44,848 bases of DNA. Source: an uncultured Lachnospiraceae bacterium. Its GTDB lineage: Bacteria; Bacillota; Clostridia; Lachnospirales; Lachnospiraceae. Location: the NCBI GenBank assembly GCA_947631665.1, contig CANRMF010000013.1:1-44848 (forward strand). Reading direction: 5' to 3'. The notes under the pieces were generated by a model. The model did not search any database. It worked only from the letters and a program-made list of their open reading frames with translations, and was not told where the DNA came from. Below, in pieces: positions 1-44,848 of the stretch (positions within the stretch are counted from its first letter, which is position 1; the number at the start of each line of letters is the position of its first letter). A program made the translations under genes and the position numbers.

Positions 1-1806
1 ACCTGCGGAAGCGTGGACGATGGAAAATCCACGTTAATCGGGCACTTGCTTTATGATGCGAAATTATTGTTTACAGATCAGGAAAAAGCACTGGAATTGG
101 ACAGCAAAGTCGGAAGCAATGACGGAGAAATTGATTACTCGCTGCTATTGGACGGATTGATGGCGGAACGCGAGCAGGGAATTACGATTGATGTCGCTTA
201 TCGGTATTTTACGACGGAAAAGAGAAGCTTTATCGTAGCGGATACGCCGGGACATGAGGAATACACGAGAAATATGGCGGTCGGCGCTTCCTTTGCCGAT
301 CTTGCGGTAATATTAGTAGACGCTTCACAGGGCGTTCTGGTACAGACGAGACGACATACGCGCATCTGCCATTTAATGGGAATTAAACATATTATATTTG
401 CAGTCAATAAAATGGACGTAATCAGATACGACAGGGAGAGGTTTCATCAGATTTGCAGTGAAATTCAGAAAATGATTGCAGAGTTTCATTTTTCAACTGT
501 TTTGATGATTCCGGTTTCAGCAACGGAGGGGGATAATCTGACAAAACGCTCGCAAAACATGATGTGGTATCAGGGCAAAACATTGCTGGATTATTTGGAA
601 ACCATTGATGTGGAAGAAAGTCAGGAGAGCCGGGATTTTATTCTGCCGATACAGCGCGTATGCAGGCCAAACAGGACATTTCGCGGATTTCAGGGACAGA
701 TTGCCTCAGGCGCCGTTCACACAGGAGATGAAATTTTTGCGCTTCCGAGCGGGGAGAGCGCCAAAGTGAAAAGTATTCTTGTGACGGATCAACAGGCAGA
801 ATATGCGTCAAAAGGGAGACCGGTAACGATTCAACTGGACAGGGAAGTGGATATTTCAAGAGGCTGTGTTCTGACCTCAAATCCGAAACTTCCGGTAACA
901 AATCTGTTCCATGCAGATCTTCTCTGTATGGACGACGCGGGACTGATCGAGGGGAAAAATTATTATTTGAGGATTGGAACAAAAATGATTCCCGCAACAG
1001 TGATGAAAATTAAGTATCGTGTGGATATCAATGAGGGAACACATCTTCCGGCATCGAAGCTTTATAAAAACGAGATTGCCGGCTGCGACATTGCTGTCAG
1101 CGAAAAAATTGTGATAGAAGCATTTGAAAAAAATGCAGATTTAGGAAGTTTTATTTTAATTGACCGCGTGACAAACATGACTTCTGCGTGCGGGGTGGTG
1201 CGTTATGCGCTCCGCCGGGGAAGCAATCTGACTTGGCAGAAGCTTGACATTACAAGGGAAATCCGCGCGAAGCAGAAAGGCCAGAAGCCGATGACAATTT
1301 GGTTTACGGGACTGTCGGGTGCGGGAAAGTCCACGCTGGTCAATGAAGTGGAAAAACGTCTGGTAGCTGAAGGAAAACATACCATGACGTTGGACGGAGA
1401 TAACGTCCGCATGGGACTTTCAAAAAATCTCGGATTTGAGGAAAAAGACCGGATTGAAAATATCCGGAGAGTTGCAGAAGTCTGCAAACTGATGAATGAT
1501 GCGGGATTGATTGCGCTGACATCTCTTGTATCTCCGTTTAAGAAGGATCGGGAAAATGCAAGAGCCATTGTGGGAGAAAGCGAGTTTATTGAAGTCTATG
1601 TCAGCACTCCGTTACAGGTTTGCGAGCAGAGAGATGTCAAGGGACTTTATCAGAAAGCAAGAAAACGGGAGATACCGAACTTCACCGGAATTTCTGACGA
1701 GTATGAGACGCCGGAAAATCCGCAGATTGAGATCAATACGGAAAACAGAAGTGTCGAAGAATGCGTAGATGAGATTATGGGAGAATTAAGGAAATATGGG
1801 ATTTAA
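1..1806 (+). CDS. cysNC: Sulfate adenylyltransferase subunit 1 / adenylylsulfate kinase (CysN-CysC fusion), 5' partial
   Basis: The bifunctional cytoplasmic enzyme makes APS from sulfate and ATP using a GTPase subunit (CysN, working with CysD), then phosphorylates APS to PAPS (CysC). The reading frame is open from base 1, so the start lies upstream. Counting from base 1, the GTPase P-loop GSVDDGKST is at residues 3-11, G2 is in REQGITID, G3 DTPGHEEY begins near 81 and G4 NKMD at 136. A beta-barrel region follows. The C-terminal APS kinase has Walker A GLSGAGKST at about 437-445 and DGDNVR after it. CysD is expected just upstream, outside the window (inference). The stop codon region overlaps the start of the arylsulfotransferase gene by 11 bases, so the two are probably co-translated. 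Confidence 0.95.
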   Translation, partial: TCGSVDDGKSTLIGHLLYDAKLLFTDQEKALELDSKVGSNDGEIDYSLLLDGLMAEREQGITIDVAYRYFTTEKRSFIVADTPGHEEYTRNMAVGASFADLAVILVDASQGVLVQTRRHTRICHLMGIKHIIFAVNKMDVIRYDRERFHQICSEIQKMIAEFHFSTVLMIPVSATEGDNLTKRSQNMMWYQGKTLLDYLETIDVEESQESRDFILPIQRVCRPNRTFRGFQGQIASGAVHTGDEIFALPSGESAKVKSILVTDQQAEYASKGRPVTIQLDREVDISRGCVLTSNPKLPVTNLFHADLLCMDDAGLIEGKNYYLRIGTKMIPATVMKIKYRVDINEGTHLPASKLYKNEIAGCDIAVSEKIVIEAFEKNADLGSFILIDRVTNMTSACGVVRYALRRGSNLTWQKLDITREIRAKQKGQKPMTIWFTGLSGAGKSTLVNEVEKRLVAEGKHTMTLDGDNVRMGLSKNLGFEEKDRIENIRRVAEVCKLMNDAGLIALTSLVSPFKKDRENARAIVGESEFIEVYVSTPLQVCEQRDVKGLYQKARKREIPNFTGISDEYETPENPQIEINTENRSVEECVDEIMGELRKYGI

Positions 1807-3886
1807 TTTTGTAAAAAGAGCCGTCAGGAAAGCGATGCTTCTTGTGGGAATTCAGACAAAGGCGGGAGTCATTATAAAATCCCCGCAGTGGGTGAAAGCT
1901 CAGGCAAAACGTTTTGACGGACAGACATTGAGAAATATGGGAATGGATATTGAAACAAATGCAATCAATTACCGGACATATCCACAACTGTCGAGGGCTG
2001 TCGAGTGCGTTGTAAATGAACTTTCAGAGCAGAATACCTACACATTTAGAAATATGATAGCGCTCTTAAACCCATATCAATATGCGCCACTCTGCGCGCT
2101 GGTGTTGTTTAACACTAAAAAAACTTACCGCGTGAGAGTAACTGTTTTTGGAAAGACAAGAGATTGCGATATCAGTTATACGTTTTCGGGGAAAACAAAG
2201 CACCGTATTCCGGTAATGGGATTGTATGCGGACTATCAGAATAAGGTCAAAATAGAATTGCTGAACAAAAGGGATATCCCTGTCAGAAAAAAAGTTTTGA
2301 TACTTCCGACAAAACCACTGACAGGCAATGTGTCAAAAGTAGAGGTTCATAAAGAATTTTCCACACAGCCGTTTTTATACGATTTAACGTTGGTTTATGG
2401 CGGGGCAAATGGGGTAGATTCCTATGCGTTTGATAAAAACGGAGATATCCGGTACACCTTTGCACTGACGCCGAAGACTTATGGATTTCAGCCGTTTGCG
2501 AATGGAAAAGTTATGTTTCTGCATAAGGGAGCAACCAGACTTACAAATACAAATACGGCGTCGCTCCAGTTGTATGAGACGGATCAGATGGGAAGATTTT
2601 ATAAGCTTTACAATATAGAAAAGGGCGCGCATCATGATTTTGTGGAGCTGCCAAATGGAAACATCGTTACCGCAGGCAACGATATTGAAAATCACACCTG
2701 TGAAGATACCGTAATTGAGCTTCATCGGGAAACCGGAAAAGTAGTTCATGAAATTTTATTAAAGGATTATATTGATCCAAAGTATGTGTCTGTGTCGGAT
2801 TGGGCGCATGTTAATTCCATCGGATATGATTCAGAAAATAAAACGGCAATAGTCAGTATGAGAAATCTTCATGCAGTTGTGAAAATTGATTTTGAAAAAA
2901 AAGAACTGCTGTGGATTTTGGCAAATCCGCTCTTTTTTGAAGACTCTTTCATGTCAGAAAAAGTACTTACCCCGACAGGAGTAATGGAATGGTTTTTCCA
3001 ACAGCACGCAGCATACTTTCTCGAAGAAGACCTTGATGGAAATCCTGAGACAAAACATCTGATTGTCTATGATAATCATGTGGATAAGAGAACGCCGGTC
3101 AGTTATTTTGATCATGATGCGCATTCTTTTGTCAGAATTTACACAATTAACGAAACTTTAAAAACAGTCAGTCTGTGGAAGTCTTTTCCATGTGAAAAAT
3201 CATCTAAGCGCTCCAATGGAATTTTGGAAAAGGAAGCCGGACGGGTGATGGCAATGAATGGAAATCTGAAAAATTGCGGGGCAAAAAAGGGATCAATTAC
3301 GGAATTTGATTACAATACCGGCAAGAAAATCAATCAGTATGCCATCAATTACAGTTTTTACCGCGCTTATGAAATGAAATTTGAAACAGATAAAATGGCG
3401 GAGCCGATGGAAATAGACACCGATTATTGTCTTGGTACAATTTACGGCTTGAATGAATGTGCCGCGCCCGATACGTCGAAGGCAGAACCGTTGCCGGAGC
3501 CTGTTTTGGAAGAACCGGACAAAACAGAGGAAGAACGGAAGACAAGGCTTGAAAAAATCTGCAGGAAAAATCCGGATTATGATGTGGATCCAAAACAGGA
3601 TATGGCAAGAATCAGCATGGCAGTGCGGGAGGATATTTTGTATGTATCGCTGCTTGACCATCAGCTTGAAAGAATTTATTTTGTAGGAAAAAATCATTCA
3701 TATTACAGGGATTATACCGATACTGTTCAGGAGCGACCGGAATATTTTGCGCGGGCAGTTCATACGGACATATTTTCGTTAAATACGTTTTGCGAAGACG
3801 CTTATGAAATTTATTTTCAACATCACACAGGATTATTCTGGTCAAAATACTATGTAAAAATCAGGAAAAATGAGGTAAAAGCATGA
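1796..3886 (+). CDS. Arylsulfotransferase (ASST family)
   Basis: This 696-residue protein matches ASST enzymes, which move a sulfuryl group between phenolic compounds through a sulfated histidine and do not classically use PAPS. The N-terminal ASST domain (NPYQYAPLCALVLFNT, then PVMGLYADYQNKV) precedes a six-bladed propeller. Candidate active-site histidines are H279-H280-D281, H338 (in AHVNSIG), H404 (in QQHAAYF, the position of the sulfated His in E. coli AssT by motif) and H440/H443 (DHDAHSF). I see no clear cleavable signal peptide; the start is basic with only a short hydrophobic stretch (MLLVGI), whereas E. coli AssT is periplasmic. The start overlaps cysNC by 11 bases, and a substrate-binding protein gene follows with 4 bases of overlap. 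The substrate cannot be read from sequence. Confidence 0.88.
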   Translation: MGFNFVKRAVRKAMLLVGIQTKAGVIIKSPQWVKAQAKRFDGQTLRNMGMDIETNAINYRTYPQLSRAVECVVNELSEQNTYTFRNMIALLNPYQYAPLCALVLFNTKKTYRVRVTVFGKTRDCDISYTFSGKTKHRIPVMGLYADYQNKVKIELLNKRDIPVRKKVLILPTKPLTGNVSKVEVHKEFSTQPFLYDLTLVYGGANGVDSYAFDKNGDIRYTFALTPKTYGFQPFANGKVMFLHKGATRLTNTNTASLQLYETDQMGRFYKLYNIEKGAHHDFVELPNGNIVTAGNDIENHTCEDTVIELHRETGKVVHEILLKDYIDPKYVSVSDWAHVNSIGYDSENKTAIVSMRNLHAVVKIDFEKKELLWILANPLFFEDSFMSEKVLTPTGVMEWFFQQHAAYFLEEDLDGNPETKHLIVYDNHVDKRTPVSYFDHDAHSFVRIYTINETLKTVSLWKSFPCEKSSKRSNGILEKEAGRVMAMNGNLKNCGAKKGSITEFDYNTGKKINQYAINYSFYRAYEMKFETDKMAEPMEIDTDYCLGTIYGLNECAAPDTSKAEPLPEPVLEEPDKTEEERKTRLEKICRKNPDYDVDPKQDMARISMAVREDILYVSLLDHQLERIYFVGKNHSYYRDYTDTVQERPEYFARAVHTDIFSLNTFCEDAYEIYFQHHTGLFWSKYYVKIRKNEVKA

Positions 3887-4878
3887 AAAAAGTATTGATT
3901 GGGCTGCTGTGCGCAGCAGTAATTATTGGAGCGATGATATGGGTGGCGGTAAATAGAGAAAAAGAAGAAACAGTATCCGTCGCTTACTTTGACAATATTA
4001 CGCATGGGCAGGCGTTAATTATGAAGCATAATCAGACGTTGCAGAATATGCTCGGTGATGATGTTGATGTATCGTGGGTGTCTTTTAATGCGGGGCCGGC
4101 GGAAGTGGAAGCGTGTTTTTCCGGCGATATTGACATTGGATATATCGGGCCGGTTCCTGCGGCGACGGCATATACAAAATCAGACGGGGACTTTATTATC
4201 ATCAGCGGCGTGACCAATGGAGGAGCGATGCTGATTGCGCGTAAAGATGCAAAAATTCATTCAGTGGAGGATTTGAAGGGCAGGACGGTTTCCGTTCCGC
4301 AGTTGGGCAATACCCAACATCTGCTGCTGCTTGATTTAATGAAAAAAAATAATTTGTCGGCGGTTTCTGAAGGAGGGAATGTCAAGGTCATTGAGGCGCA
4401 GAATGCTGATGTCGTCAATCTGTTCCGTTCCGGTGATGTCGATGCGGCTCTGGTGCCGGAGCCTTGGGGAACAACGATTTTAAAAGAAACCGATGCGGAC
4501 ATCGTGCTGGACTATGATCAATTAAATTCCGGAAAAGATTACTCTACGGCAGTCGTTATGGTAAATAAACAATATATGAAAGAACATGAAGAAATTGTGA
4601 AAAAGTTTTTACAGGCGCACATTGACGCTACAAATTATATTGTTTCCAAACCGGAGGAGGCGGCTTTGGTAATGAATGAGCAGCTTGACGAAGATACGGG
4701 AAAAAGCCTGAAGGAAGATGTCATCAACGAAGCAATCAAAAGAATTGATTACAACTATGAAATTCCAAAGGCTTCCATTATGGATTATTCCGGATTATGT
4801 CTTGAACAGAAATTCATTGACGCTGAACTGAAAGAAGATGCATTTGACGGGCGTCTGTTAGAACAATTGTCCAAATAG
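3883..4878 (+). CDS. ssuA: ABC transporter substrate-binding protein, sulfonate/taurine/nitrate type (SsuA-like)
   Basis: This 331-residue protein is the extracellular solute receptor of the importer encoded with the next two genes. It has an N-terminal membrane segment (about residues 4-21) followed by the SsuA/TauA/ThiY-type fold: VSVAYFDNITHGQALIMKH, DIDIGYIGPVPAATAY, VEDLKGRTVSVPQLGNTQH and a VPEPWGT motif. No proper lipobox is present (the only early Cys is in GLLCAA), so it is probably held by an uncleaved membrane anchor. The start overlaps the ASST stop by 4 bases (ATGA), which implies coupling. The family binds aliphatic sulfonates, taurine, nitrate or thiamine precursors. Next to PAPS synthesis and ASST a sulfonate or sulfate ester is the likely ligand, but this is inference. 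Confidence 0.85.
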   Translation: MKKVLIGLLCAAVIIGAMIWVAVNREKEETVSVAYFDNITHGQALIMKHNQTLQNMLGDDVDVSWVSFNAGPAEVEACFSGDIDIGYIGPVPAATAYTKSDGDFIIISGVTNGGAMLIARKDAKIHSVEDLKGRTVSVPQLGNTQHLLLLDLMKKNNLSAVSEGGNVKVIEAQNADVVNLFRSGDVDAALVPEPWGTTILKETDADIVLDYDQLNSGKDYSTAVVMVNKQYMKEHEEIVKKFLQAHIDATNYIVSKPEEAALVMNEQLDEDTGKSLKEDVINEAIKRIDYNYEIPKASIMDYSGLCLEQKFIDAELKEDAFDGRLLEQLSK

Positions 4879-4888
4879 AGGGAGAAAA

Positions 4889-5641
4889 ATGCTTGAAATT
4901 AAAAATTTAAGTAAAATTTACAGTCGGGAAACGGATACCCTGAATAATATCAATTTGAAAATTGAAGACGGTGAATTTATCTGCATTGTCGGGGCGTCCG
5001 GCTCCGGAAAATCAACGCTGTTAAAGCTGATTGCAGGATTGGAAACGCCGACCTCCGGAGAAATTCTGCTGGACGGAAAACCGGTGGAAGGACTTTCAAA
5101 AGACCGCATGGTTATGTTTCAGGAAGACGCACTGTTTCCATGGCTTTCTGTCATAGAGAACGTCATGTTCGGAATGAATATTGCCGGAATGCCAAAAGAA
5201 GAACAGGAGCACAAGGCAATGTATTATTTAAAAATGGTTCATCTCGATAAGTATAGGGATTTTGCAGTACATGAACTGTCCGGAGGAATGAAACAGAGGG
5301 TTGCCTTCGCAAGGGCGTTGACGCTTGACAGCAAAATGCTTCTGATGGACGAGCCGTTTTCTGCTCTGGATAAGCAGACGACCAATCATCTCAGAAGACA
5401 AATTGAAAGTATCTGGGAAGAAATGCGCAAGACTGTGATTTTCATTACGCACAGCGTGGAGGAATCGGTTTATCTGGCAGACCGGGTGTTACTTTTGTCA
5501 AGGAGAAGCCATAAAATTGAAAAAGAAGTCTATATTGACCTGCCAAGACAGAGGGATATTAAGTCTTCGGGATTTTTGAAGTACCGTTCTGAAATTCTTC
5601 AATGGATTGAACAAGATGTGGATTATTCGTCGGAGGAATAA
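4889..5641 (+). CDS. ssuB: ABC transporter ATP-binding protein, SsuB/TauB type
   Basis: This 250-residue cytoplasmic ATPase powers the importer. It has Walker A GASGSGKST (residues 35-43), a Q-loop in MFQEDALFPW, signature LSGGMKQR starting at 130, Walker B LLMDEP with D154/E155, and the H-loop ITHS. The FPW after the Q-loop is typical of the nitrate/sulfonate/taurine subgroup. The start follows GAGGGAG with good spacing, 10 bases after the ssuA stop, and the permease gene begins 3 bases after its stop. All motifs are intact. Confidence 0.92.
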   Translation: MLEIKNLSKIYSRETDTLNNINLKIEDGEFICIVGASGSGKSTLLKLIAGLETPTSGEILLDGKPVEGLSKDRMVMFQEDALFPWLSVIENVMFGMNIAGMPKEEQEHKAMYYLKMVHLDKYRDFAVHELSGGMKQRVAFARALTLDSKMLLMDEPFSALDKQTTNHLRRQIESIWEEMRKTVIFITHSVEESVYLADRVLLLSRRSHKIEKEVYIDLPRQRDIKSSGFLKYRSEILQWIEQDVDYSSEE

Positions 5642-5644
5642 GGC

Positions 5645-6436
5645 ATGAAGAAAAAGAAATCGACAGTGATTGGCTGTATAGTTTTTTTAATGATAATACT
5701 GCTGATTTGGCAGGGTATTTATATTTTGGGCGTAGACGTTCTGGCTATCTGGGAGCCTTATTCTTTTCCAAATCTGAAAGATATGGCACTCCGTTTTTGG
5801 GAGCTGGCTGCGGACGGAAGTCTTGCGACTGCGGTTATATCCAGTATCGGACGTGGCATTGCAGGATATCTGATTGCATGTGTTCTTGGAAGCCTGATTG
5901 GAATGTTGCTGCTTGAATATAACGCGCTGCAGAGATACTTAAAACCACTGCTTTCAGGAATTCAGACACTTCCGAGTATCTGCTGGGTTCCGTTTGCTAT
6001 TTTATGGTTCGGACTGGGAAACGACGCGATTATTTTTGTTGTCGTTATGGGCTCTATGTTAAGCATTGCACTATCTGTGGAAAGCGCAGTCCGAAATATT
6101 CACCCGCTATATCTGGCAGTTGCGAAAATTATGGGAGCAAAAGGTATTCGGCTGATTGTAAAAGTGATTATTCCGGCGGCAATGCCCGCGCTGATATCAG
6201 GATTTCGGCAGGGGTGGTCTTTTGCATGGAGAGCGCTGATGTCCGGAGAAGTTATCTCATCTTCCGTCGGACTGGGATATACGCTCATGATGGGAAGAAA
6301 TCTGGCAGATATCAATCAGGTGATGCTTGTCATGATTGTCATTATTATTATCGGCGTCGTCATGGATAAGTTATGTTTTTCTCTCATTGAAAACAAGGTA
6401 CTGCAAAGTCGGGGCTTGAAAACAGAAACAAAATAA
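5645..6436 (+). CDS. ssuC: ABC transporter permease, SsuC/TauC type
   Basis: This 263-residue integral membrane permease is the last gene of the sulfur operon. It has an N-terminal transmembrane segment and about five more, and carries the EAA-type cytoplasmic loop (AVAKIMGAKGIRLIVKVIIP) that docks on the ATPase. GGAGG at the end of ssuB serves as ribosome site, 3 bases separating the genes. The stop is followed by the 74-bp repeat array with no ordinary U-tract terminator. Confidence 0.9.
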   Translation: MKKKKSTVIGCIVFLMIILLIWQGIYILGVDVLAIWEPYSFPNLKDMALRFWELAADGSLATAVISSIGRGIAGYLIACVLGSLIGMLLLEYNALQRYLKPLLSGIQTLPSICWVPFAILWFGLGNDAIIFVVVMGSMLSIALSVESAVRNIHPLYLAVAKIMGAKGIRLIVKVIIPAAMPALISGFRQGWSFAWRALMSGEVISSSVGLGYTLMMGRNLADINQVMLVMIVIIIIGVVMDKLCFSLIENKVLQSRGLKTETK

Positions 6437-6481
6437 ACAGAAGCGAAAACATATACGCTGAGATTCGCCCCCTTTGGTCTG

Positions 6482-7290
6482 ATTACATATCAAATTTGTC
6501 TTTTCACAGGGATTTGCATGTAAAATAATGCCCGCCTTTCGCAAAATCCAAATCAAATTACATGCAAAATCCACCCTTTCGCAGGGATTTGCATGTAAAA
6601 TATTGCTGCTTTTTTTGAGGTTCGGATTTGATTACATGCCAAATCCACCCCTTTCACAGGGATTTGCATGTAAAATAATGCTGATTTTTTTGAGGTTCGG
6701 GTTTGATTACATGTCAAATCCATCTTTTTGCAGAAATTTGCATGTAAAATATGCTTGATTTTCGCAAATTTCGAGTTCAATTACATGTCAAATCCACCTT
6801 TTTGCAAGAAATTGCATGTAAAATATGCTTGCTTTCCGCAAAATTCAAATCAAATTACATGTCAAATCCACCTTTTGGCAGGAATTTGCATGTAAAATAT
6901 TCCTGCTTTCCACAAATTCCAAATCGAATTACATGTCAAATCTACCTTTTGGCAGGAAATTGCATGTAAAATGTTCCTGCCTTCCACAAATTTTGAGTTC
7001 AATTACATGTCAAATCCACCTTTTAGCAGAAATTTGCATGTAAAATACGCTTGCCTTCCGCAAAGTTCAAATCAAATTACATGCAAAATCCCCCTTTTCA
7101 CAAGAATTTGCATGTAAAATATTCCTGCTTTCCACAAATTCCAAATCGAATTACATGCAAAATCCACCCTTTTGCAAGAATTTGCATGTAAAATATTCCA
7201 ACTTTCCGCAAAATCCAAATTAAATTACATGTCAAATCCACCTTTTTGCAAAGATTTACATGTAATTACATTCCCGCTTTCCTTAGAGGA
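6482..7290. repeat. Tandem array of ~10.5 copies of a 74-bp unit with internal inverted repeat
   Basis: Units begin with ATTACAT at 6482, 6557, 6631, 6706, 6780, 6854, 6928, 7002, 7076, 7150 and 7224, so the period is 74 bp (75 twice); the last unit is partial. Each unit contains TTACATG(C/T)AAAT, an ~18-nt loop, then ATTTGCATGTAA, giving a 10-12 bp hairpin or a bipartite palindromic protein site. The ~30-nt linkers alternate in families with a three-unit period: units 4 and 7 end in GAGTTCA, 5 and 8 in TTCAAATCAA, 6 and 9 in TTCCAAATCGA, giving a 222-bp higher-order repeat. Reading frames across it on both strands are by-products of periodicity. No coding gene or U-tract terminator is seen here. 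Confidence 0.95.
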
Positions 7291-7353
7291 ACTTTGCCGA
7301 ATTTGAATTATGGCTTGCATGGCGAGTTGTATGTGTTTTTCTTGTGAATAGAG

Positions 7354-7382
7354 TTTCATTTCCTGCTTTTCTATGATAAAAT
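7354..7382 (+). promoter_or_regulatory. Probable sigma-A promoter of pth (extended -10)
   Basis: TATGATAAAAT provides TG-n-TAAAAT with the -10 at 7377-7382. A weak -35 (TTTCAT, 7354-7359) lies 17 bp upstream. It is the best promoter-like site between the repeat array and pth. Confidence 0.4.
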
Positions 7383-7419
7383 AGTCCCATTGAACAGGTT
7401 AGCGTAAAGAGGGAATGTG

Positions 7420-7974
7420 ATGTATGCAGTAATCGGTCTGGGCAATCCGGACAAGAAATATGAGAAGACAAGGCATAATGCAGGGTTTGATGTGATAGAC
7501 GAACTGGCAGAGCAGATGGGGATTTCGGTGAACACGAAAAGGCACAGGGCGTTGTGCGGAGTAGGCTCGGTCGGAAGCGAAAAAGTGATTTTAGTCAAGC
7601 CGCAGACGTATATGAATAATAGCGGGGAGGCTGCGCGCGCTGTCATGGATTTTTACAAATTGAATCCTGAAAAAGATTTGATTGTCATTTCCGACGACAT
7701 CGACCTGCCGACGGGGAAAATCCGGATTCGAGCAAAGGGAAGCGCGGGCGGACATAACGGATTAAAGAGTATTATCGCCCATACCGGAACGCAGAATTTT
7801 ACGCGCGTCAAAGTCGGTGTTGGGGCAAATGAGGGCGATTTGGTTAAACATGTGTTGGGAAAATTTGGTAAGGCTGAGAGAAAACTTGTTGACGATGCAG
7901 TGATTGATGCGGCGGGGGCTGTAAAGGTTATTATCACAGACAGCGTGGAAACGGCCATGAACAAGTATAATTAA
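7420..7974 (+). CDS. pth: Peptidyl-tRNA hydrolase
   Basis: This 184-residue cytoplasmic enzyme frees tRNA from peptidyl-tRNA that has dropped off ribosomes. It has MYAVIGLGNPDKKYEKTRHNAGFDVID at the N terminus with the catalytic His in RHNAGF, then KPQTYMNNSGEA, SDDIDLPTGKIRIRAKGSAGGHNGL and TQNFTRVKVGVG, all hallmarks of bacterial Pth. The ATG at 7420 is preferred over the in-frame GTG at 7417 because it sits 6 bases after AGAGGG. pth next to mfd is a common Firmicute arrangement. The C-terminal codons (VETAMNKYN and stop) are repeated several times downstream. Confidence 0.95.
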   Translation: MYAVIGLGNPDKKYEKTRHNAGFDVIDELAEQMGISVNTKRHRALCGVGSVGSEKVILVKPQTYMNNSGEAARAVMDFYKLNPEKDLIVISDDIDLPTGKIRIRAKGSAGGHNGLKSIIAHTGTQNFTRVKVGVGANEGDLVKHVLGKFGKAERKLVDDAVIDAAGAVKVIITDSVETAMNKYN

Positions 7975-8125
7975 GATTATTATCACAGACAGCGTGAAAA
8001 CAGCCACGAGCAAATATCATTAAGATCGTGGAAAAGACCACGAACAAGTATCCTTAAAGTCGTGAAAACAGCCACGAGCAAGTATCCTTAAAGTCGTGGA
8101 AACAGCCACGAACAAATATAATTGA
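7930..8125 (+). repeat. Tandem array of pth tail copies, each with its own stop codon
   Basis: The last 15 codons of pth including its stop (7930-7974) are copied at 7979-8023, encoding IITDSVKTATSKYH-stop. Three shorter copies follow with 34-bp spacing (CGTG at 7993, 8027, 8061, 8095), encoding VEKTTNKYP, VKTATSKYP and VETATNKYN, each ending in TAA or TGA. Each copy also contains a short hairpin of the form CGTGG-6 nt-CCACG. No gene is seen between 7975 and 8183. Confidence 0.92.
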
Positions 8126-8183
8126 GTGGATTTGCACAAAAAAACAAAAGAAATCAGTAAATTTTGAAAGTGCAGGGTAGAAA

Positions 8184-11100
8184 ATGAATTACTTTGATTA
8201 TCCGCTGTACCGGTTAAATGAATTTGTGCAGGCGAAGGACTGCCTTTCCCATAACCGTTCGTGTCAGGTGACGGGCTGTGGGGACTCCGGACTTGCGCAT
8301 TTTATCAGTGGACTGAGCGATGGCTATGAGCAGAAAGTCATCGTTACTTTTAGTGCCGTAAAAGCGGCGGAATTGTATGAAGACTTAAAAGCATTTCGTG
8401 ATGATGTCGTGCTGTATCCGTCGAAAGATTTTATTTTTTTCAGCGCGGACATTCATGGAACACTGATTATGCAGCAGCGGCTTGAGTTTCTGCAAAGACT
8501 GGTTCAGAATGAACCGTTTACGGTTATTCTGACGGCGGACGCTTTTATGGACAAAATTCTTCCGTTTGAGCAGTTGCAGAGCCATTCCATTGAAATATCT
8601 GAGGGCAGTATCGTACAGATAGAGGCGCTCAAAACAAAACTGGTTCAGATGGGCTACGAGGCAGTAGAGCAGGTAAGCGGCGCAGGACAGTTTGCAGTTC
8701 GCGGAAGTATTATTGATATCTTTACGCTCTCAGACGACGTGCCTTACAGAATTGATTTGTGGGACGAGGAAGTAGACCTCATCAAAAGCTTTGAGATAGA
8801 GAGTCAGCGCTCGATTGAAAATCTTTCAAAAATCCGGATATATCCGGCGACGGAATATATTCTGACAAAAGAGCAGATAGCGCGGGGCGTGGAAAAAATA
8901 AAAAAAGAACTGAAAGAGCAGATTGAGCTTTTCCGGAAAGCGATGAAAACGGAGGAGGCGCACCGCCTCAAAATGGCGACGCAGGATTTCCTGAACACGA
9001 TGGAAATCAATCCCGCAGCCGTAGCGATAGATAGTTATGTAAACTATTTCTGTGATAATACCGTAAGCCTTCTGGAATATTTAAAAGACGCAGTCTTTTT
9101 TATCGATGAACCGAGACGGGTGCTCGAACATGTCCGCAGCGTTTCGGCGGAATTTTCCGAGAGCATGTCCCACCGGCTGGAAAAGGGATATGTGTTGCCG
9201 CAGCAGACGGACGTTATCTGGCCAAAAGAGCAGATTTTGGAAAGCCTCAGAGCAAGGCAGTGCGTTTTGTTTACTTCAATTTCACAGAAACTCGACTTTT
9301 TTCAGGCGACGGATTTCATAGAAGTCGACGCGCGCAATGTCAGTCCTTACAACAACCGGTTTGAAATTCTGGTCGAGGATTTAAAGCGGTATAAAAAACA
9401 GAAATATGCGGTGCTGTTGGTGACATCATCAGCGACCAGAGGAAAACGTCTGGCGCAGGATTTGAGGGACTTTGATATCAGCGCTTTTTATGAAGAAGAC
9501 AAGACGCGCGAAGTAAAAGTGGGCGAAGTGATGATTGTCAAAGGACATCTCCGCAAAGGATTTTTTTATCCGGTAATAAAATTTGCGGCAATTTCCGACA
9601 ACGACATTTTCGGGCAGAAAAAGAAAAAAAAGCGGAGAAAGCACAATTATTCGGGCGATACCATTTCAAGTTTTTCTGATTTGAGCGTCGGAGACTATGT
9701 AGTTCATGAAAATCATGGTCTGGGGATTTACAAAGGAATTGAAAAAGTTGAAGTAGACCATGTGCTCAAAGATTATATCAAAATAGAATACGCAGACGGC
9801 GGCAGCCTCTATGTGCTTGCCACCCAGCTTGACGTAATTCAGAAATATGCGGACGGCGGGGAAAAAGCGCCAAAATTGAACCGGCTTGGCGGCGCAGAGT
9901 GGAAAAAGACAAAAACGCGGGTGAAAAAAGCGGTGGAGGACATCGCGCAGGAACTTGTGTCGCTTTATGCAATCCGCGAAAACAGTCAGGGATACGCTTT
10001 CAGTCCTGACAGTGAGTGGCAGAAAGAATTTGAGGAAATGTTCCCGTTTGAGGAAACAGAGGATCAGTTACATGCCATCAATGAAGTAAAAAAAGACATG
10101 GAAAGTACCAAAATCATGGACCGGCTCATCTGCGGCGATGTGGGTTTTGGAAAGACAGAAGTGGCAATCCGCGCGGCGTTCAAGGCAGTGCAGGATAATA
10201 AACAGGTGGCGTATCTTGTGCCGACGACCGTTTTGGCGCAGCAGCATTACAAGACTTTTACGCAGCGGTTTAAAGATTTTCCGGTGCGTGTGGAAATGCT
10301 CTCGCGGTTTCGGACGAAAGCGAATATCGCGCAGACAATCCGGGACTTGAAAAAAGGATATGTGGACATTGTCATCGGAACGCACAGACTGCTCAGCAAA
10401 GACGTAAAATTTAAGGATTTAGGTCTGCTGATTATCGACGAGGAACAGCGTTTCGGCGTCCGGCACAAAGAAAAAATCAAGGAACTGAAAAATACGGTAG
10501 ATGTAATGACATTGACGGCGACGCCGATACCGAGGACACTCCATATGAGCCTGATTGGTATCCGCGATATGTGCGTGATGGAAGAACCGCCGCAGGATCG
10601 TATGCCGATTCAGACATTTGTGATGGAATACAATGAAGAAATTGCCCGCGATGCGATTCATCGAGAACTTGCCCGAAACGGTCAGGTGTACTATGTGTAC
10701 AACCGCGTACAGGACATTGCGGAGATGGCGGCGCGGGTGCAGAACATTGTGCCGGAGGCTTCGGTTGCTTTTGCGCATGGACAGATGAGCGAACGGCAGC
10801 TTGAAGATGTGATGTACGATTTTGTAAACGGAGATATCGACGTGCTTGTCACGACGACGATTATAGAAACGGGACTCGATATTCCAAACGCCAACACGAT
10901 TATCATACACAGCGCAGAGCGTATGGGACTGTCCCAGTTGTATCAGCTTCGGGGCAGGGTAGGACGCTCCAACCGCACCGCTTACGCATTTATGATGTAC
11001 AACAGAAACAAACTGCTGACCGAGATTGCCCAAAAGCGGCTTGGGGCGATTCGCGACTTTACGGAGCTTGGCTCCGGTGTTAAAATTGCCATGAGGGATT

Positions 11101-11690
11101 TGGAAATCCGCGGTACGGGTAATCTGCTCGGCGCGGCGCAGAGCGGACACATGGAAGAAGTCGGCTACGACCTGTACTGCAAAATGCTCAATGAAGCCGT
11201 CAGTGTGCTGAAAGGGAACAAACCGAAGGAAGATTTTGAAACAAAGGTTGACTTGACGGTCGATGCGTTTGTCCCGCCGGCTTATATTAAAAATGAAGCA
11301 CTGAAAATGGACGTTTACAAACGGATTGCAGGGATTGAGACCATCGGGGAATACGAGGATATGCAGGACGAACTGCTCGACCGTTTCGGGGATATTCCGC
11401 CGCAGGTCGAAAATCTTTTAAAAATCGTGCTGTTAAAGAGCAAGGCCCATCAGGTTTATGTTACGGAAATTTCAGGCAATAAAAACCGTATGAAAATTTC
11501 CATGTGGCCTGATGCGAAAATTGATGTGGAACGTATTCCGCTGCTGGTTCGGGAGTACAGAGGACGCCTCAAATTTATACCGACGGATACGCCGTACTTT
11601 TTGTACGAGCCTCAAAACAGCGGACAGGCAGTGCTTGAGCGCGCGGAACATCTGATAGATGATTTATCGACCCTGCTGGGAGAACTATAA
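8184..11690 (+). CDS. mfd: Transcription-repair coupling factor Mfd
   Basis: This 1168-residue ATP-driven translocase removes RNA polymerase stalled at DNA lesions and recruits UvrA. The order is as expected: a UvrB-like N-terminal region, a CarD-like RNA polymerase-interaction domain starting near residue 500 (SVGDYVVHENHGLGIYKG), then a RecG-like helicase with Walker A GDVGFGKT near 651 and DEEQ at 752-755, LTATPIPRTL, and the QLRGRVGRS motif. A C-terminal regulatory domain closes it. The length is normal. The ATG at 8184 follows GCAGGGTAG. The final codons (LLGEL-stop) are echoed just downstream by an ILGERL-stop sequence that includes the ribosome site of the next gene. Confidence 0.97.
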   Translation: MNYFDYPLYRLNEFVQAKDCLSHNRSCQVTGCGDSGLAHFISGLSDGYEQKVIVTFSAVKAAELYEDLKAFRDDVVLYPSKDFIFFSADIHGTLIMQQRLEFLQRLVQNEPFTVILTADAFMDKILPFEQLQSHSIEISEGSIVQIEALKTKLVQMGYEAVEQVSGAGQFAVRGSIIDIFTLSDDVPYRIDLWDEEVDLIKSFEIESQRSIENLSKIRIYPATEYILTKEQIARGVEKIKKELKEQIELFRKAMKTEEAHRLKMATQDFLNTMEINPAAVAIDSYVNYFCDNTVSLLEYLKDAVFFIDEPRRVLEHVRSVSAEFSESMSHRLEKGYVLPQQTDVIWPKEQILESLRARQCVLFTSISQKLDFFQATDFIEVDARNVSPYNNRFEILVEDLKRYKKQKYAVLLVTSSATRGKRLAQDLRDFDISAFYEEDKTREVKVGEVMIVKGHLRKGFFYPVIKFAAISDNDIFGQKKKKKRRKHNYSGDTISSFSDLSVGDYVVHENHGLGIYKGIEKVEVDHVLKDYIKIEYADGGSLYVLATQLDVIQKYADGGEKAPKLNRLGGAEWKKTKTRVKKAVEDIAQELVSLYAIRENSQGYAFSPDSEWQKEFEEMFPFEETEDQLHAINEVKKDMESTKIMDRLICGDVGFGKTEVAIRAAFKAVQDNKQVAYLVPTTVLAQQHYKTFTQRFKDFPVRVEMLSRFRTKANIAQTIRDLKKGYVDIVIGTHRLLSKDVKFKDLGLLIIDEEQRFGVRHKEKIKELKNTVDVMTLTATPIPRTLHMSLIGIRDMCVMEEPPQDRMPIQTFVMEYNEEIARDAIHRELARNGQVYYVYNRVQDIAEMAARVQNIVPEASVAFAHGQMSERQLEDVMYDFVNGDIDVLVTTTIIETGLDIPNANTIIIHSAERMGLSQLYQLRGRVGRSNRTAYAFMMYNRNKLLTEIAQKRLGAIRDFTELGSGVKIAMRDLEIRGTGNLLGAAQSGHMEEVGYDLYCKMLNEAVSVLKGNKPKEDFETKVDLTVDAFVPPAYIKNEALKMDVYKRIAGIETIGEYEDMQDELLDRFGDIPPQVENLLKIVLLKSKAHQVYVTEISGNKNRMKISMWPDAKIDVERIPLLVREYRGRLKFIPTDTPYFLYEPQNSGQAVLERAEHLIDDLSTLLGEL

Positions 11691-11711
11691 AATGATTTTG
11701 GGAGAACGGCT

Positions 11712-12404
11712 ATGAAAAAAATATTGATGTATATGATATTTGTGACGGCGTGCATTGCCCTGACGGCATGTGGCCGGAAAGATACGGAGAAAGAAGAACA
11801 GACAACGGGCAGGCCGGAGGACTTTGAAGTGATTGCCATTCACGCGGGAAATCTGCCGGTTTATCTGGACGAAGCCAAATACTACGCTTACACAGCGCAG
11901 GCGACGTATGAAACATATTATCTTACCCAAAATCTGGAAATCGACTGGAAAGACGAGATGACCGGCGGTTCTACATGGGAAACTGTCGTTAAAGGGCAGG
12001 TTTTGGACGAAATCTGCAAACGGGAATGTATGTACTCCTTAGCGGAACAGTATAACGTTTCCCTGACAGAAGAAGAAAAAAATGAGATAAAGAAAGAGGT
12101 TTCTTTATACTTTTCAGACTCCGATGAAAAACTTTTAAAGAAAATCAATATCAGCAAAGAACGGCTGGAGAACGTATTTCAAAAGAAGAAAACAGCCGAA
12201 AAAGTAGAGGCGGTCATGGAAGCCATGAGCGCGAAAGAAAGCGGAGATGCGACGCAGAATAAAAAATCAAAAGAGGTGTATTCGGAGTGGAAGCAGGAGA
12301 ACACTGTCATGGCAACGGAAGCGTGGCAGCAGATCCGGTTTGACGAACCGGTCTTTACAATGGAAGACCTGACGGAAAATCAGCAGCGCGGCGAGCAGCA
12401 GTAA
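11712..12404 (+). CDS. Lipoprotein with SurA-N-like/PrsA-like chaperone region
   Basis: This 230-residue exported protein has a signal peptide ending in lipobox LTAC, with the lipidated Cys at residue 20, so it is probably anchored on the outer face of the membrane. The remainder is charged and helical, like the N-terminal chaperone part of SurA/PrsA proteins that often follow mfd in Clostridia. No parvulin prolyl-isomerase domain is visible, so isomerase activity should not be assumed. GGGAGAAC at 11700-11707 is the ribosome site. The last 25 bases overlap the 3' end of the convergent DnaJ-like gene. Confidence 0.75.
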
Positions 12405-13078
12405 CTCATGAGGCAGAGCGCATAACAGGGCATCATGGAGGCACACATAGAGCGTTCGTCGCCGCCGTAGGAAAACTGTCTTTCCTGATACCATTGGCCG
12501 CCGCTTTGCAATGTCTGGTACAACCGTTGGTAGGAAATATTGTCCGGCTCCATTTCGACCGCCTGCTTTGCATGGTCTAAAGCAAGAATATTGTTGCCCA
12601 GATTATGGTTTGCAATGGCGCTTAAAAAATACCAGCGGGAATTGCGCTGACTGATATTGGCAAGCACATTTAATGCCTCGCGGAAATGGTGGTTGTTAAT
12701 ATAATTAGACGCCGCCGTATAGTAGGAATCCTCCTGATTATAGCCGCCGGAGGAATTGGCGTTCTGACCGCCGTAAAATCCGCCGCCGAAGGCTTCCCTG
12801 AATAAATCCTCGAAGGAAGTATAGCCTCCGTAGGAGCCTGTACTGCCGGAATTGTAAGAGCCTGACTGATATCCGCCGTTAAAACCGGCTTTCCGCTCTT
12901 TCATAATCTGGTCATACGCCTGCTGGACTAATTTAAACATTTCTTCCGCTTTTTCTTTATTTGGATTGTCTACATTTGCGTCAGGGTGGTATTTGCGGCT
13001 TTTTTCCCGATAAGCCTTCTTGATTTCTTCATCAGAGGCGTCTCTGGAAACGCCTAATACATTATACGGATCGCTCAT
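12380..13078 (-). CDS. DnaJ-domain protein with TPR-like C-terminal part
   Basis: This 232-residue protein begins with a J domain (residues 1-65; HPD at 31-33) that would stimulate an Hsp70 partner. A Gly/Ser/Tyr-rich linker follows (about 75-118), then a TPR-like helical repeat ([45 protein letters not shown]). The C terminus is rich in Cys (seven in the last 23 residues), possibly metal-binding or membrane-associated. It lacks the DnaJ zinc-finger and substrate domains, so it is not DnaJ itself. Its start overlaps the upstream DUF5685 gene by 17 bases and its 3' end overlaps the convergent lipoprotein gene by 25 bases. Confidence 0.85.
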
Positions 13079-13928
13079 TTTGAACTCCTAATCGTTTTTC
13101 TCTAATAATATAGTATTTCTGCCAAACGCCGGCATACATAATATTTCGCAGAATTTCCGCATTTTCCAAAATTGGAAGATATTCAAATTCCTTTGTGGCC
13201 TCGGCAATCATCATGGTCAGCATGGAATGAATCTGCCCGTCGAAATCTTCTTTGTCCTCAGACAAAAGAAACGGATTGTACCTGCCGCGCCTGCGGTCTT
13301 GTTCCAAATCCTCATAAGCGTCCAGAATATAAATAAACTTTCCCAGAAAAAATCCGATTTTTCTTAAAGACGGACTCCACAAATCTTTATGAGGCTCGAA
13401 AAGCGCCGCAATTATTTTACCAAAAATACCCGCCATTGTGTCAAGGTCTGTTTCATTATTTTTTTCGCGGGCGCTGAGCTCGTCCAGCAAACCGGCAACG
13501 GTGCGCGCTTTTTCATCATAACGGATAAAGTCCTGCGCGAGAATATTTCTGCGCGGCGATGTCTGGCGTCGTATCATTTTGGAAAACGCCAGTTTTAAAA
13601 GGGAATGGTCGTCGTTCCAGTCGTCTTTTGCTTTGTAGTAGGCAAGCAGAAGATTCATATCCGCAGCATAGTCCGTATAAACGGTTTGAACGACGCGGTG
13701 TTTTTTTGCGGGGTGAACCATACATCGGTGGGTTTCCTCCGTTTTTTCCGCTTCATAGAGGGCGGAAAGAAGGATTGCAAGAAACGTCATGTCATAGGTG
13801 AGCGTCATCTGCCCTGAAATGCCATGCCTTGTTTTGAGCGAGCGGCAAAGCCCGCAGTAATAAGCCTGATAAATGTCAAAATCTTTTATTTTTAATTCCT
13901 GCCGGAGCGCAGTCACATATCCGAACAT
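13062..13928 (-). CDS. DUF5685 family protein
   Basis: This 288-residue protein has the DUF5685 opening [20 protein letters not shown] and YYCGLC near residues 24-29, with a second Cys/His cluster ([11 protein letters not shown]). The helical remainder has conserved acidic patches ([18 protein letters not shown]) that resemble metal or prenyl-diphosphate sites; no function is established. The ATG at 13928 matches the usual family start; an in-frame TTG four codons upstream is less likely because GGGG then falls in the coding region. It is linked to the DnaJ-domain gene with a 17-base overlap, an arrangement common in Clostridia to my knowledge. Confidence 0.8.
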
Positions 13929-13970
13929 CGTTTTCCCCAATCAATATCAAAATAAAACCCATGAAAGAAA

Positions 13971-14036
13971 TTAACTTTTTTTCACAAATCTGTAGCCACA
14001 TTTTAACTTTTTTTCACAAATCTGCAGCCGCATTTT
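13971..14036 (-). repeat. Two-copy repeat of the zinc-ribbon gene tail
   Basis: A ~34-base unit with 32-bp period occurs twice (from 13971 and from 14003). The copy at 14003-14036 encodes the end of the zinc-ribbon gene (minus strand, CGCRFVKKS-stop). The other copy, past the stop, would encode CGYRFVKKS-stop. Confidence 0.85.
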
Positions 14037-14404
14037 GGACATCGGATTTCAATACGCCCATGTCCCTTTGGAATACGGATTGTCTGCTTACAGCCGGGAC
14101 ATTTGAAAAAACGGTAATATTTTCTCTGACCGGCGGCTTTTTTCTGAATACGGAACGCTTTTTTCAGCTTTGCGACCGCCTTCAAATATTTTTCGTTTTC
14201 CGCCGCCCGTTTGTAAATCTGTTTAGAAAAAATGCGGTAATAGGTGTAAATAATGAGCGCCATCGACAGCAGATTTAATAGTGGAGTGGATATAAAAAAT
14301 GATAAAACGCATATTACTAAAATAAGACCGAGCAAAAAAGATGAAAACTGGTCGTATCCGTATCTGCCGTACATAAAATTCATCAGTCTGTTTCTAAAAT
14401 TCAT
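14003..14404 (-). CDS. Small membrane protein with C-terminal zinc ribbon
   Basis: This 133-residue protein has MYGRYGYDQFSSFLLG near the start and two closely spaced membrane helices (about residues 23-55: LLGLILVICVLSFFI and LLNLLSMALIIYTYY). A basic helical region and a CPGC...CPKCGC zinc ribbon (C102-C105 and C122-C125 approximately) follow. It looks like a membrane-anchored zinc-ribbon protein of unknown role that I recognise as common in Lachnospiraceae. It is divergent from the exopolysaccharide cluster. Its last nine codons and stop are duplicated downstream. Confidence 0.75.
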   Translation of the reverse strand: MNFRNRLMNFMYGRYGYDQFSSFLLGLILVICVLSFFISTPLLNLLSMALIIYTYYRIFSKQIYKRAAENEKYLKAVAKLKKAFRIQKKAAGQRKYYRFFKCPGCKQTIRIPKGHGRIEIRCPKCGCRFVKKS

Positions 14405-14691
14405 CGTAATTGATGCAGAAAATACCTTCTGCGCTCCTTTCTGAAAAAATTACATACAGAAAGAATAAAAGAAATCAGGAAGAATTTCAATGGATACACA
14501 ACTCAATTTACAGATATTTAATAAAAATTTACACTTTATTAAAAAAATCATATTTTTTTTAGGGGGGGTGTATCTTTAAAAAAAATATGGTAAAATACTA
14601 GAAAGTGTGTGAAAAAAAACGGATAGAGACATGAAAAACTGTATTTACATAGCACTTCAAACGATTAGATGAATTGAAAGGAAATCGACCT
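14405..14691. other. Intergenic region between divergent genes, with EPS promoter
   Basis: This very AT-rich region contains a GGGGGGG run at 14562-14568 and an extended -10 (TGGTAAAAT, 14588-14596) with a poor -35. It is the probable start of exopolysaccharide transcription on the plus strand, about 95 bases before the first start codon. No RNA element was recognised in the leader. Confidence 0.4.
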
Positions 14692-16158
14692 ATGCATATT
14701 AAGTACAGCAATTGGATGAAGCACTGGGATTTTATTTTATCGGATTTAATATGTATCAACTTGTCTCTCTACCTTGCCTTTTTCTGCAGGTATTTTTTGG
14801 ATACCAGCGCGCAGTCGCTTGATATCAATATGTATTTGTATCGGGATTACCGGCTGTTGGCGCTGTTTGCGTCGGTGATGCACTTCTGCATTGCCTTTTT
14901 CATGAACTATTACTCAGGGGTTCTGAGGAGAGGATATTTTGACGAGTTCAAAAAAGTGGGACTGCACAATCTGATTTTGTTTTTCGCGGTGATGATGTAT
15001 GTGTTTGTTCTGCAGATGAGCGATAACTATTCGCGGACTGTCGTCATTATGTCTTTCGTCATAGATTGTATCCTGATGTATCTGATGCATGTTATTATCA
15101 AGGTTGTAATCATGAACCGCAGAGATGAGAAAAACAGAAAGACATATACGCTGCTTGTCTCATCGAAAAATCTGATTGACGAAGCGCTCGAAGAACTCAG
15201 GGACGGTTCAGACCAGAGATACCGGTTTGTCGGGATTTCCATTTTAGAGGAAGATTTTGACAGGGAGCAGGTAGGCGGTATTCCGGTCGTTTCGACAGGG
15301 CAGGACGTTTTTGAATACGCCTGCAAACATGTCATAGACGATGTAATACTCTGCGTGAGCAGTACGCAGACGGAGGAAAATACGGAAATTATCAATAAGT
15401 TTCTCGTAATGGGCATTACCGTACAGCTCAAGCTGGATATTATATTGCAGGGCAGTTATAATATTCTTTTTTCCCATATCAACAAAGCCAATGTTGCGAT
15501 TATCAGCAACAACAACGTTCATATCGCCCAGTTGTTTTTAAAGCGGCTGATCGACATCTTCGCGGGACTGATTGGCTGCGCTGTTACGGCGTTTCTTTAC
15601 ATTTTTGTAGCGCCTGCGATTAAAATTGCAGATCCGAAGGGGCCGGTATTTTTCAGGCAGCAGCGTGTTGGCAGAAACGGAAGAATTTTTAATATTTACA
15701 AATTCCGTTCCATGTATTCCGATGCGGAGGAGCGCAAGGCGGAACTGATGGAGCAGAATAAAATGCGCGGGCTGATGTTTAAACTGGACGCCGATCCGAG
15801 AATTATCGGCAGCGGGCCTGATGGGACAAAAAAAGGTCTCGGACATTTTCTGCGGGTGACTTCGATTGATGAGTTCCCGAATTTCTGGAGTATTCTCAAA
15901 GGCGATATGAGTCTGGTGGGCACCAGACCGCCGACAATCGACGAGTACCGGCAGTACAAACTGCACCACAAGAGCAGGCTTGCGGCAAAACCGGGACTTA
16001 CCGGCTTGTGGCAGGTGAGCGGACGGAGTAATGTGACGAATTTCGAGGAGATTGTAAAACTCGACAACGAATATATTCAAAATTGGAATATCGGCAAAGA
16101 TATCAAAATTATTTTAAAAACGGTGTGGGTTGTGCTTACCGGCAAAGGCTCACAGTAG
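14692..16158 (+). CDS. Exopolysaccharide polyprenyl-phosphate sugar-1-phosphate transferase (priming enzyme)
   Basis: This 488-residue membrane enzyme starts exopolysaccharide repeat synthesis by moving a sugar-1-phosphate from a nucleotide sugar to undecaprenyl phosphate. It has four N-terminal membrane helices, a CoA-binding-like Rossmann region (RYRFVGISILEEDF), a fifth hydrophobic segment, then the catalytic bacterial sugar transferase domain: KRLIDIFAGLIG, PVFFRQQRVGRNGRIFNIYKFRSM, LRVTSIDEFPNFWSILKGDMSLVGTRPP and KPGLTGLWQVSGRS. The ATG at 14692 with GAAAGGAAAT upstream is preferred to the in-frame TTG at 14674. WcaJ/CpsE-type is clear; which sugar is transferred is not. Confidence 0.92.
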   Translation: MHIKYSNWMKHWDFILSDLICINLSLYLAFFCRYFLDTSAQSLDINMYLYRDYRLLALFASVMHFCIAFFMNYYSGVLRRGYFDEFKKVGLHNLILFFAVMMYVFVLQMSDNYSRTVVIMSFVIDCILMYLMHVIIKVVIMNRRDEKNRKTYTLLVSSKNLIDEALEELRDGSDQRYRFVGISILEEDFDREQVGGIPVVSTGQDVFEYACKHVIDDVILCVSSTQTEENTEIINKFLVMGITVQLKLDIILQGSYNILFSHINKANVAIISNNNVHIAQLFLKRLIDIFAGLIGCAVTAFLYIFVAPAIKIADPKGPVFFRQQRVGRNGRIFNIYKFRSMYSDAEERKAELMEQNKMRGLMFKLDADPRIIGSGPDGTKKGLGHFLRVTSIDEFPNFWSILKGDMSLVGTRPPTIDEYRQYKLHHKSRLAAKPGLTGLWQVSGRSNVTNFEEIVKLDNEYIQNWNIGKDIKIILKTVWVVLTGKGSQ

Positions 16159-16210
16159 AAAGACGGTTCTGCTATCAGGCAGCATCAAAATACAGGTTTC
16201 AGGAGAAAAA

Positions 16211-17239
16211 ATGACGATTATTGTAACCGGCGGAGCGGGATTTATTGGAAGTAATTTTATCTATTATGAATTAGAAAAGTATCCGGAGGATCGGATTGTC
16301 TGTCTTGACAAACTGACTTATGCGGGAAACCTTGCCACATTGGAGGACGCGATGAAAAATCCGCAGTTTCGATTTGTGAAGGGCGACATTGCAGATAAGG
16401 ACTTTGTGGAAAAACTTTTTGAAGAAGAACACCCTGATATTGTGGTAAATTTTGCGGCGGAAAGCCATGTAGACCGCTCTATCGAAGATCCGGGCATTTT
16501 TCTGCAGACGAATATTATCGGTACGCAGGTGTTGATGGACGCCTGCAGAAAATACGGCATTACGAGATATCATCAGGTTTCTACGGACGAGGTTTACGGA
16601 GATTTGCCGTTAGACAGACCGGATTTATTTTTTACCGAAGAAACGCCGATTCATACGTCCAGTCCTTATTCCTCCAGCAAGGCGGGAGCGGATCTTTTAG
16701 TGCTGGCATATTACAGGACATACGGACTGCCGGTCACAATTACCCGATGCAGCAACAATTACGGGCCGTATCAGTTTCCGGAGAAGCTGATACCGCTTAT
16801 GATTTCAAGGGCATTGGCAGAGCAGTCGCTTCCGGTATATGGGAAAGGCGAAAACGTCCGCGACTGGCTCTATGTCAGGGATCACTGTATCGCAGTAGAC
16901 CTTGTGATGAGAAAAGGCCGCGTCGGTGAAGTCTACAATATCGGCGGGCACAATGAAAAGACAAATCTGGAAGTTGTCAAAATCATATTAAAGCAGTTAA
17001 ACAAACCGGAGAGCCTGATTACTTATGTCACAGACAGACCGGGACATGATATGCGTTATGCGATTGATCCGACAAAGATTTACAAGGAGCTCGGCTGGCT
17101 TCCGGAAACGAAATTTGAAGATGGAATCAGGAAAACAATCGACTGGTACCTGAGCCATGAAAGCTGGTGGCAGAATATCATCAGTGGGGAATATCGGAAT
17201 TATTTTGAAAAAATGTATGTAGAGAAGGATAGGGCATAA
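16211..17239 (+). CDS. rfbB: dTDP-glucose 4,6-dehydratase
   Basis: This 342-residue short-chain dehydrogenase family enzyme converts dTDP-glucose to dTDP-4-keto-6-deoxyglucose, a precursor of rhamnose and other deoxysugars. It has NAD-binding GGAGFIGSN, NFAAESHVDRS, the catalytic Thr-Asp-Glu in VSTDEVYGDL, YSSSKAGAD (Y-x3-K) and RCSNNYGPYQFPEKLIPL. The ATG at 16211 follows AGGAGA closely; the longer frame from 16130 lacks support. No RfbA, RfbC or RfbD partner is in the window, so the rest of the pathway must be elsewhere. The next gene begins right after its stop. Confidence 0.95.
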   Translation: MTIIVTGGAGFIGSNFIYYELEKYPEDRIVCLDKLTYAGNLATLEDAMKNPQFRFVKGDIADKDFVEKLFEEEHPDIVVNFAAESHVDRSIEDPGIFLQTNIIGTQVLMDACRKYGITRYHQVSTDEVYGDLPLDRPDLFFTEETPIHTSSPYSSSKAGADLLVLAYYRTYGLPVTITRCSNNYGPYQFPEKLIPLMISRALAEQSLPVYGKGENVRDWLYVRDHCIAVDLVMRKGRVGEVYNIGGHNEKTNLEVVKIILKQLNKPESLITYVTDRPGHDMRYAIDPTKIYKELGWLPETKFEDGIRKTIDWYLSHESWWQNIISGEYRNYFEKMYVEKDRA

Positions 17240-18322
17240 ATGGAAAATCATCAAAAGATACTCTATGTCGTCGAGGCTATGGGCGGTGGTATTTTTACAT
17301 ATATGATTGCTTTGGCAAACGGGCTGTGCGGGCAGTTTGACATTACAATCGCATACGGCAGGAGGGAAGAAACACCTAGGAATATCGAAGAATATTTTGA
17401 CAGCAGAATCAACTTAATCTGCGTTGAACATTTTGAGCGTTCTGCAAGTCTGTCAAAAAATTATCTTGCAATTAAACAACTGCGCCGTATCGTGCGCGAA
17501 ATTAAACCGGACATTATTCATCTTCATTCTTCTATTGCGGGGGCGGTCGGAAGGCTCTTTTTAAGAAATAAAGAGGGCAGAATGTTTTATACGCCGCATG
17601 GATACAGTTTTCTGATGAAAGACATTGCGCCGGTCAAAAGAGCGTGTTTTAAACTGGTGGAAAAGATTTGCGGGTTTAGGAACTGTGTAACGATTGCCTG
17701 CGGAAAAGGCGAGTGGGAGCAGAGCAAAAAAGTTTCCCGAAAGTCGGTATATGTCTGGAATGGCATCGATACTGACAAAATTGACGCCGTTTTGGGAGAA
17801 ATACAGGCAGAAGAAACGCCGTTTACGGTATATACGGTCGGCAGGATTACCTATCAGAAAAATCCGGAAAAGTTTAATGAAATTGCAACTCTGCTGCCGG
17901 ACGTCCGGTTCTGCTGGATTGGCGACGGGGAAATGAGAGATGTCCTGACAAGCCCGAATATAGAAATTACCGGCTGGAAAGAGTCGGAAGATGTCTTCCG
18001 GTTGGCGGGAAAAGGCGATATCTTTCTGCTGACCTCCAGATGGGAGGGGCTGCCGATGTCCCTATTGGAAGCCATGTACATGAAAAAAGTGTGCGTTGTA
18101 AGCGATATTGCGGGAAACAGGGATATTATTGTTGACGGCAGCACCGGTTATCTCTGCGATACTCCGCAGCAGTTTGCGCAGAAAATTAAGGAAATACAAA
18201 ATCATGATGAGAGTGCAGTCGCCGAGAGGGCATATGAGGAGGTTGCCTGTCATCATACAAATAAAAATATGTGCGGGCATTATGCGGAATTATATCTGAA
18301 TGGTGCTCCAAAGGATTGTTAA
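17240..18322 (+). CDS. Glycosyltransferase, GT4 family
   Basis: This 360-residue GT-B glycosyltransferase probably adds one sugar to the lipid-linked exopolysaccharide unit on the cytoplasmic face. It has the acceptor-side glycine region (VEAMGGGIFTYMIALANGL), IIHLHSSIAGAVGRL, the donor-side TVGRITYQKNPEKF and the GT4 acidic motif SRWEGLPMSLLEAM. It starts on the base after the rfbB stop. The donor and linkage cannot be predicted. Confidence 0.88.
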   Translation: MENHQKILYVVEAMGGGIFTYMIALANGLCGQFDITIAYGRREETPRNIEEYFDSRINLICVEHFERSASLSKNYLAIKQLRRIVREIKPDIIHLHSSIAGAVGRLFLRNKEGRMFYTPHGYSFLMKDIAPVKRACFKLVEKICGFRNCVTIACGKGEWEQSKKVSRKSVYVWNGIDTDKIDAVLGEIQAEETPFTVYTVGRITYQKNPEKFNEIATLLPDVRFCWIGDGEMRDVLTSPNIEITGWKESEDVFRLAGKGDIFLLTSRWEGLPMSLLEAMYMKKVCVVSDIAGNRDIIVDGSTGYLCDTPQQFAQKIKEIQNHDESAVAERAYEEVACHHTNKNMCGHYAELYLNGAPKDC

Positions 18323-18331
18323 ATCAAAAAG

Positions 18332-19459
18332 ATGAATCAGGAAAAGAAATATGTTTTGGTATTGATTACCCTCATGGATCGCGCCGGCGCGGAGACCATG
18401 ATGATGAATTATTTGAGAAATATTGACAGAACCCGTTTCCAACTGGATTTTCTGATTAACCGGCAGGAAAAAGCGGATTACGAAGACGAAATCGAGCAGT
18501 TGGGAAGTCATATTTATCGCATGAGCCCGATTTTTCCGGGAAAATTCAGGAAATATCAAAAAGAATTTGAACTCTTTCTGAAAGAACATTCTCAATATCA
18601 GATTATCTATTCTCATCTGGAAGAACGAAGTTTTCTGGCGATGCGTGTCGCCAAAAAAATGGGGATTCCGATGAGAATTGTTCATGCACATTCTGTGCCT
18701 AAACATTGGAATTTAAAATATCCCGTCAGACTCTATTTCCGAAAAAAACTCTCAGGACTTTATACGCATAAGGCAGCCTGCGGCACAGCGCCGGCAAGAT
18801 GGCTGTTCGGCTCGGAAGCCGGCGTGCAGATCATTAAAAATGCCGTTGATACAAAGCATTTTCATTTCTGTCAGGCGACAAAATCAAAAGAAAGAAAACA
18901 GTTGAAAATCGGGGACGATACGCTTGTCGTCGGCCATATCGGAAGATTTACCTACGAGAAAAATCATGAATATTTAATCCGGATTTTTGCCGAAGTGCAA
19001 AAGCGCAATCCGGACAGCGTGTTATTGCTGATTGGCGGCGGGAAGCCGAAAGAGGAGATAGTGCAGAAACAGAAAATCAGGGCGTATGTGACGGAACTCG
19101 GACTGGACGGCAGGGTTTTGTTTCTGGGTATCCGCAGCGATATCGCCAATCTGATGCAGGCGATGGATATTTTAGTCATGCCGTCCCGAAGCGAGGGATT
19201 TCCGATGACGCTCGTTGAGGCGCAGGCGGCGGGAATGCGTTGTCTGGTTTCCGACGCAGTGCCTTATGAAGCGGATATTACCAAAGAGATGCAGTTTGCC
19301 TCTCTGGAGGCAGAGCCGGCAGAATGGGCGGATAAAATTCTGTCTTTTTGTCATACAGAGTTGAATCGGGACGAAATGTGTTGTAAAATCCAAAACGCGG
19401 GATATGATATTCATTCCGCAGTCAGGGAAATGGAACTGTTATTTGAGAGGAATATATGA
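18332..19459 (+). CDS. Glycosyltransferase, GT4 family (paralogue 1)
   Basis: This 375-residue GT-B enzyme has LITLMDRAGAETMMMNYLRNI at the N terminus, HAHSVPKHWNL, GRFTYEKNHEYLIRIFAEV and the donor motif PSRSEGFPMTLVEAQAAGM. It is plainly paralogous to the gene at 19979-21112, which shares MDR-GGAETM-MNY-RNI, the DFL-NR region and the FLG-R-D motif. The two flank a small acetyltransferase gene. The ribosome site is weak (AAGGATTG well upstream), so it may rely on coupling to the gene before. Confidence 0.88.
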   Translation: MNQEKKYVLVLITLMDRAGAETMMMNYLRNIDRTRFQLDFLINRQEKADYEDEIEQLGSHIYRMSPIFPGKFRKYQKEFELFLKEHSQYQIIYSHLEERSFLAMRVAKKMGIPMRIVHAHSVPKHWNLKYPVRLYFRKKLSGLYTHKAACGTAPARWLFGSEAGVQIIKNAVDTKHFHFCQATKSKERKQLKIGDDTLVVGHIGRFTYEKNHEYLIRIFAEVQKRNPDSVLLLIGGGKPKEEIVQKQKIRAYVTELGLDGRVLFLGIRSDIANLMQAMDILVMPSRSEGFPMTLVEAQAAGMRCLVSDAVPYEADITKEMQFASLEAEPAEWADKILSFCHTELNRDEMCCKIQNAGYDIHSAVREMELLFERNI

Positions 19460-19908
19460 AGATTTTAAAAGCGTGGTATCATTTTAAAGCATTTGTTAAA
19501 AAAATTGTGTATAAAATAATTTTTGGAAGGAAAATTAAGATTGGAAAGAAAACGACATGGCGGGACGGATTTCATATTTCAATCGAGGAAGGCGGACAGA
19601 TTGAGATTGGGGAAAGGTGTTTCTTTAATCATCACTGTTCGATTAACGCAATGCTGTCCGTAAAAATCGGGGACGGAACTATTTTCGGGGAAAATGTGCA
19701 TATCTACGACCACAACCACCGGTTTCATAACGCGGGCGAACTGATTAAAAATCAGGGATACAAAAAGCAGGAGACCGTTATCGGAAAGCACTGCTGGCTT
19801 GGGACAAACGTAGTGGTTTTAAAGGGAGTCACGATTGGGGATTATTGTGTGATAGGCGCAGGCGCAGTCGTAAGGGAAGACGTTCCCGAAGGAACTGTTC
19901 TTTTATAG
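19456..19908 (+). CDS. Left-handed beta-helix O-acetyltransferase, probably with a short C terminus
   Basis: This 150-residue protein of the hexapeptide-repeat acyltransferase family (WbbJ/MaaA-like) probably acetylates a sugar of the exopolysaccharide. The hexapeptide coils run from about residue 26 to the end; the active-site loop DHNHRF holds the catalytic His; late coils are VIGKHCWLGTNVVVLKGVTIGDYCVIGAGAVV. It ends at EDVPEGTVLL, where relatives usually continue with a short NPAK-type tail, so roughly 10-30 residues may be missing. The start overlaps the preceding gene by 4 bases and has GAGAGG upstream. Confidence 0.82.
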   Translation: MKILKAWYHFKAFVKKIVYKIIFGRKIKIGKKTTWRDGFHISIEEGGQIEIGERCFFNHHCSINAMLSVKIGDGTIFGENVHIYDHNHRFHNAGELIKNQGYKKQETVIGKHCWLGTNVVVLKGVTIGDYCVIGAGAVVREDVPEGTVLL

Positions 19909-19978
19909 ACTTTGGGAAAATGCCTTCAGCCTGTATCAGAGACAGGAGCAAATAAATTTAGTTTCTTAGGAGAAAGAA

Positions 19979-21112
19979 ATGGAGCCGATACACGTTTTAG
20001 TACTGGATACTGTGATGGATCGCGGCGGCGCGGAAACCATGATTATGAATTATATGAGAAATATCAATCGGGAGGTCATTCGGTTTGATTTTCTGACGAA
20101 CAGGGATTACAGGGCGGCATATGAAGACGAAATAGAAGCCATGGGCGGAAAAGTGTTCCATATGTGTCCGATGTATCCGACCAAATTTCACCGTTATAAA
20201 CGCGAAATCAGGGAGTTTTTAACCAGCCATCGGGAATATAAAATCATTCATTCCAATTTGGAGGAGCGGAGTTATCTGCCTCTGAAAGCGGCAAAGAAGC
20301 TGGGCGTTCCGGTGCGTATTTCCCATGCGCATAACCGGCCGCTGGGGTGGGACTTAAAATCAGCCGTTCGATATTATTTCCGTTTTATGTTAAAATATTA
20401 TAATACCCATATGTTTTCCTGCGGAGTTGAGGCGGGGGACTGGTTATATGGGAAAAAGAACCGCGATCAAGTGATTTTGATGAATAACGCCATTGATGCG
20501 GCGCAGTATACGTTTCTTCCGGAAAAATCGAAGCAGATGAAAAAAGCACTGGGCGTTGAGGGAAAGAAAGTGATTGGACATGTGGGCAGGTTTTTCGCGC
20601 AGAAAAACCACACCTTTCTGATTGACATTTTCCATGAAATTCATCAGATGGATCCCGATACGGTACTGCTTTTGGTTGGCGGCGGGGAGTTGGACGATTC
20701 CCTGAAAAACCGGATACGGGACAAGGCAGACCGGCTCGGACTCTCAGACGCCGTACGGTTTTTGGGAGTGCGTGAAGATGTGGCGCAGCTTTATCAGGCG
20801 TTCGATTTGTTTTTGCTGCCGTCTTTATTTGAAGGACTGCCGGTTACTATGGTTGAGGCGCAGGCGAGCGGGCTGCCCTGCGTTATATCGGACAAAGTTC
20901 CGGCGCAATGTGACCTGACGGGCAACGTCCGGGTAATTCCTTTAAGCGAGAGCCCGAAGCGCTGGGCAGAACTTACGCTCGAATATTTAAAAAATTTCCA
21001 AAGAACGGATACTTTTGATATAATAAAAAAATCAGGATTTGATATTAAAGAAAATGCGCAATGGCTGCAGAATTTTTATATCAAAGCCCTCTGCGGCGCA
21101 GAGCAGGATTAA
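19979..21112 (+). CDS. Glycosyltransferase, GT4 family (paralogue 2)
   Basis: This 377-residue GT-B enzyme is paralogous to the gene at 18332. It has VLDTVMDRGGAETMIMNYMRNI, SHAHNRPLGWDLKSAVRYYFR, HVGRFFAQKNHTFLIDIFHEI, LLLVGGGELDDSL and the donor-site motif PSLFEGLPVTMVEAQASGL. AGGAGA at 19968 supports the start. A 70-base gap separates it from the acetyltransferase gene. The acceptor and sugar donor are unknown. Confidence 0.88.
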   Translation: MEPIHVLVLDTVMDRGGAETMIMNYMRNINREVIRFDFLTNRDYRAAYEDEIEAMGGKVFHMCPMYPTKFHRYKREIREFLTSHREYKIIHSNLEERSYLPLKAAKKLGVPVRISHAHNRPLGWDLKSAVRYYFRFMLKYYNTHMFSCGVEAGDWLYGKKNRDQVILMNNAIDAAQYTFLPEKSKQMKKALGVEGKKVIGHVGRFFAQKNHTFLIDIFHEIHQMDPDTVLLLVGGGELDDSLKNRIRDKADRLGLSDAVRFLGVREDVAQLYQAFDLFLLPSLFEGLPVTMVEAQASGLPCVISDKVPAQCDLTGNVRVIPLSESPKRWAELTLEYLKNFQRTDTFDIIKKSGFDIKENAQWLQNFYIKALCGAEQD

Positions 21113-21153
21113 ACGAGGAAAAACACAAACGATAGTTTGCAAATGGAGGATAT

Positions 21154-21984
21154 ATGAGGCTGATTAAGAGAATTATTATTGTTTTATTTATCATTATATC
21201 AATAATTTTTGTAACGGATTATTATCGTGATATGCACAAAACAGACGATACGCCGCCGAAGCTGCAGATGAGCGACGACGTTCTGGAGTGCTCCGTCCAT
21301 GACGGCTCAGACGCATTTCTGAAAGAAATTACCGCGAGCGATAAAGAGGACGGGGATTTGACGTCAGGCATCGTTGTGGAGTCCGTCTCCAATTTTGTTG
21401 ACCACGACAATTATATCTGCAATGTGACGTATGTGGTGGAGGATTCCGACCATCATGTCACCAAAGGCACGAGGAAAGTCCGTTTTACCGATTACCGGCC
21501 GCCGAGATTTACCTTAAAGCAGCCGCTCTGCTTTGATCTCGGTTCGGATACAACCGTATTGGACGTGCTGGGCGCTACCGACGAACGCGACGGGGACATC
21601 AGCGATAAGATAAAAATTCTCTCCAATACGACGTCCACCAGCAGCGCGGGACAGTATACGGTGACTGCGCAGGTAACCAACAGCTTAGGCGATACCGTCA
21701 AGTTTAAGTCCATTGTAGTCATCAAGCAGGAAAACAAGTTGAGCCCGGTTATTGAACTGGAAACGAATGTCGCATATGTGAAAAAGGGAGACTCCTTCAA
21801 TCCGATGGATTATGTAAAATCCGTAAAGGATATTAGTGGAAACAGCGTCAGCAAGTCCGAAGTGAAAGTCACCAACACAAATGTCGATATGGATAAAACA
21901 GGATCCTATTCTGTGGAATATACCGTAAATCCTGAAAAAACAGATGAAGGGATTACCTATTTGACGGTAATTGTGGAGGACTAA
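21154..21984 (+). CDS. Membrane-anchored DUF5011/Ig-like domain protein
   Basis: This 276-residue protein has an N-terminal membrane helix (about residues 5-22) and an outside part made of three Ig-like repeats. Each resembles the DUF5011 pattern with DEDGDL-type acidic loops: DKEDGDLTSGI (around 66), DERDGDISDKI (around 148) and a third domain near 190-270 (YVKKGDSFNPMDYVKSVKDISGN). No enzyme motif is seen. It lies between the glycosyltransferases and the Wzz-like kinases, so a role in organising or anchoring surface polysaccharide is likely but unproven. GGAGGA precedes the ATG. Confidence 0.75.
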   Translation: MRLIKRIIIVLFIIISIIFVTDYYRDMHKTDDTPPKLQMSDDVLECSVHDGSDAFLKEITASDKEDGDLTSGIVVESVSNFVDHDNYICNVTYVVEDSDHHVTKGTRKVRFTDYRPPRFTLKQPLCFDLGSDTTVLDVLGATDERDGDISDKIKILSNTTSTSSAGQYTVTAQVTNSLGDTVKFKSIVVIKQENKLSPVIELETNVAYVKKGDSFNPMDYVKSVKDISGNSVSKSEVKVTNTNVDMDKTGSYSVEYTVNPEKTDEGITYLTVIVED

Positions 21985-21986
21985 TA

Positions 21987-23408
21987 ATGTCAGAAAAAAC
22001 AATCTTTAATTTAAAAAATATCAGTATCTATTCGCTCGTGATGGACTTAATTCACAGGGCGTGGATTATTGTAATTGTAGTCTGTCTGGGAATTATGGGA
22101 GAGTATACTTTTCTGAAAAAAGATTACGTTCCGCAATATACCAGTTCTGCAATTTATGTGGTCACGCCAAGACAAAGCACCAATTATGTCTTTACGAACC
22201 GCAGGTTTGCCGAAAGCGTTATTTCCGTATTTCAAAACCTGATGAATACTGAAATTATGAATACCAGAATTAAGCAGGAGCTTCACAAGTCGGATTTGGG
22301 CGCGACAATGCTGGTCGATTTGATTGAGGGGACGAATTTGATGAAAATTACCGTCACTTCTGACGATCCGATTGAGGCGTTTAAGACCATTGGCATTATT
22401 ATGGAAAATTATAACGAATTATCCGAATACTTAAATTCGGACGCGGTTTTCGACGAGCTGAAAGCGCCTGTGGTCGCAACAATGCCAAGCAATTCGCTGA
22501 TGCCGCAGAATAAGTCTGTTATGATGGGGCTCGTCGCCGGACTGATTGCCGTTATTCTGATTGTCCTCTTTAGTATTTTCCGAAAGACGATAAAATCAGA
22601 AAGCGTCATTGAGGAGGAGCTGGACACAAATCTGCTGGGCACGATTCTGCATGAGAAAAAGAATAAGACGTTAAAGGCAAAAATAGCGCATCAGGTCAGG
22701 GCGCTGCTGATTACGAGTCCGATTATTTCCACGCAGTTTGTGGAGGCTGTCAACAATATCCGTATCAGAATGGAATATGAACACGAACGGCACCCAAACC
22801 GCAATGTCTATATGCTCTCAAGCGTCTGCGAAAACGAAGGAAAGTCCACAGTCGCGTTAAATGTGGCGCTGTCCTTTGCGAGAGAGGGCAAAAAAGTTAT
22901 TTTAATCGACGCCGATATGAGAAAACCGGCGATATATAAGATGCTGGATATTCCGAAATCCGAAGTAGTGGATCTGGTCAATCTGTTTGAGGGAAGATGC
23001 GGTCTGGACGAGGTGATGTATAACGACCACAGGACGGGGCTTCATCTGATTTTGTCCTCAAAGGGACATTCCAGTACCCACGCTTACATGAAGTCGGGGG
23101 CAATGCTGGATTTGATAAGCAAATGCAGAATGATGGCGGATTATGTGATTATTGACACTCCGCCGATGGCTTTGGTATCGGACGCGGAAGCGCTGTTAGA
23201 CAGAGTGGATTATTCCGTTCTGGTTGTCAGACAGGACTTCTCTTATCAGAAAGACGTCCAAAACAGTATCAATTTAATGAATGATTCCAATTCAAAAATG
23301 CTTGGCTGCGTTTTAAATGATTATAGGATTTTTCATATGAATATGAAAAAACAAATGAGATTGTTGTCAAATACAGAGGGAAAGGCGGTGGAAATTTATG
23401 AAGATTAA
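21987..23408 (+). CDS. Wzz-like chain-length regulator fused to BY-kinase (1)
   Basis: This 473-residue Wzc-like protein has two membrane helices (about residues 27-45 and 180-205) bracketing a Wzz-type extracellular part, then a cytoplasmic tyrosine-kinase domain. The kinase has Walker A ENEGKSTVALN, Walker A' VILIDADMRKP and Walker B VIIDTPP. The C terminus (KAVEIYED) has only a single Tyr and no tyrosine cluster. The family controls polysaccharide length and export. In many Firmicutes the membrane part and the kinase are separate proteins; here they are fused. Its 3' end overlaps the next gene by 11 bases. Confidence 0.9.
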   Translation: MSEKTIFNLKNISIYSLVMDLIHRAWIIVIVVCLGIMGEYTFLKKDYVPQYTSSAIYVVTPRQSTNYVFTNRRFAESVISVFQNLMNTEIMNTRIKQELHKSDLGATMLVDLIEGTNLMKITVTSDDPIEAFKTIGIIMENYNELSEYLNSDAVFDELKAPVVATMPSNSLMPQNKSVMMGLVAGLIAVILIVLFSIFRKTIKSESVIEEELDTNLLGTILHEKKNKTLKAKIAHQVRALLITSPIISTQFVEAVNNIRIRMEYEHERHPNRNVYMLSSVCENEGKSTVALNVALSFAREGKKVILIDADMRKPAIYKMLDIPKSEVVDLVNLFEGRCGLDEVMYNDHRTGLHLILSSKGHSSTHAYMKSGAMLDLISKCRMMADYVIIDTPPMALVSDAEALLDRVDYSVLVVRQDFSYQKDVQNSINLMNDSNSKMLGCVLNDYRIFHMNMKKQMRLLSNTEGKAVEIYED

Positions 23409-25113
23409 CGGTGTTAATGAAATCGCCAATTCCGTAGAACCGGAGGAAAAGAGCCTCGCCGAAATTATATCGAGTTTCTTGAACGGATTCCGCAAACTCT
23501 GGTGGGTGGCTGTCATTCTTGCCGTAATCGGAGGCTTCACAGGCTATTTAAAATACAAAAACAATTACGTTGCGATGTATGAGTCTAAGGCAACGTTTTC
23601 CATTACAGCCGCCGAATACAACGGGCAGAATGATGAGTCCTATACAAATAACAGCCAGTTGGCGTCTGCATTAAGCGTCAGTTTCAATTATCTGATCAAT
23701 AATGAAGTCTTTTACGAGATTATTGAAAAAGATATCGGACTTGACTATATGCCGAGTACGCTGGACATTTCTGTGGTGGAGGAAACGAATATTTTAAGTA
23801 TTGTTTCTACCGGAAAAGATGCGGAGCTCAACTATAAGGTCATTGAATCGGTTATCAACAATTACTCCAGCGTTGTGGAATTTGTGCTTGGAGATACGGA
23901 GATAACCATTCTGGAGGAGCCTACCCTTTCAGGGACTCCAATCAATCCTTACGCGCCGTTAAGCACAGTCCTTTTGTACGGGCTGATTGGTCTGGTAGCA
24001 GGATTGATTCCGAGTATTCTTTACGCAATTTTCGTAAAGACGATAAAATCCAAAGAGGACGTTGAAAAATATCTGAGTATTCCATGCTTCGGCACGCTGC
24101 CGGTCGCAAATCTCGGAAAAAAGGACAAGGTCTGCTCCATTATCAACAAAAACGTAGGCTTCCGGTATCTGGAGGCAGTCCGCGTGAGCGTTTCAAGATG
24201 CGAGCGGGTATTAAAGCAGAAAAATTATAAAGTGATTTTAATTACGAGTACAAAAGAAGGGGAAGGAAAGAGTACCTTTGCCATGAATCTGGCGTACTCT
24301 CTGTCCAAGTCCCAAAGCCGCGTAATGCTGATTGAAGGGGACTTGAGAAACCCGTCGCTGCGCGCGATGACGGGGGCGGAGATGCCGGATTATTCTATGG
24401 AGCAGTTTTTGGAAAAAGAGGTTAAAAACAGCGAAGCAATTGCCAACCTTCCGGGTACGAGAGTACTTCTGCTTGCGCCGAACATACCGTCCAAAAATTC
24501 GATTAAGTGCCTGAACTCCCACGCGATGGAGCATTTTATTGAAGACGCAAAAGAAGTGGTGGATTACATTGTCATTGACGCTCCGCATTGCGGCGATATT
24601 TCAGACGCGGCGGTGCTGGCGAAATACAGCGACGGAATTATCTATGTTGTCAGGGAAGACGATGCGCATGTGCACAAAATTCTGAACACAATTCAGGAAT
24701 TTTCTTATACCCGTATTCCGATGATCGGCTGCATTTTAAACGGCTCTATCGGCAAGCTGCGGATTTCATACGGTTATGGATACAGCTACGGCTATGGTTA
24801 CGGCAGACATTACGGCTACGGCAGGTATGGCTACGGACGTTACGGTTACGGTCGGTACGGCTATGGCAGATACGGTTATGGCGGGTATGGTTACGGCAAT
24901 TACGGATACAGTGAATCCGGCGAAGTTTCCGATGAAGAATTCAGCGTAAAGGAAAAGAAGGTATCCAAAAAGATTGCGATGACGACGACGGAAGATGAAA
25001 AGAGAGCATTGGAGCGGGAAAAGGCGCAAAAGAGAGAAGAAGAAGAATTGAAAAAGCAGCAGGAAGCCGCAAAAAAGACTTCTTCCAAAAAAAGCAAAAA
25101 TGAAAAGAAATAA
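23398..25113 (+). CDS. Wzz-like chain-length regulator fused to BY-kinase (2) with Tyr-Gly-rich tail
   Basis: This 571-residue paralogous Wzc-like protein has two membrane helices (about 36-52 and 196-216) and a kinase domain with Walker A TKEGEGKSTFAMN, Walker A' VMLIEGDLRNP (Glu where the usual motif has Asp) and Walker B IVIDAPH. From about residue 457 to 506 it carries about 20 tyrosines in YGYGR-like repeats coded by a 15-bp minisatellite, the likely autophosphorylation cluster. A highly charged Lys/Glu tail ends the protein. No dedicated phosphatase (CpsB/Wzb) is in the window. The start lies within the previous gene and the stop overlaps the VanZ-like gene. Confidence 0.9.
   Translation: MKINGVNEIANSVEPEEKSLAEIISSFLNGFRKLWWVAVILAVIGGFTGYLKYKNNYVAMYESKATFSITAAEYNGQNDESYTNNSQLASALSVSFNYLINNEVFYEIIEKDIGLDYMPSTLDISVVEETNILSIVSTGKDAELNYKVIESVINNYSSVVEFVLGDTEITILEEPTLSGTPINPYAPLSTVLLYGLIGLVAGLIPSILYAIFVKTIKSKEDVEKYLSIPCFGTLPVANLGKKDKVCSIINKNVGFRYLEAVRVSVSRCERVLKQKNYKVILITSTKEGEGKSTFAMNLAYSLSKSQSRVMLIEGDLRNPSLRAMTGAEMPDYSMEQFLEKEVKNSEAIANLPGTRVLLLAPNIPSKNSIKCLNSHAMEHFIEDAKEVVDYIVIDAPHCGDISDAAVLAKYSDGIIYVVREDDAHVHKILNTIQEFSYTRIPMIGCILNGSIGKLRISYGYGYSYGYGYGRHYGYGRYGYGRYGYGRYGYGRYGYGGYGYGNYGYSESGEVSDEEFSVKEKKVSKKIAMTTTEDEKRALEREKAQKREEEELKKQQEAAKKTSSKKSKNEKK
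24769..24916 (+). repeat. In-gene 15-bp minisatellite encoding YGYGR repeats
   Basis: Degenerate TA(C/T)GG-rich repeats encode SYGYGY and then YGYGR several times in a row within the kinase tail. Copies differ mostly at third codon positions, so protein-level selection is likely even though slippage could change copy number. Confidence 0.85.
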
Positions 25114-25591
25114 AATCATAAAGAACATTATCAGAATTTTATTTATTATTTATATTGCCGCGCTGTTATCCGTATTAGTTTTTAAACTTCCCACCCGTCT
25201 GGCGGCGGATATCATACAGCGCTGGTTTCAGGGCGGAAAAATCACGCATGGAACAATTCAGTGGGTTCCTTTTAAGACCATTGTGGCTTACGCCGGTCAG
25301 GTACGCACCGTAACCGACTGGTTTTTCAAAAATTTATGCTGCAATCTGGTGATTTTTATACCTTATGGAATGCTGCTTCCGGTTTTGTTAAAGAAAAGAA
25401 AAATTTTAAAAACTTTTCTTTCGGGAGTTCTGCTGATTTTGGGGATTGAATGGAGCCAATATCTGTTTGGCATCGGGCTGTGCGATATTGACGATTTTAT
25501 TTTAAATACAATCAGCGTGCTGATCGGCTGCGGCTGTTATAAAATATTAAAGTTTATGCGACAGCATATCAGTGTTCGCCGCAAAGTATAA
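25100..25591 (+). CDS. VanZ family membrane protein
   Basis: This 163-residue protein of the VanZ-like family has an N-terminal helix and three later helices. It carries family patterns in NLCCNLVIFIPYGMLLPVLL, GIEWSQYLFGIGLCDIDDFILNTI. VanZ was first seen in a glycopeptide-resistance cluster, but most members have no proven function; at the end of a polysaccharide cluster an envelope role is plausible. Its start overlaps the kinase gene by 14 bases. Confidence 0.85.
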   Translation: MKRNKIIKNIIRILFIIYIAALLSVLVFKLPTRLAADIIQRWFQGGKITHGTIQWVPFKTIVAYAGQVRTVTDWFFKNLCCNLVIFIPYGMLLPVLLKKRKILKTFLSGVLLILGIEWSQYLFGIGLCDIDDFILNTISVLIGCGCYKILKFMRQHISVRRKV

Positions 25592-25622
25592 GTCCCATTT
25601 AACGGACACCCTTTTTCAGATA

Positions 25623-25646
25623 ATAGATGGTAACAGAAACATCTAT
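25623..25646 (+). promoter_or_regulatory. Short inverted repeat before the 33-residue gene
   Basis: ATAGATG and CATCTAT form a perfect 7-bp stem with a 10-nt loop just before the strong ribosome site. It could be a protein site or leader hairpin; nothing more can be said. Confidence 0.35.
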
Positions 25647-25664
25647 TGATGAGGAGGAAGAACG

Positions 25665-25766
25665 ATGAAGGGATATCATACGCAGGCAGGTTACATGGGA
25701 TATGTCAATGGAACTTATATGCTCTTTGCGAGCGAAGCAGATTATTATGAGTTTTTAGAAGGTTAA
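25665..25766 (+). CDS. Conserved small protein, 33 residues
   Basis: ATG at 25665 is preceded by GAGGAGGAAG, a near-perfect ribosome site, and the frame stops at 25766. The peptide opens MKGYHTQAGYMGYVNG and ends in ASEADYYEFLEG, rich in Tyr and Gly with an acidic end. I recall similar tiny proteins in other Clostridia but no function. It is followed by an intrinsic terminator, so it is likely expressed as its own short message or as the last gene of the exopolysaccharide operon. Confidence 0.7.
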   Translation: MKGYHTQAGYMGYVNGTYMLFASEADYYEFLEG

Positions 25767-25772
25767 AGAAGT

Positions 25773-25806
25773 CCGCCGGAAAATTTTATGGTTTTCGGCG
25801 GATTTT
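25773..25806 (+). terminator. Intrinsic terminator after the small gene
   Basis: CCGCCGGAAAA and TTTTCGGCGG pair with a TTTATGG-type loop, followed by ATTTTAT. The stem is GC-rich at its base. Confidence 0.8.
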
Positions 25807-25821
25807 ATGCGAGGACAGTCA

Positions 25822-26742
25822 ATGAAAATTCTTGTATTAGGCGGAAGTTATTTTTTCGGCAGGGTTTTTACAATGCTGACGGCAGACAAAATGGAATTAA
25901 CCCTGTTTAATCGCGGAAGTTATTCGATGAGTGATTTCCCCGTACGCGAACTTCGGGGAGACAGGAACGATTTGGGTACGCTGCGGCAGCTCCAAAATCA
26001 GGAGTTTGACGCAGTCGTTGATTTCTGCGCTTACAGCGGCGGGCATATCCGGACGCTTTTCAGCGTTCTGCCCGATTCCGTAAAACAGTATATTTTAATC
26101 AGTACGGTAGACGTGTATGAACGGGGGACGGGCAGATTTCATACGGAGGATTTCCCATATGAATTAAGACATCTGCAGGGAGATGCGGGAGTTTATATTC
26201 AGGGAAAAATTGAGGCGGAGCAGGAGTGTATCAGGCAGTGCAAAAAGCGCAATATTATGGATACCATTCTGCGCCCTGCCATTTTATACGGCCCTTACAA
26301 TTATGCGCCGAGAGAGTCCGTCTTTATCCGGCTTGCGGTTCAAAACCACCTGCTGCCGGAGATTTCAGACGCAGACGGAAGATTTCAGTTTCTCTATGTC
26401 AAAGACGCGGCGCTTGCCATAGAAAAGTGTCTGCAAAACCCGCGCGTATATCACAGGGCGGTAAATCTGGCGGGAGATAAGATTTTGACTTATCAGGTCT
26501 TTACGGACGCCTTAGAGCGTGCTATAAAAGAAGAAGGCGGTCTGCAATACCGCAAAATGCCGCTCACTGTCCGCGAAGCGGTGGAAAACGGCATGGTTCT
26601 TCCATTTCCGGTTGGTGAAAATGAGACAGAGCTGTGTGATACAGCGTTTAGCAAAGATGTTTTGCAAATCCAATATACGCCGCTTGCAGAGGGCATGAAA
26701 AAAACGTATGCAGCCTTTAAAAATGTTTATTCCGACGGGTGA
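25822..26742 (+). CDS. NAD-dependent epimerase/dehydratase family protein
   Basis: This 306-residue protein is an extended short-chain dehydrogenase. It has an atypical nucleotide loop KILVLGGSYFFGR, VDFCAYSGGH, ISTVDVYE and the catalytic pattern Y-x3-K in VYIQGKIEAE, followed by RPAILYGPYNY. It may act on a sugar nucleotide, but the substrate is unknown. The ATG at 25822 has GAGGA six bases upstream; the ATG at 25807 lies in the tail of the preceding terminator. It stands apart from the exopolysaccharide operon. Confidence 0.82.
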   Translation: MKILVLGGSYFFGRVFTMLTADKMELTLFNRGSYSMSDFPVRELRGDRNDLGTLRQLQNQEFDAVVDFCAYSGGHIRTLFSVLPDSVKQYILISTVDVYERGTGRFHTEDFPYELRHLQGDAGVYIQGKIEAEQECIRQCKKRNIMDTILRPAILYGPYNYAPRESVFIRLAVQNHLLPEISDADGRFQFLYVKDAALAIEKCLQNPRVYHRAVNLAGDKILTYQVFTDALERAIKEEGGLQYRKMPLTVREAVENGMVLPFPVGENETELCDTAFSKDVLQIQYTPLAEGMKKTYAAFKNVYSDG

Positions 26743-26812
26743 GGCGGACAGGACGGAAAAGTTTTACGGCTGATTTCAGAAAACTGATTATTGAGAAAGA
26801 GAGGAACACGAT

Positions 26813-27973
26813 ATGAATATTACACAGGACATCAGATATGTGGGAGTGGACGACCATGAAATTGATTTGTTTGAGGGACAGTATATTGTGCCGAATGGAA
26901 TGGCGTACAACTCTTATGTCATTCTCGATGAAAAGATTGCGGTGATGGATACGGTCGACGCGCGCTTTGGAGAAGAATGGCTTCAAAATCTTTCCGACGC
27001 GCTGAACGGGCGCACGCCGGATTACCTGATTGTACAGCATATGGAGCCGGATCATTCCGCAAATATTGTAAAGCTTCTGGAAACCTATCCGGATACGGTT
27101 GTGGTCGGAAACGCCCAGACATTTAGAATGATGGAACAGTTTTATCCGATGGCAGGGAGCGCACAGCGCAAGGTGGTATCCAACAACGAAACACTCAGTC
27201 TTGGAGCTCACACGCTGCAATTTATCTTGGCGCCGATGGTACATTGGCCGGAGGTAATGGTGACTTATGACAGTACGGACAAAGTGCTGTTTTCCGCAGA
27301 CGGGTTCGGCAAATTCGGAGCGCTCGATACGGACGAGGACTGGGCGTGCGAGGCGCGCCGGTATTATATCGGGATTGTCGGCAAGTACGGCGTTCAGGTG
27401 CAGAACCTCTTAAAAGCCGCTGCCGCGCTTGATATTCAGGTAATCTGTCCGCTGCATGGGCCGGTTCTTACCGAAAATCTGGGATATTATCTGGAAAAAT
27501 ACGATATCTGGTCTTCTTACGGCGTCGAGAGCGAAGGCGTGATGATTGCCTACACTTCCGTTTACGGCAATACGAAAAAGGCGGCGCTTTCCCTTGCGAA
27601 AAAACTTGAAGAAAAAGGCTGCCCGAAAGTGGTTGTGGCAGACCTTGCCAGAGAGGATATGGCGGAGTGCGTGGAAGATGCGTTCCGTTACGGCAAACTG
27701 ATTTTGGCGACGACGACATACAACGGAGATATTTTCCCATTTATGAAGACCTTTATCGACCATCTGACGGAGCGAAATTATCAAAAGCGTACCGTCAGCT
27801 TTATTGAAAACGGAACATGGGCGCCGACGGCAAAGCGCGTCATGGCGGGAATGTTGGAAAAGAGTAAGGATTTGACTTATCTGACAAACTCAGTGACAAT
27901 CCGTTCCGCATTAAACGCGGAATCCGAAGCGGCGCTTGAGGCGATGGCAGAAGAAATTATATCATTGGGGTGA
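26813..27973 (+). CDS. fprA: Flavodiiron protein, FprA type
   Basis: This 386-residue A-type flavoprotein reduces oxygen to water (or NO to N2O) with electrons from rubredoxin or a similar carrier. The N-terminal metallo-beta-lactamase-like domain carries the diiron motif H76-x-E78-x-D80-H81 (QHMEPDHSAN) with later ligands in APMVHWPEVMV, SADGFGKFG and CPLHGPVL. The C-terminal flavodoxin domain (from about residue 255) begins IAYTSVYGNTKKAA. There is no fused rubredoxin domain. GAGAGG precedes the ATG. The next gene begins at its stop. Confidence 0.95.
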   Translation: MNITQDIRYVGVDDHEIDLFEGQYIVPNGMAYNSYVILDEKIAVMDTVDARFGEEWLQNLSDALNGRTPDYLIVQHMEPDHSANIVKLLETYPDTVVVGNAQTFRMMEQFYPMAGSAQRKVVSNNETLSLGAHTLQFILAPMVHWPEVMVTYDSTDKVLFSADGFGKFGALDTDEDWACEARRYYIGIVGKYGVQVQNLLKAAAALDIQVICPLHGPVLTENLGYYLEKYDIWSSYGVESEGVMIAYTSVYGNTKKAALSLAKKLEEKGCPKVVVADLAREDMAECVEDAFRYGKLILATTTYNGDIFPFMKTFIDHLTERNYQKRTVSFIENGTWAPTAKRVMAGMLEKSKDLTYLTNSVTIRSALNAESEAALEAMAEEIISLG

Positions 27974-27978
27974 CAAAA

Positions 27979-28593
27979 ATGCAGAAACAGGAGTTGATTG
28001 ACACTTTAGTGGAAATGGAATTTCAGGCGTTTGACAAAACCCGCAATAAGGGAGGCAGGGCAGCCTGCCAGAATGACTGGGATACCTTTTATATTATGCG
28101 CGCAAGCCAATACCTGACTTGGAATGAGGAAATGCTGGAGAGTTATATTCAGGATTTTTACGAGGCAGAGCAAAGCGGCAGAAATCTGATTACGGAAAAA
28201 TACGGCCGCATGATGGAAAGCACTGTGCCGGAGGAATACGAGCAGATTCGGGACTGTTTTCCGGAATTGAGCGGGTGGCAGAAGCAGGTCATTGAGCAGA
28301 TTACCGCCATTCAGGTCGCATGGATTGAAGAATTTTCCGCAAAGTATCCGAATATTTCTTCAAGGGCGAGAAAAATCCATACTGCGGAGGACGAGCCGGA
28401 CGATACTTCTTATGAAACCTATCTGCGCGGGGAGCTTGGCACTTACTCGGAGGATACGCTGGCAAAATACGCGGCGTTTATTGTAGAACTCAAAAAAGAA
28501 CATAAAAATCTGGCGGAAATGATTATGCGCAATACGATAGAATTTTATGGATATTCTTCATTTGAAGAAGTCAAAGGATTGGAGTTTTCTTAA
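27979..28593 (+). CDS. DUF4125 family protein
   Basis: This 204-residue protein of unknown function belongs to DUF4125 by recognition of LIDTLVEMEFQAFDKTRN, GGRAACQNDWDTFYIMRASQYLTW and YGRMMESTVPEEYEQ. The ATG at 27979 is chosen because GGGGTGA just upstream is a good anti-SD match; an in-frame GTG at 27970 overlaps the fprA stop. It is tightly linked to the TPR gene after it and to fprA before it, suggesting a shared stress or metal role (inference). Confidence 0.78.
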   Translation: MQKQELIDTLVEMEFQAFDKTRNKGGRAACQNDWDTFYIMRASQYLTWNEEMLESYIQDFYEAEQSGRNLITEKYGRMMESTVPEEYEQIRDCFPELSGWQKQVIEQITAIQVAWIEEFSAKYPNISSRARKIHTAEDEPDDTSYETYLRGELGTYSEDTLAKYAAFIVELKKEHKNLAEMIMRNTIEFYGYSSFEEVKGLEFS

Positions 28594-28594
28594 A

Positions 28595-29371
28595 ATGGAA
28601 AGTCAGGAGTTTTTTGAAAAACTGGATCAGTTTTTTGCCGAAAATCAGATTGCGGAGGCGGGAACATATCTGGAGGAATGTCTTGACTGCGCGCGGAAGG
28701 AGGGCGATTTATCTCTGGAGATTTCCGTTCTCAATGAGATGATGGGATACTACCGCAGTACCGATCAGGAGCAGAAGGGACTGCAAAGTGTGACGGACGC
28801 GCTTTTGCTAATTCAGAAAAACGGATTGGAGTATCACCCTGCGGCCGCGACGATGTGGATCAATATGGGGACGACGCTCTGTCATTTTGAGCGTGTGGAC
28901 GAGGCGGAAACCTGTTATCAGAACGCCATGCAGTTTTTAAAAGAACAGCCCTCCGGCGCGTTGACGATGGCGGGACTTTACAATAATACCGCCGCAGTTT
29001 TTGTCAAAACAGGGCGTTTCGACGAAGCGAGAGCCGGATATGACAAAGCGCTCGACCTTTTAAAATCTGCGGAGGAGACGCCGGAGTTGTGGGAAGACGT
29101 ATTGTTTAACCGGATTGTCACATGGCTCAACATTCTGGTGTTAAATCAGGTGGAAATCACAAAAACCGACTCGGATTCAAGCGTCAGAAACTTGGCAGAG
29201 CAGTCTGACGGGCTTCTCGGAAAACTGAAGCACGCGCTTTCTGACGGGAGGTTTAGGAAATCTTCTTCCTATCATTTTGCAGTGCATAAGACAGAGCAGT
29301 GTTTTGAAAATCTCGGAATCCGCGCAGAGTGGTTTGAGGAAATGAAAAAACAGAGTGGTTCGGAAAACTGA
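28595..29371 (+). CDS. Tetratricopeptide-repeat protein
   Basis: This 258-residue cytoplasmic protein consists of TPR-like helical pairs: AEAGTYLEECLDCARKEGDL, QKGLQSVTDALLLIQKNG, AAATMWINMGTTLCHFERVDEAETCYQNAM and AGLYNNTAAVFVKTGRFDEARAGYDKAL. It probably acts as a protein-binding scaffold, possibly for the DUF4125 protein made by the gene just upstream. The ATG at 28595 just follows the DUF4125 stop. The last codons (AEWFEEMKKQSGSEN-stop) have a decayed copy downstream. Confidence 0.8.
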   Translation: MESQEFFEKLDQFFAENQIAEAGTYLEECLDCARKEGDLSLEISVLNEMMGYYRSTDQEQKGLQSVTDALLLIQKNGLEYHPAAATMWINMGTTLCHFERVDEAETCYQNAMQFLKEQPSGALTMAGLYNNTAAVFVKTGRFDEARAGYDKALDLLKSAEETPELWEDVLFNRIVTWLNILVLNQVEITKTDSDSSVRNLAEQSDGLLGKLKHALSDGRFRKSSSYHFAVHKTEQCFENLGIRAEWFEEMKKQSGSEN

Positions 29372-29408
29372 AGCACAGCATGGTTCGGCGAAATAGAAAA
29401 TGGACTAC

Positions 29409-29459
29409 GCCGAGCAGTTTGGCAAAATGAAAAAGATTGATTTTGCCGATGGAAAATGA
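29409..29459 (+). repeat. Degenerate copy of the TPR gene tail
   Basis: The stretch reads AEQFGKMKKIDFADGK-stop in its own frame, matching AEWFEEMKKQSGSEN-stop at the end of the TPR gene (from 29324). It is decayed and non-coding. The next gene's promoter lies within it. Confidence 0.55.
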
Positions 29460-29465
29460 TATTCT
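29437..29465 (+). promoter_or_regulatory. Promoter of the superoxide reductase gene
   Basis: TTGATT (29437-29442), 17-bp spacer, then TATTCT (29460-29465) with an extended TGA upstream of the -10. It lies 36 bases before the start codon. Confidence 0.55.
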
Positions 29466-29500
29466 ATGAATGAAAAATAAAACAGATTTGGGAGGGACTT

Positions 29501-29875
29501 ATGGATTTAAAATTTTATGTATGTGAACATTGTGGAAACATTGTAACCAAAGTAAGAGATAACGGCGTGCCGGTGATGTGCTGCGGTCAGGCGATGACGG
29601 AAATCGTACCGGGAACGGTCGATGCGGCAGTAGAAAAACATATTCCGGTTTTTGAGGAAAAAGACGGCGTCGTAGAAGTGACGGTCGGCGAGGTAGCACA
29701 CCCGATGATGTCCGAACATTCAATTGAATGGGTTGCGCTGTTGACCAATCAGGGATTTCAGGTAAAATACCTTGCGCCGGGACAGGAGCCGAAGGTAAGC
29801 TTTGCTGTTGTTGACGGGGAAAAGGTAGAGGCAGTGTATGCGCACTGTAACCTGCATGGACTCTGGAAAAAATAA
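29501..29875 (+). CDS. dfx: Desulfoferrodoxin (2Fe superoxide reductase)
   Basis: This 124-residue protein reduces superoxide to hydrogen peroxide in anaerobes. The N-terminal desulforedoxin domain has CEHCG near residues 8-12 and CC at about 27-28 for the first iron. The catalytic SOR domain has EKHIPVFE (the Glu-Lys-His loop), the histidines in EVAHPMMSEHSIEW and the final ligands in CNLHGLW. This makes it a class I (2Fe) enzyme. GGGAGGG precedes the ATG. It shares its area with fprA, which handles oxygen itself. Confidence 0.96.
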   Translation: MDLKFYVCEHCGNIVTKVRDNGVPVMCCGQAMTEIVPGTVDAAVEKHIPVFEEKDGVVEVTVGEVAHPMMSEHSIEWVALLTNQGFQVKYLAPGQEPKVSFAVVDGEKVEAVYAHCNLHGLWKK

Positions 29876-29911
29876 AAAAGCCGGCAGTCTGTAAAGTAAC
29901 GGCGGCTTTTT
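29875..29911 (+). terminator. Intrinsic terminator after the superoxide reductase gene
   Basis: AAAAAGCCG and CGGCTTTTT form a 9-bp stem around a loop of about 19 nt. The stem begins inside the stop codon region. Confidence 0.6.
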
Positions 29912-29932
29912 AGGAGACGGACAGACAGAATC

Positions 29933-30364
29933 ATGGATAGAGATGAAGAAAATTTAGGCGAGGAGTTGTATTCCCTTTTGGCGGAACTGTTAAACCGTAA
30001 GATGAACCGTACCGTTCAGGACAGTATCAGAGGGGAGTACGGCACTCTGCACTATCTGACTTATATTAAAGACGGCACGACGCCGGGAGAACTGACAAGG
30101 CATCTGCACGTCGTACCCGGACGAATGACGGATATTCTTTCCAGTCTGGAATATAAAGGACTGATTGAGAGAAAAAAGAATACGCAGGATAAGAGAAAGA
30201 CAGAGGTGCGTATTACCGAAAAGGGAAGGGCAGAGGCGCAGAAAAAGAGAGGCGCAATCCGGAAAGAGTACGCGGGAATGTTTAAAATTCTCGGAAAAGA
30301 GGACACGATGGAGTTAATCCGTCTGCTCAGAATTGTGCTCGCATATGACAGTGAACAAAACTAA
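29933..30364 (+). CDS. MarR family transcriptional regulator
   Basis: This 143-residue winged-helix regulator has TPGELTRHLHVVPGRMTDILSSLEYKGLIERKKNTQDKRKTEVRITEKG, the standard MarR recognition helix and beta-wing. MarR dimers bind palindromic sites and release them when a small molecule or oxidant is sensed; no Cys-based sensor is visible. Two identical-core palindromes sit immediately downstream before the A-T-C gene, so it most likely controls that gene. The SD (AGGAGA at 29912) is unusually far from the ATG (15 bases). Confidence 0.9.
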   Translation: MDRDEENLGEELYSLLAELLNRKMNRTVQDSIRGEYGTLHYLTYIKDGTTPGELTRHLHVVPGRMTDILSSLEYKGLIERKKNTQDKRKTEVRITEKGRAEAQKKRGAIRKEYAGMFKILGKEDTMELIRLLRIVLAYDSEQN

Positions 30365-30378
30365 ATAAAAAAATTTAT

Positions 30379-30419
30379 AAAAAATAGATTATTTCGCATT
30401 GCGAAATAATCTATTTTTT
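30379..30419. promoter_or_regulatory. Perfect 19-bp inverted repeat: probable MarR operator O1 (and possible terminator)
   Basis: AAAAAATAGATTATTTCGC pairs perfectly with its complement across a 3-nt centre (ATT). The core TTTCGC-ATT-GCGAAA recurs at 30445-30460. The right arm ends in TTTTTT, so the same DNA could also end transcription of the MarR gene. The right half covers the -35 of the downstream promoter. Confidence 0.85.
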
Positions 30420-30427
30420 GTTATGCT
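30399..30427 (+). promoter_or_regulatory. Promoter of the A-T-C gene
   Basis: TTGCGA (30399-30404), 17-bp spacer, TATGCT (30422-30427). The -35 lies inside operator O1, and O2 covers the region just after the expected start of transcription. This layout fits simple repression. Confidence 0.55.
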
Positions 30428-30443
30428 CTGATTGTCGCTAAGT

Positions 30444-30462
30444 AATTCGCATTGCGAAATAA
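30444..30462. promoter_or_regulatory. Probable MarR operator O2
   Basis: ATTCGC-ATT-GCGAAAT repeats the core of O1 exactly apart from the outermost bases. The centre-to-centre distance to O1 is about 53 bp (five helical turns). Confidence 0.7.
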
Positions 30463-30508
30463 AGATTTGCAGCACTGTTTCAGGGGCTGTAAAAGAGATG
30501 GAGGTAGT

Positions 30509-33500
30509 ATGTTATCATTAGAAAATACCAGAACGTTATATGATTTACTCGTAAATGCCGGAGAGGAGTATGCGGCAAAAACTTTTTTGAAATACGAAAG
30601 AGAAGATGTATTTTATGACAGGACTTACAGCAGATTTTTAAAGGACAGCAAAATTTTTGGCGCGTGGGTTCAGAGCATTGAAAAGTCAGGGCAGACGCAT
30701 GTGGCGATGCTTGGAAGATGCAGTTACCGTTTTTTGGTGGCGCTGTTTGGTACGGTATCTTCGGGAGATGTCGCTGTTCTGCTCGATGTGCAGGCGCAGA
30801 AGGAAACGCTGATTGAAAATATCAATAAAGCGGATACGGACGTGCTGCTTTATGACTGGGAGTTTCATTCTGAGGTAGAGGTCATCAAAGAGGCGTGCCC
30901 GAACATTCAGCATTTTGTCTGTATGCAGAAGGTACAGGAGTTAAATGTGCCCGATATCTGCAGCAGCTTCAAAGACGCGCCGTTTGTTCCTGCGGCAAAG
31001 GCAGAGGAGTGCGCGCTGATTATTTTTACTTCGGGAACTACCGGACAGGGAAAGGGCGTCATGCTCTCCCATGCAAATCTCATTGACAATGTATTCAACA
31101 GTACGGAAAAGAAAGACCAGTCCTCAGAGGTCAATATGAATGTGCTTCCAATTCATCATATTTTCTGTCTGAGCGGCGATGTGCTGCTGACAATGCGCTA
31201 CGGAAGTATGCTGTGTCTGTGTCCGGAAGTGTCTAAAATATTAAAATATATTACTATTTACAAGCCAACCTCGCTGAGAGCAGTGCCGATGATCAGTAAA
31301 ATGCTGTATCAGAGAATTGCGCTGTATCGGAAAAATCATTCGGAGTTGTCCGAAATGGAAGTGAAAAATCAGGTTTTGGGTGAAAACTTCCACCGGATTG
31401 TGAGCGGCGGCGGTTATCTCTCTAAGGAGCTGGCGCTTGGTTTTTCAAAACTCGGCATTGATATCGGACAGGGGTATGGAATGTCCGAGTGCTCGCCGAA
31501 AATCACGTCGCCGGATTATGAGAGACCGGAAAAACTGGATTCGGTAGGACGCGTCGTAGAGCGCTGCCAAATCCGTATTGTCGACGGTGAAATTCAGGTA
31601 AAGAGCCCGTCGGTCATGATGGGATATTATCACGAGCCGGAGCTCACGAAAGAAGCGCTGACCGAAGACGGCTGGCTCTGTACGGGCGATATGGGATATT
31701 TAGATGATGAAAATTATCTGTATCTGACGGGAAGAAAAAAGAATTTGATTATTTTAAGCAATGGAGAAAATGTTGCGCCGGAGGGCATTGAAAATCTCTT
31801 TGACGGGGAAATGCTCGTTTCGGACATTCTGGTCTATGGGGAAAACGATACGATTGCCGCAGAAATTTATCCGAATTACGAATATGCGCAGGCAAACAAT
31901 ATCTCCGACATTGAACAGGCGTTGCAGGAAATTATCAACAGAGTCAATCAGGATTTGCCGCCGTATTCCAAGATTGTAAGGTGCGGCGTCAGAAAATATC
32001 CGTTTGAAAAGACCTCCTCGAAAAAGATTATCCGCGAGAAGTTCTTTGAAAACAGGAAGCAGTCTGAAAACAAACGGAAGTCCATTCAAAAACCGCAGAA
32101 TGAAGTCCAGCAGACCATCTATGAAATTCTCGCAGAGATTACGGGCAATGAACTGATTGGCATTGACGACGACTTTTATACCTGCGGCATGGATTCTATG
32201 GGAAGCGTGCTGTTTATCGAGGAAATATCACAACGCCTCAATCAGAGCATCAATTTGTCTGAACTGCTCGAAAACAGTACCATCACCCGTCTGGAGGCGC
32301 TGCTTGAAGCAAAGAAAAAAGAAGCGGGTGCGGATTTAAGCGTCCGGGAAGTTTATCCGCTGACGAATATGCAGAAATATTTTGCCTATATTATTCGGGG
32401 AAATACGACTTCCAATCTGCCGTTTTTATATGACCTGCACAGGGATATTGATATGGAACGTCTTGCGCAGGCGATGGAAGCTGTGATTGACGCGCACCCC
32501 GGACTGAAAGCAAAAATTCATTCGGACGGGACGATGCTCATGGTTTATCGTGACGACAGCAGGAAAATCAAAGTGCCTGTTTTAAAAATGAGCGAGGACG
32601 AATGGCAGGAAAAAAAGAAGCATCTGATCGTTCCGTTTGCCTATACGCCGGAGGACGACCTCGTCCATGTCTGCCTGTGCGAGACAGAACAGGGAAAATA
32701 TATGTTTTTAGATGTCGCACACGCGATGGGAGACGGCATTACAATGAATATTCTGATTGAAGATATCTGCCGGAGTTATTGTAATAAAGAGGTTACGCCG
32801 GAAAAGTATACCTTTTTTGAATATATTCTGGAAGATTTGGAACGTCAGAACAACGGCGAACGTCAAAAGGATATCGATCGTGTGGCAGAGCTTTTGAAGG
32901 GAAGTAAACTCACGCGCAGCATTTTAAACAAACGGCTTGCAGAGGATACGTTTCAGCCGGAGTACGGCGTGATACGGAGTCGCTTTGAAACGCTGACGCA
33001 CAAAAAGATTTTATATTTCTGCAAAAAGTACGGAGTATCGGAAAACGTGCTGTTTCTGACGGCGTTTAATTACTGCATTTATTTATTCAGCGATGAAGAT
33101 GATGTCATTTCCAACAGTATTCACAGCGGGCGGACGGACAGCAGGTACGCGCGCGTAGCGGGTTCGTTCTTTATGACGTATCTGTGCCGCTTTGTCAGAC
33201 AACCGCATGAGCGGGTAATTCCGCTGCTGAAAAAGATGGGACAGCAGATTATGAATACGATGAAAAGCGCGGTAGCAACGTCGCGTCAGGGAGAAATGTT
33301 TTTCCAGTATCAGGGAGACATTCTCGGACAGAATGTGATTGGGGATCTGCCGGCGCAGCGCGAGCATGTACAACTGGATTCCCTGCCGTTCCATATGCAG
33401 GTCATGTCAGACGACAAAGGTTATTTTCAGGAATTGCGTTATTGGAGGAACCGTTTCGACAAGCAGCAGCTTGAGATTTTCCTGACCTGTTATGAAGCGG

Positions 33501-34099
33501 TGGTATCCGCGATGCTGGAGGAGGATTCCGTCCGCAGACTCAAGAGACATCTGCCGGAGGAGGTATATCCGAAGCACTTTTATATTTCCGCAAAACAGCT
33601 CAAGCAGGAAGCGGGCTATCCAATCGTCGGTCTTGACGGCGACGAGCAGATTAAAGTCTATATCATGGACGAAAGTTATCACAAAAAGCCGTATGGCGCA
33701 TGGGGAAAACTGTATGTCATGAATGAAAAGCCGGCGCATTACACCAAAGAATTGGAAAATCCGTACAGCGAGGGCGTGCTCTATGAAACAGAGCATATCG
33801 CGCGGATTTTGCCGGATTTAACGCTGGACTTTCTGGAAAATAACGGCCGGACGGTTGTGACGGACGGCGTACATGGTCTGCGCCAGTTTTATTTGAAAAA
33901 TATGGAAAACGCCGCAAAAGAATGTGAGGGCGTGCAGGAGGCAAAGGCGTATCTCTACTTTGATACGGAAATCAACGAGATGAGTCCTGCTCTGGAATTT
34001 TTGGCAAAAGACGGCGTGACGGAGGAAACGGTGAGGACTTATCTGGAAAGCCATTATGAGGGAACCATGATTCCGAAAAAAATCAAACGGGTTTCGTAA
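30509..34099 (+). CDS. Acyl/aminoacyl-adenylating A-T-C protein with truncated second adenylation domain (NRPS-like)
   Basis: This 1196-residue protein activates a carboxylic acid as an AMP ester and loads it on its own carrier. Domain 1 (about 5-510) is an AMP-binding enzyme nearest long-chain acyl-CoA/acyl-AMP ligases: TSGTTG at 174-179, GYGMSE at 322-327, TGD at 392-394 and Lys505/506 in SSKKIIR. A carrier domain follows with phosphopantetheine Ser563 (GMDSM). A condensation-like domain (about 630-1010) starts VYPLTNMQKYF and has AHAMGDG at 737-743, a variant of HHxxxDG that keeps the second, catalytic His738. The last ~170 residues resemble the distal half of another adenylation domain (YGAWGKLYV, HIARILPDLTLDFLENN, IPKKIKRV) without its core. 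The start at 30509 follows GGAGG. No phosphopantetheinyl transferase or product-release domain is seen nearby. Confidence 0.82.
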   Translation: MLSLENTRTLYDLLVNAGEEYAAKTFLKYEREDVFYDRTYSRFLKDSKIFGAWVQSIEKSGQTHVAMLGRCSYRFLVALFGTVSSGDVAVLLDVQAQKETLIENINKADTDVLLYDWEFHSEVEVIKEACPNIQHFVCMQKVQELNVPDICSSFKDAPFVPAAKAEECALIIFTSGTTGQGKGVMLSHANLIDNVFNSTEKKDQSSEVNMNVLPIHHIFCLSGDVLLTMRYGSMLCLCPEVSKILKYITIYKPTSLRAVPMISKMLYQRIALYRKNHSELSEMEVKNQVLGENFHRIVSGGGYLSKELALGFSKLGIDIGQGYGMSECSPKITSPDYERPEKLDSVGRVVERCQIRIVDGEIQVKSPSVMMGYYHEPELTKEALTEDGWLCTGDMGYLDDENYLYLTGRKKNLIILSNGENVAPEGIENLFDGEMLVSDILVYGENDTIAAEIYPNYEYAQANNISDIEQALQEIINRVNQDLPPYSKIVRCGVRKYPFEKTSSKKIIREKFFENRKQSENKRKSIQKPQNEVQQTIYEILAEITGNELIGIDDDFYTCGMDSMGSVLFIEEISQRLNQSINLSELLENSTITRLEALLEAKKKEAGADLSVREVYPLTNMQKYFAYIIRGNTTSNLPFLYDLHRDIDMERLAQAMEAVIDAHPGLKAKIHSDGTMLMVYRDDSRKIKVPVLKMSEDEWQEKKKHLIVPFAYTPEDDLVHVCLCETEQGKYMFLDVAHAMGDGITMNILIEDICRSYCNKEVTPEKYTFFEYILEDLERQNNGERQKDIDRVAELLKGSKLTRSILNKRLAEDTFQPEYGVIRSRFETLTHKKILYFCKKYGVSENVLFLTAFNYCIYLFSDEDDVISNSIHSGRTDSRYARVAGSFFMTYLCRFVRQPHERVIPLLKKMGQQIMNTMKSAVATSRQGEMFFQYQGDILGQNVIGDLPAQREHVQLDSLPFHMQVMSDDKGYFQELRYWRNRFDKQQLEIFLTCYEAVVSAMLEEDSVRRLKRHLPEEVYPKHFYISAKQLKQEAGYPIVGLDGDEQIKVYIMDESYHKKPYGAWGKLYVMNEKPAHYTKELENPYSEGVLYETEHIARILPDLTLDFLENNGRTVVTDGVHGLRQFYLKNMENAAKECEGVQEAKAYLYFDTEINEMSPALEFLAKDGVTEETVRTYLESHYEGTMIPKKIKRVS

Positions 34100-34152
34100 A
34101 AGCGGCAGTCATGGAAACGGAAACGGCAATGACGCCACAATGAAAACCGTAA

Positions 34153-34175
34153 TGTTACCGCAAGCGAAGCGGTAA
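34153..34175 (+). other. Short hairpin after the A-T-C gene
   Basis: TTACCGC and GCGGTAA pair around a 7-nt loop. No T-run follows, so it is a weak terminator candidate at best. Confidence 0.3.
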
Positions 34176-34235
34176 ATACGAAATGATATGATAGAAATCA
34201 CCTTCCGGCATATACTATTGTAGGGAGGTGATTTT

Positions 34236-34709
34236 TTGAATAAGGAAAAAATAAAAAAACTTGCTGTCTGTATTGCAATCCCACTGGTGGTGGGAATTGT
34301 ATCCTCGCTGATTACCAACAGTGCGATGGAGCAGTTTTACAAACTGAACCAGCCCGCATTGTCGCCGCCGGGCTGGCTGTTTCCGGTTGTCTGGACGATT
34401 TTGTACGTCCTGATGGGGATTGCTTCTTATCTGGTCTATGTGTCCGATGCAGATGAGGCAGACAGAAAAAGGGCGCTCACGCTTTACGGCATACAGCTCT
34501 TTTTAAACTTTTGCTGGCCGCTCATTTTCTTTAACGGACAGTTTTTCCTGCTTGCGCTGATTTGGCTGATTGTGCTGTGGTTTTTGATTTTACTCACCAC
34601 GAAAGCGTTTTATGACATCTCAAAGCCGGCGGGATATCTGATGCTTCCTTATATCGTGTGGGTTGCATTTGCAATTTATTTAAACTGGGGAATTTATTTA
34701 CTCAACTAG
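34236..34709 (+). CDS. tspO: TspO/MBR family membrane protein
   Basis: This 157-residue five-helix membrane protein of the translocator-protein family binds porphyrins and related compounds. It has the family pattern NQPALSPPGWLFPVVWTILYVLMGIASYLVY, then LFLNFCWPLIFF and YIVWVAFAIYLNWGIY. TTG at 34236 is the start: it sits 7 bases after a perfect GGGAGGTGAT and the first in-frame ATG would delete the first helix. Bacterial members are linked to tetrapyrrole or stress signalling; the local role is unknown. Confidence 0.93.
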   Translation: MNKEKIKKLAVCIAIPLVVGIVSSLITNSAMEQFYKLNQPALSPPGWLFPVVWTILYVLMGIASYLVYVSDADEADRKRALTLYGIQLFLNFCWPLIFFNGQFFLLALIWLIVLWFLILLTTKAFYDISKPAGYLMLPYIVWVAFAIYLNWGIYLLN

Positions 34710-34731
34710 CAGGGTTCCTGCTAGTTTTTTT
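34704..34731 (+). terminator. Strong intrinsic terminator of tspO
   Basis: AACTAGCAGG and CCTGCTAGTT form a perfect 10-bp stem around GTT, followed by a run of seven T. The stop codon TAG is inside the left arm. Confidence 0.95.
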
Positions 34732-34850
34732 GTTTTATGAGGCAAAGTGCTGTTTATGATTGCAAAATTTTCGCATAGAAAAACGGCGTTTAAATTTTTT
34801 TGGAAAATGCGCGCAGGTGTAGAAAATTTTGGGAAAATGAAAGAGGCATA

Positions 34851-34879
34851 TTGAAAATAATAAAATTAAACTATATACT
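34851..34879 (+). promoter_or_regulatory. Promoter of the large secreted protein gene
   Basis: TTGAAA (34851-34856), 17-bp spacer, TATACT (34874-34879). The start codon is 60 bases downstream of the -10, leaving an AT-rich leader. Confidence 0.6.
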
Positions 34880-34938
34880 TTATTTATCTGTCAAAAGGAA
34901 AGTTAAAGCTTTTAAAATACAGGAATGGAGAAAAAACA

Positions 34939-37929
34939 ATGAAAAAAACACTCAAAAAAATAAGTAGAATTTCAGTGAGTCTGTTGATTGCCGCGGCAAT
35001 GCTTTTTGGCGGAGCTCCTGTCGTGGAAACGCAGGCGGCAAAAGCAGTCTGCGAAACCTATGAGGGCAGAAATGTAGAGGCGCAGAATTATCTGCGATGG
35101 GCTTCGACCATAAAATCTTATCTGACGGCGCTGCCGGACGGACGGCTGATGCGCGTGCAGTACGGTCTATATATTGAGGGGCTGTTAGTGGAATATTATG
35201 ACAGGGAGTATAATCTCCTTGAAACAAAAATCGTTCAGGAGGAACTGCCGATTTTTGGCGGATTTTATGCGTGCGGGGATTACTATTATGTCGTTACGGG
35301 CCAGACCAATACAGAGGAGTCAGACACGAAGGAAATATACCGGATTACCAAATACCGTCAGGACTGGACGAAAGTGGACGACGCGGGGCTTGCCGGCTGC
35401 AATACGACAGTGCCGTTTGACGCAGGTTCATGCAGAATGACGGACAGCGGAAAATATCTGCTGATCAGGACTTCCCACGAAATGTATACTTCTGAGGACG
35501 GCAAAAACCATCAGGCAAATGTGACGATACAGTTGGATATGGAAACAATGGAAATTACAGATTCCTATACCGGCGTTATGAACACCAGACTGGGCTATGT
35601 AAGCCATTCCTTTAACCAGTTTATCAGGACTGAAGGCAATCGGATTGTCGCCGTCGATCATGGGGACGCAAATCCGCGCTCCATAGTATTGCTTCAATAT
35701 CAGACAGATTTTTCTTCCGGAAAATTTGTGCCTGATTACTTTAATTCTCCATGCATAGAAACGAATGTACTTGAGTTTCCGGGGATAGCAGGCGAAAACA
35801 CTACGGGCGCTTCTGTCGGCGGTTTTGAAATTTCCTCCTCAAAATATCTGGTCGCAGGAAACTCCGTCGTACAGGATTCCGATAACCTTACAAGGACTAC
35901 CAGAAACGTATTTGTGGCGGCTGTGGACAAACAGACCTCGCAGGTCACGATAAAATGGCTGACCTCCCATCAGGAAGGGGAGGGGACGACCTCGACGCCT
36001 CATATGGTAAAAGTATCCGATAACAAATATATCGTTCTCTGGTCTCAGGACGGCAAAGTATATTATACGTCTGTGGACGAAAACGGAACGCCGGAAAATT
36101 CCGTTTACAGTATTGAAGGAAATTTATCCGACTGCGTGCCGGTCGTTTATCAGGATCAGCTTGTCTGGTATACATGGAATGAAAATATCATGACTTTTTA
36201 TGATATTTCCTTGCAAGACCTGTCGGAAAACCATAAAACCGAGATTGTCAACGGACACCACTATGAAAATCTGGGCGTTACGGACGGCGTGGCGTCCCTG
36301 CAATGCTCCGTTTGCGGGCAGGAAGAACAGATGAAGGTTGCCACCTCAATGAACATCTGGTGGAATGACGATGGGGGAAGTATATACACTTCTTACCTTT
36401 TAACCGACAGAATTGCAGGGGACAAACTGCACTTTATGGTCAGTCTTTCCCCGCAGGGAGTCAATAATGAGCTGGAGGTTGTTTCTACAAACAAAGATGT
36501 CGCGTCCGTTGTAATGGAGGATCGGACAAGGGGTGTCATTTCCGTCAATGATATCGGAGTTGCAACGATTACCTTCCACCCGAAATATAATCCGGAGTAT
36601 TCGGTTTCTTATCAGTTGATTGTAACGGGGCCGTTAAAAATCAACACGTTTGAGATGGATAAAATTTCATCGGTTTCCTTTGGCGAGCCCGTTCATCTGC
36701 AGGCGAAAGCAGTGGGAGGCAGAGGAACGATACAATACCGGTTCTATGAAGTTGTGGACGGGGAAGAACCCCATATTCTGCGCAATTACAGTGAAGAAGA
36801 AGATTACATATGGATACCGGAAAAAATAGGAAAAAGGACTTTATATGTCGACGTCAAAGACGGAATGGGGACAATTGTTTCTTCGTCAATCAGCAATTTT
36901 GAAGTGACAAAGGCGGAGAAGGCGCCGAATATGCCGGACGAAAACATGAATGTGTCATACAGCATAACCAAAGTAGGGCAGATATCCCTGCCGGACGGCT
37001 GGACTTGGCTGCCGGAGGACGCGGATAAAGCGTTGACGGTAGGGAAAACCGTATCCGCTGCTGCAATATATAAAGATCAGGAGAATTACAAAATCTTCAG
37101 TGTGAAAATCAATATTGTGCGTTCAACGTGCGAGCATATAGAAAGCGGACTGATTGTTGACGAAAGCCCGACGTGTATCGCTGTGGGCAGAGGGCATATT
37201 GAATGTACGGTCTGCGGGGAAATTTTGAAAAGCAATATTGAAATTCCTGTGACAGACCATCATTACGGCGACTGGAAGTACAGTGATAAAACGTCGCATA
37301 CGGGAACCTGCGGAACATGTGGCAGGACGGTGCAGGAAAACCATCAGTGGGACGGCGGCGTTGTGACAAAGAAACCGACTTACACTGAGGAGGGCGTCAA
37401 AACATTTACCTGTATAGTCTGCGGATACAAAAAAACGGAGGCAGTAAGTAAAACAGAACTGCCGAAGCAGCCTGAACAACCACACTCCCAAACGCCTGCG
37501 GTTGCAGTGGGACAGACGGTGACGCAAAAGGGGCTGAAATACAAGATTACCAATGCAGAGAAAAAAGAAGTCGCGCTCGAAAATGTAAGCGCGGGCAAGC
37601 AGTCCGTATCCGTTCCAGCGACAGTAACGGTAAACGGCGTACAGTGCAAAGTGACTTCCATTGCGGCAAAAGCATTCTTTAAATGTAAAAAACTGAAAAA
37701 GGCCGTTATTGGAAAAAATATACAGTCCATTGGCAGCAGGGCGTTCTATCAGTGTAAAAAACTGAAAAAGATTACCATAAAATCAAAGGTTCTTAAAAAA
37801 GTCGGCAAACAGGCAGTAAAAGGAATTCATAAAAAGGCGCTGATTAAAGTACCGAAAAAAATGAAAAAGTCTTATCAGAAACTTTTCAAAAAGAAAAGCG
37901 GCTTTATCAGGACAATGAAATTAAAATAA
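34939..37929 (+). CDS. Large secreted protein with Ig-like/triple-Tyr, CxxCG repeat and BspA-type LRR regions
   Basis: This 996-residue exported protein has a signal peptide (residues 1 to about 33, ending ETQAA). The N-terminal ~420 residues look like an all-beta, propeller-like part without recognisable enzyme motifs. A region with LQCSVCG follows, then Ig-like and triple-Tyr-like modules (SVSFGEPVHLQAKAVGG, GTIQYRFYEV). Next come repeats with HI/C-x2-CG (IECTVCG, CGTCGR, CIVCGYK), a Pro/Gln linker and BspA-like leucine-rich repeats (VTSIAAKAFFKCKKLKKAVIG, IQSIGSRAFYQCKKLKKITI). The end is very Lys-rich with no LPXTG, so it may bind the wall by charge. BspA-type LRRs often bind host or matrix proteins; the target here is unknown. 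Confidence 0.8.
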   Translation: MKKTLKKISRISVSLLIAAAMLFGGAPVVETQAAKAVCETYEGRNVEAQNYLRWASTIKSYLTALPDGRLMRVQYGLYIEGLLVEYYDREYNLLETKIVQEELPIFGGFYACGDYYYVVTGQTNTEESDTKEIYRITKYRQDWTKVDDAGLAGCNTTVPFDAGSCRMTDSGKYLLIRTSHEMYTSEDGKNHQANVTIQLDMETMEITDSYTGVMNTRLGYVSHSFNQFIRTEGNRIVAVDHGDANPRSIVLLQYQTDFSSGKFVPDYFNSPCIETNVLEFPGIAGENTTGASVGGFEISSSKYLVAGNSVVQDSDNLTRTTRNVFVAAVDKQTSQVTIKWLTSHQEGEGTTSTPHMVKVSDNKYIVLWSQDGKVYYTSVDENGTPENSVYSIEGNLSDCVPVVYQDQLVWYTWNENIMTFYDISLQDLSENHKTEIVNGHHYENLGVTDGVASLQCSVCGQEEQMKVATSMNIWWNDDGGSIYTSYLLTDRIAGDKLHFMVSLSPQGVNNELEVVSTNKDVASVVMEDRTRGVISVNDIGVATITFHPKYNPEYSVSYQLIVTGPLKINTFEMDKISSVSFGEPVHLQAKAVGGRGTIQYRFYEVVDGEEPHILRNYSEEEDYIWIPEKIGKRTLYVDVKDGMGTIVSSSISNFEVTKAEKAPNMPDENMNVSYSITKVGQISLPDGWTWLPEDADKALTVGKTVSAAAIYKDQENYKIFSVKINIVRSTCEHIESGLIVDESPTCIAVGRGHIECTVCGEILKSNIEIPVTDHHYGDWKYSDKTSHTGTCGTCGRTVQENHQWDGGVVTKKPTYTEEGVKTFTCIVCGYKKTEAVSKTELPKQPEQPHSQTPAVAVGQTVTQKGLKYKITNAEKKEVALENVSAGKQSVSVPATVTVNGVQCKVTSIAAKAFFKCKKLKKAVIGKNIQSIGSRAFYQCKKLKKITIKSKVLKKVGKQAVKGIHKKALIKVPKKMKKSYQKLFKKKSGFIRTMKLK

Positions 37930-37979
37930 GTCGAGGCAAAGCAGTAAAAATCTGTTCACAAATTTTTTACAAAAAGTTA

Positions 37980-38006
37980 TTAGCACTCGCTATTGACGAG
38001 TGCTAA
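37980..38006. promoter_or_regulatory. CIRCE element (HrcA operator)
   Basis: TTAGCACTC, nine bases, GAGTGCTAA: the consensus CIRCE, bound by HrcA and relieved on heat shock. It covers the -35 of the hsp20 promoter. Confidence 0.97.
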
Positions 38007-38021
38007 TAAAAGTGCTATAAC
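37993..38021 (+). promoter_or_regulatory. Sigma-A promoter of hsp20
   Basis: TTGACG (37993-37998), 17-bp spacer, TATAAC (38016-38021). The -35 lies inside CIRCE, so HrcA should block polymerase. Confidence 0.85.
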
Positions 38022-38111
38022 ATAATTACAGCGAAGGAAAACAAATAGTTTTTCAAAAACTGAATATAGTAATAACGACACATTGTCGCGTAAATAAAGG
38101 AGGTAGTAATT

Positions 38112-38543
38112 ATGTTAGCACCAAGTATTTTTGGACGAGGGATTTTTGATGATTTTAATGATTTCTGGGGGATTGAACCTACATTCAGGCATCATGTACC
38201 GGATTTCAGAAAAATGAGCACAGACGTAAAGGAGCTCGAAAACGGCTATGAGATAGACATGGAGCTTCCGGGCTTTAAAAAAGAAGAAGTGACCGCAGAG
38301 TTAAAAGATGGATATCTCACCATTTCTGCAGAGCACAAAAATGAAAAAGATGAAAAGAAAGACGGAAAGTATATCCGTCAGGAAAGATATTATGGAAAAT
38401 ATCAGAGAAGCTTTTTCGTTGGCGACCATATTGAGCAGGAGGACGTATCCGCCAAGTTTGAAGACGGCGTACTTCGCCTGAACGTTCCGAAAAAAGAGTC
38501 AAAGCCTCAGGTGGAGGAAAAGAAATATATTTCCATTGAGTAA
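38112..38543 (+). CDS. hsp20: Small heat-shock protein, Hsp20/alpha-crystallin family
   Basis: This 143-residue ATP-independent holdase has an alpha-crystallin domain from about residue 33 (STDVKELENGYEIDMELPGFKKEEV) to the family signature AKFEDGVLRLNVPKK, and an IxI-like end (ISIE). The N-terminal arm carries MLAPSIFGRGIFDDFNDFW. AAAGGAGGTAGT gives a strong ribosome site. Control by a CIRCE operator is notable because many class I Hsp20 genes in Firmicutes are under other regulators. Confidence 0.95.
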   Translation: MLAPSIFGRGIFDDFNDFWGIEPTFRHHVPDFRKMSTDVKELENGYEIDMELPGFKKEEVTAELKDGYLTISAEHKNEKDEKKDGKYIRQERYYGKYQRSFFVGDHIEQEDVSAKFEDGVLRLNVPKKESKPQVEEKKYISIE

Positions 38544-38600
38544 GACGGACGCAGTCTTTTGGCAGAGCTCAAGAGATGAAAATCCCGTTTTCGGGAGATA

Positions 38601-38651
38601 AAAAAGCAGAGCGTTTATACGAATTGAATTTCGTACAGACGCTCTGTTTTT
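38601..38651. terminator. Bidirectional intrinsic terminator between hsp20 and purH
   Basis: CAGAGCGT and ACGCTCTG form the outer stem; TACGAA and TTCGTA extend it past a 3x3 internal loop. A T-run follows on the plus strand and an A-run precedes it (a T-run on the minus strand), so it can serve both convergent genes. Confidence 0.88.
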
Positions 38652-38728
38652 ATTACGAATTGAATTTCATACAGACATTCTGTTTTTATTACAAATTGAA
38701 TTTCGCACAGATGATCTGCTTTTTATTA
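38619..38728. repeat. Three tandem copies of a 36-bp terminator-like unit
   Basis: Units begin ACGAATTGAATTTC or ACAAATTGAATTTC at 38619, 38655 and 38691. Each contains ACAGA-3 nt-TCTG(T/C) followed by TTTTTATT, a mini-terminator. The first is part of the bidirectional terminator. Confidence 0.92.
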
Positions 38729-38743
38729 TGACAGTTTTTTCTT

Positions 38744-39919
38744 TTAGTGATGGAACAGGCGGAGTCCTGTAAAACTCATTACCATTCCATGTTTATTACA
38801 TGCGTCAATGACGTCCTGATCGCGGATAGAACCGCCCGGCTGCGCTACATATTTGACGCCGCTTTTTGCAGCGCGTTCAATGTTGTCGCTGAATGGGAAG
38901 AATGCGTCAGAACCGAGTGTAATTCCCTCAGCCTGTGAGAGCCACGCCTGTTTTTCCTCTTTGGTAAAGACGGCAGGTTTTTCGGTAAAGACTCTCTCCC
39001 ATTCTCCGTCGGCAAGAATATCCATATATTCCTCGCCGATATACAGGTCGATGGCGTTATCTCTGTCGGCTCTTTTAATATCATCGCGGAATGGAAGGTT
39101 TAACACCTGAGGAGACTGGCGCAGCAGCCAGTTGTCAGCCTTCTGTCCGGCAAGGCGGACGCAGTGAATACGGGACTGCTGGCCGGCGCCGACGCCGATT
39201 GCCTGTCCGTTTTTCACAAAGCAGACGGAGTTGGACTGCGTATATTTCAATGTAATCATGGAAATTGCCATATCAATTTTTGCCTGTTTTGTCAGTTCTT
39301 TATTTTCCGTCACGATGTTTGCAAAGAAATCATCGTCAATATTCAACTCATTTCTGCCCTGCTCAAAGGAAATGCCGAACACTTCTTTGGTCTCAACCGG
39401 TTCCGGTTCGTAATCAGGATCAATCTGAATGATTGCATAATTTCCTTTTTTCTTTCCTTTCAGCATTTCCAGTGCTTCCGGCTCGTAACCCGGCGCAATG
39501 ATGCCGTCGGAAAATTCGCGTTTTATGACAGACGCAGTGGAAACGTCGCAGACATCAGACAATGCGATAAAGTCGCCGTAAGAAGACATACGGTCTGCGC
39601 CTCTGGCTCTCGCGTAAGCGCTGGCGAGCGGAGAGAGCTCTCCGAGATCGTCCACCCAGTAAATTTTTGCTTCAATTTCGCTCAGCGGCAATCCGACAGC
39701 GGCGCCGGCAGGCGATACGTGTTTAAAAGAAGTGGCGGAAGGAAGCCCTGTCGCCCGTTTCAGTTCGCGGACTAACTGCCAGCCGTTAAAAGCGTCAAGA
39801 AAGTTAATATATCCCGGCTTTCCGTTCAGCACCTGAATCGGAAGCTCGCCGTTTTTCATGTAAATTCTGGAAGGCTTCTGGTTTGGATTACAGCCATATT
39901 TCAGTTCTAATTCTTTCAT
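38744..39919 (-). CDS. purH: Phosphoribosylaminoimidazolecarboxamide (AICAR) formyltransferase, stand-alone
   Basis: This 391-residue cytoplasmic enzyme formylates AICAR (ZMP) with 10-formyl-THF in the ninth step of purine synthesis. It equals only the formyltransferase part of PurH: KYGCNPNQKPSRIY, TSFKHVSPAGAAVG with the catalytic Lys-His, SDAFFPFSDNIERA and VAQPGGSIRDQDVIDACN. The usual N-terminal IMP cyclohydrolase domain is absent and is replaced by the PurO-type enzyme just upstream. The start at 39919 is placed by GGAG seven bases upstream. Confidence 0.94.
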   Translation of the reverse strand: MKELELKYGCNPNQKPSRIYMKNGELPIQVLNGKPGYINFLDAFNGWQLVRELKRATGLPSATSFKHVSPAGAAVGLPLSEIEAKIYWVDDLGELSPLASAYARARGADRMSSYGDFIALSDVCDVSTASVIKREFSDGIIAPGYEPEALEMLKGKKKGNYAIIQIDPDYEPEPVETKEVFGISFEQGRNELNIDDDFFANIVTENKELTKQAKIDMAISMITLKYTQSNSVCFVKNGQAIGVGAGQQSRIHCVRLAGQKADNWLLRQSPQVLNLPFRDDIKRADRDNAIDLYIGEEYMDILADGEWERVFTEKPAVFTKEEKQAWLSQAEGITLGSDAFFPFSDNIERAAKSGVKYVAQPGGSIRDQDVIDACNKHGMVMSFTGLRLFHH

Positions 39920-39954
39920 AATCAATCTCCTTTTTTCAAATTTTCAAAATATTT

Positions 39955-40042
39955 CTATTGGTTTTTGTTGACAATGCGTGTTTCATACGCGCCGGTTTCT
40001 ATTGATTTTTGTTGACAATGCGTGTTTCATATGTCCCGGTTT
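39955..40042 (-). repeat. Two-copy repeat of the purO tail
   Basis: A 44-bp unit occurs from 39999 (inside the gene, encoding TGTYETRIVNKNQ-stop on the minus strand) and again from 39955 (past the stop, encoding TGAYETRIVNKNQ-stop). The copies differ at only a few bases. Confidence 0.93.
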
Positions 40043-40712
40043 CGATGTCAATGTAGCGCACGAACAGGGAAACTTTATTGTCTTCGTTTAAACTGCTCCA
40101 GACGGAACTGGTAAATTCGTCAATGTCGTCCGGTACGGAAACAAACTTCGGCTCGCCCTCAAAACTTGGCAGTGGATTTCCGTCGCGCATATAAGTGTGA
40201 ATAAAATGCGCCTCGCCGTTTACCGGATTGTCATAGGAAAACGTGTAACGGTTGCAGCACGCAGGGTTTCCATTGCTGCTCTTTAAAATGGACATCTCGT
40301 AACTGTATGCGCCGTCCTTTACGTGCATGATACCGGAAATACGCGGCGTATAGTTTGGAGCGTCCGGCTCAAACGCGCGGGTTCTGAGCGCCTGCTCAAA
40401 AGTCTTGCCGTCATTCATGAGCTCATAAACAGTATCGGTCTGGTCGCCGTTGGTCACAATGGTGTCGTCGTTCAGGACGCGGACGGGAGCGTAGATAATC
40501 AGGCTCGGATCAGTCAGTTTTGACGGGTCGAACGCCTCTGTGCGGATTCCCTCTCCATCTGTGACAAAAATACGGTTTCTGCTGTTTTCGCTTCTGCCCA
40601 TAATGAAATAAGCGGTGACGGCATATTTTCCGTTCGGGGATTTCCCAATGACAATTCCCCGTCCCGGATATGAATTTTCTTTCAGTTCATGTTCGAGTGA
40701 TAACGTCTGCAT
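39999..40712 (-). CDS. purO: IMP cyclohydrolase, PurO family
   Basis: This 237-residue enzyme closes the ring of FAICAR to give IMP, the last step of purine synthesis. It matches the PurO-type IMP cyclohydrolase fold first known from archaea: YPGRGIVIGKSPNGKYAVTAYFIMGRSENSRNRIF, DPSLIIYAPVR, TNGDQTDT and RISG. The ATG at 40712 with GGAGGAAAAATTT upstream is preferred to the longer frame that runs into the riboswitch. It is the first gene of the two-gene operon with the AICAR formyltransferase; together they replace bifunctional PurH. Confidence 0.92.
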   Translation of the reverse strand: MQTLSLEHELKENSYPGRGIVIGKSPNGKYAVTAYFIMGRSENSRNRIFVTDGEGIRTEAFDPSKLTDPSLIIYAPVRVLNDDTIVTNGDQTDTVYELMNDGKTFEQALRTRAFEPDAPNYTPRISGIMHVKDGAYSYEMSILKSSNGNPACCNRYTFSYDNPVNGEAHFIHTYMRDGNPLPSFEGEPKFVSVPDDIDEFTSSVWSSLNEDNKVSLFVRYIDIETGTYETRIVNKNQ

Positions 40713-40741
40713 AAATTTTTCCTCCATTTGCAAAATGATAT

Positions 40742-40779
40742 AAAAAAACGTCCGGAAAGCCCTTTCGGCTGCCCAGACG
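40742..40779 (-). terminator. Riboswitch expression-platform terminator
   Basis: On the minus strand CGTCTGG and CCGGACG pair (one G-U), with AGCC-GAAA-GGCT stacked inside, followed by seven T. It shares CGTCTGGGC with the 3' domain of the aptamer, so the two structures exclude each other. Confidence 0.9.
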
Positions 40780-40842
40780 GTCGACATACATTACTTCGTG
40801 CTCCCCTGTGGTTTGTCCACGAATCCGCCAGTCGCACGAAAC
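40771..40842 (-). ncRNA. ZTP (pfl) riboswitch aptamer
   Basis: The minus-strand RNA has stem TTCGTGC/GCACGAA closing GACTGGCG, then GTGG-ACAAA-CCAC and AGGGGAG, and a 3' domain CGACCGTCTGGGC. These are the conserved parts of the ZTP riboswitch, which binds ZMP/ZTP, the intermediate that builds up when 10-formyl-THF is short. Binding should stop the terminator from forming and switch on purO-purH. Confidence 0.88.
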
Positions 40843-40863
40843 TATCTTTAGGATAAACGATTT

Positions 40864-40894
40864 TTTATGGGATTTCAAGGTCTTTTTTGTCAAA
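40864..40894 (-). promoter_or_regulatory. Probable promoter of the purO-purH operon
   Basis: TTGACA on the minus strand (40894-40889) is followed after 19 bp by CATAAA (40869-40864). The -35 is perfect, the -10 and spacing are less good. Confidence 0.45.
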
Positions 40895-40959
40895 AAAAGA
40901 AAACTTTTTAATAAAATATTGGGCATAATCATGAAAAAATCCGTTGTCCGCATTATAGG

Positions 40960-40988
40960 GTGCAAAAAACAGATTTTAGTGATATAAT
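40960..40988 (+). promoter_or_regulatory. Promoter of the phospholipid operon
   Basis: An extended -10 TGATATAAT (40980-40988) with perfect TATAAT and a weak -35 (GTGCAA). An imperfect hairpin (CCGTTT...AAACGG within TCACA...TGTGA) lies in the leader at about 41004-41040. Confidence 0.5.
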
Positions 40989-41076
40989 TCATAAAGATTC
41001 TATCACAGTTTGTCCTGCCGTTTTCCTGAAACGGTTGTGACAGCACTGTTTTCAATATGAGGGTTTTTAAAATATT

Positions 41077-41736
41077 ATGGAAAAATTATATAAAATTTTA
41101 CCGAAGTACGCATTTCTTCCTATGATTGTATCCATAGGACTGAATATGCTTGTATATTTTGGAACCAGACCGTTTACAGACCGGTTGTACCATTATGATT
41201 TAAGTATTCCGGCGGATTTTCAGATTCCGATGATTCCGTTTTTTATGATTCCATATGTGTTGGCGTATGTGACATGGATTGTGGGATTTATTGTCATCGG
41301 CAGGGAAAGCCGGCAGGTCTGCTATCGGGTGATGACTGCGGAGCAGATTGCCAAAGTGATTTGTTTAATCTTTTTCATTTTTCTGCCGGCGGAAATGGTG
41401 CGGCCGGAGGTGACCGGAAACGGTTTCTGCGAACAGCTTACCGCCTTTGTTTATGCGGCTGACGAACCAAACAATCTGTTTCCGTCAATTCATTGTATGC
41501 TGAACTGGCTCATATTCAGGGCGTCGTTCTACTGTAAAAAGGTGGGAAAAACATACCGGATCTGTATGTTTGTGGCAGCGCTGATTGTTTTTGCTTCGGT
41601 TTTATTTACAAAACAGCACTTGATTGTGGATATTTTTGGAGGAATTGCGACGGCGGAGATTGGACTGTTCCTTTCCGAAAAATGGAAGCTTTACCGTATC
41701 TATTACAGGGCAGAGAGAAAAAATGGTGAATTATGA
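41077..41736 (+). CDS. PAP2-like membrane phosphatase family protein
   Basis: This 219-residue protein has six likely membrane helices and PAP2-type motifs: NNLFPSIHCMLNWLIFR (the PSxH motif) and FTKQHLIVDIFGG (the third motif with catalytic His and Asp). The first KxxxxxxRP motif is represented at most by degenerate sequence. Family members dephosphorylate lipid phosphates or act as phosphotransferases in inositol-phospholipid synthesis. Being first in an operon with lipid genes it probably acts on a phospholipid or its headgroup, but the substrate is unknown. Its stop overlaps the next start by 4 bases. Confidence 0.78.
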   Translation: MEKLYKILPKYAFLPMIVSIGLNMLVYFGTRPFTDRLYHYDLSIPADFQIPMIPFFMIPYVLAYVTWIVGFIVIGRESRQVCYRVMTAEQIAKVICLIFFIFLPAEMVRPEVTGNGFCEQLTAFVYAADEPNNLFPSIHCMLNWLIFRASFYCKKVGKTYRICMFVAALIVFASVLFTKQHLIVDIFGGIATAEIGLFLSEKWKLYRIYYRAERKNGEL

Positions 41737-42782
41737 AAAGTATTAAAAAGAAATTGCTGTGGTCAATCGTGTTTCTGGCTTTGGTAATTCTCACGATTTA
41801 TGTGATTACAAATCAAAGTAAGACTTTTACAATCAAAGGATTTGCGGATTTTATTGCGGGAGCAAATCCATGTTGGATTGTGCTTGCCTTTCTCGGAATG
41901 ATTGGTTTTATCTACTTTGAGGCGCTGGCGATACGGACGCTTAGCGGTATGTTCGGCTATAAGAAAAGCCTGAAAAAAAATTTCGTTTATTCCTCATCAG
42001 ATATATATTTTTCGGCGATTACCCCTTCGGCGACCGGAGGACAGCCGGCGGCGGCAATGTTTATGATCAGCGACGGAATTCCAACGCCGGTCACGACGAT
42101 AGTTCTTCTGTTAAATGTCACCTTATATGCAATGACGCTGATTGTTCTTGGGATTGTGTGCTTTCTTTTTTCGCGCGGCACGCTCGGACACTTTGACAGC
42201 CTTTCGGTCATTTTGATTATTATCGGTTTTCTTGCGCAGATTGTACTGGTTGCGGTTTTTCTTCTCCTTGTCTACAAGGAAAAGATTATTATGAAAATTG
42301 CGGCGTGGGGCATCAGGCTGCTTTCCAAAATGCACCTGATTAAGGATACGGACGGCATCTGGAAGCGGCTGGAGAGGGCCGAGCAGAAATATAAGGAATG
42401 TGCGGGAGCGATTGTTCACAATAAGCGGAATATCATGAAGGCGTTTTTTTACAATATTCTGCAGCGTATCTCCCAGATGCTCGTGACGGTCTGCGTATAT
42501 ATGGCGTTTTACGGTGATATTTCCAAATTATGGGAAGTGTTTATGACGCAGGGCTACGTCGTGCTTGGCTCGAATACCATTCCGATTCCGGGCGCGGTGG
42601 GAGTTGCGGATTATCTGTTTATTGACGGGTTTGGAGCGATTGTGCAGGATCCGGTCAACATCGAATTGCTGAGCAGGGGAATATCTTTTTACAGCAGTGT
42701 GATAATTTGTGGTATACTAACTCTGGCGGTTTATCTGACCAAAGGTTTGAAAGGAATAAAGCAAAAGAAAAATGAAAAATAA
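41733..42782 (+). CDS. Flippase-like LPG_synthase_TM (UPF0104) family protein
   Basis: This 349-residue membrane protein has about eight helices and the family pattern SAITPSATGGQPAAAMFM, followed by IPIPGAVGVADYLF. It corresponds to the membrane part of lysyl-phosphatidylglycerol synthase (MprF) without the aminoacyl-transferase domain. Such proteins are thought to move lipids across the membrane. Its 3' end overlaps pssA by 11 bases, which suggests work on the products of this operon (inference). Confidence 0.85.
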   Translation: MKSIKKKLLWSIVFLALVILTIYVITNQSKTFTIKGFADFIAGANPCWIVLAFLGMIGFIYFEALAIRTLSGMFGYKKSLKKNFVYSSSDIYFSAITPSATGGQPAAAMFMISDGIPTPVTTIVLLLNVTLYAMTLIVLGIVCFLFSRGTLGHFDSLSVILIIIGFLAQIVLVAVFLLLVYKEKIIMKIAAWGIRLLSKMHLIKDTDGIWKRLERAEQKYKECAGAIVHNKRNIMKAFFYNILQRISQMLVTVCVYMAFYGDISKLWEVFMTQGYVVLGSNTIPIPGAVGVADYLFIDGFGAIVQDPVNIELLSRGISFYSSVIICGILTLAVYLTKGLKGIKQKKNEK

Positions 42783-43482
42783 GATTATAGGAATTTATGA
42801 TTATACGGTAGTTTTGACATATTGCTCCCTGATATTTGCAGTGGCGGGGATTATTATTTCGCTTACAAAGTTCGGGCACCCATACATCGGCGCGCTGTTA
42901 CTGCTCTGCTGCGGACTGTGCGATACGTTTGACGGAAAAGTGGCGCGTACCAAAAAGGACAGAACGCCGATGGAAAAGGATTTTGGCGTACAGATTGATT
43001 CGCTCGCGGATTTAATTGCGTTCGGCGTGCTTCCGGTCTGCATCGGCTTTGCTTTGTATAAGAGAGACCTGCTCGATTTAGAGGGTGGGCAGAAGACGCT
43101 GCTGGCGGGCGTTCCCCTTGGCATTATTGTCGCGTTGAGTGCGCTGTTCGTGTTGTGCGCTCTGATTCGTTTGGCGTATTTTAACGTGACAGTGGAGGAA
43201 ACGCAGGGCAGCGATGTGGAAGAAAAAATCTATTACGGGCTGCCGGTGACAAGCACAGCGCTGATATTCCCGTCTTATCTGTTAATCCGGCATCTTTTTT
43301 ACATGAATCACATCAACATCTCTTATATGTACTATATTCTTCTTATGATTGTCGCCGTTTTATTCGTACTGAAATTCAAGATGAAGAAATGGGGCAACGG
43401 ACTGATTTACACATCGCTTGCTTTTGGAACGTTGGAATTTATTGCCGTTATTGTGGCGTGGTTGACCAGTTATGGAAAATAA
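42772..43482 (+). CDS. pssA: CDP-diacylglycerol-serine O-phosphatidyltransferase
   Basis: This 236-residue membrane enzyme makes phosphatidylserine from CDP-diacylglycerol and serine. The CDP-alcohol phosphotransferase motif is present at about residues 49-75: DTFDGKVAR, then FGVQIDSLADLIAFGVLP, with all Asp ligands of D-G-x2-A-R...G-x3-D-x3-D intact. The spacing before the Gly is a little longer than usual. The DSLADLIAFGV wording is typical of PssA rather than PgsA. Its end overlaps psd by 11 bases. Confidence 0.92.
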   Translation: MKNKIIGIYDYTVVLTYCSLIFAVAGIIISLTKFGHPYIGALLLLCCGLCDTFDGKVARTKKDRTPMEKDFGVQIDSLADLIAFGVLPVCIGFALYKRDLLDLEGGQKTLLAGVPLGIIVALSALFVLCALIRLAYFNVTVEETQGSDVEEKIYYGLPVTSTALIFPSYLLIRHLFYMNHINISYMYYILLMIVAVLFVLKFKMKKWGNGLIYTSLAFGTLEFIAVIVAWLTSYGK

Positions 43483-44296
43483 AAAAGAAACAAAAATACT
43501 TCGGTTTTTATATCATACAGTGCCGGGACGAATGGTACTGAAACTGCTGACAGCCCCTTTGCTATCGAAAATAGCGGGGGCTTATATGGATTGCGGGATT
43601 TCCAAAATCCACATCAAAGGGTTTATTCAAAAAGCAGGCATTGACATGAGTGAGTATGAAAAGCAGGAGTACAAAAATTTCAACGAGTGTTTTACCCGAA
43701 AAATTTTAAAAGAAAAAAGACCGGTCTGTCAGGAAGCGGACAAGCTGACGGCGCCTTGTGACGGAAGACTCTCGGCGTATCATATCGGAGAAGATTCCAC
43801 TTTTGAGATCAAGCGGAGCCGTTACCGCGTATCCGATTTGATTGAGGGAAGCGAAACGGCGCCGGATTACTGCGGCGGCGTATGCCTTGTGTTCCGTCTC
43901 TGCGTGGACAATTACCATCGTTACGGTTATATTGACGACGGTGTGATTTTGGAAAACCGCGCGTTGAAGGGAAGGCTGCATACCGTCCGCCCGATTGCAA
44001 TGGAGCGTTATCCGGTTTTTGTTCAGAACAGCAGAGAATATACGGTGATGGAAACGGAACATTTCGGCAGAATTGCGCAGATTGAAGTCGGCGCGATGAT
44101 GATTGGGAAAATCGTCAACCACAAGCATAGCGGCGCTGTGAAGCGTGGAGAGGAAAAAGGAATGTTTCTCTACGGAGGCTCTACCATTGTGGTGCTGCTG
44201 GAAAAGGACAGAGCCGTTTTGCCCCGACAGTTGTTTGAAACAACGCAGAAAGGAATGGAAACGCCGGTGAAGTATGGGCAGGCGTTAAATCCATAG
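43472..44296 (+). CDS. psd: Phosphatidylserine decarboxylase proenzyme
   Basis: This 274-residue proenzyme converts phosphatidylserine to phosphatidylethanolamine. Self-cleavage at GGST (Gly236-Ser237) makes the pyruvoyl cofactor. Other family motifs are NECFTRKI, TAPCDGRLSAY, VFRLCVDNYHRYGYIDDG (catalytic His) and GKIVNHKHSGAVKRGEEKGMF. It is the last gene of the four-gene lipid operon, each overlapping the next. With pssA it gives a complete route to PE. Confidence 0.95.
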   Translation: MENKKETKILRFLYHTVPGRMVLKLLTAPLLSKIAGAYMDCGISKIHIKGFIQKAGIDMSEYEKQEYKNFNECFTRKILKEKRPVCQEADKLTAPCDGRLSAYHIGEDSTFEIKRSRYRVSDLIEGSETAPDYCGGVCLVFRLCVDNYHRYGYIDDGVILENRALKGRLHTVRPIAMERYPVFVQNSREYTVMETEHFGRIAQIEVGAMMIGKIVNHKHSGAVKRGEEKGMFLYGGSTIVVLLEKDRAVLPRQLFETTQKGMETPVKYGQALNP

Positions 44297-44363
44297 AGTT
44301 TGTAAAACGATATTTTTGATTTGAGTTTTTTATAAAATTTTATAAATTTTTTGTCGAAAACTG

Positions 44364-44392
44364 TTGCAATATCTAAATGGTTGTGTTAGAAT
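44364..44392 (+). promoter_or_regulatory. Strong promoter before the Rpn leader RNA
   Basis: TTGCAA (44364-44369), 17-bp spacer, TAGAAT (44387-44392) preceded by an extended TGT. An AT-rich 18-bp palindrome (TTTATAAAATTTTATAAA, about 44328-44345) lies upstream and could act as an UP element. Confidence 0.65.
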
Positions 44393-44398
44393 GATGAT

Positions 44399-44506
44399 GT
44401 AACAAATGATATGTAACACGAAAGATAACATAAACAGAAGTACAGGAGATAAAAGTGCAGGGACGTGGAAAGAGGTTCCATGCGCGCTTTTGTCTCCTGT
44501 TTTTTC
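44399..44506 (+). ncRNA. Putative short RNA or attenuator ending in a long hairpin
   Basis: Transcription from the promoter above would start near 44399. From 44442 a 17-bp stem (ACAGGAGATAAAAGTGC with its complement ending at 44500; two G-U pairs) surrounds a second 7-bp stem (CGTGGAA/TTCCATG). Six T follow. It is either an intrinsic terminator that makes a ~107-nt RNA or an attenuator in the leader of the Rpn gene. Confidence 0.6.
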
Positions 44507-44576
44507 TGTTTATAACAGATTCAAAGGTCATTCATGGGGAGAATCGGACTAAAAACATGAAGATGGAGGAAAGAGT

Positions 44577-44848
44577 ATGGGAGAACCAGAGCGTATCGAA
44601 ACCAACACGATTAACAGAAAGCATAAGGATAAGGTATTTATCAAACTGTTCGGCAGCGGGGAGTATAAGGAAAACCTCCTTGCCCTCTACAATGCCCTAA
44701 ACGGCACCGACTACACAGACACAGGTGATTTACATATCAATACCATTGAGGACGTCATCTACATGGGCTATAAAAACGATGTCTCGTTCCTGTTATACAG
44801 CGAAATGAACCTGTATGAGCACATGAGCAGCTACAACCCGAACATGCC
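44577..44848 (+). CDS. Rpn family recombination-promoting nuclease/putative transposase, 3' partial
   Basis: The frame from ATG 44577 (GGAGGAAAGAGT upstream) runs off the window after 90 codons. It has NTINRKHKDKVFIKLFGSGEYKENLLALYNALNGTDY and YMGYKNDVSFLLYSEMNLYEHMSSYNPNMP, the standard N-terminal part of the Rpn/PD-(D/E)xK transposase-like family (E. coli RpnA relatives, DNA endonucleases that promote RecA-independent recombination). Another frame overlapping it (44455-44700) has no support. Confidence 0.9.
   Translation, partial: MGEPERIETNTINRKHKDKVFIKLFGSGEYKENLLALYNALNGTDYTDTGDLHINTIEDVIYMGYKNDVSFLLYSEMNLYEHMSSYNPNM

Follow-up and report, generated by a model that had tools for sequence, protein, structure and literature searches.

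A helically phased family of 74-bp tandem arrays with paired TTACAYR marks as candidate protein-docking DNA in a lachnospiraceal genus

The array described here occupies the gap between the genes for an ABC-transporter membrane component and peptidyl-tRNA hydrolase in the window, by which we mean the whole 44,848-nucleotide stretch that was analyzed. It is probably one copy of a dispersed family of DNA-level sites at which a protein docks or around which DNA is wrapped, a reading broad enough to include gyrase as the protein. We favor it because the marks and their spacing are constant, the same helical register is found in two genomes, the DNA is predicted to be curved, and arrays have been maintained at orthologous places.

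TRF reported the window array at 6482-7265 with a period of 74, 10.6 copies, and 80% matches; its units and neighbors are given in Table 1. Left-arm spacings read directly from the sequence were 75, 74, 75, 74, 74, 74, 74, 74, 74, and 74 bp. The first-pass annotation of this DNA had placed about 10.5 units at exactly 74-bp spacing in 6482..7290. The array is indeed there, but it comprises 11 units, ends at 7265, and has 74-bp steps in 8 of 10 cases and 75-bp steps in the other 2. An inverted repeat had been claimed for each unit and is present in all 11 modules, 10 of them with exact 7-bp arms and 1 with one mismatch. The arms are better kept than the linkers, as had been noticed at the outset, and they are also better kept between species.

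Table 1. The window array, its modules, and the two adjoining genes (window coordinates)
Feature	Position	Strand	Remarks
74-bp array	6483..7265	.	11 modules TTACAYR-N27/28-YRTGTAA of 41-42 bp, plus 10 linkers of 33-34 bp
Module 1	6483..6523	.	Left arm TTACATA
Module 2	6558..6598	.	
Module 3	6632..6673	.	Inner gap 28 bp
Module 4	6707..6747	.	
Module 5	6781..6821	.	
Module 6	6855..6895	.	
Module 7	6929..6969	.	
Module 8	7003..7043	.	Its unit 91% identical to unit 5
Module 9	7077..7117	.	Its unit 92% identical to unit 6
Module 10	7151..7191	.	
Module 11	7225..7265	.	
ABC transporter inner-membrane component (Pfam BPD_transp_1)	5645..6436	+	Upstream of array; context only
Peptidyl-tRNA hydrolase, pth (Pfam Pept_tRNA_hydro)	7417..7974	+	Downstream of array; context only

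The annotation further held that linkers recur every third unit and that the array grew by copying 222-bp blocks. TRF also reported a 222-bp period (2.5 copies) at 6706-7265, and unit pairs 5 and 8 and 6 and 9 are among the best matched (Table 1). However, units 4 and 7 are only 82% identical, whereas the adjacent units 2 and 3 reach 92%, and mean identity among units 4-10 was 85.1% at lag 3, 84.2% at lag 1, and 84.7% at lag 4. These similarities fit one block copy and not a strict higher-order period of three.

A series of intrinsic terminators would carry a GC-rich stem and a T-run in every unit. The terminator scan gave 2 matches versus a shuffle mean of 0.9, a weak one within the window array (6699-6721) and another past its end (7309-7331), and no T-run lies directly 3′ of each dyad. 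The array is thus not a terminator series, as first stated, although the accompanying remark that it has no U-tracts needs correction: a run of seven T occurs in the linker of units 2 and 3, well beyond the arm. CRISPR arrays combine near-identical repeats with unique spacers; here the fill is similar from unit to unit within an array, which does not fit that pattern.

Judged by the pth protein, the nearest named records come from metagenome assemblies of Eubacterium sp.; the isolate names hint at the rumen. Other repeats were noted in the window. One, at 7924-8123 (TRF rows of 49, 34, and 68 bp), runs across the 3′ end of pth and on into the gap between pth and mfd, and it resembles copies of the last pth codons. 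Short tandem repeats at 13971-14036, 38614-38728, and 39952-40043 (32, 36, and 44 bp) have TRF consensuses without a TTACAYR arm, and a 15/30/45-bp repeat at 24789-24909 falls within ORF 23398-25113. The window also holds a ZMP/ZTP riboswitch at 40764-40845 on the minus strand (Rfam RF01750, 67.2 bits).

The same genome (G000; 2.0 Mb in 74 contigs, 94% complete) carries 88 exact TTACATG-N22..32-CATGTAA modules, compared with 0 for the reversed control, and 93 modules when N27 is required and one mismatch is allowed. The modules form at least 16 arrays that each have two units or more, built on a single plan of TTACAYR-N27-YRTGTAA followed by a linker of 33-34 bp. Among the 103 units of 16 arrays, a set that includes a two-unit remnant and leaves out locus L248, the inner gap was 27 bp in 92, 26 bp in nine, and 25 and 28 bp in one each; linkers were 33 bp in 74 of 87 cases and 34 bp in 13. 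This geometry recurs across six genomes. Units are alike within an array, and between arrays the sequence outside the arms and the flanking A/T zone differs. Arrays probably grow and shrink by copying of whole units, which would preserve a register of seven helical turns. The first-pass annotation had named, as an outcome against its own reading, the unit turning up at random loci as a decaying simple repeat; the unit does lie at many loci, but its arms and geometry are found there without decay. A separate 74-bp tandem duplication at L150:7180-7317, located some 1 kb ahead of the second array there, has a consensus without a TTACAYR arm and is possibly a coincidence.

When A/T content was folded at 74 bp, the seventh harmonic (10.57 bp) dominated, corresponding to seven turns per unit. 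Its power in G000 was 55.3 (15 arrays, 67 units) against a null mean of 1.2, the next largest harmonic being 9.1. The corresponding values were 51.3, 1.1, and 3.4 in the related genome G011 (12 arrays, 60 units), and 10.7 against 0.24 in G022 (30 arrays, 97 units), where the sixth harmonic reached 5.2. The null permutes fill columns within each array and keeps the arms fixed, and some other harmonics exceed it too; the test takes arrays with 74-bp units, so that 75-bp arrays such as L135 are left out. Measured on the fill alone, phase agreement (R) was 0.96 in G000, 0.97 in G011, and 0.92 in G022, with mean phases of 37, 33, and 49 degrees; the arms, like an A/T maximum centered on the dyad axis, have a phase of 38.9 degrees. 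Single arrays reached a P value of <0.05 on fill alone in 13 of 15 cases in G000 and 10 of 12 in G011 (23 of 27 together), but a single array out of 30 did so in G022 and none out of 4 in G013. Phase slopes for linkers were 0.17 in G000 and 0.20 in G011 versus 0.28 and 0.23 for the inner fill, and the linker phase is nearly lost in G022. This dyad-centered A/T phase of the array units is new here. It is right but weak in G022, and the four G013 arrays show neither phase nor curvature. The phase statistics treat as independent arrays that share ancestry. Fill identity between clusters of the G000 arrays was 44.9% (best of two orientations) versus 35.9%, the value expected of fill that conserves nothing beyond the A/T-or-G/C class, and the residual identity points to a trace of common descent or to a further base constraint. 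The phase statistics are therefore not fully independent, and part of the phase pattern may be inherited.

A wedge model, run with assumed wedge values, predicted a curvature of 86.7 degrees per 74 bp in G000, where 16 of 16 arrays exceeded their own shuffles (33.8 degrees), and 88.8 degrees in G011, where 11 of 12 did so (35.7 degrees). Predicted values were 55.4 degrees in G022 (28 arrays), 49.6 in G012 (3 arrays), 56.8 in G002 (1 array), and 30.4 in G013 (4 arrays); for comparison, shuffled fill gave 34 to 39 degrees and neighboring DNA 30 to 33 degrees. Seventy-four base pairs make 7.00 turns at 10.57 bp, and successive CAYR steps are 31 and 43 bp apart, that is, 2.93 and 4.07 turns, so that the marks face one side of the DNA. 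The constant arms, the constant geometry, and the phased A/T blocks lend backing to the proposal, made at first sight of the array, that it is a clustered site for a DNA-binding or chromosome-organizing protein.

Arrays were found in 6 of 23 genomes of the genus, G000 included; the remaining 17 had none, and the controls gave 0. Forward matches numbered 185 in G022, 109 in G011, 91 in G000, 21 in G002, 14 in G013, and 13 in G012. A looser pattern, applied to 154 genomes, gave 189, 111, 91, 22, 16, and 25 matches in the same genomes and one match in each of three of the other 17 members of the genus. Among the 131 genomes outside the genus, 27 had matches to the looser pattern, with a maximum of 3 per genome and no array among the matches listed; their total, counted from the tabulated matches, was 34 versus 24 for the reversed control. 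In a tree of 19 Mfd proteins, the array genomes fell into two clades, G000 with G011 and G013 with G012, G002, and G022, and array-free lineages lay between them. The tree leaves out 4 of the 23 genomes, all array-free, in which the Mfd match was partial, split, interrupted, or missing.

The clades differ in their arms. TTACATG accounts for 93% of arms in G000 and 78% in G011, and TTACATA for 96% in G022 and 100% in G013; arms are mixed in G002 (3 units) and G012 (11 units). A third type, TTACACG/CGTGTAA, occurs in G012 arrays (C36, C106, and C2) and keeps the TTACAYR pattern. DNA of the whole array used as a probe found matches in just 2 of 40 genomes (G000 and G011) because the fill diverges, and arm patterns were therefore needed. 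No module with TTACATG arms was found in viral contigs, and with TTACATR arms five contigs had one match each, with no second module in the stretch examined. Eighty loci of pth relatives yielded seven isolated two-mismatch sites and no array. The pth locus of G011 was considered as an empty site: no array lies in the ~800 bp upstream of pth, but the adjoining gene differs from that in G000, and because another gene thus adjoins pth upstream, the site is not a clean empty one.

Among the matches listed, six G000 arrays share their adjoining gene or genes with an array in G011, and the two arrays differ in unit number (7/8, 8/6, 4/8, 6/9, 8/7, and 4/6). Both sides match in three of these pairs, and in the others the G011 contigs end; L248 and L249 form a seventh pair. 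Three array places, again among the matches listed, are common to G022, of the other clade, and the G000/G011 clade. In a comparison of 15 G022 loci, L236 matched L135/L149 on both sides and L238 matched L146/L155 on one side; L262 matched L248/L249 on both sides. The clade difference in arms is clean at L236 versus L135/L149, and L155, L248, and L249 have mixed arms. In the six G000/G011 pairs, the consensus arms differed at 3 of 84 positions and the inner fill at 25 of 162 (P = 0.005). The comparison is confined to arms and inner fill because 75-bp units in two pairs disturb the linker figures and because some consensuses draw on few 74-bp units (1 for L135). No difference fell among the 72 positions that make up the outer six bases of the arms (P = 0.0001). 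By this sequence comparison, the arrays at orthologous places are old and maintained.

Fifty arrays are flanked on each side by a gene of 100 codons or more. Three of these 50 lay in divergent gaps; among the 78 remaining gaps of those loci, 17 were divergent (P = 0.023). Genome by genome, the counts were 2 of 16 versus 6 of 38 in G000 (no difference), 0 of 8 versus 3 of 15 in G011, and 1 of 26 versus 8 of 25 in G022, so the avoidance is mainly that of G022. A terminator-like hairpin reading toward the array was present within ~160 bp on at least one side of 8 of 16 arrays in G000 and 5 of 12 in G011, versus 11 to 12% of random stretches, which are mostly coding and make a generous contrast; by the same flank test, the window array has no such hairpin. 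Placement at gene ends is likely for the G022 arrays and only suggested for those of G000. Pfam searches with 30 flanking proteins (from 15 G000 and 2 G011 loci) returned unrelated functions, with 2 of the 30 lacking a family. LexA adjoins one array, and no candidate array-binding protein was recognized among the flank proteins.

In the second clade, arrays keep company with elements that have ends. Nine of 11 loci examined in G013 contain a short array inside a dispersed element whose ends are inverted and which holds nested palindromes. The element at L193:1491-2618 and its relatives at L191, L194, L195, and L199 are 1.05 to 1.19 kb long; their inverted ends contain AAATTYCGGTTTGT, and two large nested palindromes surround the short array. 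Many G022 arrays follow a common left end, a small stem-loop and then a strong hairpin with a T-run; in some copies a matching right end, in inverted orientation, is present as well. A search with this left end gave 64 matches in G022, with an array in all 19 loci examined there, and one array locus each in G000 and G011, which are orthologous. It also matched loci in G002 with a single exact module and one G012 locus with no module in the stretch examined, and there were weak, array-free matches in G020, G007, G006, and G009. Many G022 arrays (L233-L235, L239, L241-L246, and others) share a first unit, TTACATATATTAGT...TAGATATGTAATATAT, that resembles a unit in the G013 element. Inspected by eye, the 15 other G000 arrays had no common flank ends, and the flanks at the G013 and G022 ends had no consistent target duplication; TA at the G013 ends is possible. 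In the second clade at least, copying in the manner of an element appears to have spread the family, and most G000 arrays are without such ends.

These elements bring up a selfish reading, in which the array is a nonautonomous, MITE-like repeat whose arms are sites for a transposase supplied from elsewhere and which persists by transposition. The G013 element (~1.1 kb in its fullest copies), the G022 left end with its occasional inverted right end, the single occurrence of that left end at an orthologous array in G000 and G011, and the patchy distribution on the genus tree all speak for it. We nevertheless judge it unlikely. The G022 left end matches one place only in G000, and the seven orthologous pairs and three cross-clade places imply old copies in which arms are kept while fill diverges, whereas a dead copy should lose both alike. 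Transposition also does not predict a dyad-centered helical phase. Far less probable still is a neutral minisatellite spread by chance: unit numbers do differ between orthologous arrays, as in any VNTR, but the arms, spacing, and helical phase are constant over unlinked loci and species. Least probable of all, to the point of being nearly dismissed, is the first-pass annotation's other suggestion, that hairpin RNAs are processed from a transcript of the array. The 41-bp module could fold as a 7-bp stem, the tandem layout resembles that of processed arrays, and in G000 and G011 taken together positions 8 and 14 pair above shuffled expectation (0.75 versus 0.53 and 0.63 versus 0.45). Most inner positions, however, pair no more than shuffled ones (positions 11 to 13 less or equally) in these genomes, and position 7 carries the same base in both arms in 14 of 16 G000 arrays (14.1 expected) and 8 of 12 G011 arrays (8.7 expected). 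Agreement at position 7 over six genomes (62 of 71, with 36.5 expected) is due to the clade difference; within species the arms are uncoupled, which disfavors an RNA stem. At gathering thresholds, no Rfam family matched the window array, L244, L248, or L193, the riboswitch elsewhere in the window excepted. Terminators that read toward the array stand beside 13 of 28 arrays, and 6300-7500 holds 1 promoter-like site versus a shuffle mean of 4.4 (standard deviation, 2.5).

The arms were also compared with the usual forms of the CopY/BlaI, DnaA, and other boxes. The portions of the open-access literature available to us named no bacterial protein that binds TTACATGTAA and contained no description of such arrays. 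Gyrase, or a topoisomerase more generally, is a special case of the docking reading, in which a wrapping type II topoisomerase would read the phased pattern and the arrays would absorb transcription-driven supercoils, as has been proposed for BIME-2 in E. coli; as an explanation by itself we think it improbable, about on a par with the MITE-like repeat. Arrays occur in 6 of 23 genomes of the genus, whereas gyrase is, to our knowledge, universal, and this patchiness together with the near-invariant arms indicates that gyrase alone is insufficient. The E. coli gyrase motif is described as symmetric and 130 bp long, with a 36-bp center and 47-bp flanks in which G/C content has a period of 10.75 bp; cleavage sites are reported to be enriched downstream of highly transcribed operons and to occur in BIME-2 (PMC6379681). 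The array period of 10.57 bp is near that of the motif, as is the 41+33+41-bp arrangement of module, linker, and module to 47+36+47. Like strong gyrase sites, with their symmetric A/T-G/C helical phasing over >100 bp (PMC6379681), the arrays have symmetric, dyad-centered phasing in G000 and G011 (weak in G022 and unseen in four G013 arrays). The E. coli motif is degenerate, however, and the arrays differ from it in their near-invariant arms, in their tandem repetition, and in a phase that in G000 and G011 runs, somewhat weakened, through the linkers, unlike the motif center, which is unphased and holds the cleavage site. The attraction of gyrase downstream of operons is, moreover, described as not hard-wired in sequence (PMC6379681).

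Several known systems resemble the arrays. In the sopC centromere of the F plasmid, a partition protein binds an inverted repeat carried by tandemly repeated units, but sopC is one plasmid locus, compared with at least 16 chromosomal loci here. MITEs are short, dispersed, noncoding elements. So are REPINs (PMC3116915), and some array copies likewise have inverted ends; most G000 arrays, however, have no element ends, and several arrays keep their place between species. Phased A-tract DNA, curved DNA in prokaryotic nucleoids with A/T blocks at 10 to 11 bp and intrinsic bends, has been proposed as a partner of bridging nucleoid proteins (PMC3940949). Here, in contrast, the blocks are packed into discrete repeat arrays that bear a recognition mark, and the loci are limited in number. 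E. coli BIME-2, like the arrays, is dispersed and extragenic, with regularly spaced, alternating sites and tandem growth (PMC2817692). The initial assertion that no described system has such a layout was accordingly too strong, BIMEs being regularly spaced REPs in alternating orientation. Protein binding has been reported for IHF to BIME-1, gyrase to BIME-2, and Pol I to REPs (PMC2817692). A REP unit is a 20- to 40-bp palindrome with a GTAG- or CGTC-type end tag (PMC3733652, PMC2817692). The arrays share with REPs and BIMEs the regularly spaced, alternating, extragenic sites, but their arms, TTACAYR sites of 7 to 12 bp, have neither an end tag of this kind nor a hairpin within them. The mark is thus 7 to 10 bp and A/T-rich, not a 20- to 40-bp REP hairpin, and the period is fixed at seven helical turns. 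By analogy, the array may work like BIME-2, yet it lies outside the REP definition and adds a seven-turn register and strong predicted curvature.

The docking reading can be put in terms of a mechanism. Each 74-bp unit presents two oppositely oriented TTACAYR marks, and in G000 and G011 these share a single helical register with the A/T blocks along the whole array. A sequence-specific protein, either nucleoid associated or a topoisomerase complex with a specificity partner, would bind the marks, and the curved DNA would wrap or coil around it, the product being a stiff nucleoprotein block that spans a few hundred base pairs. Such a block would act on supercoiling, read-through, or local chromosome folding and not as a single-gene operator; copying of whole units would let arrays grow or shrink while the register holds. 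A more specific version, which we put forward tentatively and as the weaker claim, is that a lineage-specific protein binds the TTACAYR marks on one face of the DNA and that the seven-turn repeat is wrapped in a nucleosome- or coil-like manner, so that each genome would have from 16 to at least 30 loci occupied by fixed architectural blocks. The difference between TTACATG and TTACATA clades would then record coevolution with this protein, and array-free lineages would have lost it.

What helically phased A/T blocks do in the genomes of bacteria has been described as not clear (PMC3940949). Phased A/T is usually studied as a faint genome-wide signal, and here it is concentrated in discrete arrays that carry a recognition mark. 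Copy-number variants, orthologous pairs, and array-free sister species make the link between curvature, a protein, and supercoiling or chromosome folding directly testable in this family, and a pull-down could reveal a new nucleoid protein.
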